NCBI GenBank assembly: GCA_021324185.1
Contig: JAJPJN010000100.1
Location: 1-64,000 of the forward strand
DNA: 64,000 bases
Direction of reading: 5' to 3'
Origin: Terriglobia bacterium
GTDB lineage: Bacteria; Acidobacteriota; Terriglobia; Bryobacterales; Bryobacteraceae
Below the pieces are notes generated by a model. That model saw nothing but the letters and a program-made list of their open reading frames with translations. It made no database searches and was not told the origin of the DNA. A program made the translations under genes and the position numbers. Of this stretch, positions 1 through 64,000 are shown in pieces. Within the stretch, counting starts at the first letter, position 1. Each line of letters opens with the position of its first letter.

Positions 1-1
1 C

Positions 2-139
2 GGCAACCAGATGACTCAGGTCTACAAAGGTAAAGTGGACGGCGACACCATCCATTTCTCAATGACAATGGAAGGCGGCAACATGGGCGGTGGCCAGCCG
101 CGCACCTTTGACGCCAAGCGGGCCGGAAGCGGGATGTAG
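2..139 (+). CDS. C-terminal end of an unidentified protein (5' part outside window)
   Basis: An open frame enters from the left edge and stops with TAG at 137-139, giving 45 residues that end in RAGSGM. It contains a YKGKVDGDTIHFSMTME-like stretch, the kind of short beta-strand repeat seen in small secreted acidobacterial proteins that recur as modules in large exported proteins. Only the last strands are present, so no function can be assigned. The next gene starts 49 nt downstream on the same strand. Confidence 0.5.
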   Translation, partial: GNQMTQVYKGKVDGDTIHFSMTMEGGNMGGGQPRTFDAKRAGSGM

Positions 140-188
140 CTTTACCCGAAAGCGCGCTTTCAGGGCCGTGCTGGTCAAATGGTAAGGC

Positions 189-956
189 ATGGCCCATGAG
201 CGCGAAGTGACAGTTGCCAAACTGGCGGCCCAGGAAGCGGGCGCGCTAGCCCTCGATTTTCAGCGCAAAGGCGTGGCCGCTGAGGTGAAAGCGGACGAAT
301 CTCCGGTTACCGCCGCCGACCGCGCCTGCGAGCAGCTAATTGTCAAGCTCATTTCCGAGCACTTTCCAGACGACGGCATTTTGGGCGAAGAAGGCGCATC
401 GCGCGCGCCAGCGAACGGCCGGAAATGGATCATTGATCCGATTGACGGCACGAAAGACTTCGTTCGCGGTATCCCGCTCTGGGCGGTGCTGATCGCGCTC
501 GAGCGCGATGGGGAGTTAATCGCCGCTGCCGCCTACAGCCCGGGCCAATCGCTGCTGCTGCACGCGGGGAAGGGAATGGGCGCATTTGCCAATGAACGCC
601 CGATCCGGATTTCGGGCCGGACCGATCTGTCGCAAGCAGTCCTTTCTTTTAACGGCTTCAACAAGATTGGTGTAAAGCGCTTTGCCGAGCGCGTCATCCC
701 GTGGGTACAGCAATTCTGGGCAGTGCGCAGCCTGGGCGGGGCGGTGGATGCCATGCTGCTGGCGCAAGGGCAGGCGGATGTTTGGATTGAGCCGAACGCG
801 CAGCCCTGGGATTTGGCGCCATTGAAGCTCATTGTTGAAGAAGCCGGTGGAAAATTTGCGGCGTTCGATGGGCAAAACACCATTTATGGCGGCAATGCTT
901 ACGCCTGCACGCCGGCACTCGAGAAATACGTGTTGCAGCTACTGAATCTTTCTTGA
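189..956 (+). CDS. Inositol monophosphatase family phosphatase (HisN/SuhB-like)
   Basis: 255-residue member of the Mg2+-dependent inositol monophosphatase superfamily. Visible signatures are GEE in GILGEEGA (63-70), the metal-binding IIDPIDGTKDF (81-91) and the C-terminal WDLAPLKLIVEEAGG (207-221), so both acidic metal sites are complete and length is normal for the family. Such enzymes dephosphorylate myo-inositol 1-phosphate, histidinol phosphate or 3'-phosphoadenosine 5'-phosphate. The short FVRG segment after the motif resembles HisN-type histidinol phosphatases, but the substrate cannot be fixed from sequence. Cytoplasmic; no signal peptide. A small membrane protein and ygfZ follow on the same strand. 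Confidence 0.9.
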   Translation: MAHEREVTVAKLAAQEAGALALDFQRKGVAAEVKADESPVTAADRACEQLIVKLISEHFPDDGILGEEGASRAPANGRKWIIDPIDGTKDFVRGIPLWAVLIALERDGELIAAAAYSPGQSLLLHAGKGMGAFANERPIRISGRTDLSQAVLSFNGFNKIGVKRFAERVIPWVQQFWAVRSLGGAVDAMLLAQGQADVWIEPNAQPWDLAPLKLIVEEAGGKFAAFDGQNTIYGGNAYACTPALEKYVLQLLNLS

Positions 957-989
957 AAAGCTGGCAGCGGGGCGGCTGCGTTGCCGCCG

Positions 990-995
990 TATACT
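990..995 (+). promoter_or_regulatory. Putative -10 element (TATACT) of a leaderless start
   Basis: TATACT ends 7 nt before the GTG at 1003 and no Shine-Dalgarno sequence is present. In this geometry transcription would begin at or next to the start codon. It is one of several such arrangements in the window. Confidence 0.4.
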
Positions 996-1002
996 CGGTA
1001 TC

Positions 1003-1467
1003 GTGACCACCGATACTCCGGCACTCATTCTTCACATCATCTTTCGATTTGTGCATATCGCCAGCGTGATTCTGTTTCTCGGCGGCGTTTTTTATGCGCG
1101 GCAGGTGCTTACGCCTGTGCTGGGCGTGCTTCCGGATAGCATCAAAATGCCGGCCGCAGCGGGCGCGCAGCTTCGCTTTCGTACCGTGCTCTGGGTTCTG
1201 CTGGTGCTGATTGTGGGCTCGGGACTATATAACTTTTTCAGCTATAGCGGCCCCAAGCACGGGGAGGCATATCAGATCTGGTTTGGAATCAAAATGTTGT
1301 TTGTGGCGCATATTCTGGCGAGCGCGATTCTGTGGGGGACATCTCCGTATGGTGATGTTCCCGTCGCGGGTAAACCGAAGCACCGGCTGCTGAGCATCAC
1401 GATTTCCGGCCTGATCGTGGTGGCCATTTCCGCGTACCTGCGCTCTCTGTCCCAGCGCGGGCTTTAG
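1003..1467 (+). CDS. Small four-helix integral membrane protein, function unknown
   Basis: 154 residues starting at GTG. Four hydrophobic segments lie at roughly 10-30, 62-82, 100-120 and 130-148, with a central GSGLYNFF stretch and a His-containing first helix (residues around FRFVHIASVILFLGG). The pattern resembles the CopD/DUF2269-type small membrane proteins, some of which bind haem or copper, but no diagnostic motif was recognised, so that likeness is inference. The gene ends 1 nt before ygfZ, indicating a common transcript. The GTG start is supported by a TATACT box 7 nt upstream. Confidence 0.7.
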   Translation: MTTDTPALILHIIFRFVHIASVILFLGGVFYARQVLTPVLGVLPDSIKMPAAAGAQLRFRTVLWVLLVLIVGSGLYNFFSYSGPKHGEAYQIWFGIKMLFVAHILASAILWGTSPYGDVPVAGKPKHRLLSITISGLIVVAISAYLRSLSQRGL

Positions 1468-1468
1468 G

Positions 1469-2386
1469 ATGGCGGGCATGTCGGGCTATGATTCGCTTCG
1501 GTCTGCGGCCGCGTGGATTGATCTTTCGAGCCGGGGCAAGATTCGCGTCACCGGCGAAGATCGCGCACGGCTGCTGCATGCAATGTCGACGAACGACGTG
1601 CAGGATCTGGCAGATCACCAAGGGCTGTACGCGTTCTTTCTTACTGCGGTAGGCCGGATTCTGGCGGATGCCTGTATCTACAATCTGGGCAACAGCCTCT
1701 TTCTCGATACCGAACCGGAAACCGCGACCAGGCTGGCCGAGCATCTGGACAAGTACATCATTGCGGACGATGCAGTGCTCGAAGACGAGACTGCGCAGTG
1801 GTACTGCACGGGCATTGAGGGCCCGCAGTCGCTCGAGGCCGCGGCGCGGTTCGGCATCCCCATTCCCGAGGCGCCGTACGCAGTTCTCGATTACAAAGAC
1901 GGGTTCGTCGCACGCGTGGCCGCAACCGGGGCTGGCGGCGTGCGAATCTTCTCCCGCTTTCCACTGGAGCTGGATCTGCCGCACGCGAGCGCGGCGGAAG
2001 CCCGCATTGTGCGCATGGAAAACCACATCCCGCGCTACGGTGACGACATTTCGGAGCGCTACTTAGTGCATGAAACGCGGCAGATGCACGCGGTGCATCC
2101 AAACAAAGGCTGCTATCTGGGGCAGGAGATTGTCGAGCGCGTCCGTTCTCGCGGCCAGGTGCATCGCCTGCTGATGCCCCTTCGGGTTCACGCGGCTATC
2201 CCGCCCGCGCCTGGGACGAAGCTTCTTGCAAACGGCGAAAACGCGGCCGAAATTACCTCCGCTGAGTTTTCCCCGGCGTTGGGCGAAGTCGTCGCATTTG
2301 CTTACGTTCGGGCCGAAGCTGCGCGAGCGAAGCCGCAACTCACGGTGGCAGGCAGCGAGCCGCCGGTCGCGGCGGATCTGGCGTAG
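1469..2386 (+). CDS. ygfZ: Folate-binding protein YgfZ (iron-sulfur cluster maintenance)
   Basis: 305 residues with the GcvT-like fold and the YgfZ signature KGCYLGQE at 213-220, whose Cys is the conserved functional residue. YgfZ proteins bind tetrahydrofolate and support assembly or repair of certain Fe-S enzymes; they are not glycine-cleavage T-proteins. Length is typical. ATG at 1469 follows the previous stop by 1 nt; an alternative ATG lies 3 codons in. Convergent with the amylase gene, 15 nt apart. Confidence 0.92.
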   Translation: MAGMSGYDSLRSAAAWIDLSSRGKIRVTGEDRARLLHAMSTNDVQDLADHQGLYAFFLTAVGRILADACIYNLGNSLFLDTEPETATRLAEHLDKYIIADDAVLEDETAQWYCTGIEGPQSLEAAARFGIPIPEAPYAVLDYKDGFVARVAATGAGGVRIFSRFPLELDLPHASAAEARIVRMENHIPRYGDDISERYLVHETRQMHAVHPNKGCYLGQEIVERVRSRGQVHRLLMPLRVHAAIPPAPGTKLLANGENAAEITSAEFSPALGEVVAFAYVRAEAARAKPQLTVAGSEPPVAADLA

Positions 2387-2401
2387 TAAGTTACTAACTC
2401 A

Positions 2402-4300
2402 CTAGGTTTCCCGGATGAAGACCATTCCGTAGTTTGAGGGGACGACGATGGTCTCGAAATCGCCGTCGTTTGCGACCGCCAGCGTATAGTTGCGCTGATC
2501 CGCATCCAGCATTTCCTGCCAGTTGCCCGCTTTGGGAAACGGTACGTTGATCTGCCCGGCAGAATTGCTGAAATTGAGCAAGACCATTGCCCAATCTTCC
2601 GGCTGATTTGCGGATGCGGCCGCATACCTGTGGAATGCAATGATCTGGTTGTTTTGATGCGACTGCTGATAGTAGTAATAAGACTGCGTTCCGCGCAGAG
2701 CGCGTGAGGCACGCCGCAGTTGTCCCAGGCGGCGATAGACACGAATGAGCGACTGTCCGTCCTGATCGTAAAAATATTGCCAGTGCGTATCGCGGCGCAG
2801 GTGAACGCGGGCGGCGCCGTTATCGGGAAGATTGTAATTGTCGGCGAATTCCTGGCCCTGCCATAGCATTGGAATGCCCTGGCAGGTGTACAGTGCAATC
2901 GCATACGGCTGCAGCTTGTAGAAGAGATCGCGATTTCCTTCGGGCAGCGGCCCGTTGTCATTCAGGGTTCCGGCAAAAACGATGAGCTGGCTATGATCGT
3001 GGCTTTCCAGATATTGAAACGGCGCAACCGGACGCTGCACCGGATGATTCGTCGAATCGACAACGGTTTGAGATGACGGGTAGCCGGAAAATGACGGGTC
3101 CAGTATGTGGGCGAAAGAATCATCCACATAATTCCAGGACAGCATGTCTTCGACTTTGTTTAGAAGATCATTGGTCCAGGCGCAGTTTGTGTAAGTCTGG
3201 TTCATTACATCTTTGGAACGGCCGAGCGCTTCGGCGCATTGGATCAAGCGGCTGTATGAAGTTGCTCCGGCTTGAAAGCGCGGAATGGTAAGCGAGTGCG
3301 AGTAAACGTGCTCAGCTAATTCGGCGTAACCAGCCGCGCGAGCGCCTGTATAGAGATCGGTTACTTCGTCATAGCGGAAGCCGTCCACGTGATATTCGTC
3401 CAGCCAATATTGATTTGCTGCGACGAAAAAGTCCTTGGTAAAGGGTTGCGTGAAGTCGCAAGCGGGGCCGAAGCCCCAAACGTTCCATCCCTTGACCAGG
3501 GGACTTGCAGGATGAAGGGGGCCAACGGTATTGGCGATATCGTTATAGACGCCATAGTAGGCGAATGATGTGTCGACATGCTCGTAGACAACATCCAGAA
3601 TGACGGCCATGCCGCGCGCGTGCGCCGCATCGACCAGTCGCTTCAGACCGGCGGAGCCGCCGAAGCGTGGATGAGGGGAAAAGTGATAGACGGGCCCATA
3701 TCCCCAATCGAAATCGAGCTTGGCGCTGGTTACCGGCATTAGCTCCAGGCAATTGACTCCTAAACTGTCGAGGTAATCCAGGCGGTCGATAACGCCGTCG
3801 AAGGTGTCATTAAACTCCTCGACCTGTAACTCATATACGATGAGATCCTGTAAATCGGGAGTTTTGTAGTGATTGTCTGTCCAGTTAAAGGCAGTACTTA
3901 CTTTGCTTAATGTCACGGCGGACATGAGCCCGATATCGGTGGAACGCGCAAAGGGATCAGGGAACCACGAGGTAATTAACATCTTGGTTCCGTTGGCGGC
4001 GGTCCACCAAAGTTGAAAGCGGTAGAGATATTCACCCTCATCGCCGGAATGGCTGTTTCCAGTGCCCGCAAGCGCTACTGTCGCAGTCCATAGATCGAGA
4101 TCGCTATTTTCGACCCAGGTCAGGTTTTCATCCTGCGTTTTCACCGAAACGTTAAATCGATCCGCGCTATGGATAATCCGGACGACAACAGAAAACCCAT
4201 CCTGCTGGCGAATTCCGGGTAAATACAGGCCAACGCGAATGTGCGCGTTGCCGCTGGCGTCGTAGGACGCGAATGCTCCCGCAGTATTTAAGTCGATCAT
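2402..4300 (-). CDS. GH13 alpha-amylase family enzyme with N-terminal beta-sandwich
   Basis: 632 residues. Residues 1-140 form an N-terminal beta-rich (CBM48/isoamylase-N-like) region, then a GH13 barrel from about 150. The three acidic catalytic residues are visible: Asp311 in GFRYDEVTD, Glu357 in IQCAEALG and Asp435 in ESHDHS. VILDVVYEHV (233-242) is conserved region I, with EH where NH is common. The layout resembles branching/debranching and maltooligosyl-trehalose hydrolase-type enzymes acting on alpha-glucans; exact specificity is open. No signal peptide, so probably cytoplasmic. Divergent from the Tat-exported isomerase with 74 nt between starts. Confidence 0.88.
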   Translation of the reverse strand: MIDLNTAGAFASYDASGNAHIRVGLYLPGIRQQDGFSVVVRIIHSADRFNVSVKTQDENLTWVENSDLDLWTATVALAGTGNSHSGDEGEYLYRFQLWWTAANGTKMLITSWFPDPFARSTDIGLMSAVTLSKVSTAFNWTDNHYKTPDLQDLIVYELQVEEFNDTFDGVIDRLDYLDSLGVNCLELMPVTSAKLDFDWGYGPVYHFSPHPRFGGSAGLKRLVDAAHARGMAVILDVVYEHVDTSFAYYGVYNDIANTVGPLHPASPLVKGWNVWGFGPACDFTQPFTKDFFVAANQYWLDEYHVDGFRYDEVTDLYTGARAAGYAELAEHVYSHSLTIPRFQAGATSYSRLIQCAEALGRSKDVMNQTYTNCAWTNDLLNKVEDMLSWNYVDDSFAHILDPSFSGYPSSQTVVDSTNHPVQRPVAPFQYLESHDHSQLIVFAGTLNDNGPLPEGNRDLFYKLQPYAIALYTCQGIPMLWQGQEFADNYNLPDNGAARVHLRRDTHWQYFYDQDGQSLIRVYRRLGQLRRASRALRGTQSYYYYQQSHQNNQIIAFHRYAAASANQPEDWAMVLLNFSNSAGQINVPFPKAGNWQEMLDADQRNYTLAVANDGDFETIVVPSNYGMVFIRET

Positions 4301-4374
4301 TTGGGTTGGAAGCGGTGCAGTCCCTTTCGCCTGCCGGATTTTGCTTCAATAAGCTTGATAGCACGAGTACTGCC

Positions 4375-5262
4375 ATGAATCGACGAACATTTTCCAAAAC
4401 CGCTGCCGGCGCCCTGGCGTTACCTTACGTGGCACTGGGTTCTCAATCTACGGAAGGCCAGGCGGCGCCCTATGGCATCTCCGTGATGCTGTGGACCGTT
4501 TATCGGAAGCTGCCGTTTGAGCAGCGGCTGGAGAATGTTGCCGCGGCGGGTTACCGCAACGTGGAACTTGTGGGGGAATACCGGCAATGGACGGATGCGG
4601 AATGGGAGCGCGCGCTCGCGAAGCAAAAAGAGCTGAAGATCGAGTTTGATACGACTGCGGGCCTCAAGCACGGGGTGGGTAACCCGGCGGATCGCGACGC
4701 GATGCTCGCCGATATACGCAACGAACTGCCCATTATGGAGCGGTTGAACTGCCCGGCTTGCATCATTATGTCCGGGAATGTCGTTCCGGGTATGCCGCGC
4801 GAGCAGCAACACGCCAGTTGCATAGAAGGCCTGAAGCGCGCCGCGTCGCTTATTGAAGGCAAGCAGATTCATGGCCAGCCGGTTCGCCTGCTGCTCGAAA
4901 ACATCGATCCGGAAGAGAATCCCAAATACTATCTGCAATCCGTGGCGGAGGGATTTGAGATCATTCGGGCGGTGAATCATCCGCAGGTGAAATTTTTGTA
5001 CGACTTTTATCACGAGCAGATTGCCGAAGGTAATTTGATCGAGAAGTTAGAAAAAAATATCGAGTACACGGGGCTGGTTCATATTGCCGATGTTCCCGGG
5101 CGGCACATTCCCGGGACGGGCGAGATTCACTACGAAAATATCTATCGCAAGCTGCGCGAGCTGAACTATTCGCACATGGTCGCGATGGAGTTCATTCCGG
5201 TTGGAGATCCGATTGAAGAGCTGCGCCGTGCCCGCGAGCAAGCGATGCGCGCGGGCGCGTGA
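4375..5262 (+). CDS. Tat-exported hydroxypyruvate isomerase-like TIM-barrel protein
   Basis: The chosen ATG gives 295 residues beginning MNRRTFSKTAAGALALPYVA, a Tat signal with RRTFSK; upstream in-frame starts would bury it. The mature part is an AP-endonuclease-2/xylose-isomerase-like barrel with the expected metal ligands: Glu175 (LLENIDPE), Asp210 and His213 (YDFYHEQ), His236 and Glu272 (MEFIPVGDP). Members include hydroxypyruvate isomerase and sugar epimerases. A periplasmic version more likely acts on a free sugar acid or ketose; the substrate is unknown. Convergent with the PIG-L gene 3 nt downstream. Confidence 0.85.
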   Translation: MNRRTFSKTAAGALALPYVALGSQSTEGQAAPYGISVMLWTVYRKLPFEQRLENVAAAGYRNVELVGEYRQWTDAEWERALAKQKELKIEFDTTAGLKHGVGNPADRDAMLADIRNELPIMERLNCPACIIMSGNVVPGMPREQQHASCIEGLKRAASLIEGKQIHGQPVRLLLENIDPEENPKYYLQSVAEGFEIIRAVNHPQVKFLYDFYHEQIAEGNLIEKLEKNIEYTGLVHIADVPGRHIPGTGEIHYENIYRKLRELNYSHMVAMEFIPVGDPIEELRRAREQAMRAGA

Positions 5263-5265
5263 GGG

Positions 5266-7974
5266 TTAGCGCTGCGGATTTTTCGGCAAGCTGATCATGT
5301 TCGCGAAGATACGGTACGCCCCTGGAACGCCTTCGGGCAACTGGCGGTAAAACGACCAGGCATTGTAGATATAAACACCCTTGCCGTAGGGCGCGTACAA
5401 CAATCCGCCCTCCTGCGGCGCCTGGCCGGCATCGTGGGCTTCGAGCAGCGCCTGATAATGTGAATCCCAGGATTTCATCCACTTGGATCCGCGCTCTTCG
5501 ACCCAGCCGGAAAAGTCGGCTTTGGTGATTTTGTTAGGCCAATTGAAGATGGGATTCGAAGGCTGGAGAATTTTGACGTCCGAAGCCTCGTCTGTGACTT
5601 CTTCCGGATTGGAAGTCATGGTGTAAGGATAAGGGCCGTAGTTATGATCGAACTCGGGCGTGTTGTACTGCACGATGACCACGCCTCCGTTCTTCACGTA
5701 ATCGAGCAAGCGGGCGTTGTAAGTGCGGAGATCCTCGCGCACCGCGTAGGTGCGCACGCCGAGGAGGATCACGTTGTACTTACTCAGATTTCCGGTTGCG
5801 ATATCAACCGGCCCGAGATAGCTGACGTGAATGCCTAAGTGCTCCAGGGATGCGGGCACGTCGTCGCCACTCCCCATGACGTAGCCGACGGTAAGATCGG
5901 GCGCGACCTTGACGTCTACGCCCGAAAGCTTGTAAGTAGCCGGGCGATACAGGAAATAGGGACGCAAGCCGGGATAGCCGGTGGTTACATAACCTTCTTT
6001 ATACGAGTTACCGTTGTATTCGGCGTCGGCGGTTAGCTGGTAGGGCTTTTGCTGAAGATTCGCGGGTGTGACGGTGAAGGTTGCGGATTCGTCCTGGCCG
6101 TCGGCGGCGGTGGTGAACTCTGCGGTTGCCGGATGCGATGTCCATCCTGCCGGCAGGTCGAGCTTGATGGTTCCTTTGGCCGCCCCTTTGACGTTGCTGT
6201 GAACCACGGCTGTGACGGGAAACGATTTCGAGTGGAGCGGCACAATTCCCGCCCGCGGAGTGATAGAGACACTGATGGCGGGAGCGACGGCGAGAGGCTG
6301 GTAAACAACGCCCTCGCCCGTGACGCGCTGGGCGGTTTGAACGTACTCGCCGATGCGGATGGGCGCGCCATCGAAGTCAAAATCGGCCCATGCGGCCAGC
6401 GGATATGGCGCAAGTGGGCGATTTAAGAACCGTTCGTCTTGTATGTCGTAATAGGACTGTTCGATGTCAGGCCGGGAAAAGTAAGGGCGCGTAAAGGCGA
6501 CCTTTTCCGGAACCGTTACGGAGAAGCGCAGGTCCGTTGCCTGGTCATTGGCCAACTGTTTGGCTCCGGCTTCCTCCGCCGAAGTGACGGGCCACGATTC
6601 GGGCTGCATATACGATTCAACGCTGGCTTTTTCCAGGCGTACCGGCGTGGCGCTTTGATTGACAACATGAACCTTGACGTCGAATTTCTGTCCGGGAATC
6701 GCCATGCGGAAGGTATCGGGATCACCCATGAACATGGCCATCAAGGGATTGGGCTCAACGGCGGGCGCAACGGTTGCCGCGAGCGACAGGCCTAGAGCTT
6801 CCGCCAGGGCGTTGTTGAATTGCACTCGCTTGATCTCCAGTTCATGCCGGATGTTGTACTTCGATTCAGCGGACAGATTGCTCTTATCTAACTCGCCGAG
6901 CAGCGCAATGGTTTCTTTCAGACCGTTGGCGAGGGCGGGGGCGGTTTTTTCGGGATGAGGCGCGGAGAAGTTTTCTATCGCCTGTTCCACGGCAGCATTG
7001 ATTTTTTGCAAGCCTGCCAGAAGGAACTCTTTGTCACCGCCCTGGACGAGGCTCGCGATCCCGAGCAGAGAGATATCGACGCCATCGAAGAAGCCGGATT
7101 CTTTCCCGGGAGACTGCACATGCGAGCCGAAGCGATGATACGGGCTCAGCATCTGTCCTGCATTCGGCACGGAACTGCCGCCGTTCTGCGATTTCTGAAA
7201 GCCTAAGCCTTCGCGCGAAAGCTGCACGTAGGACATTCCGAGGACCGGATCGTAATCACCCTCCGGAATCTCCACATTGGTGGACAAGGCCGAAGGGCCT
7301 TCACGGCGCCGGAAGGGAGCGCGCGCGTAGTCTTTGAGCGGAGTCCAGGGTTGCAGGCCTGCGGAGATCTGATCCGGGAATACATTGGGATCGCCTGCGG
7401 CCTTGAAGACCTCCTGGGCCATGGCGCCTGCGGTTTGATGATTGCCGTGGCCATCGCTCGGGCCGCCGACAAATACGGAGGTAATGACCAGCGGCCGGAC
7501 CATGCGCACGACACGCACGACATCGTAGAGGACACGGTCGTGCGTCCATTTGCTGATGGATTCCGCCATGGTCTTCGAAAAGCCGTAGTCGACCACGCGC
7601 GTCCAATACTGATTGACGCCGTAGTATTCGCCGGCTTTGAGCAGCTCCATGGTGCGGACCAATCCGAGGGCATCGAAATAATCCGACGACATGACGTCGG
7701 CGCCGCCTTCCCCGCGATTGAGCGTCAATAGAGCCACCCTTGCGCCTTGGCCGCGTGACTCATAGGCGAGCATGCCGCCGTCTTCGTCGTCCGGATGGGC
7801 GGTGATCATGATGAGACTGGCTCGCGTGTGCAGCTTTTTGAGGCTTTGCCAGAGCGCCGCAGAGCCGCGATTGGCGGGGATCTCCTGGGCCCTGGTAGCG
7901 GGCTCGATCGAAGTGGAATACGGAAGCTGTGCAAAGGCGCAGCTTGCGATTAAAAAGAGAGTAAGCAGCTTCAT
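5266..7974 (-). CDS. Secreted PIG-L (LmbE-like) deacetylase with large C-terminal extension
   Basis: 902 residues with an N-terminal Sec signal (about 1-15). The zinc hydrolase motif AHPDDE is at 59-64 and the third ligand region GHGNHQ at 175-180, as in N-acetylglucosaminyl deacetylases. The catalytic domain spans about 50-330. Two beta-sandwich (NEW3-like) stretches follow at about 410-690, and a Rossmann/glutamine-amidotransferase-like domain at about 735-900 (VILLGVRTYAVRE; GGVVIVQYN). This exceeds single-domain LmbE proteins (about 230 residues) severalfold. It lies 7 nt after the receptor gene on the same strand, which suggests that the imported ligand and the deacetylated glycan are related. 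Confidence 0.85.
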   Translation of the reverse strand: MKLLTLFLIASCAFAQLPYSTSIEPATRAQEIPANRGSAALWQSLKKLHTRASLIMITAHPDDEDGGMLAYESRGQGARVALLTLNRGEGGADVMSSDYFDALGLVRTMELLKAGEYYGVNQYWTRVVDYGFSKTMAESISKWTHDRVLYDVVRVVRMVRPLVITSVFVGGPSDGHGNHQTAGAMAQEVFKAAGDPNVFPDQISAGLQPWTPLKDYARAPFRRREGPSALSTNVEIPEGDYDPVLGMSYVQLSREGLGFQKSQNGGSSVPNAGQMLSPYHRFGSHVQSPGKESGFFDGVDISLLGIASLVQGGDKEFLLAGLQKINAAVEQAIENFSAPHPEKTAPALANGLKETIALLGELDKSNLSAESKYNIRHELEIKRVQFNNALAEALGLSLAATVAPAVEPNPLMAMFMGDPDTFRMAIPGQKFDVKVHVVNQSATPVRLEKASVESYMQPESWPVTSAEEAGAKQLANDQATDLRFSVTVPEKVAFTRPYFSRPDIEQSYYDIQDERFLNRPLAPYPLAAWADFDFDGAPIRIGEYVQTAQRVTGEGVVYQPLAVAPAISVSITPRAGIVPLHSKSFPVTAVVHSNVKGAAKGTIKLDLPAGWTSHPATAEFTTAADGQDESATFTVTPANLQQKPYQLTADAEYNGNSYKEGYVTTGYPGLRPYFLYRPATYKLSGVDVKVAPDLTVGYVMGSGDDVPASLEHLGIHVSYLGPVDIATGNLSKYNVILLGVRTYAVREDLRTYNARLLDYVKNGGVVIVQYNTPEFDHNYGPYPYTMTSNPEEVTDEASDVKILQPSNPIFNWPNKITKADFSGWVEERGSKWMKSWDSHYQALLEAHDAGQAPQEGGLLYAPYGKGVYIYNAWSFYRQLPEGVPGAYRIFANMISLPKNPQR

Positions 7975-7981
7975 TGATGCA

Positions 7982-10900
7982 TTAAAAGTACAGTTTTAGC
8001 GCAAACTGAACTTCCCTGGGGTCGGTTGTGGTGCTAAACACTTTGCCAAATGAACCTAACGTCGAGGTCGTATAGCGGGAGCTGGGATTAGAGAAGTTTG
8101 GGTGATTCAAGGTATTGAAGAATTCGCTGCGAAACTCCAGCCTGTAGCGTTCGGTAAAGGCAAATATCTTGAACAAGCTGGTATCGAGATTCTCGATGCC
8201 CGGCCCGTGGAACGCGCGCGGCGCGCAGGTGCCCAGAGTGCCGAAGGGCGGCACCTGAAAAGCGGCTGGATTGATGTAGAAGCCGGTCGCCGTACTGCCG
8301 ACGAGGAGGGCGGGATTGGTTGTCGCGCCGGCATAGGCGTTGCCAATGCAGTTGGCGCGGCTGGCATGGTTTGGGCCGGTATCGGTGGTGTCAGTGGTGG
8401 TCACAGTAAACGGAATGCCGGTTTCGAGCGTGAGGATGCCGTTCAGTTGCCATCCGCCGATGATGCGGCTGACGACACCGCCGTTGTTGAGAATCATGCC
8501 GCCTTTGCCGATGGGAAGCGAGTATATGCCGCTTGCGACGAAGCGGTGCGTCTGATCGAATGGCGAGAAGCCGCGATCCAGATTGTAGTTATAGGCGTAT
8601 TCAGGAGTGGAACCACCGGTAAGATTGTCGACAAAGTTCGCAAAGTTCTTGCTGAAGGTATAACTCACCTGATATGCGAGCCCTTTTGAATAACGCCGTT
8701 TGAGCGCCACGAGCAATGCGTTGTAGTTCGTGTTGCCGTCGTTTGTGGCCAGCTCAAGGAACGCGTGGTTACAAGTGGCAACGGCCTGACAGCTATTCAG
8801 GTTTGGATAGGGGAACAGGACATTAGGCGTTCCATTCGCGTTTGTGCCGAGCAGGATTCCCTGGTTGGCGTTTCGCAGGCGGTCCTCCTTGCGGCCGAAA
8901 TTGCCGACGTAATCGATATCAAGAACGGTACTTTGCGAGAACTCAAACTCGGGGCCGAAACTGGTTTGCTCGACATATGGAGTGCGCTCGTTCGGGTCCT
9001 GAGCGCGAATTTGCAGCGTCGTCAGATTGACGGCCGAGGGGCCGAAGAGGGCTGCAGGGAAGCCATTCTTGAGTAGAAAGACCGGCGTGCTGCTGCCTAG
9101 CGATTGATTAAACGTCTGATCCAGAAAGAAAGGCGGATTTTCGCCCAGGACGCTTTCGGAGCCGATTCGGACGTCGTGCTGATAGAAGATGCCGTAGCCG
9201 CCGCGCAGCACGAGGCGAGTCATGGGCTGATAGGTGAAACCGACGCGCGGCGCCCAGTCGTTTTTGTCGGGATGGACAAGAGCGCGCTGGAACCAATCGC
9301 CGTTGGTTGCAAGGACAAACCCGCCACCGTTTGCCGGAGTGAAATTCGCAAGCGCATTCTGATGATTGAGCAGGGGCGACCAGAGCTCATAGCGGATGCC
9401 GATATTGATCGTCAGATTCTTGCGGGCGCGCCAACTATCCTGGGCGAAAAAGTTGTTGCCGTTTTTGTAGTTGTGCACAACGGTGGGAGTTGTAAAAGCG
9501 GCGCTGCTGATATCGCCGAGCAGAAAGTCGGGGACGCCGAGGCCGGTATTTCCGGTATAGATTCCACTCGCCGTGAGCTGGCCCTGGGGCGATTGGGCGT
9601 CGAGAAAATTGTCGCTTTCGTGCCGGAACTCGTAGCCGAATTTGAAGCTGTGATTTCCCTTGAGCCAGCTCAATGTGTCCAAGAGCTGCCAGACCTGGGC
9701 CACCTGCACCTGCGGCCGCCAAGGTCCGGTGCCTAACCGCTGCAGGCCGCCGATGTTGATAGGCGGAATGCCTTCGTCGAACGGGCCGGCCGGTATGCCG
9801 GTTAAGCCGAACTGCGAAGCATCGGAGACGCCTGGCTGCAAGCCCAAGGCATCGCTGTGCGCGTTGTCGCGATTGAAGCCGGCACGCACTTCGTTTAAAA
9901 CGGACGGCGAGAGCACCTCGGTCCAGGCCAAGGCGACGGACTTGCCTCGAATGTGATACTGCGTGGCAAAGTTTCCGTTGCCGGCAATCGGATTGCCGGT
10001 CCACGGCGGGTCCTGACGATCGACTGTGTAATCGCTGAAGCGGCCAAAGATGCGATTGTTGGTGTTGATGGTGTGGTCGATGCGCACGTCATACGAGTAA
10101 GTGTTGTTGGGAACGGAATAGACAAACTGATAGTTGTTTCCGCTAGTCCAGCTTCCTGGAATGCCTTCGACCGCGACGGCTGAGGGGATGTTCGGATTGG
10201 GATACAGATTCAACAGATTGACGCCCACCGGATCGAGGCAGGAAGGCGCAATGATGTTGCCGTGAATGCAGCCGCTCTGGGAAGGTACAGTGGGGCCGGT
10301 GAGAGTAGGTTTCAGTTCCGTGAAGTTGCCGGTCTTCATCAGCGGCGTTGGGACGACGCTGTTTTGAGTCATTGCCTGGCGGCTCAAGAAGCCTTGAGAA
10401 TCGACAAAAAAGAAGGTCTTGTCTTTGATGATGGGACCGCCGAAGGTGCCGCCGAACTGATTCTGGCTGAAGTGGCCGCGACGCACGCCGTTCACGTTAT
10501 TGAAGAACGTATTGGCATTCAGCTTGTCGTTGCGGAGAAATTCCCAGAGATCGCCGTGGAACTGGTTGGTTCCGCTCTTAATGGTGGCGTTGACGACGGC
10601 GCCGGCGGAGTTACCGAATTCTGCAGAGTAGGTGCGGGTCTGCACTCTGAATTCCTGCAGCGCATCCGGCGGAGGCTGAACGGTCTGTACCGATCCTTCC
10701 TGCAGATTGGTGGAGCCGGAGTTATTGTCGATGCCATCGAGCGAGAAATAGTTTTGTGTTTCCAGATTTCCGTTGGAGCTGAAGCGGTCCGGCGCGGCGT
10801 TGGCCACTTCGTTGTTGGGCGCCTTGAAAGTGCCGGCTTCGAGCAGTGCGAGATCGGCATAGCGCCGCCCGTTGAGGGGTAAATCGACAATCTGCTGCTC

Positions 10901-11338
10901 ATTGACGACACCGCCGAGTTCGGCGGTTTGCGTATCGAGGAGCGGGGCCAGAGACTGCACTTCGAGCGTAGTAGAGACGCTGCCGACCTGGAGCGTGAAA
11001 TCGATGGAGGGGCGCGATTGCACGTCGACGTGGACTTCGTTGAATACCTGGGCGGAAAATCCGCTGGCGACGGCTTTGACGCTGTAATCGCCCGGATGCA
11101 GCGCATTGAACTCATATTCGCCGACGCCGTTTGTGGTGGTGGTAAACGCCTGGTTGGTGGCTTTGTTGGTGAGGGTGACGGTTGCTTTGGGGATGGGGGC
11201 GTTGCTTGCGTCGCGAACGGTTCCCACAATCGACCCGGTATCGATTTGCGCCAGAGCGGCAGCGGCCGCCAGCGCCATAATTACTGCCGCGCGGCTGAAT
11301 GCAGCTATTCGCCTGGTATGCGCTCTGCTGTTTGTCAT
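7982..11338 (-). CDS. Oar-like TonB-dependent receptor with carboxypeptidase-regulatory domain
   Basis: 1118 residues from the ATG preceded by AGGTGGA; four extra upstream codons also exist. Order: signal peptide (to about 31), carboxypeptidase-regulatory-like beta-sandwich (about 34-115, IVGTVRDASNAPIPKATVTLTN), plug (about 120-250, DLPLNGRRYADLALLEAG), then a C-terminal 22-strand outer-membrane barrel ending in an aromatic residue (LKLYF). This is the acidobacterial Oar type, much larger than classical siderophore receptors and usually linked to glycan or peptide uptake. The substrate is unknown. The PIG-L deacetylase follows in the same transcription unit; a multihaem cytochrome is divergent. 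Confidence 0.92.
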   Translation of the reverse strand: MTNSRAHTRRIAAFSRAAVIMALAAAAALAQIDTGSIVGTVRDASNAPIPKATVTLTNKATNQAFTTTTNGVGEYEFNALHPGDYSVKAVASGFSAQVFNEVHVDVQSRPSIDFTLQVGSVSTTLEVQSLAPLLDTQTAELGGVVNEQQIVDLPLNGRRYADLALLEAGTFKAPNNEVANAAPDRFSSNGNLETQNYFSLDGIDNNSGSTNLQEGSVQTVQPPPDALQEFRVQTRTYSAEFGNSAGAVVNATIKSGTNQFHGDLWEFLRNDKLNANTFFNNVNGVRRGHFSQNQFGGTFGGPIIKDKTFFFVDSQGFLSRQAMTQNSVVPTPLMKTGNFTELKPTLTGPTVPSQSGCIHGNIIAPSCLDPVGVNLLNLYPNPNIPSAVAVEGIPGSWTSGNNYQFVYSVPNNTYSYDVRIDHTINTNNRIFGRFSDYTVDRQDPPWTGNPIAGNGNFATQYHIRGKSVALAWTEVLSPSVLNEVRAGFNRDNAHSDALGLQPGVSDASQFGLTGIPAGPFDEGIPPINIGGLQRLGTGPWRPQVQVAQVWQLLDTLSWLKGNHSFKFGYEFRHESDNFLDAQSPQGQLTASGIYTGNTGLGVPDFLLGDISSAAFTTPTVVHNYKNGNNFFAQDSWRARKNLTINIGIRYELWSPLLNHQNALANFTPANGGGFVLATNGDWFQRALVHPDKNDWAPRVGFTYQPMTRLVLRGGYGIFYQHDVRIGSESVLGENPPFFLDQTFNQSLGSSTPVFLLKNGFPAALFGPSAVNLTTLQIRAQDPNERTPYVEQTSFGPEFEFSQSTVLDIDYVGNFGRKEDRLRNANQGILLGTNANGTPNVLFPYPNLNSCQAVATCNHAFLELATNDGNTNYNALLVALKRRYSKGLAYQVSYTFSKNFANFVDNLTGGSTPEYAYNYNLDRGFSPFDQTHRFVASGIYSLPIGKGGMILNNGGVVSRIIGGWQLNGILTLETGIPFTVTTTDTTDTGPNHASRANCIGNAYAGATTNPALLVGSTATGFYINPAAFQVPPFGTLGTCAPRAFHGPGIENLDTSLFKIFAFTERYRLEFRSEFFNTLNHPNFSNPSSRYTTSTLGSFGKVFSTTTDPREVQFALKLYF

Positions 11339-11432
11339 AGAAAGATCCACCTTAATCGCTGGAGTGACTCGAAGCTAACCGGTACAGATATATCGACTAA
11401 CACAACTGTGCGAATGTGTTCAATAGTATTTC

Positions 11433-12977
11433 ATGGAAAGGAAAGCAGTGCTGGCGTGCGTTTCGGCGCTGTTCGCTTTTTCCTTGCGCGGGGCGACGTG
11501 CGGGAATTGCCACCCGCGGGAGGCGGCGCGTTTTGCCGCTTCGCCGATGGCGCGATCGATTGGGCCGCCGCAACCGCTGCCGCAAGGCCGGGTAGAGCAT
11601 GCGCTTTCGCGCGCAGTCATTACGAGCGAGTCACACGGCCAGCAGATGATTCACCGTATTTCGGAAAGCGGGCTCATCGCCGAGTATTCGATTGCGTATC
11701 AGATCGGCAGCGGCCGGCGCGGGCGAACCTATGCCGTGCGGATCGGCGATTATCTGGAGGAGTCCCCGATCTCCTGGTACGACGGCCACGGTTGGGATGT
11801 ATCGCCGGGATTTGAATCGCTGAAGCTTCTGGATGCGGATCGCCCGATTACCAGCACGTGTCTGTTCTGCCATGCCGGGCAGTCGAAATTTGCCGACGAA
11901 GATGGCCGGCGGCTCGATCCGGCTGTTCCGGTAAGCGGGATCGGGTGCGACAGATGCCATGGACCTGGCGATGAGCATGCACGGCATCCCACTCGAAGCA
12001 ATATCGTGAACCCGACCAGATTATCCGGAGCGCGGCGTGACAGCATCTGCGAGCAGTGTCATCTGGAAGGCGATGTGCGCGTCGTCAATCCGGGTAAGCG
12101 CGAGCAGGATTTTCGCCCGGGCGAGTTGCTGGAGAAAACGATTGTGCCGTATCTGCTTCGCCGCGCCGGGCAGCAGCGGCCTGCGGTAAGTCAGGTGGAA
12201 GAGCTGGCGGAAAGCCAATGCGCGCGCGCAAGCGGCGGCCGCTTATGGTGCGGCACTTGCCACCAGGCGCATGGGGAGGCGGTCGATCGCAAACGCCAGA
12301 TTCGCGAGATCTGCCTGTCGTGCCATGCGAGCTTGACGAAGCAGTCTCACCCGACGATGGATGCGGACTGCGTTGCCTGCCATATGCCGCGGCGCTCAAC
12401 GTCGAATATCGCCCATGTGTCGGTGACGGATCATCGCATCCAGCGGCCGGGATCAGCGGCTCCTGAGACTGGCGGCGCGAGTGACACCATCGTGCCGTGG
12501 CGTCGCCCGGATCCACAAGTAGAGCAGCGCGATCTGGCTCTGGCTGAACTCCAGATGGGCTATCAACAAAAGCTTCCGGAGATGTTGAAGGACGCGGTCC
12601 GGTTGCTAGAGAGTCTGCCGGGAGCGCAGCAATCGAACGATCCTGATGTGCTTGCGAATTTGGAAGTGGTTTATCTCGAGGCGAGCGCGCCGGAGAAAGC
12701 GCTGGCATTGGCGCAATGGGCGGCGGAAGCCGATCCACGAAGCGCTGCGTTCGCGCTGAATATCGGGATCGCGTGCATACGCGCGGGGCGGGCCAAGGAT
12801 GCCGAACAGCAGCTTAAGCGCGCTATTGATTTGGACCCGTCGTTGATGCAAGCCTATGCAGAACTTGCGGTACTGTATGACCGGCAGCAGCGGACTGCGG
12901 AGGCGAAAGAGACGCTGCAGCGGTTTCTCCGTTGGAACCCGCAGAGCATCCAGTTCCGGCTGGCGCTGAAGCAGTAG
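11433..12977 (+). CDS. Seven-haem c-type cytochrome fused to C-terminal TPR repeats
   Basis: 514 residues with an N-terminal Sec signal. Seven CXXCH haem sites are visible: 23-27, 143-147, 172-176, 206-210, 273-277, 294-298 and 313-317. HGPGDEHARHP after site 3 is typical of cytochrome c554/NrfB-type doubled-motif proteins. Residues from about 350 form four or more TPR helices (for example ALALAQWAAEADPRSAAFAL). Expected in the periplasm as an electron carrier or assembly partner; the redox partner is not evident. The stop codon directly abuts that of the convergent TPR gene. Confidence 0.9.
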   Translation: MERKAVLACVSALFAFSLRGATCGNCHPREAARFAASPMARSIGPPQPLPQGRVEHALSRAVITSESHGQQMIHRISESGLIAEYSIAYQIGSGRRGRTYAVRIGDYLEESPISWYDGHGWDVSPGFESLKLLDADRPITSTCLFCHAGQSKFADEDGRRLDPAVPVSGIGCDRCHGPGDEHARHPTRSNIVNPTRLSGARRDSICEQCHLEGDVRVVNPGKREQDFRPGELLEKTIVPYLLRRAGQQRPAVSQVEELAESQCARASGGRLWCGTCHQAHGEAVDRKRQIREICLSCHASLTKQSHPTMDADCVACHMPRRSTSNIAHVSVTDHRIQRPGSAAPETGGASDTIVPWRRPDPQVEQRDLALAELQMGYQQKLPEMLKDAVRLLESLPGAQQSNDPDVLANLEVVYLEASAPEKALALAQWAAEADPRSAAFALNIGIACIRAGRAKDAEQQLKRAIDLDPSLMQAYAELAVLYDRQQRTAEAKETLQRFLRWNPQSIQFRLALKQ

Positions 12978-14084
12978 CTATCTGGCCGAGTATTCAAAGC
13001 CCTGCAAGGCGTTGAGCGCCAGCGAGGTTTCTTCCGACATTTGTTTCAGAATGGCGGTTCGAAGTTCCATCTCTTTGTGCGCGAGCTCCGGCGCGCCCAG
13101 CTTGCGGTAAAGCAGCGCTAAACGGTAGTGATTTTGCGGGCTGGGGTCGAGCTTGACACAGGCCTCCATTTGTTTGCGAGCCTGCTGGAGATCGCCTTTC
13201 CATTCATAAGCGCGGCCCAGTTCACAGTGGCCGATTGCATTATCGGCAGGCGCTTCTTGCAGGGCTCGAATGGCCTCACCGGCCAGCTTTTGATCGCCGT
13301 TTTCACGGGCTACACGAAGCTGCAAGGCGCTGCAGACGATGTGGCTCCAGGCGCACAACATTGCGGTTGTGGTTTCCGATGGTGCTGCCGAGGACTGCAA
13401 AAGGATCTCAGCGAGGGCCCGGTGCGGCGCGTCCAATTCAGGATCGATTGCAATGGCATCTTCGAGCGTCCGGACCGCATCGGCGGTGTAGCCGGCTGCA
13501 TACTGCGCGATGCCAAGTGTCGTCCGTATTTTTGCAGAGCGGGGGAACAGGGCCGCTGAGCGCTGCAGCATTTCGATGGCGGGCTGAAATTGTTGATACT
13601 TGATCAGCTCGATGCCGAAGGCGGCGCGATATTGCTCGCGATCGGGCGCGAGCGCGACGGCGCGCTCATAGGCTTTTGCGGCGGCCACATGATTGCCCTT
13701 TTTTTCTTCGATATCGCCCAGCAGGGCTTCGCGCTGCGCGCTTTCAGGCAGGCTTTGGGCGTGATCTAAGGCGGCATCGAGCCGCGCGGCGTCAAGTTCT
13801 GCCACGGCGGTGGCGAGCAGAAGATCGGCGTTATCGGGCGCGAGCGCAAGCGCGGCATGCATCTCCTGAACCGCGAGATCGGGCTTCTTCAATCCGGAAG
13901 CAATTGCCGCTTTGAGGCGATGGAACGCGATGCGGCGCGCGACGTCAGTGGGTTCGGGTACGCCGGCCAGCGCTTTACCGGCTTCCGCGTAGCGCCCCTG
14001 CCGCGCTAATGTGACTGCCTGCTGCAATTCGACCTGGGCGAGAAGCAGTGCCGTCGCCATGCCTAAGACGAGCAGCGTGCGCAA
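12978..14084 (-). CDS. Exported TPR-repeat protein
   Basis: 368 residues from a TTG start, with an N-terminal hydrophobic signal (MRTLLVLGMATALLLAQ) followed almost entirely by tetratricopeptide repeats (for example RQGRYAEAGKALAGVPEP, AHAALALAPDNADLLLATA). TPR proteins are protein-interaction scaffolds; no catalytic domain is visible. It lies tail to tail with the cytochrome-TPR gene with no intergenic base, and starts 19 nt from the divergent permease. A periplasmic partner role for the cytochrome is possible but unproven. An ATG eight codons inside the TTG start is the alternative. Confidence 0.8.
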   Translation of the reverse strand: MRTLLVLGMATALLLAQVELQQAVTLARQGRYAEAGKALAGVPEPTDVARRIAFHRLKAAIASGLKKPDLAVQEMHAALALAPDNADLLLATAVAELDAARLDAALDHAQSLPESAQREALLGDIEEKKGNHVAAAKAYERAVALAPDREQYRAAFGIELIKYQQFQPAIEMLQRSAALFPRSAKIRTTLGIAQYAAGYTADAVRTLEDAIAIDPELDAPHRALAEILLQSSAAPSETTTAMLCAWSHIVCSALQLRVARENGDQKLAGEAIRALQEAPADNAIGHCELGRAYEWKGDLQQARKQMEACVKLDPSPQNHYRLALLYRKLGAPELAHKEMELRTAILKQMSEETSLALNALQGFEYSAR

Positions 14085-14092
14085 AGCATCCG

Positions 14093-14098
14093 TATGAT
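14093..14098 (+). promoter_or_regulatory. Putative -10 element (TATGAT) for the permease operon
   Basis: TATGAT ends 5 nt before the permease ATG at 14104. No Shine-Dalgarno sequence is present. Read on the minus strand the same bases give TATCAT, 9 nt from the TTG of the divergent TPR gene, so one AT-rich heptamer may serve both directions. Confidence 0.4.
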
Positions 14099-14103
14099 AA
14101 CGT

Positions 14104-15471
14104 ATGGCGTTGCCGGAGAATGCAGCGCCTCAGCTTGTCCGAGGCATCGGTCTTTTAGGCGCCACTTCAGCCAACATGCTGGAGATGATTGGAGTGGGGC
14201 CGTTCATCACGATTCCTATTTTGCTGAGTAAAGCGAATGGGCCGCAGGCAATTCTGGGGTGGCTGCTGGGCGCAATCGTGGCGCTTTGCGACGGGATGGT
14301 TTGGGCCGAACTGGGCGCCGCGATGCCTGGAACCGGAGGGCCGTACCGCTACCTTGCCGAAGCCTACGGTCCTAACCGCCTGGGACGCCTCATGAGTTTT
14401 CTATTCATTTGGGAGACGATATTTCTGGCGCCGCTTTCGATTGCATCGGGGGCGGTGGGATTTGGCCAGTATGCGAAATTTCTGGCGACGGGCCTTTCGG
14501 TATGGCAGGAAAAGGCGATTGCCATGGGCGCTTGTTTCCTGATTACGGCGCTGCTTTATCGGGACATCCGTTCAATTGGCAGGTTGTCGATTGCGATGTG
14601 GATTGTGGTGCTCGGAACGGTCGCCTGGATCAGCGTGGCGGGCATCGCGAATTTTAATCCGCATCTCGCGTTTGATTTTCCACCGCATGCGTTTCGCTTC
14701 TCGACGTCGTTTTTTCTGGGGCTGGGAGGGGCGACGTTGATTGCAATGTACGATTACGGCGGGTATAACAACGTCTGTTTTTTCGCCGGTGAGGTGCGCG
14801 ACCCGGCGCGTGTGATCCCGCGTTCCATTCTTCTGTCTGTGATCGTGGTCGCCGGGTTGTATCTCACGATGAACATCACGATCATCGGCGTGGTGCCCTG
14901 GCGCGAGGCGGTGCATTCTACCTCGATTGTTTCGGATTTTATTAAACGGCTGTTTGGAATGGGAGCGGCGCGGGTGGCTACCGTTCTGATCCTCTGGACG
15001 ACGTTTGCTTCTATTTTCGCGGTTCTGCTGGGCTATTCCCGCGTGCCGTATGCGGCGGCAGCAGATGGCCGCTTCTTCAGCGCCTTCGGGCGTTTGCATC
15101 CAAAGAAAAAGTTCCCGAGTTTTTCCGTGGCATTCATTGGAATTGCCTCTGCCTTTGCATGCCTGCTGGATCTGGACGTTCTGATTAACGCGCTGATCGT
15201 GATTCAGATTTTGATTCAGTTCATGGCGCAGGTATTTGCGGTCACTCTGATTCGCAGGAAACGCCCCGACATCGAGCGGCCTTTCAAAATGCCGCTCTAT
15301 CCGGCGACCAGCATTGTGGCGTTTCTCGGTTGGTTCTATATTTTGGTGGCGAGCGGCTGGCGCTACATTGCGGCCGGATTCGCGCTGCTGATTTTAGGCA
15401 TCGCCGCGTATCTCTGGCGTGCGCGCCGGGCGAGGATGTGGCCGTTTGAGCGCCTCCGGGTCCACGCGTAA
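14104..15471 (+). CDS. APC-superfamily permease
   Basis: 455 residues with about 12 hydrophobic segments and the APC N-terminal signature (GLLGATSANMLEMIGVGPFITIPILL), followed by PGTGGPYRYLAEAYG, as in amino acid/polyamine/organocation transporters. The last residues are basic and cytoplasmic. Its stop overlaps the start of a PfkB kinase by 1 nt (TAATG), and that gene overlaps a GH4 glycosidase by 4 nt, so the three are one operon. Pairing an APC carrier with sugar enzymes is unusual; the substrate may be an amino-sugar conjugate or glycosylamine (inference). Confidence 0.88.
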   Translation: MALPENAAPQLVRGIGLLGATSANMLEMIGVGPFITIPILLSKANGPQAILGWLLGAIVALCDGMVWAELGAAMPGTGGPYRYLAEAYGPNRLGRLMSFLFIWETIFLAPLSIASGAVGFGQYAKFLATGLSVWQEKAIAMGACFLITALLYRDIRSIGRLSIAMWIVVLGTVAWISVAGIANFNPHLAFDFPPHAFRFSTSFFLGLGGATLIAMYDYGGYNNVCFFAGEVRDPARVIPRSILLSVIVVAGLYLTMNITIIGVVPWREAVHSTSIVSDFIKRLFGMGAARVATVLILWTTFASIFAVLLGYSRVPYAAAADGRFFSAFGRLHPKKKFPSFSVAFIGIASAFACLLDLDVLINALIVIQILIQFMAQVFAVTLIRRKRPDIERPFKMPLYPATSIVAFLGWFYILVASGWRYIAAGFALLILGIAAYLWRARRARMWPFERLRVHA

Positions 15472-16403
15472 TGGCTATTTTGCCGGAGGTAGCCGTTGCA
15501 GGGGAGATCTTTGTGGATCTTATTTTTAGCGGCCTTGATGCGTGGCCGGAACCGGGAAAAGAAATTTTCGCCAGAAGCTTTCATCGGGACGTGGGAGGCG
15601 GTACGGCAATTACTGCGTGCGCGCTTTCTACGTTTGGCACGTCGTGCGCCATCTTCGCCTGCATAGGTGAAGATGCGGGCGATTGGATTACAGAACGGCT
15701 GCGCGGATTCGGTGTCGAAACGGACACGTTGTATCTGGAAGCTGCCGAGCCAACGGCCATAACGGTAGCTGCGACACAGCCTCACGAACGGGCGTTTCTG
15801 ACGTATGCCGGGGCGAATCAGTTTTTCGAAGCGCGATTCGCGGCGGCGGTACGCTCAGGCACTCGCGTGGCCGGGCGGCATGTGCATCTGGCCTATGCGC
15901 CGGAGATTGGGATGGCGGCTGAAGTGCTGGACGAGCTTCACGCGCAAGGCTGTTCGGTATCGCTGGATGTCGGGTGGCGCGAAGGGTGGTTGAGTGACTC
16001 ACGGGCAGTTGAAGTCCTGCGCAAGGTTGACATTTTTTTTCCGAACGAAGCAGAGGCGGCGCGCATGAGCCATCTTCAGGATGCGAAGGCGATGCTCGAA
16101 TGGTTTGCAGGGCAGGGAATTGAACGGGTGGTGTTGAAGCTGGGTGCGAAGGGCGCAGCTATGTTATGGGATGGGCGGATCGAATTCGCTAATGGCTGTA
16201 GGGCAACGGCGATCGATACCACGGGCGCGGGGGATTGCTTTAACGCCGGGTTCCTGAATGCGTGGCTGAAGGGGCGAGACCCGCAGGCTTGTTTGCATGC
16301 GGCAAATCTTTGTGGAGCGCTTTCGACAGAATCAATCGGCGGGCTCAACGCGCTGGGCAGCACAAGCTGGCGAAAGATGATTCGGGCAAAGGAAGCTGAG
16401 TGA
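15471..16403 (+). CDS. PfkB/ribokinase-family carbohydrate kinase
   Basis: 310 residues. The N-terminal GG-containing region (DVGGGTAITACALSTFG, about 40-56) and the C-terminal catalytic signature DTTGAGDCFNAGF (249-261, with the catalytic Asp of GAGD) identify a PfkB kinase that phosphorylates a sugar or nucleoside with ATP. Length is normal. Translationally coupled to the upstream permease (TAATG) and to the downstream GH4 gene (4-nt overlap), consistent with phosphorylation of an imported glycoside or its monosaccharide product. The exact substrate is not predictable. Confidence 0.9.
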   Translation: MAILPEVAVAGEIFVDLIFSGLDAWPEPGKEIFARSFHRDVGGGTAITACALSTFGTSCAIFACIGEDAGDWITERLRGFGVETDTLYLEAAEPTAITVAATQPHERAFLTYAGANQFFEARFAAAVRSGTRVAGRHVHLAYAPEIGMAAEVLDELHAQGCSVSLDVGWREGWLSDSRAVEVLRKVDIFFPNEAEAARMSHLQDAKAMLEWFAGQGIERVVLKLGAKGAAMLWDGRIEFANGCRATAIDTTGAGDCFNAGFLNAWLKGRDPQACLHAANLCGALSTESIGGLNALGSTSWRKMIRAKEAE

Positions 16404-17764
16404 AAGTAGCGATTCTTGGCGGGGGCGGTATTCGAACCCCGCTGGTGCTGTATGCTCTGGCGCAGTCGCAAGCGCTGCTGAAGATTCGGGAAGTGGCGCT
16501 ATTCGATGTCGATGACGCGCGGATGGGGATTATCGCGCGATTGGGCCGGGAGGTGGCGCGGAAATTCGGCTCGCAGCTTGACATTCAGATTCCTACGAAT
16601 CTGGAGCAGGCGGCCGCGGGCGCCAGTGTCGTGGTCAACAGTATACGGGTGGGGGGAATGGCTGCACGGGCGCGCGATGAGCGCATCGCGCTGGAGCATG
16701 GTTATGCCGGTCAGGAGACAACTGGTCCCGGGGGAGCGGCAATGGCGCTCAGAACGGTGCCTGTAGCGCTGGCACACGCGAGAATGATCGAGCGCGTTGC
16801 GCCGCAAGCGTGGTTCATCAATCTGACCAATCCCGCAGGGCTGATTACGCAGGCGCTTACGCAACACACGGGGCTGCGCGTGATCGGCATCTGCGATACG
16901 CCCAGCGAGTTGTTTCACGGCATTGCAGTGGGGCTCGGCAGGCCGCAACACGAATTCGAATTCGACTATGCGGGTTTGAACCATCTGGGATGGATTCGCA
17001 GCGTGCGGCTGCGCGGTGAAGATATTACCGATCGGATTTTGGACGATGCTGATCTTCTGAGGCGGCTTTATCCGGCCGATCTTTTCGATCCCGCGCTCAT
17101 TCAGACTTTACGCCTGATTCCCAGCGAGTACCTGTTCTTCTATTACAGCCAGCGCCGCGCCTATCAGAACCAGATTCGGGCGGGGAGCACGCGGGGAGCG
17201 GAACTGGAACGCTTGAATTCCGAGCTATTCGCGCAGATGCAGAGCGAAGGCGACGCTCAAGCGCTAGCGACCTATGCAGCCTATCTAAAGCGGCGCAACG
17301 CTTCGTATCTCAAACTGGAATCGCAATCCATATCGATGATGGAGGCCGCATCGGACGGCCAGGATCCGTTTGAGAGCGCGACGGGGTATCATCGCATCGC
17401 CTTACAGGTGATGGCTGCCCTGGTATCGGACGAGGCGCAAGAGATTGTCATCAATATCCCAAACGGGAAAGCGGTTGCGGGGCTCGCTGCCGAAGACGTG
17501 GTTGAAATTCCCTGCCGGGTGGACAGAAACGGGGCGGTTGCCAAGCAGGTTGGGGAACTGCCTGAATCTGTCCGCGGGCTGGTTCAGGCGGTCAAAGCCT
17601 ATGAACGAAGCCTCATTCGCGCTGCAGTGTCCGCCTCTGCGGCGCAGGCGCGGCTGGCTTTGCTTGAATACTCGATTATTGGTCAATGGGAGCCGGCGAA
17701 AGAAATTCTGAAATCGCTGCGTGCCCGCGATCCCGAATTCCTCGGCTATCTTCGGGAGAATTGA
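16400..17764 (+). CDS. Glycoside hydrolase family 4 enzyme (6-phospho-glycosidase-like)
   Basis: 454 residues from GTG (GTGA overlap with the kinase stop). GH4 enzymes are NAD+- and Mn2+-dependent and cleave through a redox mechanism. Visible: dinucleotide-binding [10 protein letters not shown] (5-14), NPAG (144-147), metal-ligand Cys165 in GICDTPSE and His195 in GLNHLGW. Known members hydrolyse 6-phospho-alpha/beta-glucosides, alpha-galactosides or glucuronides. With the kinase beside it, a phosphorylated disaccharide or glycoside is a reasonable substrate. Convergent with a DinB-like gene. Confidence 0.9.
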
Positions 17765-17796
17765 GCCGGCCGGACAATGCTTCGGGAAGATAGCGT

Positions 17797-18345
17797 TTAA
17801 CGCTGGCTCTTCTCTCCGGCCAGGACCTGCTGCAGATATTCGGCCGATTTACCTCGCGGGATGCTCAGGGATTTCCAATTCGAATGCTGCAAGTGCTTCG
17901 CAAGAAACACGATCTGGCCGATGTGCGAGGCATAATGAGCAAGCTGCCGGTTGATTGCCTGCATGACGGAATGCGGCTCGCCACGGATAGTAACGGTTCT
18001 CTTCAGGTCGCCTTCGGAAAGCGGCTCAAGGGCCTCAAAGAGGCGGCGCCATCCGTCGTCCCAGAGCGTCATCACTTGCTCGCGGGTGGAAGGCGGCTGT
18101 TCAAATTCGGTGTCGCGGTTACGGTCCGGTTTCTCACCGTCGCTGGTGAGGAAATCGGTCCAGCGCGAGCGCATATTTCCCGCCATGTGTTTGACGATTT
18201 GCGCAATGGAGTTCATTTCCGGATCCAAGACTGCCGTCAATTGGTCGTCTCGAACCTGGGCGATGGCAGCTTCCGCCATTTTTTTGTACTGCCGCAGCAC
18301 GGCGAGCGAGTCTTCGAGGTAGGAAGTGGTGAGTTTGGGAGGCAT
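17797..18345 (-). CDS. DinB-like four-helix protein (DUF1572 type)
   Basis: 182 residues, mostly alpha-helical, with the DinB/YfiT-like metal triad pattern: IAQIVKHMAGNMRSRW (first His), a mid-protein loop and LAHYASHIGQIVFLAKH (last two His). Members are putative metal-dependent thiol transferases; DUF1572 proteins have no established role. The start ATG lies at 18345. The phrase SLSIPRGKSAEYLQ near the C-terminus is common in this subgroup. Stand-alone gene, convergent with the GH4 gene. Confidence 0.85.
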   Translation of the reverse strand: MPPKLTTSYLEDSLAVLRQYKKMAEAAIAQVRDDQLTAVLDPEMNSIAQIVKHMAGNMRSRWTDFLTSDGEKPDRNRDTEFEQPPSTREQVMTLWDDGWRRLFEALEPLSEGDLKRTVTIRGEPHSVMQAINRQLAHYASHIGQIVFLAKHLQHSNWKSLSIPRGKSAEYLQQVLAGEKSQR

Positions 18346-18474
18346 GGCTATGGATTTCCGGCGAGCAATTTCTGGAACACATCATATGGCAATTTCTTCT
18401 GGACGCGAAATATCTTCCATGTGAGTTTTTGGCTAGCCTCCTTAGGCCGCCTGGAATAGTGACGGAAGTTATTG

Positions 18475-18488
18475 AAACTACGTAGTTT
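18475..18488. promoter_or_regulatory. 14-bp perfect palindrome upstream of DUF1328 gene
   Basis: AAACTACGTAGTTT is a perfect palindrome located 70 nt upstream of the DUF1328 start and 129 nt from the divergent DinB gene. Its place in the only sizeable divergent intergenic region nearby suggests an operator for a dimeric regulator, but no known consensus was recognised. Confidence 0.4.
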
Positions 18489-18558
18489 TGATCCAGTAGC
18501 TAAAACGGGCCCGCCCTGGCATGGAACGTGCAGTACCCCACGCGGGAGGAGAGATCGA

Positions 18559-18723
18559 ATGCTCTGGTACGCATGGGTATTCTTAGTGATCGCGATTATC
18601 GCGGCGATTCTCGGATTTGGTGGCATTGCTGCCGCGTCTGCCGGTATTGCCAAGATCTGTTTCGTGATCTTCTTGGTTCTGTTTCTGGTTAGCCTTTTGG
18701 CGGGCCGCCGTAGCGCTGTCTAA
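18559..18723 (+). CDS. DUF1328 (YtjA-type) small membrane protein
   Basis: 54 residues: [20 protein letters not shown], a [11 protein letters not shown] turn and a second hydrophobic helix ending in LLAGRRSAV. This is the complete two-helix DUF1328 family, found in many bacteria and often stress-induced; molecular role unknown. The start is fixed by GGGAGGAGAG seven or so bases upstream, so longer in-frame starts are rejected. A strong terminator follows 42 nt after the stop. Confidence 0.88.
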
Positions 18724-18764
18724 CCGACGAGCGCCATCCGATAAAGCTGATCAGAGGAGTTAGG

Positions 18765-18816
18765 CGCTCCGATGGAGGAGGAGAAGAATGTCTTCCCATC
18801 GGAGCGTTTGTTTTTT
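18765..18816 (+). terminator. Rho-independent terminator after DUF1328
   Basis: A perfect 11-bp stem (CGCTCCGATGG at 18765-18775 with CCATCGGAGCG at 18796-18806), a 20-nt loop and the tract TTTGTTTTTT. The T tract runs into the stop codon of the convergent small secreted protein. Confidence 0.88.
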
Positions 18817-19078
18817 AACGGCATGTGCGGGCGGGGGCGTAGTAGACGATAGGAGCGCGCCGGGCAATGACTCGATGCTGGTCTCGGCGGACATCGACGC
18901 GCACAGGCTGGCGGTAGTCTGGGCGGTCGTCTCTACGGGCGGCCACTCTCGTGTCCTCTCTGCTGCGCTCGACAATCTTGGTGTTCTCATGGCCTCGTTC
19001 CGCCGCTGAGGCAGTGGCGGGTATGACGGCTACAAAGCTGGCCAAGGTCATGGCGATAACTCCAACTCTCTTCAACAT
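18815..19078 (-). CDS. Small secreted Arg/Asp-rich protein
   Basis: 87 residues with a clear Sec signal peptide (MLKRVGVIAMTLASFVAVIP, cleavage after about residue 25, ASA|AE). The mature part is short and highly charged, rich in Arg and Asp with RVDVRRDQHRVIARR, and ends in a single Cys. An AAGGAG ribosome-binding site lies 8-9 nt before the ATG, which supports expression. No family was recognised; a periplasmic stress or coating protein is conceivable. It faces the DUF1328 gene tail to tail. Confidence 0.72.
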   Translation of the reverse strand: MLKRVGVIAMTLASFVAVIPATASAAERGHENTKIVERSREDTRVAARRDDRPDYRQPVRVDVRRDQHRVIARRAPIVYYAPARTCR

Positions 19079-19220
19079 TTGAAATCTCCTTTTTGTTTTT
19101 TTCCGGAAGCCCTTTCTGTTCTGTTGCTTCCTGGCCTTTCGATGAGGTTGCGTGCGGTCTGACTCTGCTAAAGACAGTGAGTCCCGATGAAAGAGCTTTT
19201 AGCTTTCCGGGGCGAGCGGC

Positions 19221-19226
19221 TACAAT
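19221..19226 (+). promoter_or_regulatory. Putative -10 element (TACAAT) of amidohydrolase gene
   Basis: TACAAT ends 8 nt before the ATG at 19235, with no Shine-Dalgarno sequence between them. This matches the leaderless-start geometry seen at several genes here. Confidence 0.4.
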
Positions 19227-19234
19227 AAGCGCGC

Positions 19235-20176
19235 ATGGCTCATAGTCCCTGGGGCGATCTGGCTATCAATGACGCGCACGTGCATTTCTTCTCGCATGCG
19301 TTTTATAGCGCCTTGGCGCGGCAAAAAAAATTAGGCAGCGCGGAAGAACTGGCCGCCATCCTGAACTGGACCATTCCGCTGCCCGAGCCGGTGGCGCTTG
19401 CCGAGGCGTGGGTGGAGCAGATGGACCGATACAACGTCCGGCGTGCCTGTCTGATCGCCAGCATGCACGGCGACGAAGCAAGCGTGGCGGCGGCAGTGCG
19501 TGCCTACCCGGATCGCTTCTTCGGGTACTTCATGCTGGATCCGACGCAAAGCGATGCGGTGCAGCGAGCCGAGCGGGCGGCAGCCAATCCGCACCTCGAT
19601 GGAATCTGCCTGTTCCCGGCGATGCACACGTATTCGATTACGGACCGGCGTGTAGTGCCGATTCTAGAGATCGCCTCCGATCATAGCCTCGCGGTCTTTG
19701 TACATTGCGGCGCGATTAGTGTTGGCGTGCGGCAGAAACTCGGTCTGCCGTCGCAGTTCAACATGCAGTTCTCAAATCCGCTGGACCTGCATGCGGTGGC
19801 ATTACACTTTCCGAAAGTTCCGTTTACGGTTCCGCACTTTGGCGCGGGTCTGTTTCGGGAAGCCCTGATGCTTGCAGACCTGTGTCCGAACGTGTACCTG
19901 GATACTTCTAGCAGCAATCGCTGGATGCTTTATGAAGAGCTCGATCTGCGAACGGTATTCCGGCGTTCGATACAAGTTGCCGGCATGGAACGCCTGCTAT
20001 TCGGCACGGATTCGAGTTTCTTCCCGCGCGGCTGGAACGGGGCGGTATTCGAGCAGCAGGCCACTGCGCTCTACGAACTCGGTTATGACGAGCAGCAGGT
20101 AAGAGGAGTGTTCGGGGGCAATTTGGAACGGCTGCTCGAGGCGCGAAGGGCGCGTGTAGGCCGGGCCGCAGAGTAA
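19235..20176 (+). CDS. Amidohydrolase-2 family metal-dependent hydrolase
   Basis: 313 residues. HVH (15-17) in INDAHVHF supplies the first metal ligands of an amidohydrolase barrel; later ligands are in VFVHCGAI (about 151-158) and VPHFGAG (about 194-200), and the final Asp in GTDSSFFPRG (about 255-264). The subfamily (aminocarboxymuconate-semialdehyde decarboxylase-like, COG2159) contains decarboxylases and hydrolases of aromatic and lactone substrates. Specificity is unknown. No signal peptide. A hypothetical gene follows after 71 nt on the same strand. Confidence 0.87.
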   Translation: MAHSPWGDLAINDAHVHFFSHAFYSALARQKKLGSAEELAAILNWTIPLPEPVALAEAWVEQMDRYNVRRACLIASMHGDEASVAAAVRAYPDRFFGYFMLDPTQSDAVQRAERAAANPHLDGICLFPAMHTYSITDRRVVPILEIASDHSLAVFVHCGAISVGVRQKLGLPSQFNMQFSNPLDLHAVALHFPKVPFTVPHFGAGLFREALMLADLCPNVYLDTSSSNRWMLYEELDLRTVFRRSIQVAGMERLLFGTDSSFFPRGWNGAVFEQQATALYELGYDEQQVRGVFGGNLERLLEARRARVGRAAE

Positions 20177-20247
20177 AACACTCAGAATAATCGGGTACCA
20201 ACAATTGCCGCGGCGGGAACACTTCTTCAATAGCCGCTTCCCCATTT

Positions 20248-20847
20248 ATGCCCATCGCACTCAACCTAAGCCGTATCCGGGCTCGGCGATACTCAACAAT
20301 TCCGGTGCCGATCTCGCCGCAGACGCGCATCGCATCCATTACCCCGAATAAGATTGAGACCGGCCAGTTGCGCCGTTTTCTCAGTGAACAATGGGAGGAG
20401 CTGGAAAATTTCCGGCCGCAGATTCTGCTCGGCTCTGCGAGCGATCTGCAAAAGCTGGCAAGCATTTCCGAAACCGGCGCCGTGGACATCACCAGCGTGG
20501 ACACCGCGGTTCTGGCCGCAACGGCATGGGATGCGGCCGTCATGACGGACGTAGAGCGAGTCGTCCTCTGGCAGGCATTTGCCGTTCCTGTGTACGAGTT
20601 GTTGCTATCGCCGGCCGGGTATCTGATCGGATCGGAATGCGAAGCTCATGCAGGCTGGCACCTCGAACCCGGGATTTCTTTTGTGCGGTCCAGCAGCGGC
20701 ACCACGCTAAAAGTGAAGCAAACGCGTGAACGCGTGCCCACGGCTGCGTCGGTCGAGACCGCGGTCTGCGCCTGCGGCCGGCGAGCCCCGCGGATGATGG
20801 TCGAAAGTCAATCGCATTTGATTCGCGTTCTTGCTGCTACAGCCTAG
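20248..20847 (+). CDS. Hypothetical protein with weak likeness to an adenylate-forming-enzyme segment
   Basis: 199 residues. The region around 110-145 (LWQAFAVPVYELLLSPAGYLI, then GSECEAHAGWH) recalls the part of phenylacetate-CoA ligase/F390-synthetase-like enzymes that precedes the adenylate pocket, but the ATP-binding P-loop and the C-terminal lid are absent. CACG at about 173-176 could be half of a metal site. The protein may be a shrunken derivative or an unrelated family. Coding on this strand is preferred over the overlapping opposite-strand frame because that frame runs antisense into the amidohydrolase. Confidence 0.55.
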   Translation: MPIALNLSRIRARRYSTIPVPISPQTRIASITPNKIETGQLRRFLSEQWEELENFRPQILLGSASDLQKLASISETGAVDITSVDTAVLAATAWDAAVMTDVERVVLWQAFAVPVYELLLSPAGYLIGSECEAHAGWHLEPGISFVRSSSGTTLKVKQTRERVPTAASVETAVCACGRRAPRMMVESQSHLIRVLAATA

Positions 20848-20865
20848 CGCGGGCAGTGACCGCAT

Positions 20866-22581
20866 TTACTTAGCCGCGCCGGGATAGGGAATGATCTTCT
20901 GCGGCCGCGCATCCGGTTCGGCAAGCCACAGGGTCCGGCCGCTGAAATGTTGGATCAGGCGGCGATTCTCTTCCGGGTCGTTCGATTCGCGAGCCCAGAC
21001 GATCTTGGCATTTTCCAGGTTCGCCTCGTTAAAGGTCCAGGCGTCGTCGTTGTTGTGCGTCGTTGGATCGTAGTGGATAAGAACCAACTGTTTACCCGGT
21101 TGCGCCTCGAGGCGCGGCACGAATGTTTCGCGTGATACCCAATGTTCGTATTGGGGCGCCCAGAACCTGCTGATTGATTTGGCAGAGCGGGGAAGGAGCG
21201 GCTCGGCAAGTCTTCCACCCATAGCAACCGCCAGGCTGATGCAGCAAGCCAGCGGCAGGGAACGGGAAAGGAACAGCCCGGCGCGGCCCCAGCGCCGCAT
21301 CACACACAGGCCTTGAATTAGCACCACAAAAATGGCAATCGTCACCGCAGCCGAGTAATGCGGAAAATAGGCGAAGTAGGTGAGGTTTTCAAACCCGACT
21401 ATGACCAGTAAGGCAAAAAACACGATGTCCATATTAGGCTCGCGCCAGATGAACGGAACCGCGATCAGAACCACGGTCAATACGATGCCCACATAGAACA
21501 CCCAGAAAGCGCGTAACTTGCCGGCGGTGCTTAAGAGCATGCCTCTGACTGAATCAGCGCGCCGGCGCTGTGCTAATTGCTTCCTATACTCACCTTCGAT
21601 GTCGACCGGCATGGCACTCGCCGGTTGCGGCGGGTTCTGCCAATAAAAGCCGACCGGAATGGCGTAGCGGGTCCGATACAGAAGATACGGGACCTGAGTG
21701 GCTTTGCCGGTGACGCGCTGATTGTAATAGCAGAGAAACAGCGCCGCCGGAACAAAAACCACAAGCATGGGTATCACGAGGCGCAATAAGACATTGGCAG
21801 GGATTGTCCGAATAGCAAACCAGAACAAAATGAAAGCGGCCGCCACAAGCGATAGAAGCATGCCTTCGAGCGGTCTGCTGCTCAGAAGAACGAAGATGCC
21901 GAGTGCTATCAGAAAACAATCACGAGCATGGAACCGGCCGCGCAGCCGCGCCAACCCCCCGAGAGTGAGCGCGCCACCGAGCGCTGGTACACAGCCGCCC
22001 CAGTAGCTATTCATCCAGTAACTGAGCACGCCGATCTCCAGGCCAATCAGCAAAGCGCCCGCAAATGCCCAGGGCCGCGGGAACCAACCTGATAAGGCCC
22101 AAAACGCGGCAGCACAAAACAATCCCATGCTGAGTAACACGCCCGCCCAGGGACTCCCGAATATTTTTTGTCCGATAGCCAGGAAGAACCCCTGAGCCGG
22201 TTCGTACTCGGAGCTGTAACTGGGCGTTGCGAAGATGTAAATGCTCTCGAATTCACGCGGAAATTGCAAAGGCGGGTTGGCCAGACGACCAGAGGCAAAT
22301 GTATCCGATTGCAGTAAGTACGCGTATTCATCGTGCACGGCAGGAACCGGCGGAGGATAGACCGGCAAAAGCAGCAGACGAAGCAGAACGGGCACCAGAA
22401 AGGCGATGAGGGCGCAAAGCCAGGGATGTCTGCTACAAATCGCCAAGCGATCTTCTATGGCGCGAAATGGATTTTGAAGGAACGCGGGCCGGAGGAAGGC
22501 GAGGACTATGCAGAGCAGAACAAGAACCAGCTCAAAAACATCGAACAGGGTAATGGGAGCGCTGCCCCATACAATTCTCAT
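20866..22581 (-). CDS. Polytopic membrane protein, GT39/GT83-like glycosyltransferase candidate
   Basis: 571 residues with about 11 membrane segments. An early periplasmic loop carries HDEYAYLLQSDTFASGRLAN (about 86-105); the acidic DE pair resembles the catalytic Asp of lipid-linked C-type glycosyltransferases (PMT/ArnT type). A C-terminal globular periplasmic part (about 440-571) follows. Such enzymes move a sugar from a polyprenyl carrier to protein or lipid. It lies 33 nt downstream of another large membrane glycosyltransferase-like gene, so the two are probably co-transcribed. Confidence 0.72.
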   Translation of the reverse strand: MRIVWGSAPITLFDVFELVLVLLCIVLAFLRPAFLQNPFRAIEDRLAICSRHPWLCALIAFLVPVLLRLLLLPVYPPPVPAVHDEYAYLLQSDTFASGRLANPPLQFPREFESIYIFATPSYSSEYEPAQGFFLAIGQKIFGSPWAGVLLSMGLFCAAAFWALSGWFPRPWAFAGALLIGLEIGVLSYWMNSYWGGCVPALGGALTLGGLARLRGRFHARDCFLIALGIFVLLSSRPLEGMLLSLVAAAFILFWFAIRTIPANVLLRLVIPMLVVFVPAALFLCYYNQRVTGKATQVPYLLYRTRYAIPVGFYWQNPPQPASAMPVDIEGEYRKQLAQRRRADSVRGMLLSTAGKLRAFWVFYVGIVLTVVLIAVPFIWREPNMDIVFFALLVIVGFENLTYFAYFPHYSAAVTIAIFVVLIQGLCVMRRWGRAGLFLSRSLPLACCISLAVAMGGRLAEPLLPRSAKSISRFWAPQYEHWVSRETFVPRLEAQPGKQLVLIHYDPTTHNNDDAWTFNEANLENAKIVWARESNDPEENRRLIQHFSGRTLWLAEPDARPQKIIPYPGAAK

Positions 22582-22614
22582 TTGACTTACAACAGCTTCA
22601 TTCGAGGCGAAATT

Positions 22615-24441
22615 TTATTGGCGCACATAGACCTGTACCGGGTTGGGATTGGGAGGAATGTTGAAACTGGCGGCCAGGTGGTATTGCTTAGCCAGGGTCT
22701 CGACAGCGGCAATCAGATCTCGCTGGCCGCTAGGCTTTCCTTCGCGCCACAGACGCTCGTCCGCGCGCAAGCTCCACTCCGGAATCTGGTAGTAGATGAG
22801 CACGGCCGGCCGTTTCTGCAGAAGCCGTTGCGCCTCGGCACGCGCGAACTCATCGTTCACGACATCAATGTTATGAGAATCGGTCTGCGTGGGATAACCG
22901 CGATGCGCGAGCGGGTAAATAATGCCGAACTCCGGAAAGCAAAAGATGGTATCGGCCCGCGTCGAATGCTGGTCCACGATCTGAACGGTGCCATCGAGAA
23001 AACGCACAACGGTGGGCGGCAAGCGGAGACCTGCCAGCTCGGGGAGCGCAGATTTTGCTGTGGCTTCCCGCACGGGCGGATCGAACCACTCGTGGAAGCC
23101 ATGCGGCCACTGAAGCTTTGCAGAAGTGGTCGCAAAAAGCAGTAGAGCGCAAATGGCATATCCGATCCGCCGTTGCCACCGGTTGGAGCCTTCAAAGATG
23201 GCAGCCGCTACCAGGCCAAGCCCTGGATAGGCCATGTCAAATAAGGCCGGCCAGGACAAGGAGACCATGAGCGCGATAACGAAGCAGCTTCCAGCCAGAA
23301 ATCCCAGTTTGGCTTCCCGTTCGGAAAGCGTGCCGCGCACTAGGCGCCAGCTAAAAAAAACCACGAAGATGCCGGCGCCGAACAAGCTGGTATAAATCCC
23401 GAGATCCGGCGCGGAGGTTAACAGCGTATGGCCCGCATACGACAGAGCCGCAGCCAAGCCAATTGCAAAGCAGCTCAAAGCGGCTATTCCAAGCAGACGT
23501 CGCATCGAAGCCGGGCATTTTGTGCACGGCGATGCGGCGGCTCTGCGCATTGCAGGCCACCCGAGTGCCAACAGAACGCATGCCAGAATGAATCCTCGCA
23601 AGATGTGCCAGGCGGCGCGCAGGGCACGAATCACGTAGTCGCTGGGATGCGACGCTTTGGCAGAAGGTCCTTTCTTAAAGATATCGACAAGAAACTCGCG
23701 CACCACGCCGAGTCTGGCCAGCCACAGAAATATCGCGCCCGCTGCGATACACCAGCCGGCGGCAAAGGACGCCAAAAAATAAACTGACCTCCTAGTCTGC
23801 TTGGCCCAGACGAGGTACAGTACCGACATTACCGGAATAGCCAAGGTGGCGCCGATACCTGTGGTTTGTTTCGTTTCGAACGATAATGCGGCGAAGCATC
23901 CCGCGGCAAGCGCCCACAACAGCGAAGATTTTCCGGCTCGTATGCGGTCCAACGCCTTGAGAGCCGACATGGCGCTGAGCACGAAAAACAGAATCGCTTC
24001 ATAGCCGTATGAGCTTAGACTGTTCGATGAATCGCCGTCACAAACTACTGTAGCCAGAATGGACGCCATAGCCGCATAGTGAGGCCGGAAAAAGCGCGTC
24101 AGCCAGACATATAGCAGCACGGCGAGCAGCAGCCGTTCAAAAACACCAAAAGCGCGAATGGCGATCACGTATGGGCCAAAGAGACGCAAAACTGCGCCTG
24201 AGAGCAGCATGTTTAAAGGAGGGCCCGCTGTATAGAAATCTGCGTAAGGGCGCTTACCGGAAAGCAGCGCCATTCCTCCCTGAAAAGAGCCGTTGCCCGA
24301 TCGCAGTCCGGCGAAACGATTCCAGTACAACGAAAAAAAGAACAGCGTGCATAGCACGGTGACGATGGCACCGGCGAGCAGAGCTCTACGTTGAAGCGAA
24401 GTGTGCTGTTCGATCTCCTGAATTTCCTCAGTTAATTGCAT
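22615..24441 (-). CDS. Polytopic membrane glycosyltransferase-like protein (GT39 type)
   Basis: 608 residues with about 12 hydrophobic segments. The first periplasmic loop (ALLSGKRPYADFYTAGPPLN, about 64-83) has the acidic residue and PPLN layout found in PMT-type glycosyltransferases that use polyprenyl-phosphate sugars. The C-terminal domain (about 440-608) is periplasmic. Function is inferred from topology, not from a unique motif. The stop is 33 nt before the next membrane protein. Divergent from rfbF with 179 nt between starts. Confidence 0.72.
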   Translation of the reverse strand: MQLTEEIQEIEQHTSLQRRALLAGAIVTVLCTLFFFSLYWNRFAGLRSGNGSFQGGMALLSGKRPYADFYTAGPPLNMLLSGAVLRLFGPYVIAIRAFGVFERLLLAVLLYVWLTRFFRPHYAAMASILATVVCDGDSSNSLSSYGYEAILFFVLSAMSALKALDRIRAGKSSLLWALAAGCFAALSFETKQTTGIGATLAIPVMSVLYLVWAKQTRRSVYFLASFAAGWCIAAGAIFLWLARLGVVREFLVDIFKKGPSAKASHPSDYVIRALRAAWHILRGFILACVLLALGWPAMRRAAASPCTKCPASMRRLLGIAALSCFAIGLAAALSYAGHTLLTSAPDLGIYTSLFGAGIFVVFFSWRLVRGTLSEREAKLGFLAGSCFVIALMVSLSWPALFDMAYPGLGLVAAAIFEGSNRWQRRIGYAICALLLFATTSAKLQWPHGFHEWFDPPVREATAKSALPELAGLRLPPTVVRFLDGTVQIVDQHSTRADTIFCFPEFGIIYPLAHRGYPTQTDSHNIDVVNDEFARAEAQRLLQKRPAVLIYYQIPEWSLRADERLWREGKPSGQRDLIAAVETLAKQYHLAASFNIPPNPNPVQVYVRQ

Positions 24442-24608
24442 GAGCGGCGTGATAGGGAACAGCAGCGTCTACAAGCCTGCACAAGGGCGGCATTCGCAAT
24501 TGTAGCGGACAGCAGGATTCCGCGTAAATTGCTAACTCTCCCCTGAGCACTTATCCGGTTGCGCTACGAGGAGCCACTACAACAAAATGAAAGGGCGGCC
24601 TGGAAACG

Positions 24609-24614
24609 TATAAT
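24609..24614 (+). promoter_or_regulatory. Consensus -10 element (TATAAT) directly before rfbF
   Basis: A perfect TATAAT ends 6 nt before the rfbF ATG at 24621. No Shine-Dalgarno sequence and no clear -35 box were seen. The position predicts initiation at or beside the start codon and marks the start of the polysaccharide operon. Confidence 0.5.
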
Positions 24615-24620
24615 CTTCAG

Positions 24621-25400
24621 ATGAAAGTCGTTATTTTGTGCGGCGGTTTGGGGACGCGCCTGCGCGAGGAGACGGAGTTTCGCCCCAAACCTTTGGTCGA
24701 CATCGGAGGCCGGCCAATACTTTGGCACATCATGAAGACGTATGCGCACTACGGCTTCCGGGAATTCATTCTGTGCCTGGGCTACCGCGGGAACATGATC
24801 AAGGAATACTTCCTGAATTACGAGGCGATGAACAACGACTTTACGATCTGCCTCGGGCGCAAGGCGCACATTCAGTACAACGGCGATCATGAAGAGCAGG
24901 ATTTCTGGGTGACGCTGGCTGAAACGGGGGCGGAATCGATGACAGGCGGGCGCTTAAAGCGAGTGCAGAAGTATCTGATGAATGAAGAGCGCTTTATGCT
25001 CACCTACGGAGATGGCGTCAGTGATGTTGATATCCGCCATCTGCTCGAATTTCACCTGCGGCACGGCAAGATCGCTACGGTGACGACGTTCCGCCCGGTA
25101 TCGCGCTTCGGAATTCTGGATATCAACGAATCTCAACAAGTGAAAAACTTCATCGAGAAACCCAAATCGGATGCCTGGGCGAGCGCGGGTTTTTTCGTAT
25201 TCGAAAAGAAGGTATTCGATTATCTGGGCGGTGACGATTGCGTGCTCGAAAAAGAGCCCCTCGAAAAGCTGGCGGAAGAGGGCCAGTTAATGGCCTACAA
25301 TCACGAGGGATTTTTCTATGCCATGGATACGTACCGTGAGTACCAGGTACTCAACGATCTATGGAAATCGGGTCAGGCGCCTTGGAAGAAGTGGGCATGA
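24621..25400 (+). CDS. rfbF: Glucose-1-phosphate cytidylyltransferase
   Basis: 259 residues. The N-terminal nucleotidyltransferase signature [20 protein letters not shown] (5-24) has the ETEFRPKP wording specific to RfbF/DdhA, which makes CDP-glucose from glucose 1-phosphate and CTP. Also present: [12 protein letters not shown] (about 129-140), the metal-binding Asp region. Length is normal. It opens the run rfbF-rfbG-rfbH, the first three steps to CDP-3,6-dideoxyhexoses, and overlaps rfbG by 4 nt (ATGA). Confidence 0.95.
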
Positions 25401-26431
25401 GTTCCCAAGTTTGGCTTGACCGGCCTGCGTTAATTACGGGCGCAACCGGCCTGGTGGGGAGCTGGTTGACGCGGCAGCTCTGCGAAGCCGGCGCGGACGT
25501 CGTATGCCTGGTGCGCGATTGGGTGCCGCAAAGTGAGCTGGTGCGCAGCGGGACGCTGGCGAACGTCAAGGTTGTACGCGGCGACGTCTGCGATCGGGAG
25601 ATTATCGAGAGGATCCTCGGCGAGTATGAAATCAACACCGTGTTTCATCTTGCGGCCCAGACGATTGTCGGCGTTGCAAATCGAAATCCGGTGTCGACAT
25701 TCGAAAGCAACATAGCGGGCACGTGGAATGTGCTGGAGGCATGCCGCCGCTCGCCCAAAGTACAGGCCATTGTGGTGGCTTCTTCCGATAAGGCGTACGG
25801 CGACCAGGAAGTTTTGCCGTATTCGGAAAATACCCCGCTAGAGGGACGTCATCCGTATGATGTCAGTAAATCGTGTTCCGATTTGATTAGCCAGGCATAC
25901 GGGCACACCTACCGGCTTCCAGTTGCCATTACGCGCTGCGGTAACTTCTATGGCGGCGGCGATCTGAACTGGAATCGCATTGTGCCGGGCACCATTCGTT
26001 CCGTATTGCGGGGCGAGCGCCCGGTAATTCGCTCCGACGGGCAGTTTATCCGCGATTACTTTTACGCGGAAGACGGCGCGGCCGCCTATATGTTGCTGGC
26101 GGAGCGCCTGCTCGAAAACCCCTCGCTGGCCGGAAAGGCGTATAACTTCTCCAATGAGATTCAGCTCACGGTGACGGAACTGGTAAATCTGATTCTTGAA
26201 AAGATGGAATCATCGCTCGTGCCGGACATTCGCAACGAAGCATCGAACGAGATACGTCGTCAGTACCTGAGTGCGGAGCGCGCCCGCAAGGAATTAGGCT
26301 GGCATCCGCTATTCACTTTGCAGGAGGGTCTAGAGCGCACAATTGCCTGGTACCGGGATTTTTTCGGAGGAGCTTACGATGAGTTCTCACGCGCAGAGCT
26401 TGCGGGAACGCATTCTCGAACTCGTAGCTGA
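25397..26431 (+). CDS. rfbG: CDP-glucose 4,6-dehydratase
   Basis: 344 residues from the ATG that overlaps the rfbF stop. NAD-binding GATGLVGSW (15-23), SSDK (129-132) and the SDR catalytic pair Tyr154/Lys158 (HPYDVSKSC) identify an extended SDR dehydratase of the RfbG type. It converts CDP-glucose to CDP-4-keto-6-deoxyglucose. [17 protein letters not shown] (about 192-208) is conserved in CDP-glucose 4,6-dehydratases. Its last 53 nt overlap the start of rfbH, so translation of the three genes is coupled. Confidence 0.94.
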
Positions 26432-27707
26432 GTATCACGCCGAAGCCTTTGCTCCGGGTCCGTTTATCGCGGGGGAAACTCCTGTGCCGGTTTCAGGCCG
26501 CGTATTCGATCAGGAGGATATGCGCTCGCTGGTGGACTCATCTCTCGATTTCTGGCTGACGACCGGGCGGTTTGCGGCGCAATTCGAAAAACAGTTTGCG
26601 CGCTGGTTCGGTATTCGAACCGCCACATTGGTAAATTCCGGCTCATCCGCCGACCTGCTGGCGGTTACAGCCCTCACCTCACCGAAACTTGGCGATAGGC
26701 GGCTCAGGCCAGGCGATGAAGTGATTACCGTAGCAGCCGGCTTTCCCACAACGGTTAATCCGATCATTCAAAACGGCCTTATACCGGTCTTTGTGGATGA
26801 GCATGTGCCTACTTACAACATCGATGTCACAAAACTGGAAGAAGCACGCTCGGAGAAGACGCGCGCGGTGGTCATTGCGCACACGTTAGGAAATCCGTTC
26901 AACTTAGGCGCTGTAACTGAGTTTGTCAAGAAATACAACTTATGGCTGGTAGAAGACTGTTGCGACGCGGTGGGCGCCACTTATAGAGGTAACAAAGTAG
27001 GCACCTTTGGCGATTTAGCCACCGTGAGCTTCTACCCGGCGCACCACATCACAATGGGCGAGGGCGGCTGCGTGCTGGCAGAAAAACCGCTGCTTAAGAC
27101 GATTGTCGAATCTTTTCGCGATTGGGGGCGCGATTGCTGGTGCGAGCCCGGCAAGGAAAATACCTGCGGTAAGCGCTTTGAGTGGCAATTAGGCGAGTTG
27201 CCCTGTGGCTACGATCACAAATACACGTATTCGCATATTGGCTACAACCTCAAGATGACCGATATGCAGGCTGCTGTGGGCGTGTCGCAGCTTAAAAAGT
27301 TGCCGGCGTTTATAGCCCGGCGGCGCGCGAATTTCAACGCTCTGTATGAGGGCCTAAAGGATCTGGATGAGTTCTTCATTCTGCCGGAAGCAACACCGGA
27401 TTCCGAGCCGAGCTGGTTCGGGTTTCCCATCGCCGTGCGCCCGAGCGCGCCATTTAATCGAAATCAGGCAATCGCATTTCTGGAGAGCCGTAAGATAGCC
27501 ACTCGTTTGTTATTCGGCGGCAATTTACTGCGCCAGCCGGCGTACCAGGGAATTAAGCATCGTGTGGTGGGTTCGCTTGAAAACACCGACTTCATCATGA
27601 ACCAGGTGTTTTGGATCGGTGTTTATCCGGGCATCACCCCTGAAATGCTCGACTACGTGGTGGACGTGTTTCATAAAATGCCCGTCGCGCATCTGGTCGC
27701 TCTATAA
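26379..27707 (+). CDS. rfbH: CDP-4-keto-6-deoxyglucose-3-dehydrase (E1), PMP/[2Fe-2S] enzyme
   Basis: 443 residues from an ATG with GGAGGAG 9 nt upstream. It has the DegT/AspC-like fold but the PLP lysine is replaced by His222 ([14 protein letters not shown]), the hallmark of E1, which uses pyridoxamine phosphate and cannot act as an aminotransferase. Cys195, Cys253, Cys255 and Cys263 reproduce exactly the C-X57-C-X1-C-X7-C pattern of the E1 [2Fe-2S] cluster. The enzyme removes the C3 hydroxyl; its reductase partner (E3, DdhD-like) is not encoded in this window. Confidence 0.95.
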
Positions 27708-27715
27708 AGAGCAGC

Positions 27716-28768
27716 ATGCAGCATCCGCTGGCGCGCGATCTGGATCACGTTCTTGCACACACCGCAGATATCTGGAACGCGCTGCGCGGCGAGCGGGTGT
27801 TTATCACCGGAGGCACCGGCTTCGTCGGAAGCTGGCTGCTCGAAAGCTTTGCATGGGCAAACGACCGGCTCAACTTGAACGCCGCGGCCGTCCTCCTAAC
27901 GCGAGATGCCGAGGCGTTTCGTACTAAGGCGCCTTATCCGGCAAATCATCCGTCGGTGCGGTTTGTTCAAGGCAATCTTCAAAACTTCGCTTTTCCGAAG
28001 GACGAGTGTGCGTTTGTGATTCACGCCGCAACCGATCAGATCTCGCCGAGCCGGGAAGAGCCGGCGGGCACATTGGAGCGGGAGGTAAGCGGCACGCGCC
28101 GGGTTCTCGAATTTGTGCGCGAGCGCGGGGTGAAGCGACTCCTATTCACAAGTTCCGGCGCCGTCTATGGCCGGCAGCCGAGCGAATTGACGCACATCGG
28201 CGAAGAGTACGCGGGAGCGCCTTCACCGTTCGAAATGAACTCCGCCTACGGAGAGGCAAAGCGAGTATCGGAGTTCCTTTGCACGGCGTACAGCCGGCAA
28301 TTTGGATTTGCGGCGGTTGTGGCGCGGCTATTCGCCTTCGCGGGGCCTTATCTGCCTCTGGACTCGAATTTTGCGATCGGAAATTTTCTGCGCGACGTCC
28401 TCGCCGGCGGCCCGGTGAGGATTGCCGGAGACGGAACCGCGTATCGCTCTTATCTGTACGCCGCCGACCTGGCAATCTGGCTTTGGACTTTGCTGGTGCG
28501 GGGAGAATCGGCACGGCCGTATAACGTGGGATCAGCCGATTCGATTTCGATTCTGGATCTGGCGAAAACGATGGTCGAAACCTTGTCTCCGGGCATGCCT
28601 ATCACGATCGCTCGCAAGCCGCAGCCTGAAACACCCGCGGCCCGTTACGTGCCGTGCGTCAAACGGGTAAAGGAAGAACTCGGGCTACGGCCGCTTATTC
28701 CGTTGCCGGAGCAGATCCGGCGGATGTATGAATGGAACCGCGCGCGGCGGGAAATGGCCAGCGGCTAA
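27716..28768 (+). CDS. NAD(P)-dependent extended-SDR epimerase/reductase of the dideoxysugar pathway
   Basis: 350 residues with GGTGFVGSW (about 31-39), a SSGAVYG strand with Ser (about 144-150) and catalytic Tyr/Lys in NSAYGEAKRVSE. It starts 8 nt after rfbH, so it should act on the CDP-4-keto-3,6-dideoxy product: as a C4 reductase (paratose/abequose synthase type), or as the reductase that follows C4 branching (YerF type). Sequence alone does not decide. A leading 24-residue extension precedes the Rossmann core. The stop overlaps the end of the opposite-strand SIS gene. Confidence 0.82.
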   Translation: MQHPLARDLDHVLAHTADIWNALRGERVFITGGTGFVGSWLLESFAWANDRLNLNAAAVLLTRDAEAFRTKAPYPANHPSVRFVQGNLQNFAFPKDECAFVIHAATDQISPSREEPAGTLEREVSGTRRVLEFVRERGVKRLLFTSSGAVYGRQPSELTHIGEEYAGAPSPFEMNSAYGEAKRVSEFLCTAYSRQFGFAAVVARLFAFAGPYLPLDSNFAIGNFLRDVLAGGPVRIAGDGTAYRSYLYAADLAIWLWTLLVRGESARPYNVGSADSISILDLAKTMVETLSPGMPITIARKPQPETPAARYVPCVKRVKEELGLRPLIPLPEQIRRMYEWNRARREMASG

Positions 28769-29364
28769 TTTTCCATGAAGTAGTAGCAGAACATGTGGCA
28801 AACGATCATGTGGCCGTCTTCAATCCGGCCCATGTGAGGTTCCGCCACTCGTATCTGAAGCTTTGCCATCGGGCCCAGCTTGCCGCCATCGCGACCCGTG
28901 AGGGCAATGGTCTGGCAGCCGATGGAGTTCGCATATTCCATAGCGCAAATCACGTTGGCGGAGTTGCCTGAACCGCTGATCGCCATGAAGACGTCGCCGG
29001 GCTCGGCAAAGTTCTTCAACTGCTCGGCAAACACACAGTCGTAGCTGACATCGTTCGAGTATGCCGTGATTGTCGGTAACGAGTCAGTCAATGCCATGAT
29101 GCGAAAACGCGCCTTGCGGTTGTAGCTGGCGCCCTTGACCATGTCACATACGAAATGTGAAGCGGTGGATGCGCTTCCGCCGTTACCGCAAACGAAAATG
29201 TGGCGGTTGGTGTCACGCGCCTTGGTCAGAATTTCGATTGCACGCGCAACAGCTTCAGTGTCGATTGTGTCCAGCGCGTTCAACAGCTTGGCCTTGTACT
29301 GAAGAGCAAAATTCAAGCCGGAGGTTTGCGCGGAAGCCAGCGTTTCTGCCTGTGTGCTACCCAT
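28765..29364 (-). CDS. SIS-domain isomerase, GmhA-like (sedoheptulose-7-phosphate isomerase family)
   Basis: 199 residues with CGNGGSASTASHFVCDMVKG (59-78) and SGSGNSANVICAMEYA (about 130-145), the two phosphosugar-binding loops of SIS proteins, and the C-terminal EDGHMIVCHMFCYYF helix typical of GmhA. GmhA makes D-glycero-D-manno-heptose 7-phosphate; other cluster-borne homologues act on different ketose phosphates. The start is preceded by TACGAT with no Shine-Dalgarno. It is the only minus-strand enzyme among the sugar genes and overlaps the epimerase tail to tail by 4 nt. Confidence 0.82.
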   Translation of the reverse strand: MGSTQAETLASAQTSGLNFALQYKAKLLNALDTIDTEAVARAIEILTKARDTNRHIFVCGNGGSASTASHFVCDMVKGASYNRKARFRIMALTDSLPTITAYSNDVSYDCVFAEQLKNFAEPGDVFMAISGSGNSANVICAMEYANSIGCQTIALTGRDGGKLGPMAKLQIRVAEPHMGRIEDGHMIVCHMFCYYFMEN

Positions 29365-29371
29365 AAGCTAA

Positions 29372-29377
29372 ATCGTA
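29372..29377 (-). promoter_or_regulatory. Putative -10 element (TACGAT, minus strand) of the SIS gene
   Basis: Reading the minus strand, TACGAT ends 7 nt before the ATG of the SIS-isomerase gene (29364) and no Shine-Dalgarno sequence intervenes. This is a weaker match than the other -10-like boxes here. Confidence 0.3.
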
Positions 29378-29493
29378 CCTCTGAAAATGAGGCCGGTGAG
29401 TATTATTTGTGCGACCCACCGATGATGACCTGATGATCAAGGCAACAGAATGCTCTCAACGATTTGACTCAGGAAAGGACACGTGAAGCGCGA

Positions 29494-32439
29494 ATGAAGC
29501 GACGCGACGTATTGAAAGGATTAACCACACTGAGCGCGAGCGTGCTCCTGGGCGGAATGCGCTCTGTCTTTGCACAGCAAACACGTCAGGACAAGGCTCT
29601 ACCTCTAGCGACACCGATTCGGGGTCTGGTCAAGAGAAATGGGCTGCTTGTGCAACCAATTCAAATTGCCATTCAGGGTTACAAAGGGAATGCGACCGCC
29701 ATCACGAAACTGAACGGTATGGAACTCGACAGGCGCGTCCTTTCTGCGGGGATCGAGAGATTTCCGGTGTTCGTCTCACCAGTCAGCATCGCACAGCAAG
29801 CAGATGTAACTGTCACCATTGCGGAGTCAACTTTCTCCTCGGTCGTGACTCTGCAGCCGGTGCGGAAGGTTCTCATCTACGTTCTCCCTCACTCCCACCA
29901 CGATCTCGGCTATACCGACATTCAGCCCAAAATTGAAGAAAAGCAGATGAATAACATTCTGCTTGGAATTGATTTGGCCCGAAAGACAGCAGATTACCCA
30001 GAAGGCGCGCGATTCATCTGGAATCTTGAAGTTCTCTGGGGAGCCGATCTGTTCATGCGTCATAAGTCGCAGGCAGAGAAAGACGAGTTTGTAGATGCTG
30101 TGAAAAGGGGATGGATCAGCCTCAATGGTATGTATGCCAACGAGCTGACGGGCCTATGCCGCGCTGAGGAATTAATACAGCTTTTCCGCTATTCACAAGA
30201 GCTAAGCCGTCAATGCGGAGTCATCGTAGACTCGGCGATGCTGAGCGACGTCCCCGGATATACGTGGGGTCTGGTGACGGCGATGTCGCACGCAGGTATC
30301 CGTTACTTTTCCGCGGCGCCAAACAATGGCGATCGGATCGGAACTATCAAGCTTGCGTGGCACGATAAACCTTTTTGGCATGTCTCGCCGTCGGGAAGCG
30401 AGAGGGTTCTTGTCTGGATGCCGGGGCATGGCTATAGTATTTGGCCGGAGCCAAACAATGACATGGTGGCCGGCTGCCAGGAGTTTCTCGACAGTGTCGA
30501 TTATCCGTATGACATCTCGTATATACGGTGGTCAGGGCATGGGGACAATGCGGTTCCCGATCCGCAAATTTGCGACTTCGTGAAGTCATGGAATGAGAAT
30601 TACGAATGGCCGAAGTTTTCCATCGCATCGACTAGCGCCGCCTTTTCTGCGCTCGAAAAACGATATGGGAGTGAATTGCCGGAATTCAAAGGCGATGTGA
30701 CGCCGTATTGGGAAGACGGAGCGGGATCATCTGCACTAGAGACTCGCATCAATCGCAACTCCGCTGACCGTCTTGTTCAAGCCGAGGCGCTGGCTGCGAT
30801 GCGGCTAAGCGAATATTCAGCGGCGGCCTTCAATGAGGCATGGCGAAATATCCTGCTTTACTCCGAGCACACCTGGGGCGCCTCGGCCAGTGTGACAAAT
30901 CCCGACGCTTTCATGACCAGGCAACAATGGAATGTCAAACGGCAATTTGCCTTAGATGGCGAGTCGCAATCGAAGAACTTGCTTGCGGCAACACTGGGCC
31001 CTGCAAGCGCAGGCGGTGAGGCCTCGGTGATCGATGTTTTTAACACTTCATCTTGGCCTCGCACGGAGGTGGTTCTTCTATCGAAAGAGCTGTCAATGGC
31101 TGGCGACCGCGTGAAGGATATACATGGCAAACCGGTCCCGTCTCAGCGCCTCTCTACAGGAGAACTGGCGATTCTGACTGGCGAGATACCACCGTTTTCG
31201 AGTGTGCGGTTTCACCTTTCAGCGGGTGAAGCGGAAGCCCCGGCCATGCGCGTCTCCACCACCGCTAACTTGCTGGATAACGGGGTTGTGCGAGCGAGAA
31301 TTGATGCTCAAACCGGAAATCTGATCGAATTCACTCTCCATGGGGACTCGGCAAATCGAATTGATACAACCTGCGGTGCAGCCGCGAATGAATATTTCTT
31401 CGTCGAAGGCAAGGATTTTGCGGAAATTTGGAAGGCCCAGAACGAAGCCGAGGGGCTGCACTACCAGGATGACGCTCTCGACGGGCCGGATATAGGGCGC
31501 ATCCAGCGGAGTGGGCCGGCGCACATCAGTATCGAAGAACAAGGGCCGCTCGTTGCGTCGTTGCGAATCGAATCTTCTGCTCCAGGTTGTAACAGCCTCG
31601 TTAGACGTATGCGTCTGGTCGCAGGGGCTGACTGGCTTGACCTGTCAAACACGGTCGACAAGAAGCCGGCGCCAGTCAATCCCCACCCGGGTAACGACAA
31701 AGTGGCTCGCGCGTGGTCACAGTATGGCGGCAAGGAGAGCGTTCACTTTGCGTTTGCATTTGCCGTGTCTGATGGAAAGATGCACGTGGACATTCCTCTG
31801 GCAGAAATGCGGCCGGAAATCGATCAGCTTTCTGGCTCCTCGAAGAATTGGCTGCCCGTAGGAAGATGGATCGATGTAGCAAACGAACACCACGGAGTAA
31901 CCTGGGTTACCCTGGATGCGCCGCTCGTCGAAATCGGAGAGATGAGCGCGACTCTCGTGGGGTCCAATCATAACCCGCTCCTGTGGCGGGACTCGATTGC
32001 CCCGACGCAGAAGCTTTACTCCTGGGCAATGAACAATCATTGGGAAACGAATTATCGCGCATCACAAGATGGGCCGGTGGAGTTCCGCTATGCGCTGCGT
32101 GCCCACAGTGGATATGATCCGGCAGAAGCGAGTCGCTTTGCTGTTGGTTTGTCGCAGCCGCTATTGGCCTCTGTTGCTGGCTCTGGGCCACCCTTGGATC
32201 CTATGTTGCAAATTGAGCCGGCCGATGTGCTTGCCATTGCGCTGAAACCAAGCGAAGATGGCAAGGCACGGATCATCAGGCTCTTTGGCGCATCGGGTGA
32301 GACTAGAACTGCGACCTTGCATTGGTCGTCTCCGCCGCAGCACGTTTGGCAGAGCGATATTTCCGAGAGGCCGATCAGGCTGTTGCGCGGCGAAGTGCCC
32401 GTCGCCGGCTGGGATTTAGTTACCCTGCGCGTCGAGTAG
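29494..32439 (+). CDS. Tat-exported GH38-like alpha-mannosidase family protein
   Basis: 981 residues. The start is the ATG giving MKRRDVLKGLTTLSASVLLG, a Tat signal (RRDVLK) with cleavage near AFQ/FAQQ at about 28. HSHHDLGYTD (133-142) is the GH38 zinc-site motif (His133, His135, Asp137), and Asp252 in MLSDVPGYTW matches the nucleophile region. A three-helix mid-domain and C-terminal beta-sandwiches (to about 981) follow as in alpha-mannosidases. Export to the periplasm and its place inside a polysaccharide locus suggest trimming or turnover of the surface glycan. Substrate specificity is not determined. Confidence 0.82.
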   Translation: MKRRDVLKGLTTLSASVLLGGMRSVFAQQTRQDKALPLATPIRGLVKRNGLLVQPIQIAIQGYKGNATAITKLNGMELDRRVLSAGIERFPVFVSPVSIAQQADVTVTIAESTFSSVVTLQPVRKVLIYVLPHSHHDLGYTDIQPKIEEKQMNNILLGIDLARKTADYPEGARFIWNLEVLWGADLFMRHKSQAEKDEFVDAVKRGWISLNGMYANELTGLCRAEELIQLFRYSQELSRQCGVIVDSAMLSDVPGYTWGLVTAMSHAGIRYFSAAPNNGDRIGTIKLAWHDKPFWHVSPSGSERVLVWMPGHGYSIWPEPNNDMVAGCQEFLDSVDYPYDISYIRWSGHGDNAVPDPQICDFVKSWNENYEWPKFSIASTSAAFSALEKRYGSELPEFKGDVTPYWEDGAGSSALETRINRNSADRLVQAEALAAMRLSEYSAAAFNEAWRNILLYSEHTWGASASVTNPDAFMTRQQWNVKRQFALDGESQSKNLLAATLGPASAGGEASVIDVFNTSSWPRTEVVLLSKELSMAGDRVKDIHGKPVPSQRLSTGELAILTGEIPPFSSVRFHLSAGEAEAPAMRVSTTANLLDNGVVRARIDAQTGNLIEFTLHGDSANRIDTTCGAAANEYFFVEGKDFAEIWKAQNEAEGLHYQDDALDGPDIGRIQRSGPAHISIEEQGPLVASLRIESSAPGCNSLVRRMRLVAGADWLDLSNTVDKKPAPVNPHPGNDKVARAWSQYGGKESVHFAFAFAVSDGKMHVDIPLAEMRPEIDQLSGSSKNWLPVGRWIDVANEHHGVTWVTLDAPLVEIGEMSATLVGSNHNPLLWRDSIAPTQKLYSWAMNNHWETNYRASQDGPVEFRYALRAHSGYDPAEASRFAVGLSQPLLASVAGSGPPLDPMLQIEPADVLAIALKPSEDGKARIIRLFGASGETRTATLHWSSPPQHVWQSDISERPIRLLRGEVPVAGWDLVTLRVE

Positions 32440-32727
32440 CTTGAATCGCTCTCGGCGCAGCTTTCTCAAGAACGCGGCGTGGGGAATCCGTCTCAGATGC
32501 GCCCAGGCGGGCGGGGCGTTGAAGCCATAGATGTGATCGAGCACAAACCCAGAAACGAAGGCGGGACCAAATTTGATGGCATAGCGGAAGCGGATGGGAT
32601 GTACCGACGGCTGAACGATTACATGGGCGCGCCGGAAAATGAGGAAAAGCCTACTCTTTCTAGCGGTAAGACCAGAGGACAAACAGGCTGGAGATGTGCC
32701 ATAATCGCGGAGTATCGGAGGTGTGTT
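32440..32727. other. Intergenic stretch before the NeuB-like gene
   Basis: 288 nt between the GH38-like gene and the NeuB-like gene. CATAAT near 32700 could be a -10 box for the latter. A minus-strand frame (32416-32820) ends in an Arg-rich tail and reads somewhat like the end of a protein, but it runs antisense into both neighbours, so no gene is called. Confidence 0.4.
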
Positions 32728-33624
32728 GTGACCCAAAAGCCGAACGCCGTTAAGGTCGGAAAGAAGCTGATTGGAGATGGACAACCCTGTTACGTTATCG
32801 CTGAAATCGGTATTAACCACAATGGTGACATCGACTTAGCCAAGAGACTGATCAGTGTCGCCGTGGCAGCCGGTTGCGATGCGGTCAAATTTCAAAAACG
32901 AACCGTCGACGTAGTTTACACACCCGAAGAACTGGCAAAACCACGAGAGAGTCCCTTTGGTGCTACCAATGGCGATCTGAAGCGCGGGCTCGAATTTGGC
33001 CAGGAAGAATACGAGGATATCGATGCGTATTGCAAGGCCGTGAATATCGACTGGTTCGCGTCCTGTTGGGACGAGCAATCGGTTGATTTTATTGAGCAGT
33101 TCAATCCGCCCTGTTACAAGATTGCGTCAGCATCTTTGACGGACGACAATTTGCTGCGGCATACGCGACGCACAGGCAAGCCGATTATTTTGTCTACCGG
33201 AATGAGTACGCTGGAGGAGATTGACCACGCGGTGGACGTGCTCGGCAAGGAGAATTTGATCATTCTGCATGCCTGCAGTACGTATCCCGCGCTGTACGAA
33301 GAGCTGAATCTGCGCGCCATTCCAAAGCTCCAGAACCGGTACGGCGTACCGGTCGGGTATTCGGGCCACGAGACAGGCATCCCCTCGACGGTTGCAGCCG
33401 TGGTGCTCGGGGCCTGCTGCGTCGAACGGCATATCACGATGGACCGTGCAATGTGGGGAAGCGACCATGCGGCCTCGCTCGAGCCAAACGGTATTACGCG
33501 CGTTGTGCGCGATATCCGGCTCATTGAGCAATCCCTTGGTGATGGAGAAAAACGCGTCTACGAACGCGAATATCCCATCATCAAGAAGCTGCGCCGCGTG
33601 GGGGCTGCTCCCGTTCCAGCATGA
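32728..33624 (+). CDS. NeuB-family nonulosonate (sialic-acid-like) synthase lacking the SAF domain
   Basis: 298 residues from a GTG that has CGGAGG 7-8 nt upstream; longer in-frame starts add a non-conserved tail. AEIGINHNGD (about 23-32), VKFQKR (about 52-57), the KIASASLTD metal/PEP region and GYSGHETG (about 209-216) define the NeuB TIM barrel, which condenses PEP with an aldose. NeuB proteins are usually near 340-350 residues with a C-terminal antifreeze-like SAF domain; here the protein stops just after the barrel. The downstream KdsC-like gene overlaps by 4 nt. Confidence 0.88.
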   Translation: MTQKPNAVKVGKKLIGDGQPCYVIAEIGINHNGDIDLAKRLISVAVAAGCDAVKFQKRTVDVVYTPEELAKPRESPFGATNGDLKRGLEFGQEEYEDIDAYCKAVNIDWFASCWDEQSVDFIEQFNPPCYKIASASLTDDNLLRHTRRTGKPIILSTGMSTLEEIDHAVDVLGKENLIILHACSTYPALYEELNLRAIPKLQNRYGVPVGYSGHETGIPSTVAAVVLGACCVERHITMDRAMWGSDHAASLEPNGITRVVRDIRLIEQSLGDGEKRVYEREYPIIKKLRRVGAAPVPA

Positions 33625-34094
33625 CTGGAATAAAGGCAATTGCTCTGGATGTAGACGGAGTCCTCACTGATGGCGGCATCTGGTGGGGTCCGCACGGGGA
33701 GGAATGGAAGCGGTTCTGTTTCGCCGATATAATGGGCGTCTCGCGAGCACGCCGGGCAGGTATTTTAGTCGCTCTTTTTTCAGGCGAAGACAGTCCTCTG
33801 GTTGACCGCTTTGCCAGCAAGTTAGGAATCACCGACGTTGAGAAAGGCTGTAAGGACAAAGCCAGCGCCTTACGCCGGTTCGCCCAGCAAGCGGGCTTAG
33901 ATCTTTCGGAAATCTGTTTTATGGGGGACGACATTAACGACGTTCCCGCTATGCACCTGGCAGGTTTGGCGGCCGCGCCCGCTAACGCCCAGCCGGTAGC
34001 GCTGCAGTGCGCAGGATTTATCAGCAGCAGCAGCGGCGGAAATGGCGCGGTTCGCGAATTGGTCGAAGCGGTCCTGGCCGCGCGCCAGTCATAG
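33621..34094 (+). CDS. KdsC-like HAD phosphatase (nonulosonate/Kdo 8-phosphate type)
   Basis: 157 residues, the short cap-less C0-type HAD enzyme. Motif I is DVDGVLTDGG (about 8-17, nucleophile Asp), with the FSGEDSPLVDRFASKLGI strand-helix and motif IV GDDINDVPAM (about 101-110). KdsC dephosphorylates Kdo 8-phosphate, and paralogues do the same for other 9- or 8-carbon ulosonates. Coupled by ATGA to the NeuB-like gene, so it should remove the phosphate from that enzyme's product. No CMP-sugar synthetase gene is visible nearby. Confidence 0.9.
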   Translation: MTGIKAIALDVDGVLTDGGIWWGPHGEEWKRFCFADIMGVSRARRAGILVALFSGEDSPLVDRFASKLGITDVEKGCKDKASALRRFAQQAGLDLSEICFMGDDINDVPAMHLAGLAAAPANAQPVALQCAGFISSSSGGNGAVRELVEAVLAARQS

Positions 34095-34112
34095 AAACAT
34101 CACCCGTACTGA

Positions 34113-35933
34113 ATGACGAAACTTTCCGATTATGTGATCCAGTTTGTTGCGGATCTGGGCGTGAAGCACGTTTTCCTGGTGACCGGCGGCGGCGCCATGC
34201 ACTTGAACGAGTCTTTAAGTCGCTGCAGCTGCATCCAGCCCGTCTGCAACTCTCACGAACAAGCGAGTGCGATTTGCGCTGAGAACTACGGCAAGGCAAC
34301 GAACAGGTTAGGCGTTGCTTTGGTAACAACCGGTCCAGGCGGCACAAATACTATCACAGGTGTTGCCGGCGCATGGCTCGATTCCACACCCACTCTCTTC
34401 ATCTCCGGCCAGGTCAAGCGGCCGGACCGCATGTTCGATGCCGAGGGCAAACCGCTCGGTATGCGCCAGCTTGGGGTTCAGGAAGTCGACATCGTTTCAA
34501 TCGTAAAGCCCCTAACCAAGTACGCCGTTACGGTGGTTGATCCCCAAAGTATTCGCTATCACCTGGAGAAGGCGCTTCACCTTGCGACGACGGGCCGTCC
34601 GGGGCCGGTCTGGATCGACATTCCGCTGGACGTGCAAGCGGCGCCGATTGACATTGAGAAGCTGGAAGGCTTCGATCCGGCCCGAAGCGAGCTTGCGTCA
34701 AACAGCGAGGGGCTGGATGCGCAGATCAGAGCCGTTATCGATGCGCTGAACCGTGCAGAAAGACCGTTGCTTTTTGCAGGAAACGGTATCCGGCTGGCGC
34801 GCGCAGAGAACGAGTTTTCCGCGCTCATCCGGCTGCTGAAGATTCCGGTGGTCGCCACCTGGTGTGCGGCTGATCTGATTGCCAGTGATGATCCGCTATA
34901 TGTGGGCCGGCCGGGGGCGGTTGCTGCTCGTGGCGCTAACTTCGCATTACAGAACTGCGATTTCCTGCTTGCAATTGGTGTTCGGCTCGACTTTGCGATT
35001 ACCGGCTACGCTCCCGAAAGACTGGCTCGCGGCGCGCACAAGGTGATGGTCGACATTGACGCTGCCGAGCTACGCAAATTAGGCTCTCATGTTCAGCAGC
35101 CGATTCACAGCGATGCGCGCGCTTTCATTTGCGAGCTTTTGAACCAGGGGCAGACCGTGCAATCCAAAGAGCGAAGCGCGTGGGCGGCACGTTGCGCCGA
35201 TTGGAAGACGCGCTACCCGGTGGTTACGGCTGAGCATCGCAAACCGGAGGGACGCGTCAGCATATATAACCTGGCGGAAGTTATCGGTACCGAAACCAGG
35301 CCGGACGATTTGTTGATCAGCGGGAGTTCGGGCAGCGGAATTGAGATCTTCCTTTTAGCATGTCCGACGCGCACGGGGCAGCGCATTTATCACACTGCAG
35401 GGTTGGGGTCCATGGGGTTCGGGCTGCCGGGCAGTATCGGGGTTTGTCTGGCGCACGGCGGCCGCCGGACGATTTGCGTTGACGGTGATGGTGGCTTTCA
35501 GTTCAACATCCAGGAACTCGAAACGGTGGCTCGCCTGAATCTGCCTATCAAGTTTTTTGTTCTCAATAATGACGGCTACGCTTCGATCCGCGCCTCGCAA
35601 TCCAACTGGTTCGGGCAGGCGAGCATCGGTTGCGATGTCCGAACCGGACTTACCATTCCGAATATTTCGAAAGTAGCCGAGTCTTACGGACTTCAGACGC
35701 ACGTCATTCCGGACCAGGCGAATCTTAGAGAGGACGTGCGAAGGGTTTTGGAACTACCCGGACCTGTCGTATGCGACGTGCATGTCATACCGGATGAGAT
35801 CCGCGCACCGCGCCTGGCGAATTATCAGAAGCCGGACGGAACGATTGTTTCGCGGCCGCTCGAGGATCTGTGGCCGTTCCTGCCGCGTGAGGAATTCCTG
35901 GCGAATATGATTGTGCCGCCATTGCCTGAATAG
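34113..35933 (+). CDS. Acetolactate-synthase-like ThDP-dependent enzyme of a polysaccharide locus
   Basis: 606 residues in the three-domain layout of ThDP enzymes: PYR (1-180; catalytic Glu49 in NSHEQASAIC), central domain (about 200-330) and PP domain with GDGGFQFN (458-465) through NN (485-486), the thiamine-diphosphate motif. The tail PLEDLWPFLPREEFLANM is shared, from memory, with ThDP proteins of O-antigen clusters rather than with IlvB. Such enzymes can attach a two-carbon branch from pyruvate to a keto-sugar (YerE in yersiniose synthesis). With rfbFGH in the same locus, that role is the best guess; a biosynthetic acetolactate synthase is less likely. Confidence 0.85.
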   Translation: MTKLSDYVIQFVADLGVKHVFLVTGGGAMHLNESLSRCSCIQPVCNSHEQASAICAENYGKATNRLGVALVTTGPGGTNTITGVAGAWLDSTPTLFISGQVKRPDRMFDAEGKPLGMRQLGVQEVDIVSIVKPLTKYAVTVVDPQSIRYHLEKALHLATTGRPGPVWIDIPLDVQAAPIDIEKLEGFDPARSELASNSEGLDAQIRAVIDALNRAERPLLFAGNGIRLARAENEFSALIRLLKIPVVATWCAADLIASDDPLYVGRPGAVAARGANFALQNCDFLLAIGVRLDFAITGYAPERLARGAHKVMVDIDAAELRKLGSHVQQPIHSDARAFICELLNQGQTVQSKERSAWAARCADWKTRYPVVTAEHRKPEGRVSIYNLAEVIGTETRPDDLLISGSSGSGIEIFLLACPTRTGQRIYHTAGLGSMGFGLPGSIGVCLAHGGRRTICVDGDGGFQFNIQELETVARLNLPIKFFVLNNDGYASIRASQSNWFGQASIGCDVRTGLTIPNISKVAESYGLQTHVIPDQANLREDVRRVLELPGPVVCDVHVIPDEIRAPRLANYQKPDGTIVSRPLEDLWPFLPREEFLANMIVPPLPE

Positions 35934-35943
35934 CAGAACAATT

Positions 35944-37140
35944 ATGCTCAGCGCGACGGCTCATCTGCGGGATCAGTTGCAAGCCATGCTGGCCGAAGGA
36001 GCTCCGCGTGCCATTCAGCGCGAGCAGACACAGTTCGATGAACTGACCGAAAACCGCCGCGATTCTATTGTTCTTTTTGGCGCGAGCAGGCTCGGAAGAA
36101 GAACACTCGACGGCTTGCGTCGGGCGCGCATCGAGCCTCTTGGCTTCAGCGATAATGATCCCAAACTGTGGGGCACTGACATCGAAGGCGTTCCTGTTTA
36201 TTCGCCTGCGGATGCGGTGGAGCGTTTCGGATCAAGGGCAGTTTTCGTAATCACGATCTGGGGCAAGGGCTCTCAAGACACGATGAGCGCGCGCCGGCAG
36301 AAGCTGAGGGATCTTGGCGCGCCCTGTGTAGTCCCCTTCGTGCCTCTTTACTGGAAGTTCGCCGAGTTTCTCCTTCCGCATAACGCGCTGGATCTGCCCC
36401 ACTATGTGGTAGAAAGTGCGGCCGATGTCCTGCGCTCTTTCGATGTTCTGGCAGACGATCACTCGCGTGATCAATTCTTTAGACAAATAACGTGGCGCCT
36501 CACCGGTGATTTCGATGCGCTCGGCGACCCGATAAAGGAAGAGATCTATTTCCCATCGGGAATTACTTCCTACAACGGCCAGGAGACGTTCATTGATTGT
36601 GGCGCATACGACGGCGACACGATTCTCCGATTTCTGGACCGGACGCAGGGCGCATTTCACAAAGTGTTTGCGTTTGAGCCCGATCCGGCTAATTTATCTG
36701 CACTCGACAAGACAATTTCGAGTTTGCCTGTTGCCGTGCAGCAGAAGATTCGCATATTTCCATACGCATTAGGAGACGTCACTTGCAAGGTGCGCTTTTC
36801 GGCCACCGGGACTCTAGGCGCCGCGGTCGGCGAGGGCGATCTAGAGATTGACTGCGTGCGGTTGGATGATGTTTTGGAATCGGAGATGCCAACCTATATC
36901 AAGATGGATATTGAGGCTTACGAGCCAAATGCACTGAGGGGCGGCGCAGAGATTATTCGCAGGCATCAGCCGGTAATCGCGGCCTGCAGTTATCATGTCC
37001 AGGATCATGTCTGGACCATTCCGCTGATCATGAAGGAAATCAATCCGGGTTACGCCATACTGATGCGCCAACATATTCAATTGGTGGAAGATCTAGTCAC
37101 TTACGCAGTTCCGCAGCAGCGCCTGGCGGCCGGGAGTTGA
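35944..37140 (+). CDS. FkbM-family methyltransferase with N-terminal Rossmann-like region
   Basis: 398 residues from the ATG 10 nt after the ThDP gene. Residues 39-110 (IVLFGASRLGRRTLDGLRRA, SDNDPKLWGTDIEGVPV) form a nucleotide-binding, sugar-O-acyltransferase-PglD-like fold. The FkbM methyltransferase follows: FIDCGAYDGDTILRFL (about 218-233), FAFEPDP (about 243-249) and TYIKMDIEAYEPNALRGG (about 318-335). It probably O-methylates a sugar of the surface glycan with S-adenosylmethionine. The next gene starts 6 nt downstream. Confidence 0.85.
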   Translation: MLSATAHLRDQLQAMLAEGAPRAIQREQTQFDELTENRRDSIVLFGASRLGRRTLDGLRRARIEPLGFSDNDPKLWGTDIEGVPVYSPADAVERFGSRAVFVITIWGKGSQDTMSARRQKLRDLGAPCVVPFVPLYWKFAEFLLPHNALDLPHYVVESAADVLRSFDVLADDHSRDQFFRQITWRLTGDFDALGDPIKEEIYFPSGITSYNGQETFIDCGAYDGDTILRFLDRTQGAFHKVFAFEPDPANLSALDKTISSLPVAVQQKIRIFPYALGDVTCKVRFSATGTLGAAVGEGDLEIDCVRLDDVLESEMPTYIKMDIEAYEPNALRGGAEIIRRHQPVIAACSYHVQDHVWTIPLIMKEINPGYAILMRQHIQLVEDLVTYAVPQQRLAAGS

Positions 37141-37146
37141 AAAAGA

Positions 37147-38154
37147 ATGGCTCGAACGATCAGCATCATGACTCCTTGTTACAACGAGGAAGAGAACGTA
37201 GAAGAGTTGTACGAGCGCGTTCGCGCGGTGATGCTCAAAATCGACCGGTACAAATATGAGCACATTTTCATCGACAACAATTCCCGCGACCGCACTGTAG
37301 CCGTTCTGAAGCGGATCGCCAGCCGCGACCATAACGTCAAAATTATCGTGAATGCCCGGAATTTCGGGCACATCCGCTCTCCTTACCACGCCTTCCTGCA
37401 AACCTCTGGCGATGCGGTAATCGGTATCGTCGCCGATTTACAAGACCCGCCCGAACTGATCGAGCAGATGATCGCCAAGTGGGAAGAAGGTTATTCGATG
37501 GTGCTGTGTTTGAAAACGGCTAGCCGGGAAAACCGTCTCATGTTCTGGATCAGAACGCAGTATTACCGCTTTGTTCAGCGATTGTCTGAGATCGAAACTT
37601 TTGAAAATTTCACGGGGTTCGGTTTGTATGACCGCAAAGTAGTTGAGGCCGTGAAATTATTCCCCGATGCGTATCCATATTTCCGGGGCATGATTGCGGA
37701 GATCGGGTTGCCATATTGCACGCTTCAATTTGAGCAGCCGCGTAGGATTAGGGGCATCACCAAGAACAATTTCTACACGTTATATGACATGGCGATGCTG
37801 GGCATCACCAACTTGTCGAAAGTGCCGCTGCGTGCAGTCACGTTCCTCGGTTTTGCTTGCAGTCTTTTGTCTATCTTGGTTGCATTAAGCTATCTGGCTT
37901 ACAAGCTCATCTACTGGCGAAACTTTGAGCTCGGTATGGCGCCTCTGGTGATCGGATTGTTTTTTTTGGGTTCGGTGCAGCTCGTCTCTATGGGCATCCT
38001 GGGCGAATACATTGGAGCAATTCACACACAGGTGCTGAAGAGGCCTTATGTGATCGAAAAAGAGCGCGTCAATTTTGAGTACCCGCCGAGCGAGCCATTC
38101 AGGATTTTCGATAGATCGGAAGTTGAGATAGAGCAAAACAATCCCGTAACGTGA
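37147..38154 (+). CDS. GT2 family glycosyltransferase with two C-terminal membrane helices
   Basis: 335 residues. SIMTPCYNEEENVEELYERV (6-25) is the GT2 nucleotide-sugar-binding start; NARNFGHIRS and VADLQDPPELI (about 97-107, metal-binding Asp) identify the DPM1/GtrB/ArnC subgroup that makes polyprenyl-phosphate sugars. Two membrane helices follow at about 235-255 and 265-290, as in GtrB. The product would feed a lipid-linked glycosyltransferase, possibly the polytopic enzymes at 20.9-24.4 kb. GGGAG lies a short distance upstream of the start. Confidence 0.9.
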   Translation: MARTISIMTPCYNEEENVEELYERVRAVMLKIDRYKYEHIFIDNNSRDRTVAVLKRIASRDHNVKIIVNARNFGHIRSPYHAFLQTSGDAVIGIVADLQDPPELIEQMIAKWEEGYSMVLCLKTASRENRLMFWIRTQYYRFVQRLSEIETFENFTGFGLYDRKVVEAVKLFPDAYPYFRGMIAEIGLPYCTLQFEQPRRIRGITKNNFYTLYDMAMLGITNLSKVPLRAVTFLGFACSLLSILVALSYLAYKLIYWRNFELGMAPLVIGLFFLGSVQLVSMGILGEYIGAIHTQVLKRPYVIEKERVNFEYPPSEPFRIFDRSEVEIEQNNPVT

Positions 38155-38241
38155 CCGGCCTGATTTGCAATTGCGGAGCGGAGAACTACCCCACGACTTG
38201 CCCTTGCTGGCGGCCGAACTGTCTCGAGTCTGTGAACTTTT

Positions 38242-39192
38242 ATGGCGACTGAAAGTAGGTCAGCGAGTGCGGCCGGTATCATCATCCCCGCTGACGTAAT
38301 TGAGGCCGCCCGGCGCACGATCGGAGTCTATTTCGCGCCAATTTCAAAAGCCGATCCGGAAGCCAACATCAAGGATTTTCTCGATCTTTCTAAATCTTTG
38401 AAACGCGCAGAAATAGTACAACGCTACACTCCGCTATGCGGTAAGAAGTTGCTTGAGGTTGGTTCGGGTTTCGGCACAAATCTGGCCGTATGGATCAACC
38501 ATTTCGATGTTGATGGGTACGGGATCGAACCGGGAGGCGAGGGATTCAATGAAGGCAATGCTGGCTCTCTGAAGGTGCTCGCTGCGAATGGAATTGATAC
38601 CAGTCGCGTCCGGAACGCATTTGGTGAAACTCTTCCATTTCCTGACGAGACCTTTGACATCGTCTATTCGGCAAACGTGCTCGAGCATACCGGTAATCCG
38701 GAAAAGGTACTCGCGGAATCGTTTCGAGTACTCAAAAACGGCGGAATACTGCATATGGAGATGCCGAACTTCCTATCGTACTTTGAGGGACATTATCTCG
38801 TCTTTCAGCCTCCGATCTTCTGGAGGCCCCTTTTGCCGTGGCTTGTTCGCTATGTGTACAGGCGCGATCCGACTTTCGCCAAGACTCTTCGCACCCAGAT
38901 TAACCCGCTGTGGTGCAAGAGGACGATCCGCCGTATCGCGGCAGCAATGAATTGCAGACTGGAATTGATATCGCTGGGCGAAGAGATTTTTCTCGAGCGG
39001 CTTTCCCAGGCCTTTCGGTTTGAAACGCAAATTGTTGCGGTTCATTTACGGCCGGTTGTCGCGGCGCTTCAGAAGTTGAACTTTCGTAATTGGGTTGGTC
39101 GCCTGATCATCGCCTTGCGGGGACATTACCCAATTTACTTAACCGTTCGCAAGAACTGCCCGGGACGAACAGATTGCAATCCAGCGGCTTGA
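38242..39192 (+). CDS. Class I SAM-dependent methyltransferase
   Basis: 316 residues. LLEVGSGFGTNLAVW (about 70-84) is SAM motif I; FPDETFDIVYSANVLEH (about 133-149) is motif II, followed by SFRVLKNGGILHMEMPN. The N-terminal 60 residues are helical and the C-terminal 120 residues are basic and hydrophobic, as in polysaccharide-locus methyltransferases. The acceptor is probably a sugar hydroxyl or carboxylate. An 87-nt gap separates it from the GT2 gene. Confidence 0.85.
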   Translation: MATESRSASAAGIIIPADVIEAARRTIGVYFAPISKADPEANIKDFLDLSKSLKRAEIVQRYTPLCGKKLLEVGSGFGTNLAVWINHFDVDGYGIEPGGEGFNEGNAGSLKVLAANGIDTSRVRNAFGETLPFPDETFDIVYSANVLEHTGNPEKVLAESFRVLKNGGILHMEMPNFLSYFEGHYLVFQPPIFWRPLLPWLVRYVYRRDPTFAKTLRTQINPLWCKRTIRRIAAAMNCRLELISLGEEIFLERLSQAFRFETQIVAVHLRPVVAALQKLNFRNWVGRLIIALRGHYPIYLTVRKNCPGRTDCNPAA

Positions 39193-39539
39193 GGAGGAAC
39201 GTCCGCCTCGATTCGGGCATGCGAGCGCCGAGATCATTTGTCCACGCCCGAGAGGTCCGGTTAGATATAGGAGCCGGAGGAAAACATTGACGAGTCAGAC
39301 GTATCAGCAACCTGTTCAGCGCCTGCTCTGAAGTAGTTCACGTGCTCGTGCAAGAATGGCGCTACTAAGCCGGCTCCGAGCGGGAAATGGGAGTTGCGCA
39401 AGCGAGGCAAACCGAAATAGATTTCATACCGCAGCTTATCGACGCAGGTCTCTGTCATACAAGGACTTCGGTATGCCATGCTCTTTGAAGATGGGGATGA
39501 TGCTCGCCAACGGGAGTTGCCGATGAGAACTCGCGCGAT
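39193..39539. other. 347-nt stretch with no supported gene
   Basis: No frame here has a convincing start, ribosome-binding site or family likeness. Two overlapping minus-strand frames (39261-39548 and 39436-39669) read like short protein fragments but disagree in frame and run into the neighbour, so a decayed gene is possible and unproven. Confidence 0.5.
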
Positions 39540-40532
39540 ATGAAACAAAACGGTGGCTCATCGCGGCGCAAAGTGTTGTACTGGACTGTCGCTTTCTCCG
39601 TAGCGGGCATCCTGCTCTATTACTCGCTGCGGGGTGTCGATTGGAGGCAAGTCGGCGCAACCTTGTCACATGCCGATCCGATTTACGTCGCGTGCGCGGT
39701 TGCCCTCTCTTCTTTCGCGCTCCTTTGCCGGGCCGTACGATGGCGTGTACTTTTAAAAGCTGGAGCAGAGGTGAGCATACCCACTGCGTTCTGGGCCACC
39801 TGCGCCGGTTATTTCGGCAACAGCTTCCTGCCCGCCCGCGCGGGCGAACTAGTGCGTACGTTTATCATTAGTGCGCGCACGAAATTAACCAAAACTTTTG
39901 TCTTAACCACAGCGCTTTCGGAACGGCTGTCCGATGCCGTCACGTTGGTGATCATCAGCTCCATCGTGTTGCTGACATTACCTGTACTGCCGGGATGGTT
40001 TGCTCAAGCTGCCAAGCCGTTCGCCATTGTGGGGTTGTGCGGCGCCGCTTGTATAGCCATACTTCCGCGGACGGAGCGTTTTTGGCTCAAGGTATTGGCA
40101 CGCGTTCCCATACCGCAGAGCATTCGCGCCCGCATAGCGGGAATTCTGGAAGAGATTCTGGTCGGACTTCGGGCGTTTCATCATTCTGGCCGGCTGGCGC
40201 GATTTGCGGGGCTGGCAGCCGTCATCTGGTTCTGTGACGCAGCGGGTACCGTCATCCTCATGCGCGCTCTCGGCTTCTCGATTTCTCTGCCGATCGCTTT
40301 CCTGCTGATAACCGGGTTCGGCCTGGGCAGCGCTTTGCCCGCGACCCCCGGCTACGTCGGTATCTATCAGTTTGTCGCCGTGAGCGTTTTGGTGCCCTTC
40401 GGCTTCGCCAAAGCCGATGCAATCGCTTTCAGTTTTCTGGTGCAGGCATTGCAGTACCTGTTCATCGGCTTCTGGGGCCTTCTCGCGCTTTCGCGCCAGC
40501 GCGGGCTGAAACTGAAATCAATCGCCGAGTAG
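39540..40532 (+). CDS. YbhN/AglD-type membrane protein (LPG-synthase transmembrane family)
   Basis: 330 residues with about eight membrane segments. YSLRGVDWRQVGATLSHADP (about 24-43) is the conserved first loop, and RAVRWRVLL and PARAGELVR (about 99-107) are typical of the lysylphosphatidylglycerol synthetase TM region/UPF0104 family. Members without the soluble synthetase domain are proposed lipid or glycolipid flippases or transfer partners. Its place at the end of the sugar genes fits export or lipid-carrier handling. It faces a secreted-protein gene tail to tail. Confidence 0.87.
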   Translation: MKQNGGSSRRKVLYWTVAFSVAGILLYYSLRGVDWRQVGATLSHADPIYVACAVALSSFALLCRAVRWRVLLKAGAEVSIPTAFWATCAGYFGNSFLPARAGELVRTFIISARTKLTKTFVLTTALSERLSDAVTLVIISSIVLLTLPVLPGWFAQAAKPFAIVGLCGAACIAILPRTERFWLKVLARVPIPQSIRARIAGILEEILVGLRAFHHSGRLARFAGLAAVIWFCDAAGTVILMRALGFSISLPIAFLLITGFGLGSALPATPGYVGIYQFVAVSVLVPFGFAKADAIAFSFLVQALQYLFIGFWGLLALSRQRGLKLKSIAE

Positions 40533-40594
40533 CCTGCTATTGGCGCCGCCCGGTAGCGGCGTGCCCGCGCAGAGGCAAATGAGAAGCTGATAAG

Positions 40595-41740
40595 TCAGTT
40601 CCGCCCTACACAGATGTAATTGATCACGTCCGAGCCGCTACCGGACAGAGTTAAGGTTGTTGCGGTAGTAGCTACTTTGACAGCGTTCTGTGCACTTGTG
40701 TCGGAGGCAGTGCAGATAGGAGCAGATGTGTATGTTCCCGTAAAACTGTAGCTAGCGGTTCCTGCGGTGAGGCTCAATTGACCTGCTAAGTCGGTATTGC
40801 TGGCAACGCCGGTAGCAACTTGATTGAATATTGTTCTGCCGCTGAACATGTTAGTGCCGGTGAAAGCGTTAGCTGCAGCTAAGCGCGGGACGACTGCGGT
40901 CACTATATCGAGAGAGCCATTGGTGAATGCCAGGGCGCCGGAGCCGCCAAGCGAAACCATTTGGGTCCAGACATTTGTGGCTGAGCAAGTATAAAGCTGT
41001 TGCCCCGCCGGTTGGTCGGTTGCGAAATATAGGCTGCCGCTCGCGCACATCGCTGGCAGAGCAGCCAATGTTCCGGCTGAGAGCGGGCTGCCACTGCCGC
41101 CCGTACCACCGCTGATGCTGACCTGAGCAATCGCCGTGATACGTCCTTTTGCATCGACTGTTAACTGCAAGGCATGCGAGGAATCGCCAAAAGTTCCGGG
41201 ATTACTATTGATGCTGGCCAGCGTCGTAGCGGTTGATCCACTCGCTGTTGTGATGTCGCCGGAAAGAGCAGGCATCTGCGCGGCCGAGAATACTCCCGTG
41301 TTGATTTCGGAAGCGTCTATGCTCTTGTTCGTGAGTGTCTGAGCGTCTGACGTTCCAACAATGTTGCCCTGCGGCGCCGCAACAGCAGTTGTTACATTGG
41401 TTGCGGTTCTAACTACCACACCGTTGTTTCCGGGATCTGACAGGCCGCTTCCTGAGCCACCCGCGCTTTCTAGCGTCCAAGTGTTTGTGGCGGTACAGGC
41501 ATAGAGGTTTTTCCCCGCTGTGCCGGCGATGTTGAAGTACATATCGCCCACGGTGCATGTTGCGGGAAGCGAGGTGCCCGTTTTCATCGGGCGGGTGTAC
41601 GGTTGTCCGGTGAAATCAGCGTTCCGGCTCTGTGTTCCGAGGTTGATCAGCGTCTGACCGGAACTCAAGAGGACTGCGCCCAAACTAAGCGACGTACCGA
41701 TGGTTATGCGAAAAATAAATGCAAAATAACGTGTGTTCAT
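40595..41740 (-). CDS. Secreted protein with phage tail-fibre-like repeats
   Basis: 381 residues with a signal peptide (to about residue 29). The middle section (SDAQTLTNKSIDASEINTGV, then LSGDITTASGSTATTLASIN, then LTVDAKGRITAIAQ) closely follows the wording of caudoviral tail-fibre/tail-collar repeats. Two related cassettes, GDMYFNIAGTAGKNLYACTA (about 66-85) and GSLYFATDQPAGQQLYTCSA, flank it. The composition is Ser/Thr/Gly-rich with few charges. An extracellular beta-fibre with glycan-binding or adhesive function is plausible. No phage structural genes are nearby, so it is unlikely to be part of a prophage. Confidence 0.7.
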   Translation of the reverse strand: MNTRYFAFIFRITIGTSLSLGAVLLSSGQTLINLGTQSRNADFTGQPYTRPMKTGTSLPATCTVGDMYFNIAGTAGKNLYACTATNTWTLESAGGSGSGLSDPGNNGVVVRTATNVTTAVAAPQGNIVGTSDAQTLTNKSIDASEINTGVFSAAQMPALSGDITTASGSTATTLASINSNPGTFGDSSHALQLTVDAKGRITAIAQVSISGGTGGSGSPLSAGTLAALPAMCASGSLYFATDQPAGQQLYTCSATNVWTQMVSLGGSGALAFTNGSLDIVTAVVPRLAAANAFTGTNMFSGRTIFNQVATGVASNTDLAGQLSLTAGTASYSFTGTYTSAPICTASDTSAQNAVKVATTATTLTLSGSGSDVINYICVGRN

Positions 41741-41906
41741 GAGTTTTTCGTTGCGCAGAAACTGCGATCAACCACTACTAAACCCCCCTTGGCCCGCGAG
41801 TGTCCTAGGCCACCGGAAAACGTTGAAAAGAATAGATCGATAGAATTTTTGGAAAGTTTGTGACCGGGCGCGCGGAGCAGCTATCCGGGCCGGCCGCTGC
41901 AGCCTC

Positions 41907-41912
41907 TATAGT
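41907..41912 (+). promoter_or_regulatory. Putative -10 element (TATAGT) supporting the TTG start of the GT4 gene
   Basis: TATAGT ends 6 nt before the TTG at 41919, giving the leaderless geometry again. Confidence 0.4.
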
Positions 41913-41918
41913 GGAAGA

Positions 41919-43046
41919 TTGAAGCCGACGCCTGTGCTGTTGATGGTCCGCTCCTTAGGCCACGGCGGCTGCGAGCGGGATGCTGCCAAGCTCGCGATTG
42001 GACTGGATCGAAGCCGCTTTTTTCCGCATGTCGGCGTATTCGAGCCAGGCGGCCCGCGCGCTCCAGACGTGGAGACGGCCGGGATACCGATCATCCAGTT
42101 TCCAGTGAATTCGTTCGTAAGCTTGTCGGCCTTCCGCGCGGCCCGGCTGCTTGGGAAGTACGTTCGCGAGAACGGAATAAAAATTGTCCACGCCTTCGAC
42201 GTGCCTACCGATTTGTTTGCCGCGCCCGCCGCACGCTTCGAGCGCGCACCCGTGGTTGTTACGGCGCAATTGTCTTATCGCAGTATGTATGATCGCTTCG
42301 GCCGTATCACACTTCCATTCACCGATTGGCTTGCGGATGCCGTAGTTGTTAATTCGCACGCAGTAGCAGAGTCGCTCAAGCGTTCTTTTGTCTTTCCGAA
42401 GCGGAAAATTTACGTCTGCCACAACGGGGTCGATGTGCGGCAGTTTTATCCGGCTGCGCACGACCGCCCTTCCGAACTGACGAACGCATCTATCGTGGTT
42501 GGCTCTGTCTGCGTTATGCGCTCGGAGAAACGGATGGATTGGGTGGTCCGGGCTTTTGCGAAAGTCCGCCGGTTCGATCCGCGCATCCATCTGCTACTGG
42601 TCGGCAGCGGGCCGGAGGTTCCGCGCCTCCAGAAGTTGGTTGGCGAGCTCGGCATCGGCGATGTCTCTCATTTCGTGCCGGCGCAAGACGATGTCGTGCC
42701 GTGGCTGCGGACAATCGATATTTACATCAACAGTTCCTGGACGGAGAGCTTTCCGAATGGCCTGCTGGAGGCGATGGCGTGCGGTTGTTTTCCGATCGGC
42801 TCACGCGTGGGCGGCATTCCAGAATTGATTAGCCATGGTGAAAATGGACTCGTTTTCGATCCCTCGGATGAAGATGATCTAGCCAGAATGCTGCGGCGAG
42901 CAGTGGCGGATGCGGCCTTTCGCGAGCAGGCGCGCGAGAAGGCGGCGGCGGCAGCCCGGGAGCAGTTCTCAATGACAAAAAATATAGAAGCAATGCAGAG
43001 CCTGTATGAGCGGCTGCTTGCGGAACGTGGGCTGCTGGGACAATAA
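41919..43046 (+). CDS. GT4 (group 1) glycosyltransferase
   Basis: 375 residues from TTG at 41919; GTG at 41934 or ATG at 41943 are alternatives. MVRSLGHGGCERDAAKLAIG (9-28) is the GT-B N-domain loop. VVGSVCVMRSEKRMDWVVRA begins the C-domain, and SWTESFPNGLLEAMACGCFP (about 273-292) is the E-X7-E nucleotide-sugar-binding motif. Retaining glycosyltransferase, cytoplasmic or membrane-associated. It most likely builds the surface glycan specified upstream. Convergent with an Oar-like receptor gene. Confidence 0.9.
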   Translation: MKPTPVLLMVRSLGHGGCERDAAKLAIGLDRSRFFPHVGVFEPGGPRAPDVETAGIPIIQFPVNSFVSLSAFRAARLLGKYVRENGIKIVHAFDVPTDLFAAPAARFERAPVVVTAQLSYRSMYDRFGRITLPFTDWLADAVVVNSHAVAESLKRSFVFPKRKIYVCHNGVDVRQFYPAAHDRPSELTNASIVVGSVCVMRSEKRMDWVVRAFAKVRRFDPRIHLLLVGSGPEVPRLQKLVGELGIGDVSHFVPAQDDVVPWLRTIDIYINSSWTESFPNGLLEAMACGCFPIGSRVGGIPELISHGENGLVFDPSDEDDLARMLRRAVADAAFREQAREKAAAAAREQFSMTKNIEAMQSLYERLLAERGLLGQ

Positions 43047-43084
43047 ATTCGAAATACGCCACCTTTTGTCGTACAGTACGCGCT

Positions 43085-46000
43085 TCACCATAACAGCTTT
43101 AACGCAAATTGAATCTGACGGGACGTCGTAGCGGTGCTGGTGATGACGCCCGCCGTGGGAGACAGGCCGCTTGGCGTAAAAACGACTGCATTCGGCGTAT
43201 TGAAATTAGGCCGGTTTAGTAAGTTGAAAAATTCCGCGCGAAACTGTAAACTCGCGCCCTCCCGAACGGGCGTGTTCTTCATGAGGGAAAAGTCCCACGT
43301 GCCCAGACCGGGGCCAGTCAATGTGTCCCGGCCAAGATTTCCGTAGAAACCACTGTTGTTGGGCGGAGCTAAAAAGGCCGCCGGATTAAACCATTCATTT
43401 ACATTGCCCAAAACAACAGGTCCCTTGAATAACGGGTTAACGAACGGGCGCACGGGATTGCGCGTGTCTCCGTTGTTTGACGGGTTATAACTCAGTTGGG
43501 GTGTAAATGGAAATCCGCTCTGAATCGTGATCAGCGAGTTCACGGTCCAGCCGCTCAAGACTGTGTTGTCGAAACCGCTTGCGCGCGCTCGAAAGTGCTT
43601 ACCGCGGCCGAACGGCAAGTCATACACTAAAGCGATGACAGCCACATTGCGCACATCGAAATTCGCGAGCCCCCGGTCGGCTTTGAGGTTGAATGGATTG
43701 GATGCCAGCGCCGGCTCGCCACCCGAAGTGGTCGCGTTCGGAGAATCGCCATCGTCGATCGTTTTCGACCACGTATAAGAGCCGCGCAATGAGACACTGC
43801 TTTGGTAATTGCGGTTAAGTTCTAACTGCAGCGCGTTATAGGAACTATCAGCCCCGGAAAAGTAAGTCCAGGTATTTGCCAGGTTAGGATTCGCCCGCAC
43901 GCTGGTAGGTACGTAATATGTGCCTGGCGGAACGGGGCTGCCGGCCAGGGGAGCCGGAAAGTTGGCTGGATAAGTGGACGGGCATGGCGCCGCCGGGCAG
44001 ATTACCGGAAATGGCTCATTTGCATCAATTCCCAAAATCTCGTGATAGCCGTGCGAGCCGATATACCCAGCCGTGAACGTTGTATTTCTTGTTAACTCAT
44101 GCTGTACAAGGAAGGACCAGGAGATCAAAGTGGGCGTGTATAGGTCGGGCTGCACTCCGCCCGGAACTAAACGCGCTGTTGCTTGGGTAGGTGTACTACG
44201 CGGTATGGGAAGCTGCGACACAGATATATTCGGAACGCTATAGGTGGGATTGAATGGCGCGTTCTGGTCCGTGCGATATCCCAGCGCATCCTGAAGATCG
44301 TTGTAGATGCCAAAGCCTGCACGTATGATGCCTCGCCCGGGCAGGCCGCTCCAGGCGAGGCCAATTCTGGGCTGCGGAAGAAACTCGCCACGATTTTTCG
44401 TAAATACCGCAGTTCCGATGTGCGGCTGCGTAACGATTACTCCATTGGAGTAGACGTAATTTGCGGCCCGGCCATGCGCCTCATTCCACCCGGTTGTGAA
44501 CTCATCCCGGAATCCGAGCGAAAAGGTTAGACGTGGAGTTACCGGAATCACATCTTCCGCATAGAATGCGCCAAAAAGCGAACGCCAGTTCAGTTCGGTA
44601 GGAGAAGGGTCAAAGAGCAGTGTTCCGATCGTTCCTTGCAGGAACGTTTGCAGGCTGGTGAATGTGGCCTGCCCGTACTGGCTCAGAGCAAGCTGTTCAT
44701 TCGACTGGAACTGCTGAAACCAGGCGCCGAAACTAAGTTGATGATGGCCGATAATTGACGATATGCGGTCCTCATAAGTGTAGATGTTTCGATGGACGCC
44801 CAGATTGCTGCCGTTATTACTTCCCGCAAGGCTGATTTGGGCCGTAGGATTGGATGCTGCGCTGCCGCCCACTACAATTGCTCCCACCGGCAGCCCTTTC
44901 AAAAATCCGGGAAGAACTGCCGCCGGCGTTCCTGGCGTCGGCTCGCCAGTGAAAAAGTAGCTGGCGCGTGAGTATCCTGCTCTTGCGGTATTCAGAAGCG
45001 TTGACGAGAAGACATGTGTTTCCTCGGCTGTTGCTACTTGTTCCCGCAGCGTCTCAGCATCCGCGCTATAAGCGTTAGTGCTTGTTGGAGTGAAATCGGC
45101 GCTGTCATCTGCCGTGTAACTGGCTGCAAACGTATCGTTCTGGGAGAAGATTTGATCCAGCCGGAAGGTCCCGAAATCGTCGCGAATAGTTTGGAGTGGA
45201 TTGTTAAATGCTTCCGAGATGCCTCCGTAGTCAGGTGCTCCAGGACTTGGCGCCGGCCAGGCGCTAATCAGCGGCGAAATTCCAACCAATACCATTCCTG
45301 AAGTCGGGCAGGGAAGCGTTGAAGCTAGCGAACACGGCAGATAACCGTTGCGTGCATTGTTGTCCGGAACCAGATCAACGCCAGTCTGATGAAGGTGTTG
45401 CCGTAATTCCTCCCAGTTAGCGAAGAAAAAGGTCCTATTTTTCCGAACCGCGCCGCCTAATGATGCGCCGAACTGATTACGGGTAAAGCCGGGCACGGCC
45501 GGCCCGTCGAAGAAGTTCCGTGCATCGAAGGCGCCGTTCCGGAGAAACTCATACAACGAACCGTGGAGTTGATTAGTTCCGGATTGAGTAACAATCAAGA
45601 CCTGCGCCCCCGAATGTTTGCCGTACTCGGCTCCGTAGGTAGTGCGAAGAACATTGAACTCCCGCACCGCGTCCACGCCTAGCAATTGCTGGCTGGTTCC
45701 ACCGGGTTGCATATTGTTTTCCGCTGCGCCCGTGAACTCAACTCCGTTCAGAAGATACAGGTTCTGTTGTGGCCTGTTGCCGGAAACAGCGAAATTGTTG
45801 CCAACCGTCGAGTTTGAAACTCCTATACCCCCTGTCTTCTGCGACGTAAAATTCACCACTCCAGGATTGAGCGTCATCAACAGATCAAAGCTTCTGCCGT
45901 TTAACGGCAGATGTTTAATTTGGCGCCCATTCACCAGGCCGGAATCGTCAGCCACTATCCCCCTGACGGGAAGCGCATTGTCTTTAACAGTGAGCTCCTG

Positions 46001-46375
46001 AGTGGATGCGCCCAGCCTGAGTGCAAAATCCACGCGCGCATCCTGCCCGATCGCGACGTCAACGCCTGCGCGTACCTCGCCGGCAAAGCCGGTCTTTAGA
46101 ACTTTGATCTCGTACTGTCCAACCGGCAGCGATGCGAGTTGATATTGACCCGTGCTGTTTGTCTTCGTAACGCGCGTCGCTCCTGTGCCTTCGTTTTTGG
46201 CGATGATGGTTGCCTCCGCAACCGAAGCTCCGGAGGGATCGTAAACCGTTCCAAAAAGCGAGGCAAGGGCTTGAGCGCGCAGTGTGGGGCAGCAACAAAA
46301 ATATAGGGAGCAAAGGATTGCAATACGTCGCCTGAATTGCGCAAAAACCGCGAACACCGTGGTGTCCAGTATCAT
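43085..46375 (-). CDS. Second Oar-like TonB-dependent receptor
   Basis: About 1096 residues from the ATG giving MILDTTVFAVF. The true start is uncertain: no Shine-Dalgarno is visible and the frame stays open to 46528. A hydrophobic signal (about 17-38) precedes the carboxypeptidase-regulatory domain (about 40-120, LFGTVYDPSGASVAEATI), the plug (QIKHLPLNGRSFDLLMTLNPG) and a barrel ending in LKLLW. Same class as the receptor at 8-11 kb but only moderately alike. It is divergent from an HTH/substrate-binding regulator, which suggests ligand-controlled expression. Confidence 0.9.
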   Translation of the reverse strand: MILDTTVFAVFAQFRRRIAILCSLYFCCCPTLRAQALASLFGTVYDPSGASVAEATIIAKNEGTGATRVTKTNSTGQYQLASLPVGQYEIKVLKTGFAGEVRAGVDVAIGQDARVDFALRLGASTQELTVKDNALPVRGIVADDSGLVNGRQIKHLPLNGRSFDLLMTLNPGVVNFTSQKTGGIGVSNSTVGNNFAVSGNRPQQNLYLLNGVEFTGAAENNMQPGGTSQQLLGVDAVREFNVLRTTYGAEYGKHSGAQVLIVTQSGTNQLHGSLYEFLRNGAFDARNFFDGPAVPGFTRNQFGASLGGAVRKNRTFFFANWEELRQHLHQTGVDLVPDNNARNGYLPCSLASTLPCPTSGMVLVGISPLISAWPAPSPGAPDYGGISEAFNNPLQTIRDDFGTFRLDQIFSQNDTFAASYTADDSADFTPTSTNAYSADAETLREQVATAEETHVFSSTLLNTARAGYSRASYFFTGEPTPGTPAAVLPGFLKGLPVGAIVVGGSAASNPTAQISLAGSNNGSNLGVHRNIYTYEDRISSIIGHHQLSFGAWFQQFQSNEQLALSQYGQATFTSLQTFLQGTIGTLLFDPSPTELNWRSLFGAFYAEDVIPVTPRLTFSLGFRDEFTTGWNEAHGRAANYVYSNGVIVTQPHIGTAVFTKNRGEFLPQPRIGLAWSGLPGRGIIRAGFGIYNDLQDALGYRTDQNAPFNPTYSVPNISVSQLPIPRSTPTQATARLVPGGVQPDLYTPTLISWSFLVQHELTRNTTFTAGYIGSHGYHEILGIDANEPFPVICPAAPCPSTYPANFPAPLAGSPVPPGTYYVPTSVRANPNLANTWTYFSGADSSYNALQLELNRNYQSSVSLRGSYTWSKTIDDGDSPNATTSGGEPALASNPFNLKADRGLANFDVRNVAVIALVYDLPFGRGKHFRARASGFDNTVLSGWTVNSLITIQSGFPFTPQLSYNPSNNGDTRNPVRPFVNPLFKGPVVLGNVNEWFNPAAFLAPPNNSGFYGNLGRDTLTGPGLGTWDFSLMKNTPVREGASLQFRAEFFNLLNRPNFNTPNAVVFTPSGLSPTAGVITSTATTSRQIQFALKLLW

Positions 46376-46392
46376 ATACTCTGTAAAGTATA
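46375..46392. promoter_or_regulatory. Inverted repeat between receptor and regulator (operator candidate)
   Basis: TATACT-ctgtaa-AGTATA, 6-6-6, occupies the 42-nt gap between the divergent start codons and touches the receptor ATG. It is suitably placed for binding by the divergently encoded HTH protein. No known consensus was matched. Confidence 0.4.
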
Positions 46393-46417
46393 CGCAACAG
46401 CCCCAAAAGATAGAGCA

Positions 46418-47539
46418 ATGATCGACCTCGGAGGTGAGACTATCATTTCCAATCGTCTGCAGGACACCCGCGAGCGGCGAGGGATTTCTGCTGCCGGCCT
46501 GGCCCGTGCTGTGGGGGTCAGTCGCCAAACCATCTACGCTATTGAAGCCGGAAGGTTCGTTCCAAATACGGCGGTAGCCCTCCAGCTTTCACGTGCCCTC
46601 GACGCGACTGTGGAAGAGATCTTCGCGATTGCTGACGAAACGTTGCCTCGGCCCGTTAGCGCAGATCTGCTTCATTCTGCTCCGGTGAACAAAGGCCAGC
46701 CGGTCCGCATCTGCCGAGTAAACAGAGAGTTGGTCGCTGTCCCCACTACGTGGCTACCGGCCTACCTGCCGCCAGCGGACGGAATAATCGAGTCACGGCG
46801 AGAACGAACTGTCCGAATTAGTACGGCTTTTGGATCTGCCGAAGACGGCAAGCGCCTATTGCTGGCCGGATGTGATCCGGCGCTTTCGCTGCTTCATGAT
46901 GCGCTGCTGGGTTCGGGTGTTGAAATGATCGGCGTGCCGGTCGCAAGCCGCCGTGCTTTGCAATGGCTAAAACAGGGGAAAGTTCACGCCGCCGGCTCAC
47001 ATCTTCTGGACCGCGCGGCAGGAGAATACAACCTTCCGATTCTCCGCCGCTTTTTTCCGACGCGATCGATTCGAGTAATCACCTTTGCAAGTTGGGAGCA
47101 GGGATTAGTAATCGCGCGGAGAAACCCGAAAAGCATTCGATCTATCGCGGATCTTGCGGATCGGCGCGTGTGCGTGATCAATCGGGAAAAAGGCTCCGGC
47201 AGTCGAGATCTATTGGATTCCAGCCTGCACGAATTCGGTATCGCGCCTGCAGAAGTAAATGGTTATGATTCGATCGCAGCGGGGCACCTTGCCGCAGCAC
47301 ATGCCGTGGGCGCTGGTGAAGCCGACTGTTGCATCGCACCTCGATCTGCAGCGCGTTGCTTCGGCTTAGATTTCATTCCCTTGGCATTTGAGCGTTTCGA
47401 TTTGACGTTTAGCCGGGCTGCGTTCGGCTCAGCCGCGGCTAAAGCTTTGATGGATGTCTTGCAACGCTCCAGCTTTAGAAAAAAACTTGAATCGATTGCC
47501 GGTTATGATGTAACCCACACCGGCGATATCGTGGTTTAG
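46418..47539 (+). CDS. XRE-type HTH regulator fused to a periplasmic-binding-protein-like domain
   Basis: 373 residues. Residues 13-70 form a Cro/C1-type HTH (RLQDTRERRGISAAGLARAV, SRQTIYAIEAGRFVPN). From about 165 a PBP-like fold follows: LLLAGCDPALSLLHDAL, then INREKGSGSRDLLD (about 266-279) and AAHAVGAGEADCCIAP, the COG1910/PF12727 type related to molybdate-binding ModA proteins. Such one-component regulators sense a small ligand directly. Start ATG at 46418 was chosen because the upstream in-frame part overlaps the receptor. Divergent from the TonB receptor. Confidence 0.85.
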   Translation: MIDLGGETIISNRLQDTRERRGISAAGLARAVGVSRQTIYAIEAGRFVPNTAVALQLSRALDATVEEIFAIADETLPRPVSADLLHSAPVNKGQPVRICRVNRELVAVPTTWLPAYLPPADGIIESRRERTVRISTAFGSAEDGKRLLLAGCDPALSLLHDALLGSGVEMIGVPVASRRALQWLKQGKVHAAGSHLLDRAAGEYNLPILRRFFPTRSIRVITFASWEQGLVIARRNPKSIRSIADLADRRVCVINREKGSGSRDLLDSSLHEFGIAPAEVNGYDSIAAGHLAAAHAVGAGEADCCIAPRSAARCFGLDFIPLAFERFDLTFSRAAFGSAAAKALMDVLQRSSFRKKLESIAGYDVTHTGDIVV

Positions 47540-47572
47540 TACGTCTCTATCCGCCGAAGGTAGTCGATTGTT

Positions 47573-48859
47573 TCATTGTTCTTCGGCCACTTTTCTGAAC
47601 AATGCTGCTGTGCTCGCCGCAAGCGACCATTTCCCATCATCAGACAATCGTCGGACCCATGGCTCTTGCAGCATCGCTTGTGCTGAATTTGCGAGTATAT
47701 CCTGAACGCGCATGTTCAGAAACGACGTCTTTTCCGCCAGGGGTAATTCGCGCGCATACCAGGAAAGAAACCAATGCAGGCTCCAGATCGGTTCACCAGA
47801 CGCCGGCACGAAGTGGCGCAGCAGTTCGAGATCGCGTGAAAATAATTGTTTTAGCCCGGAGCGGGTCGCATTGAAATAATGGTCTGGATAGCCGTGCTCC
47901 GGCTGTAGAAACGGAATGCAGCAGTACAATGTTCCACCCGGTTTCAGGACACGGACTAATTCGCGCGCGCAGCTAAACGGATCGGTGACATGCTCCAAAA
48001 CGTTGAGCGATAACACGGCATCAAAGACCTCATTTTGAAACGGAAGCTTCTGATTTACCCCCAAAACATCCACGTTTGGAAATTCTTCCACCTCCAGGCA
48101 AATCACAGTTTCATCTACATACGGCCGCAGACCGGAGCCGCAGTCAAGTACTTTGCCCCCGTTTGAGCGCGCTTGTTCAACAACCGCTTTGGCGACCTCG
48201 TCATAGCTATGTGCCGATATGTTGTCCCAACCCGCGATCTGGAATTCCCGCTTAAATTTCTCGGGCAGAAAGTTGAACACCTTGCCGTGGTTTTCAAATG
48301 ATGCCTGGCAAGCCTGACAATAAATTTTGTCGCCTTCAAACACAAGCGGGGTTGTTTGCGCATCGCAGCTCGGACACGCAAGGTGCTGTTTCAGCCATTC
48401 CCGCTTGGCGCCGCGTTTGTGTAAGGATGCTTCTGCAACCGCGGTATCCAGGGCCAGTAAACGCAATGGCTTCGAGGCAACCACGCGTCCGCTTGCAACC
48501 AACTGCAAGTTCTTGTCTTTCCCGTGTGCAGCCGGCGTCAGGGCGATCTCGTTCGTATCAACCACTGCTCGAAAACCCGTGACCGATTTTCCAAAAATCC
48601 GTTTTGCATCGGGCCGTTCAACCGGAACAAAAGTGAGCGTCACGCCGGCAAGTTGCAAAACAATTTCCTGATCATTTGATCGCGCAGCAACAAACCACCC
48701 CTGAATCGTATCTGCACTGTTTTCAACAACGCCGTTCGCCGGTTGGTCGACATGGAGAAGGTAAGGCTGAAATTGTAGAAAGGCGCGGGCCGCCAGCCGG
48801 CCGATGGGCGCTAGCCAGGCGATGTTTGCCATCCGGGCAAATATTGCACCGATTATCAT
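47573..48859 (-). CDS. SAM methyltransferase with internal Trm112-like zinc ribbon
   Basis: 428 residues from the ATG at 48859 (TATTTT box 5 nt upstream); a TTG at 48940 would add 27 residues. An N-terminal beta-rich region (about 45-145) precedes a C-X2-C-X17-C-X2-C ribbon (ACPSCDAQ to YCQACQA, about 159-183). The methyltransferase core has KVLDCGSGLRPYV motif I, LPFQNEVFDAVLSLNVLEHV and RVLKPGGTLYCCIPF. Probably modifies a sugar or lipid-linked glycan. Zinc ribbons of this kind are seen in polysaccharide-locus methyltransferases. Target unknown. Confidence 0.82.
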   Translation of the reverse strand: MIIGAIFARMANIAWLAPIGRLAARAFLQFQPYLLHVDQPANGVVENSADTIQGWFVAARSNDQEIVLQLAGVTLTFVPVERPDAKRIFGKSVTGFRAVVDTNEIALTPAAHGKDKNLQLVASGRVVASKPLRLLALDTAVAEASLHKRGAKREWLKQHLACPSCDAQTTPLVFEGDKIYCQACQASFENHGKVFNFLPEKFKREFQIAGWDNISAHSYDEVAKAVVEQARSNGGKVLDCGSGLRPYVDETVICLEVEEFPNVDVLGVNQKLPFQNEVFDAVLSLNVLEHVTDPFSCARELVRVLKPGGTLYCCIPFLQPEHGYPDHYFNATRSGLKQLFSRDLELLRHFVPASGEPIWSLHWFLSWYARELPLAEKTSFLNMRVQDILANSAQAMLQEPWVRRLSDDGKWSLAASTAALFRKVAEEQ

Positions 48860-48864
48860 TCCTG

Positions 48865-48870
48865 AAAATA
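48865..48870 (-). promoter_or_regulatory. Putative -10 element (TATTTT, minus strand) of the zinc-ribbon methyltransferase
   Basis: On the minus strand TATTTT ends 5 nt before the ATG at 48859. The intervening CAGGA could instead be a very close Shine-Dalgarno remnant. Confidence 0.3.
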
Positions 48871-49001
48871 CGACAGTGTAGCGCGCCCGACAACAATCTT
48901 CTGACACACTTTGAGACTTTTTGACCCCTGCCCTTGCCAAATGATCACGAGCGAAAACGGTCGGTCACAGTTGTGAAATTTTGCTTAACTTGCTCCATTT
49001 C

Positions 49002-49024
49002 AGCGGGATAAGCCCGCTTTTTTT
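49002..49024 (+). terminator. Terminator-like hairpin in the leader of the large secreted-protein gene
   Basis: AGCGGG (49002-49007), loop ATAAG, CCCGCT (49013-49018), then six further T residues to 49024. It is oriented for plus-strand transcription, yet no plus-strand gene lies just upstream; the nearest upstream gene is divergent. It therefore sits in the 5' leader of the gene at 49120 or ends an unannotated small RNA. Confidence 0.7.
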
Positions 49025-49119
49025 CATCCTGCAGTACGTGCCCGGAGTGCAATGATTATCAGCAGACGGCATGAGACTCGCGAGAGGGCCGCTGCAATAA
49101 AAGCTCAATAAACGCACCC

Positions 49120-52100
49120 ATGAAAAAAACGTTGTCTCCGATAGTTCTTCTCATGTATTTCCTGGCTGCCCGCTGCTCGGGGCAGACCGTTACATCTGTG
49201 GCCCTCAGTTCCGGGAGCCCTACGCATGCAACAGCGAACATCACGTTCTCATACAGCGGTTCGCCCACGTCTTTCCGGTTTCGAGTTGCTGTTTCACCGG
49301 CCACTTGTACGGCCGGAACTGGAGGAAATTTTGTTGGCTCGACGAGCAGCATGTTTTCTATACGAGCGAATCCGCAACAGGCAAATGTGGATGGCCTCTC
49401 TCCCTCGACCAGTTACCAGGTCTGCCCGGAGATCACGGCAGACGGCTCGAATTGGCACGGCGGCATGGGCGTCAATTTCACAACTCTTGCCCAGCCGAAA
49501 ACACATCCCGCATTACCGGTAGCGCCTGTCTCTTTCAACACTTCTTATCCCAATACGAGCGGATACACGACTTATAGCCTGAATAATTCGTGTGTCGATA
49601 CAGCGAACGGCAATACCTTGCAGCAGGATCTCAATCTGGCGCTCGCCAATCAGTTGACAAACGGTTCCATTATCAGCATTGCAGCGGGCGCAATTTGTCG
49701 CGGTCAAATCAGCCTCACCCAGCACGCGGCAGACCTCGTTTCCGTAAATTCTACGCTCGTATGCCCAAGCACGGGAAGTGGATGTACTCAAAACTCCATA
49801 CATATTGCGCATAACTTTGTTGAGGGCGATATTGCGGTATTTGGCAGTGACTACGGCGCACCTCCGTCCCCATTGCTACCGGGACAAAACTACTTCGTCC
49901 ATGTCCTGGATGGGACACACTTTCAGCTCACATTTCCCTTGCCGTACTCCATGGGAGGGTCAGTTGTGGCATTGACAAACCAGGGCAGCGGCACGTGGTA
50001 TTACTATCGCCGTCTCAATGTGACGCCCGGGCAGAACTACGGCCAGCGCGCGCTGAAATGGATCGTCATTCGGCCCTCCACGCCGGACTCGCAGTTTGTT
50101 CCGGAACATACCCGAATTCAGGGGCCACCAGATACAACCGGTCATCCCGCCCCACCGGCTAACTGGCTGCCAAAAATGTATACGTTGACTATGGCAAATC
50201 AGTACGCGGGATTTGCTGCGCTTAATCAGCTATTCATTTTGAGCAATCAGGACGGCAATGACGAGTCGATGAACGGGTATGTTCGCGTGGTCGGTGCGCG
50301 CTTCACCTTCGATCCGTCGCAAGATGCGAGTGGCGGCCAGCCGATACCCCATTATGCGCTCGTTACCAGCAGTCCATGGAATTCGGATTTCGTTGTGGAC
50401 CGCTCATGGATGGATCCCCCGCCGCATCCCGACAAAAACTCTGGTCTGTTGCACTTCAACGGGACGAATATCGCGATGGTGGATTCCTATTCTGACAATT
50501 TCGACTACTACCATCCGATGTCTAGCGGAATGACCGTTTCGGTTGTAAATGGGAATCAATTCACGATATCTCCTGGAAAGTATACTTTCGGAGCCGGATC
50601 CGTGACGTTGACGTCGACAGTTACCATCAACACCAACGGCACATCTTCCTCGCAGCGGGAGTTCGGCTGGATTTATTTTGATGCGGCGGGCACGTTGTAT
50701 GTGGCGCTACCTCCCGGAATTACTCCCGGTACGCCGGCGTGCAGCGGCTATACGCCGTGCAGGGTATTTACCGTTGACACTTCGCAGACCGGCTATTATG
50801 CCGTCGATTCGTCCTCCTCTCCAACCTTTCCCAACTCAGCTCCTGGAGCTGCGGGCCTTACTTACATGGTCGAGCCCGTTTATAGTAGCTCGAGCACGTG
50901 CACCGCTACTGCAGCGCTATTTCCGTCGCAATGGTACAGCCAGGCAACGGAGACTCCCGCTCAGTTCAGTAGCCCTTCAACACTATTCGATACAGCAACA
51001 CGATTTTCTACGGACTCGGTACCGCCTTACATCTGTGGCATTCAGTTTTATAAGCCCGCGACTGACACAGCGGCCTCTCACACGGTGACGCTTTGGTCCG
51101 ACTCGGGGGCCGTGTTGGCTCGGGCGGCGTCTGCAAGCGAACCCGCTTCGGGAAAAATATATGTTCCCTTTTCTACCCCATATTTAGCCACCGCCAAGAC
51201 TTACTATCGTGCAGGTTATCAATTTAAAGCCTCCGATGCCCAGTGGGCCTACGCGTTCCAGAACTTCGATCCGAATGGGGGACTTACCGGGGCTGTTCAC
51301 GCCAGCCAGTATGTAACCTCAAATAGCACTTACAACATTTCGGATGCTTGGCCCCGAACCATGAGCAACCGTCCGAGCGTTGCTTTTTACGCTGTGGTAG
51401 GGTTCGGTGCAAACGGACTCGACGGCGGAGTCGCACCATCTGATACCTACACCGACAGTTTCAACACCGAAGGCTGCCAGTGCATGGTAACCGGTAATGG
51501 ACCAGGTCCATCGGTTTTCCTGGACAACTATACGGTCGGCAGCGGCAATGTATGGCATTTCGATGACAGCGGCGGCTACGCCTTGTCGCGCCATGACTAC
51601 ACGCTTACGCGAAATTGGTTTTATGCTCCATTGACATATATGTTCACTGCGGACGGAGCAAACCAAAGCTCGGACGGCATGAGGCACGGGCATCGGCACT
51701 CCTTGGAATGGAAACAGGGAAATTGCGGCGCAGTCGTGGGAAATATTTTCGACACCTCGTGGGTAGAAGACACCCCGTTCGGTGATCTATTTGAGGTCGG
51801 CGCGGTTAACGGGTCCTACGGTATATGCGGCGCCAGCAACCAAATTGTTTATGGCGGCGCGAGCGATTTCGATTTTCGTTCGAACACCTTTATGCATGCT
51901 GCGTCCGTTACGAGTGTATTCGGAATGAACTCTCCCTCGGCGCCTGCCCCTGCGCAGCGTTTCCGATTTACGAATAACCTCTTAGTTGATATCAGCGGTA
52001 CATCATATTGTGCGTTAGGCGCCGGGTTTTGTTCGGCCTACAGCTATGGATCAGGTCTGATCTTTCAGAGCAAAGAGCTGGAAGATTTCACCATGAACCA

Positions 52101-52860
52101 CAACACCATGGCGGGTAATAATGCCGGCAGCCGTCTCCCCATGCTGTTTCTGTCCTCGATTAATAATCAGGAAGGATTCAATATTCGTGACAACATTTTG
52201 TGGATTAATGGTTTGTCAGGCGGTCTGGACGGCATATCTGCCGATACTTGCGGGTTCACAAACGGCACGGATGCGAATTGCTGGGGAGCTGGAACCTGGT
52301 GTAAAGCGCTCGCTGGAATCGCAGCTTTCAATTGCGCCTATGTGAATTCGAGCTGGGTCAACAATCTGATGACTGGATCTGCTACCCAGGCACAGATTCA
52401 ATCACTCTGGCCCAACAATGTTGTGCCGCCAAATCCATCCGATCTCAGTTCTATCGGGTGGTTTAGTTACACAAGTCCCTCTGCACTGGGTAACTACAAT
52501 CTGCGCAATAGCTCTCGCTACATCTCGGGTGGCTCCAATCCCGCCTCGGACGGCTTTAATATCGGCGTGAATTATGAGCAGTTGCAGGCCGATCAGGGCT
52601 ACGTGACGTTCGCCGGGGTGACGAATGTAACCAGTTCGGGCGCGCAAATAAACTTCGTCGCTCCCGATGCGCAGGCTTGCCCGGTAGATTACAGTCCCTC
52701 CGACCCGACGGTTACCGATAATTCTTTGGTGCGCGTTTCAGATACAGGTACAACCCGGACCAGAAACGTGTCCATTACTGGCTTGAGCAGCCATCAGATT
52801 TATTACTTCCGTATCAATTGTGCGGTGAATCAGCCGATGGGTCAATTCAAAACGCATTAG
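49120..52860 (+). CDS. Very large secreted protein with fibronectin-like, DUF4082 and beta-helix-like regions
   Basis: 1246 residues with a Sec signal (MKKTLSPIVLLMYFLAARCS). Order: a fibronectin-III-like domain (about 25-127), a long segment with QDLNLALANQLTNGSIISIAAGA (about 170-190) resembling the start of pectate-lyase-type parallel beta-helices, then a DUF4082 domain (about 590-770; ATRFSTDSVPPYICGIQFYK and NRPSVAFYAVVGFG). Beta-helix-like Asn-rich turns follow (FTMNHNTMAGNN, FNIRDNILW), and a final fibronectin-like domain ends in YYFRINCAVNQ. An extracellular polysaccharide-binding or -degrading role is likely; no catalytic residues were identified. Confidence 0.75.
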   Translation: MKKTLSPIVLLMYFLAARCSGQTVTSVALSSGSPTHATANITFSYSGSPTSFRFRVAVSPATCTAGTGGNFVGSTSSMFSIRANPQQANVDGLSPSTSYQVCPEITADGSNWHGGMGVNFTTLAQPKTHPALPVAPVSFNTSYPNTSGYTTYSLNNSCVDTANGNTLQQDLNLALANQLTNGSIISIAAGAICRGQISLTQHAADLVSVNSTLVCPSTGSGCTQNSIHIAHNFVEGDIAVFGSDYGAPPSPLLPGQNYFVHVLDGTHFQLTFPLPYSMGGSVVALTNQGSGTWYYYRRLNVTPGQNYGQRALKWIVIRPSTPDSQFVPEHTRIQGPPDTTGHPAPPANWLPKMYTLTMANQYAGFAALNQLFILSNQDGNDESMNGYVRVVGARFTFDPSQDASGGQPIPHYALVTSSPWNSDFVVDRSWMDPPPHPDKNSGLLHFNGTNIAMVDSYSDNFDYYHPMSSGMTVSVVNGNQFTISPGKYTFGAGSVTLTSTVTINTNGTSSSQREFGWIYFDAAGTLYVALPPGITPGTPACSGYTPCRVFTVDTSQTGYYAVDSSSSPTFPNSAPGAAGLTYMVEPVYSSSSTCTATAALFPSQWYSQATETPAQFSSPSTLFDTATRFSTDSVPPYICGIQFYKPATDTAASHTVTLWSDSGAVLARAASASEPASGKIYVPFSTPYLATAKTYYRAGYQFKASDAQWAYAFQNFDPNGGLTGAVHASQYVTSNSTYNISDAWPRTMSNRPSVAFYAVVGFGANGLDGGVAPSDTYTDSFNTEGCQCMVTGNGPGPSVFLDNYTVGSGNVWHFDDSGGYALSRHDYTLTRNWFYAPLTYMFTADGANQSSDGMRHGHRHSLEWKQGNCGAVVGNIFDTSWVEDTPFGDLFEVGAVNGSYGICGASNQIVYGGASDFDFRSNTFMHAASVTSVFGMNSPSAPAPAQRFRFTNNLLVDISGTSYCALGAGFCSAYSYGSGLIFQSKELEDFTMNHNTMAGNNAGSRLPMLFLSSINNQEGFNIRDNILWINGLSGGLDGISADTCGFTNGTDANCWGAGTWCKALAGIAAFNCAYVNSSWVNNLMTGSATQAQIQSLWPNNVVPPNPSDLSSIGWFSYTSPSALGNYNLRNSSRYISGGSNPASDGFNIGVNYEQLQADQGYVTFAGVTNVTSSGAQINFVAPDAQACPVDYSPSDPTVTDNSLVRVSDTGTTRTRNVSITGLSSHQIYYFRINCAVNQPMGQFKTH

Positions 52861-52890
52861 GCTGACATGTGCTGGCAGCTCCGCCACAGA

Positions 52891-54021
52891 TCAAGGCGTC
52901 TTTACGGACGCAATTCGCTCGGCCACATCGGGCAACGCCGGAAATTCCGTATACGGCGTTGCCTGATACCAGTAAGCAACCGAATAATAATTGTCTGCGC
53001 GATCGTTTGCATGGCCGTGTTCAATGGTGTGCTTAAGGTATCGCGTGAAAGTGATCGGATTATCGGCATGCCAGCGGTAAAGACAATACCGCCCGCCCGT
53101 GTGCTCCGGATCTACAATCAGCGGAGCCCCGTTATAGAGATGCGCAAAAGGAACGGCTCCATCGCGGCCGCCGAAATCCCAGGCGCCGTTGAAGTAATCT
53201 TCTAATCCCGTGCCGTTGATGACCGGCTTCGATTCCTCATCGATAAAAATCATATCGTCGCCTTCGCCCATCCAGCCTTCTGAGTTCTGAATCACCCCGA
53301 GAGTCACTCCCATAAGATGGCCGCGGCCGCGCGTTTCGACAAAGACATAGTTATCTTGGCCGCTTAGATTCAGCTCGTTGGCCGTGTGGATCGCCCGGTT
53401 CGGCGCGCGTTGACGGTACTGTGCATGAAAGTACAAAGCATCTGCCGGCAAGGATGGCACCATCTGATAATCGATGTTCGAGTAAAAGGCGCTGACGGGC
53501 TCGCGCGCTTCATTCGTGACCGTCATCCGCGCAGCTCGGCGGAACGGCATCGAAAAGTAGCAATTCAGTGCTTTTACCGCGGAACAGTTTAGAAACGCCG
53601 AATCGTAGAGAAAGTATTGGCCGAGCGTTAAGCCGAAGAAATCCCCGACTGGCGTTTCAACGCTCGGTTTGGCGTTCTCATCCCAATAGATCCGCAGTAC
53701 AATTTCCTTTAAATGATTTGGGCTGCGCGCTGCGATCGTGAACCATATATGCGTGATCACGCCGGGGCCGGCAGAGTTAAAAATCTCCTGCGTTCCCCCT
53801 GGCCCAATCTGCCACCGGTCAGCATTGCCGCCGCTGCGATCATAGCTGGACTGTTTCAGGCAGCGGTGCTGCTGCGCCCTCGTATAGGCGGGTATCGCTG
53901 CAGCGGCGCTATTGTCTTCTCGCCCGGCTTGTACCTTCGCATCGGCAGAGATGCCTGTCAGTGTCGCAAGGCTCAATAAACGGCCGATAAAGCCGCGCCG
54001 CGCAGAGTTTTTAACGGACAT
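52891..54021 (-). CDS. DUF2961 protein, probably exported
   Basis: 376 residues. The start has GGGGGAGG upstream, and the N-terminus carries RRGFIGRLLSLATLTG, a Tat- or Sec-type signal. The family signature RGHLMGVTLGVIQNSEGWMG, followed by EGDDMIFIDE and GTGLEDYFNGAWDFG, is clear at about 228-285. DUF2961 proteins are beta-rich and occur beside glycan-utilisation genes; some homologues are glycoside hydrolases acting on difructose or arabinofuranosyl substrates (recalled, not verified). It lies 36 nt after the SRPBCC-like gene on the same strand. Confidence 0.85.
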   Translation of the reverse strand: MSVKNSARRGFIGRLLSLATLTGISADAKVQAGREDNSAAAAIPAYTRAQQHRCLKQSSYDRSGGNADRWQIGPGGTQEIFNSAGPGVITHIWFTIAARSPNHLKEIVLRIYWDENAKPSVETPVGDFFGLTLGQYFLYDSAFLNCSAVKALNCYFSMPFRRAARMTVTNEAREPVSAFYSNIDYQMVPSLPADALYFHAQYRQRAPNRAIHTANELNLSGQDNYVFVETRGRGHLMGVTLGVIQNSEGWMGEGDDMIFIDEESKPVINGTGLEDYFNGAWDFGGRDGAVPFAHLYNGAPLIVDPEHTGGRYCLYRWHADNPITFTRYLKHTIEHGHANDRADNYYSVAYWYQATPYTEFPALPDVAERIASVKTP

Positions 54022-54057
54022 CCGAATCCTCCCCCAGAAAACCTGAACCTAAATTGA

Positions 54058-54525
54058 TCACACACTTTTCAAATAGTCGTTGATCCACTTTTCCCAAGAC
54101 GCCATCTTGGCAGCGTAACAATCCTGAGTCATCGCGGCGATCTCGCGATTGCCGCTCTCCGACAAACCGATGAACGAATACTCGACTCGCGCCTCGGTGG
54201 CATGATCCGCCCGTGCGGTGCAATCCACTTGAACACGAGCGACGTAGCGGCCCGGTTCCACCCGGTGATAAACAACATGATGCACCGTCATGTCGAGCTT
54301 TGTGATGACCCAAAGGGCTTCAGCGGTTTCGTTGCGTGTTCGAAAAATGAGTTCTTCCTGCCAGATCGCGCCTGGAGGATAAAGAAGCTCCGGATTCCAG
54401 CCCGGTACCCAGAGCTTCTCTCCCAAAGGAGAAAACAATTGAAACGTGTCGGAAACAGGCCCTGCAAGCTGAATTACGCCGCTCAGGATTTTAGAGTCTG
54501 CCGCGAAGCTGCTCATCAGTCCCAT
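54058..54525 (-). CDS. SRPBCC/START-like protein, function unknown
   Basis: 155 residues. The strand-rich sequence with SPLGEKLWVPGWNPELLYPP near the start, a central W and F-rich beta section and a closing amphipathic helix (MASWEKWINDYLKSV) matches the general layout of SRPBCC ligand-binding proteins. No ligand can be named. The start lies inside the acetate kinase gene (35-nt overlap), so translation may be coupled. No signal peptide. Confidence 0.68.
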   Translation of the reverse strand: MGLMSSFAADSKILSGVIQLAGPVSDTFQLFSPLGEKLWVPGWNPELLYPPGAIWQEELIFRTRNETAEALWVITKLDMTVHHVVYHRVEPGRYVARVQVDCTARADHATEARVEYSFIGLSESGNREIAAMTQDCYAAKMASWEKWINDYLKSV

Positions 54526-55630
54526 TCCGTGCCATTATGCACCGAAGCGTGTCCTGCGCGATCAGCAGTTCTTCATCGGTGCGAATGCAATATGCTGCCA
54601 GCGTGCTTGCATCCGTGCTGATCTGGCGGTCCGGAGGGTCGTTCGTATTATTTTTGCCGGTGTCGATGGTCAACCCGGCGAACTGGAGGCCGTCGCAGAT
54701 GCGCGCGCGAATCTCTGGCGAATTTTCTCCGATACCGCCGGTGAACACGATTGCGTCTGCGCCACCCATCGCCCCGAGATAAGCCCCAATGTATTTGCGC
54801 ACCCGATAACAAAACATCTCGATCGCAAGCTGGGCGCGTGCATCGTCGCGATGCTGCGCGAGATTGCGCATATCGCTGCTCCTTCCCGAAACGCCGAGCA
54901 GACCCGACTCTGTATTGAGCAGCTTCTCGACATCGTGCGCAGATAGATGCTCTTTTTCCGCGATAAACGCAACCACGGCCGGATCGAGATCTCCCGATCG
55001 CGTACCCATCACTAAGCCTTCGAGCGGTGTCATGCCCATGGACGTGTCAATTGACTTTCCCGCGCGGATGGCGGCAGCGGAGCACCCGTTTCCCAGGTGA
55101 AGTGAAATGATATTCGTCTGTTCCACCGGCACGTTGCGTAACTTTCGATAGCGCTGCGCCACGTACCGGTGTGATGTGCCGTGAAAGCCATAACGGCGGA
55201 TGCGGTAGCTCTCATAAAGCCGGTAGGGAATGGCATACAAATAGGCGTGCTGCGGGAGCGTGTGATGAAAAGCGGTATCGAATACAGCTACCTGAGGTTT
55301 GTCAGGTCCGAAAAATGTGCGGGCGGCACGAATGCCCGCGACACTGGCTGGATTGTGGAGCGGAGCCAAATCCACGCACTCTTCTATCTGCTTCAGCACT
55401 TCATCATCGATGGCTACCGATTCGGAAAAGCGCTCCCCGCCATGCACGACCCGATGTCCGACCGCATCGATCTCGCCGGCATTCTTTGTTTCGTCGAGAA
55501 TCCGTTTGAATGCATCATTGCCGAAATGCTCCACTTCTCCACGGCACAAGCGCTCCTGGCTCTCGTGTGCTATTTGAATTAGCTGAAATTTGAGACTGGA
55601 ACTGCCGGCATTCAAGACCAGAACGTTCAA
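54491..55630 (-). CDS. ackA: Acetate kinase
   Basis: 379 residues from a TTG that overlaps the phosphoketolase stop (TTGA). [16 protein letters not shown] opens the first ASKHA domain; [21 protein letters not shown] and [12 protein letters not shown] are acetate-kinase signatures, and [13 protein letters not shown] lies in the C-terminal domain. The enzyme converts acetyl phosphate and ADP to acetate and ATP. Length is slightly short of the usual 400. Together with phosphoketolase it forms the ATP-yielding end of a phosphoketolase bypass. Confidence 0.95.
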
Positions 55631-58044
55631 AACGGCCACTTCCAATTCGCGATCTCTGGTTTATCAACGCCGTTGGCGTAAGCGAACTCGCGGCATTGGA
55701 TCTGCTGATCTTTAAACCGCTCTTTGGCGTGCGCGCCGGTACTTTGCAGGCGCGGTACGCGGTCAATCACGTCGATCGCAATGCTGAAGCGGTCTACCTG
55801 GTTCTGAATCGCCAGCTCCAGCGGTGTATCGATATTTCCTTTTTCCTTGTACCCGCGAACGTGCAGGTTGTCGTGATTCTTCCGCCTATACGCGAGCCGG
55901 TGAATCAGCCACGGATACGCATGGAAGTTGAAGATGATCGGTCTATTGGTGGTGAATAGTGAATCGAAATCGCGATCTGCCAATCCGTGCGGGTGCTCTG
56001 TGTTCGGCATGAGCCGGAAGAGATCCACTACATTGATGAATCTCAGCTTGATATCCGAAAATGTTTCGCGTAGCAGCGCGACGGCAGCCAATGCTTCCTG
56101 GGTCGGCACATCCCCGCAGCCAACCACAACCGCATCCGGATCTTCGCCCGCATCGGTGCTCGCCCACTCCCAAATGCCCAATCCTTTCGTGCAGTGCGTG
56201 ATCGCCGATTCCATATCCAAATACTGCAAGTGCGACTGCTTGTCGATCACAATGACGTTTACATAATCGAGCGAGCGCAGGCAGTGATCCGCGACCGAAA
56301 GCAAACAGTTCACATCCGGTGGCAGATAGATGCGAGTGATCTCGGGACTCTTATTCGCAACCACATCCAAAAAGCCCGGGTCCTGATGCGTAAACCCGTT
56401 GTGATCCTGCCGCCAAACGGTTGACGTGATGAGCAGGTTCAAAGACGAAACGGGCGCGCGCCAGGGAAGGCGTTTGCTGATCTCCAGCCATTTCGCGTGT
56501 TGATTGAACATGGAGTCGATCACATGGACGAAGGCTTCATAGGTAGATAGAAGGCCGTGGCGGCCCGTCAGCAAATACGCTTCCAGCCAGCCTTCCAGTG
56601 TGTGTTCGCTGAGCATCTCCATAACGCGGCCATCCAGTGACAGCTCGGCGCCATCCTTGTCTTCCGGCAGATAATCCGCCATCCAGACTTTCTTTGTTGC
56701 TTCGTACACCGCTGTTAACTTATTCGAGGCGGTTTCATCAGGACCAAAAAGGCGGAAGTTGGTTGGGTTCTCGCGAATCACATCGCGCAACAGGCGGCCT
56801 AAGGGAACCGTGTTTTCGACAAAACTGTTTGCTGGTTTGCTCACTTCCGCGCGGTACTCGCGAAAATCCGGGATGCGCAGCCCGTGCCGCAAAAGCCCGC
56901 CGTTCGCCACCGGATTGGCGCTCATTCGCCGCGTTCCTTTGGGCGCCAGAGCTTTCAGCTTCGGGATAATGCGACCCGAATCATCGAACAATTCCTCCGG
57001 CTTGTAACTGCGTAACCACTTTTCAAGAACCTTCAGATGCTCGGGATTGTTGACCACGTCGGTCATGGGTACCTGATGCGCGCGCCAGGAGCCTTCCACT
57101 TTGTGGTGATCGATTTCAGCGGGCGCAGTCCAGCCCTTCGGCGTACGCATCACGATCATGGGCCAGCGCGGGCGCTGCGCTTTGCCAGTCCGGCGCGCTT
57201 CGTTTTGAATCTGCTGAATTTGCTTGATGCAATGTTCCAAAGTGGCCGCGATGGCCTGATGCATGCTGTTGCGCTCGGAGCCTTCTACAAAATACGGCTC
57301 ATAACCGTAACCGCGAAACAGTTGCTCCAGCTCCTGGCAACTGATGCGCGCGAGGATCGTCGGATTGTTGATCTTGTATCCGTTTAGATGCAGGACCGGC
57401 AACACCGTGCCGTCGCGAATCGGATTCAGAAACTTGTTGGAGTGCCAGGAGGTTGCGAGCGGTCCTGTTTCCGCTTCCCCATCGCCCACGATGACGACGC
57501 TAATCAGGTCCGGATTGTCCAGAACGCTGCCGTAGCCGTGCGACAGGCTATAGCCCAACTCGCCGCCTTCGTGTATTGAGCCGGGCGTCTCCGGGGTGCA
57601 GTGGCTTCCGATGCCGCCGGGAAATGAAAACTGGCGGAAAAAATGACAGAGGCCTTCTTCGTCTTCACTGTTTTCCGGATAGATCTCCGAATAAGTTCCT
57701 TCGAGATACGCATTCGACAATACAGCGGGCGCGCCGTGGCCCGGTCCGGCGAGAAAGATCATGTTGAGGTCATACAGCCGGATCAGCCGGTTCAAATGCA
57801 CGTAAACGAAACTCATGCCCGGATCGGAACCCCAGTGCCCCAGCAGCCGGATCTTCACGTCTTCCGGGCGTAACGGGCGCCGCAGCAGCGGGTTATCGCG
57901 CAGGTAAATCATTCCGAGACACATATAAAGGCTGGCCCGGAAATAAGCATCCATGTCACTCAGCTCGTCTGGTTTTAGCGGGGTGCCTGGAATGGTAGAG
58001 CGTGCCGGCCCGAATGCACTGATGTTGTCTTGCGTTTCCGACAT
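55627..58044 (-). CDS. xfp: Xylulose-5-phosphate/fructose-6-phosphate phosphoketolase
   Basis: 805 residues from the ATG giving [16 protein letters not shown]; an upstream in-frame start would add 34 unconserved residues. [20 protein letters not shown] (about 189-208) is the ThDP/Mg-binding signature of phosphoketolases, and [14 protein letters not shown] follows. [19 protein letters not shown] and the C-terminal [20 protein letters not shown] are also family hallmarks. It splits the ketose phosphate with inorganic phosphate to acetyl phosphate plus a triose or tetrose phosphate. It starts only 10 nt from the divergent DUF1440 start. Confidence 0.95.
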
Positions 58045-58054
58045 GTGAACTACG

Positions 58055-58570
58055 ATGGTATCGACCTTGAGAACACAGCGGCGATCGGGAATTTGGAAGA
58101 GCGTGGCGGCCGGGGCATTTGGAGGACTCGCCGGTGGCATCGCCATGAGCGGTTATCAGGCGCTTGTGAATGCCGCGGCGAAAGCTATTGCAGGCAGGCC
58201 GGCGCTGAATCAGGACGAGGAGGCGACCGCCGGGGCAGCCAAGGCCATCTCGCGGGTTGCCTTCCAGCATGAACTCACGAAGGAAGAAACGAACCGGGCC
58301 GTGCCGGCGCTTCAATGCTCGGTGGGTTTGGCATTCGGCGCGCTCTACGGACTGCTTGCGGACCGCGCGCCACAGTGCACGGCCGGGAAAGGGACGGCCT
58401 ATGGAGCCGCGATCTGGCTGGCCGGCGATGAGTTCGTGGTGCCGGTTTTCGGCCTGGCTGAGGGGCCCGCGCAGGCGAGCGTGCCGGCCCATCTGAACGC
58501 GCTCGGATCACACCTGATTTATGGTCTTGTCACCGACCTGACCCGAAGCTGGGCGCTTAAATCCCTTTAG
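58055..58570 (+). CDS. DUF1440 (YagU-like) membrane protein
   Basis: 171 residues. [20 protein letters not shown] (about 20-39) is a glycine-rich first helix, and [14 protein letters not shown] with [20 protein letters not shown] matches the DUF1440 family, small inner-membrane proteins that in E. coli YagU have been linked to acid tolerance. [20 protein letters not shown] closes the last helix. Divergent from phosphoketolase with almost no spacer; its 3' end overlaps the convergent modA gene by 14 nt. Confidence 0.8.
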
Positions 58571-59300
58571 CTGGTCCGAAGCCAAATTTAGCCAGGATGG
58601 GCTGGGCGGCGGGCGAGAGCAGGAAATCCAGGAACTGCTGAGCGGCTTCCCGGTTACGGGTTCCGGCGATGATCCCGGCTTTTTGGACGATGGGGTCGTG
58701 CCAGGCAGCCGGGATGATCTGGGCCGGTTTGCCCTGAAGCAGCGAGTGTGAGGTAAGGACAGCATCGGCATTGCCGCTTTCGAAAAGCTGAAGCGCTTGG
58801 CGGACGTTTTCGCCGTAGACGACCTTCGGCTGGACGGCTTTCCAAATGCCGGCGTGTTCGAGCGCCTGCCGGGCCGCCAGCCCGTAGGGGGCAAGCTGCG
58901 GATTGGGCAATGCGACGAAACGAACCCAATTTGCAGTTAACTCATTTATATCGTGAGACTTGCCGTCCTTCCAGAGCAGCCCGACCTGGCCCGCAGCATA
59001 GGCCCGTACGGAAAGGGGTTCGATTTTTCGTTTTGCTGCGAGTTCGTCAACGAACTGGGCGTTGGCGGAGAGAAAGACATCATACGGAGCGGCGTGGGCA
59101 ATCTGCTGGGCGAGCGTGGCGCTAGCTCCCGTGACCCAGCGAAGCCGAATCGGGTTCGTTTTTTCAAATGTCTGCTGGAGAAGGGGTTCGGCCGGGCTGA
59201 GGTCGGCGGCGGCGGCAACCATGAGGGCGGTTTGGGCGGTGCAGATGTGAGTGCTCACCGCAAATAAAATTGGCAGAAAACTTGACAATCGTACACTCAT
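58557..59300 (-). CDS. modA: ModA-type molybdate (or tungstate/oxyanion) substrate-binding protein
   Basis: 247 residues from the ATG giving MSVRLSSFLPILFAVSTHIC, a Sec signal. LMVAAAADLSPAEPLLQQTF, then GASATLAQQIAHAAPYDVFL (oxyanion-binding Ser residues) and LFESGNADAVLTSHSLL are ModA signatures. No modB or modC permease or ATPase is adjacent, so the transporter must be elsewhere or the protein acts otherwise. Its start codon lies within the HspR-type operator of dnaK, which could repress both directions. Confidence 0.87.
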   Translation of the reverse strand: MSVRLSSFLPILFAVSTHICTAQTALMVAAAADLSPAEPLLQQTFEKTNPIRLRWVTGASATLAQQIAHAAPYDVFLSANAQFVDELAAKRKIEPLSVRAYAAGQVGLLWKDGKSHDINELTANWVRFVALPNPQLAPYGLAARQALEHAGIWKAVQPKVVYGENVRQALQLFESGNADAVLTSHSLLQGKPAQIIPAAWHDPIVQKAGIIAGTRNREAAQQFLDFLLSPAAQPILAKFGFGPAKGI

Positions 59301-59310
59301 ATCCGATACT
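59281..59310 (+). promoter_or_regulatory. Sigma-70-type promoter with overlapping HAIR-like HspR operator for dnaK
   Basis: TTGACA (59282-59287), a 17-nt spacer and GATACT (59305-59310) form a -35/-10 pair. CTTGACA-N7-ACTCATA (59281-59301) keeps the spacing of the HspR inverted repeat CTTGAGT-N7-ACTCAAG and matches 5 of 7 in each arm. HspR is encoded two genes downstream. Start-site prediction is near 59317, giving a leader of about 50 nt. Confidence 0.65.
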
Positions 59311-59328
59311 GAAAGTGTGCTAAAAATA

Positions 59329-59350
59329 GCCAAGACGCAGGACGCTTGGC
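59329..59350 (+). other. Hairpin directly upstream of the dnaK ribosome-binding site
   Basis: GCCAAG (59329-59334) pairs with CTTGGC (59345-59350) across a 10-nt loop, immediately followed by GGAGGATT, the Shine-Dalgarno of dnaK. Only six base pairs, so possible influence on translation is inference. Confidence 0.35.
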
Positions 59351-59366
59351 GGAGGATTAACTACAC

Positions 59367-61295
59367 ATGAGTAAGATTATCGGAATCGATCTGGGAACTA
59401 CCAACTCCGTTGTTGCGGTGATGGAAGGCGGCCAACCGGCTGTCATTCCCAACCAGGAAGGCGGCCGAACGACGCCGTCGGTTGTTGGGTTTACCAAGAG
59501 CGGAGAGCGGCTGGTCGGGCAGGTTGCGAAGCGCCAGGCTGTGACGAACCCGGAAAACACGGTTTATTCGATTAAGCGGTTCATGGGGCGCCGCTTCAAC
59601 GAAGTCAGCGAAGAGATGAAGCTGGTCCCCTACAAGGTGGTTGCCGGGGAAAACGGCGACGCGCGGGTGGAGATTCAGGGAAAGAAGTATTCGCCGCCTG
59701 AGATTTCGGCAATGATTCTGACGAAGCTGAAGGAAGCCGCGGAAGCCTATTTGGGCGAGAAGGTCACCAAAGCCGTGATTACCGTTCCGGCGTACTTCAA
59801 TGACGCGCAGCGGCAGGCGACCAAAGATGCCGGGCAGATTGCCGGCCTCGAGGTGATGCGCATCATCAACGAGCCCACGGCGGCCGCGCTGGCCTACGGT
59901 CTGGATAAGAAGAAGGATGAGACCATTGCCGTCTACGACTTTGGCGGCGGCACGTTCGATATCTCGATTCTGGAAGTAGGCGATGGCGTGGTCGAGGTGA
60001 AATCGACCAATGGCGACACGCACCTGGGCGGTGACAACATCGACCAGCGGATTATCGACTGGCTGATTCAGGAATTCAAAAAAGATCAGGGCATTGATGT
60101 TTCGAAAGATCAGATGGCTTTGCAGCGGCTGAAAGAAGCGGCTGAGAAAGCGAAGATCGAGCTTTCGACATTGCTCGAGACAGAGATCAATCTGCCGTTC
60201 CTGACGGCGGATGCCACCGGGCCGAAGCACCTGAGCATCAAGCTGACCCGGGCGCGTTTTGAGCAGATGGTGGATGACATTCTGCAGCGCTCGGTCGGGC
60301 CTTGCAAACAGGCATTGCAGGATGCGGGCGTTACGCCGAATGACATCGACGAAGTGGTTCTGGTCGGTGGGTCGACGCGTATTCCGAAGGTGCAGCAGAT
60401 TGTCCGCAGTCTGTTCGGTAAAGAGCCGAACAAGAGCGTGAACCCGGACGAAGTTGTGGCTGTGGGCGCGGCGGTTCAGGGTGGCGTACTCGGCGGCGAA
60501 GTGAAAGACGTGCTGTTGCTGGATGTGACGCCGCTTTCGCTCGGCATTGAGACCCTGGGCGGCGTGTTCACCAAGCTGATTGAGCGCAACACGACCATTC
60601 CGACGCGCAAGAGCGAAGTGTTCTCGACCGCGGCGGACAACCAGACGTCGGTCGAGATTAAGGTGTACCAGGGCGAACGCGCAATGGCTCGGGACAACCG
60701 GCTGCTGGGCGTCTTCCAACTGGTAGGTATCCCGCCGGCTCCGCGCGGCATACCGCAAATCGAAGTGACGTTCGACATCGACGCGAACGGCATCCTCAAT
60801 GTGACCGCGAAGGACCGGGCGACCAACAACGAACAGAAGATCACCATTACCTCTTCTTCGGGCTTAAGCAAGGACGAAGTCGAGAAGATGGCGCGCGATG
60901 CTGAATCGCATTCGGCCGAAGACCGCAAGAAGAAAGAAGAGATCGAAGCCCGCAACCGGGCCGACGCGATGGTCTACAACGTCGAAAAGATGTTGCGCGA
61001 GCATCGTGACAAGATTTCGGAAGCGGACGCGAAGCAGGTTGAAGCGGCGGTTGAGGACGTCAAGAAGGCAATGGCCGAAGGCGGGCTCGACAAGATCAAC
61101 GCGGCAACCGATAAGTTAACGACGGCCAGCCACAAGTTGGCGGAGGCGATGTACAAATCGCAGAGTGCAGCCGGTCCGAACGGCGCCGCCGGTGCGGGAG
61201 CCGCTGCCGACGGTGCGCAGGGCGCGCAGCAACAGCAGCAGCCGAAAGACAACGTTGTGGACGCGGAGTTCGTCGACGTGGAAGACAAGAAGTAA
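59367..61295 (+). CDS. dnaK: Chaperone DnaK (Hsp70)
   Basis: 642 residues. [20 protein letters not shown] (4-23), the phosphate loop [10 protein letters not shown] (191-200) and [13 protein letters not shown] (about 330-343) define the ATPase domain. The substrate-binding domain follows (about 385-505), with a helical lid and a charged tail ending [13 protein letters not shown] Gln-rich linker ([11 protein letters not shown]) precedes the tail. GGAGG lies 11 nt or so before the ATG. First gene of dnaK-dnaJ-hspR; grpE is not here. Confidence 0.98.
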
Positions 61296-61332
61296 GAAGC
61301 CGGAAGCAATAAGCCGGAAGTACGAAGGGAAG

Positions 61333-61366
61333 CGGCGGTCTCCAGGAAATTGAGGCCGCCGTTTTT
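61333..61366 (+). terminator. Terminator or attenuator between dnaK and dnaJ
   Basis: CGGCGGTCTC (61333-61342) pairs with GAGGCCGCCG (61352-61361) with one G-T wobble, over a CAGGAAATT loop, and is followed by TTTTT (61362-61366). It lies in the 86-nt dnaK-dnaJ gap. Partial read-through would give more DnaK than DnaJ and HspR. Confidence 0.7.
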
Positions 61367-61381
61367 CGAATGGAATAAAAA

Positions 61382-62569
61382 ATGCCTTCTGCAACCAAAC
61401 AGGACTATTACCAGACACTCGGGGTGAACCGTAACGCGGATACCGAAGAGATTCGGAAGTCCTATCGGAAGCTGGCGCGGAAATATCATCCGGATCTGAA
61501 TCCGGGCGATAAAGCGGCTGAAGAGCGGTTCAAGAAAGTTCAGGAAGCCTACGATGTTTTAAGCGACGACGAGAAGCGGAAGGTCTACGATCAATACGGT
61601 TTTTACTCGCCGAATATTCCGCCGAACGGTGCGCCAGGCGGTGGCCCGGGAGGCGGCCCGAATTTCAGTGGATTTGATTTCAGCGAATTCATGCGCCAGC
61701 AGCAGCGGCAAGGTGGCGGGGGCGCGGCTGAAAATGAAGGATTCCGTTTTCGCGACATTTTCAGCGATCTGTTCGGCGGTAGCCGCGCACGCGCGACAAC
61801 GCCCGAACCGGAGCGCGGCGCCGATCTCGAATACGGGCTGAATGTCGATTTCTGGCAGGCTATTCGCGGGACACAGGTGAAACTGAATATCCGGCGCCAG
61901 GAGACTTGCGAGACGTGTCATGGCACGGGATCGGCCGGCAGTAATGTTGCGGTTTGCCCGGAGTGCGACGGCACGGGAACGGTGACGCAGATGGCCGGCG
62001 CCATGAAATTCAATTTGAGTTGTCCGCGCTGCGGAGGATCGGGACGGCTGAAGAATACCTGCCCGACGTGCCGGGGTGAGGGAACGGTCTCGCGTCCGGA
62101 GACGGTGGAAGTTCGCATCCCCGCGGGGGTTGCTTCGGGGTCACGCTTGCGTGTCGCCGGAAAGGGCAATGCGGGCGTGGCAGGCGGGCCGCCCGGCGAT
62201 CTGTATATTACGGTGCGGGTCGAAGAGCATCCGTTTTTCAAGCGCTCCGGCGACAACATTGAAGTGCAGATCCCGCTCAGCGTCAGTGAGGCGGGGCTGG
62301 GCGCGAAGATCGAGGTGCCCACAATTGACGGGCGCGCGCTGCTAAAAATCCCGCAGGGAACCCAGAATGGGCAGAAGTTCCGGCTGCGCGAAAAAGGCGT
62401 TTTCAACAGCCGGAAGAATACGCGCGGGGACGAAATTGTGGAGGTGGTGCTGCGCGCTCCGGATATCCACGATGAACGGACGCGCGAGCTGTTGCGTGAA
62501 CTGGCGCAGGTCCAAAAGGAAGATGTGCGATCGGAGATTTGGAGCAAGGTGCAGACTCCCGCTGCTTAG
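61382..62569 (+). CDS. dnaJ: Chaperone DnaJ (Hsp40, type I)
   Basis: 395 residues. J domain 8-75 with HPD at 36-38; Gly/Phe-rich linker ([20 protein letters not shown] region, about 88-125); a zinc domain with four CXXCXGXG-like repeats starting [24 protein letters not shown] and CPTCRGEG (about 178-240); and a C-terminal peptide-binding region. It stimulates DnaK ATPase and delivers clients. Start 86 nt after dnaK, beyond the attenuator-like hairpin. hspR follows after 7 nt. Confidence 0.96.
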
Positions 62570-62576
62570 GTGAAGT

Positions 62577-63008
62577 ATGACGAAGAGCAAAAACAAAGCG
62601 GCATACATGATTTCGGCAGTGGCCGAGCAATACTCGATCCATCCGCAGACGCTGCGGCTGTACGAGCGCGAGGGCTTATTGGCGCCGTCGCGCAGCGAAG
62701 GAAATACGCGCCTCTATACGGATGAAGACCTGGAGCGGCTGGAAGTGATTTTGAAGCTCACGCGCGAGTTGGGCGTGAACCTGGCCGGCGTCGAGATCAT
62801 CCTGAACATGCGCGAAAAGATGGAAGCGATGCAGCGGCAGATTCAGGAGTTCATTGGAACCTTGAATCAGGAGCTATCGCAGCGCGCGGCGCAGCGGCCC
62901 GTTGAACAGGGAAATTCTTTGATGCCGGTGATTCAGATCAATTCAGTGACACGGCAGAGCGCGGAAAATCCAAAGCGGAGCGGGGAAGGCAAGCGCCGCG
63001 CGCGATAA
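62577..63008 (+). CDS. hspR: Heat-shock repressor HspR (MerR family)
   Basis: 143 residues. AVAEQYSIHPQTLRLYEREG (13-32) is a MerR-type winged HTH with wording close to HspR of actinobacteria, and LAPSRSEGNTRLYTDEDLER is the wing. An amphipathic dimerisation helix follows at about 80-105. HspR represses dnaK operons by binding HAIR sites with DnaK as co-repressor. A HAIR-like site lies before dnaK in this window, consistent with autoregulation. The C-terminal tail is Arg-rich and non-conserved. Confidence 0.9.
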   Translation: MTKSKNKAAYMISAVAEQYSIHPQTLRLYEREGLLAPSRSEGNTRLYTDEDLERLEVILKLTRELGVNLAGVEIILNMREKMEAMQRQIQEFIGTLNQELSQRAAQRPVEQGNSLMPVIQINSVTRQSAENPKRSGEGKRRAR

Positions 63009-63022
63009 GATACGCGACATTA

Positions 63023-64000
63023 CTAAGTCTTTTTCAAAACTTCCCACAGAGAAACCAACGCTGCTGTTCTCGTCGGGATTAAAGCCATCACAACGGAAAG
63101 GGCGAAGCAGGCGGCGGAGATCGCAATCGCGTGGGCTGTGGACCATGTCAAGTCCCCAAGCAGTTCGCTCGATATATGCCTTCCTAACAACACCCATAAC
63201 GGCGCAGATAAGATGAGGCCGATAACAGCGCTCCATGCCGCGCGGCCGATGACCATCTTTCTGATCGAGAAAAGGGACGCCCCAACACAGATTCTGATGG
63301 CCAGCTCACGGCGCCTGGCGGCGATGAAATAGGTCAGAGAAGCGTAAAGGCCCAGGTAAGAAACAATCGCCATCCCCAGCGCGCCCCGGCCAGCGCGACA
63401 TAGCTCCGTTGTGCTTCTCTCCGGAATGCCGCCTTGGTCATTTCACCTGCATCGTAAACGCCTTGGACGCTCATGCCCGGGAGTTGAGCCGTCACCTGCG
63501 GCTCGATCGCTGTTCTAAACGCATTCGGCGATAATCTGCCCCTGACAACAAGATTTGGAGTGAAGTCCATCAGCCCGTTCGAGTAGAAAGAGCGATAGAT
63601 GGACGGGAGCGCTGCCGTGGTGTGCTCTGGTGAGCGCATGTCCTGGACAATTCCAACTACGAATGCGGGCTGCACATGGGAAGGGAGGCCGCTGAAGGTT
63701 GGAAATATAAGATTCACCGGGCGGTTCAAAGGGTCCTGATTCGGCCAAAGCTCTCGCGCCAGTGCGTCATTGATCACTACTTCGCGCCCGTTTCCGTGCG
63801 GAGAAAAACCTCTCCCGCGGACAATTCCCGTTCCCATGGTTTTGAAAAAGCCCGGACTGACGATGTGCTCGCGGACCTGTGCGGTGCTGCTAATCCGGTG
63901 CCGTCGCCGCGCGCAATAGATGGCGGTGCGCCTTTCTCTCTTTCGAATGGCGTAGCGGATGTGTACGCCGCATTATCGACGCCCGGGACTCTTTCCACCA
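63023..64000 (-). pseudogene. Frameshifted ADOP-type (MacB/FtsX-like) ABC permease, 5' end beyond window
   Basis: Three minus-strand frames read as successive parts of one acidobacterial permease. The first (to about 63925) includes VERPGVDNAAYTSATPF-like residues; the second carries HIVSPGFFKTMGTGIVRGRG and INDALARELWP; the third has LGLYASLTYFIAARRRELAI and ends in SLWEVLKKT with membrane helices. The first break lies near 63920 and the second near 63375, where removing two bases from GCGCGCTGG restores FtsX wording. Two shifts make inactivation likely unless they are sequencing errors. Convergent with hspR. Confidence 0.75.

Follow-up and report, generated by a model that had tools for sequence, protein, structure and literature searches.

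Introduction

In Streptomyces, the repressor HspR acts at HAIR inverted repeats of dnaK, clpB and lon, and DnaK serves as its co-repressor. The HAIR consensus is CTTGAGT-N7-ACTCAAG (PMC6102357); HspR sites described so far frequently occur in several copies or in an extended form (PMC6102357, PMC7464140). HspR regulons in other phyla contain dnaK, clpB and hsp20 or acr2 (PMC2687793). No description of HspR or HAIR in the Acidobacteriota was found in the literature searched.

The locus described here belongs to a 64-kb stretch of DNA (hereafter the window) from the 4.7-Mb genome of a soil Acidobacteriota bacterium, in which the main heat-shock promoter is that of dnaK. It resembles the Streptomyces system in having hspR within the dnaK operon, an inverted repeat with N7 spacing, multiple predicted sites per promoter and clpB in the predicted regulon. 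It differs in that the left arm is merged with TTGACA at dnaK and hsp20, right half-sites are repeated at 24 bp, hsp20 and, in this genome, hrcA are probable targets, and the divergent modA gene starts inside the predicted operator. The HspR regulons of Deinococcus radiodurans and Mycobacterium tuberculosis likewise include dnaK, clpB and a small heat-shock protein gene (as summarised in PMC2687793), whereas the operator variant, the modA overlap and an operon without grpE set the present locus apart. Helicobacter and Campylobacter share with it the presence of both HspR and HrcA, extended or multiple HAIR-like sites and hrcA as a likely HspR target, but here HAIR-like sites (dnaK, hsp20, clpB) and CIRCE-like sites (groES) lie on separate promoters. 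The CIRCE/HrcA system is represented by a CIRCE variant at groES in the genus and by the resemblance of a second dnaK element to one CIRCE half; unlike a CIRCE promoter, the dnaK site lacks a CIRCE with 9-bp spacing and persists where HrcA is apparently absent.

Layout of the dnaK promoter region

The operon consists of dnaK (59367-61295, plus strand; TIGR02350, 1020.8 bits), dnaJ (61382-62569, plus; TIGR02349, 390.3 bits against a cut-off of 377.2) and, as the third gene, the MerR-family repressor gene hspR (62577-63008, plus), which was identified by HspR models, Pfam MerR_1 and synteny in relatives. The dnaK promoter comprises a -35 hexamer TTGACA at 59282-59287 and a -10 hexamer GATACT at 59305-59310, separated by 17 bp and supported by sequence, alignment and a consensus scan; from these hexamers, transcription is predicted to start near 59317. 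The predicted operator, CTTGACA-N7-ACTCATA, occupies 59281-59301 on the plus strand, with its left half-site CTTGACA at 59281-59287 enclosing the -35 hexamer and its right half-site ACTCATA at 59295-59301 lying in the promoter spacer. A second right-type half-site, GCTAA (59319-59323, plus), lies 24 bp downstream of the ACTCA at 59295. On the minus strand, the ATG start codon of modA (59300-59298) falls within the right arm, a position supported by the sequence and by the frames of relatives. A first-pass annotation of the window had claimed the promoter, the HAIR spacing, an hspR gene in the operon and the modA start codon under the same site, and these features were all present as it described them.

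That annotation had also read the site as an HspR operator, a step for which the single sequence is insufficient. Identity to HAIR in the window amounts to 10 of 14 positions, five of seven in each arm, in the same register and with N7 spacing; the right arm reads TCAT where the HAIR core has TCAA. Ten matches of at least 10/14 were observed in the 64 kb, against 14.7 expected under a first-order Markov model, and the resemblance taken alone is thus at chance level. The window's highest-scoring naive match to HAIR (12/14, at 25335-25355) lies inside a coding sequence, is probably due to chance and was rejected. A scan of the whole genome with the exact HAIR consensus, allowing up to three mismatches, returned 69 mostly random matches against 182 in a reversed control and was therefore uninformative.

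Conservation at orthologous dnaK promoters

Orthologous loci were located through DnaK in 60 relatives. Upstream of the true dnaK orthologues a block recurs, CTTGACAa-N6-RCTMAWRTTnnATAMT followed by RCTAA at a fixed distance, and this block sits 58-225 bp from the dnaK start codon. The 34 aligned promoters share an invariant TTGACA and, in the spacer, the invariant bases C, T, (A/C) and A. A separate search of named genomes, which partly coincide with those of the 60 relatives, yielded 80 loci from Bryobacteraceae/Bryobacterales, Terriglobia and other Acidobacteriota; TTGAyA-N7-RCKMA was found upstream of dnaK in 76 of the 80, with motif scores mostly between 20 and 56, compared with a maximum of -2.7 in shuffled upstream regions. 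The second half-site (alignment columns 38-42) is present at 55 of these 80 loci. In several other Acidobacteriota (six loci) the right arm is identical to that of HAIR, ACTCAAG. The site is missing from the dnaK paralogues seen in three genomes. The first-pass annotation had stated beforehand that its reading would fall if orthologous dnaK promoters lacked the motif; the motif proved instead to be conserved across the phylum. Its operator reading thus gains support from orthologue conservation and from the regulon sites described below, while the resemblance in the single sequence could not carry it unaided. The comparison places the predicted operator far above chance. A fortuitous likeness to HAIR, although chance should yield about 15 matches of 10/14 per 64 kb, is scarcely credible given the regulon evidence and the retention of the spacer arm by orthologous promoters.

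A conserved block of this kind might instead reflect the promoter alone, read by the housekeeping sigma-70 or by a heat-shock sigma factor, with no operator present. TTGACA-17-GATAAT is a strong sigma-70 promoter and forms part of the block; two non-HAIR positions of the left arm belong to the -35 hexamer, and conservation of that arm is therefore not independent of promoter function. Sigma-70 does not, however, read promoter spacer bases, and the spacer holds an invariant ACTMA, with a similar half-site again 24 bp downstream. In one genus the presumed -10 hexamer is shifted downstream and the site persists as the variant TTGAyA-N7-ACTMA, and at clpB the motif CTTTAGT-N7-RCTMAGA occurs outside a -35 hexamer. 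For a heat-shock sigma factor, the distance from CTTGACA to CTCAT is ill-suited to a sigma-32 promoter, and none of 20 genomes had an RpoH-type sigma factor above the TIGR02392 cut-off. On this evidence, conservation through promoter function alone is very improbable.

Further predicted sites and the regulator

A sequence-only profile was built from the dnaK promoters alone, so that neither the hsp20 nor the hrcA sites contributed to it. Among the best 150 candidates in the 4.7-Mb genome, the depth to which each genome was scored and at which weaker sites can be missed, the profile marked three places: one at dnaK, one 73 bp upstream of hsp20 and one 61 bp upstream of hrcA. Where relatives have a further profile site, it nearly always precedes hsp20, in several as hsp20-clpB, and one weak match in a single genome falls in an unrelated coding sequence. 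The hrcA site (116491-116515 on contig C84 of this genome) is only partly and poorly kept in the genus. A short HAIR-core profile, in whose training set all three sites were included, returned only dnaK, clpB and hsp20 in this genome.

The clpB promoters of the genus, examined directly, carry a near-canonical HAIR, CTTTAGT-N7-RCTMAGA, with the form CTTTAGT (or GTTGAGT)-N7-RCTMAGATTATTGCA; in one genome the site is a perfect palindrome. Eight of nine genomes of the genus have an additional RCTMA 24 bp downstream at clpB. The same 24-bp repeat of half-sites is found at dnaK (ACTCA at 59295, GCTAA at 59319), which explains the third conserved element of the dnaK promoter and links dnaK to a promoter with near-canonical HAIR; the hsp20 sites are without a second half-site. 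A genome scan for the motif, proposed in the earlier annotation, was therefore positive for hsp20, hrcA and clpB. The core HspR regulon is predicted to comprise, probably, dnaK-dnaJ-hspR, hsp20 and clpB, and possibly hrcA, and through the hrcA site an HspR-to-HrcA cascade is possible.

The HspR of this genome has HspR models as its top NCBIfam matches: NF047377 (E 8e-33, 113.7 bits; a fused-dimer model with a cut-off of 300) and NF047375 (103.1 bits, just under the cut-off of 105, which 17 of the 60 relatives exceed). Pfam MerR_1 was matched with an E value of 5.7e-19. An HspR was detected in 55 of the 60 genomes; wherever the contig reaches that far, hspR lies downstream of dnaJ, about 3.3 kb past the site.

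The site could in principle be read by HrcA or another regulator in place of HspR. The genome does contain hrcA, and the CIRCE variant found at groES promoters of the genus (14 loci), TTGTCACTC-N9-GTGTGCTAA, has a right half similar to the second dnaK element, GTGTGCTAA. The dnaK element was at first taken as a possible CIRCE half, an idea dropped because the 24-bp repeat that dnaK and clpB have in common is the better fit. The element's spacing to the upstream CACTC is 16 rather than 9, and the CIRCE arrangement TTAGCACTC-N9-GAGTGCTAA was not found at dnaK, where a single CIRCE-like half (59315-59323) has its partner at the wrong spacing. Furthermore, HrcA was not detected in any of the 11 genomes searched from a sister family, an apparent loss, although HspR and a strong dnaK site are kept there. 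The groES promoters, for their part, carry the CIRCE variant without a HAIR-like site, and clpB has the near-canonical HAIR. Control of the site by HrcA or another regulator is accordingly judged very improbable. HspR is the best candidate by a wide margin because of its presence and synteny, the absence of HrcA from the sister family, the HAIR-free groES promoters and the lack of an RpoH-type factor above the cut-off in the 20 genomes; HrcA and a heat-shock sigma factor appear, from the genomes compared, to be excluded as general explanations. The pattern suggests a division of labour, with HrcA acting on groES and HspR on the dnaK, hsp20 and clpB set. No groES was found in the assembly of the source genome, and its CIRCE is presumed from the genus.

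The dnaK site is thus very probably a variant HAIR operator through which HspR represses dnaK-dnaJ-hspR. HspR would autoregulate its own operon through an operator whose left arm has merged with a consensus -35 hexamer (HAIR CTTGAGT becoming CTTGACA), whose right arm, ACTMA, sits between the -35 and -10 hexamers, and whose second right-type half-site, 24 bp downstream, falls at about +3. HspR occupying positions from about -36 to -16, and probably as far as about +7, would keep sigma-70 RNA polymerase off the promoter. We infer from the Streptomyces system that DnaK would act as co-repressor, and that upon heat shock unfolded protein would draw DnaK away, HspR would be released and the operon would be induced. 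The predicted switch is of a known kind, newly traced here in the Acidobacteriota as a phylum-wide operator.

The divergent modA gene

The divergent gene modA (58557-59300, minus strand) encodes a molybdate ABC transporter substrate-binding protein of 247 amino acids (TIGR01256, 154.5 bits; cut-off 62.5). The copy linked to dnaK is the single ModA match in the genome; modB and modC lie side by side on another contig with no modA beside them. Within the genus, modA is divergent from dnaK on every contig that covers the region and starts at the ATG of ACTCAT. Elsewhere in the family, loci that carry modA keep its frame open across the operator, with the start at GTG (ACTCAC), at TTG in the -35 hexamer or nearby; in a member of another family of the class the start is again the ATG. 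Where modA is missing, the right arm mostly resembles ACTAAAG. The overlap of modA with the predicted operator is real and conserved in modA-bearing relatives, and provides an example of a probable repressor site in which one strand has taken in a -35 hexamer and the opposite strand a start codon.

A candidate modA promoter, TTGGTA (59404-59399)-17-GATAAT (59381-59376), was found by consensus scan on the minus strand inside dnaK (59376-59404). Because it lies in the early dnaK codons, modA transcription from it would cross the operator, and if this promoter is used, bound HspR would obstruct that transcription. Over the GATAAT on the modA strand, dnaK codons 2-7 (59370-59387) show strongly reduced synonymous variation at 14 loci: mean synonymous diversity in 13 genomes of the genus was 0.16, compared with 0.47 for codons 8-120, and these codons form the least variable of 113 six-codon windows in the first 120 codons. 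No such dip was seen in 13 other family members from other genera. Another cause of the dip could be selection for easy initiation of translation.

Whether HspR also holds modA down, by roadblock or occlusion, so that modA would rise with the chaperones, is about an even question, and such control is suggested by the position of the start codon. The overlap may equally be passive: HspR would control dnaK, and modA would have borrowed an existing operator CAT as its start, with no effect of heat or HspR. The ACTCAT form occurs in hsp20 operators where no divergent gene starts, which places CAT within the normal repertoire of the site, and modA therefore probably made use of a variant that the operator tolerates. 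In many relatives the operator occurs without modA, and the modA promoter is putative. Against a passive overlap stand the modA frames of the family, open through the operator and usually starting at an ATG, GTG or TTG inside it; the genus-restricted minimum of synonymous variation under the promoter-like element; and the need for any modA transcript initiated upstream to cross the operator. Passive overlap is given a shade under an even chance. The fullest form of co-regulation, in which one HspR operator jointly controls the chaperones and molybdate uptake, the dnaK-internal promoter reads modA through the operator, and heat raises ModA together with DnaK, DnaJ and HspR, is a tentative proposal that we regard as somewhat below even. 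If modA were truly co-controlled, molybdenum uptake would be tied to protein-folding stress.

The dnaK leader

The dnaK leader contains a stem, GCCAAG...CTTGGC (59329-59350, plus strand), directly before the Shine-Dalgarno sequence of dnaK (59351-59356, plus). The consensus energy of the hairpin is only -1.7 and shuffled sequences fold about as well; an RNA thermometer is therefore not claimed. The stem has five consensus pairs, three of which show two-sided changes within the genus.
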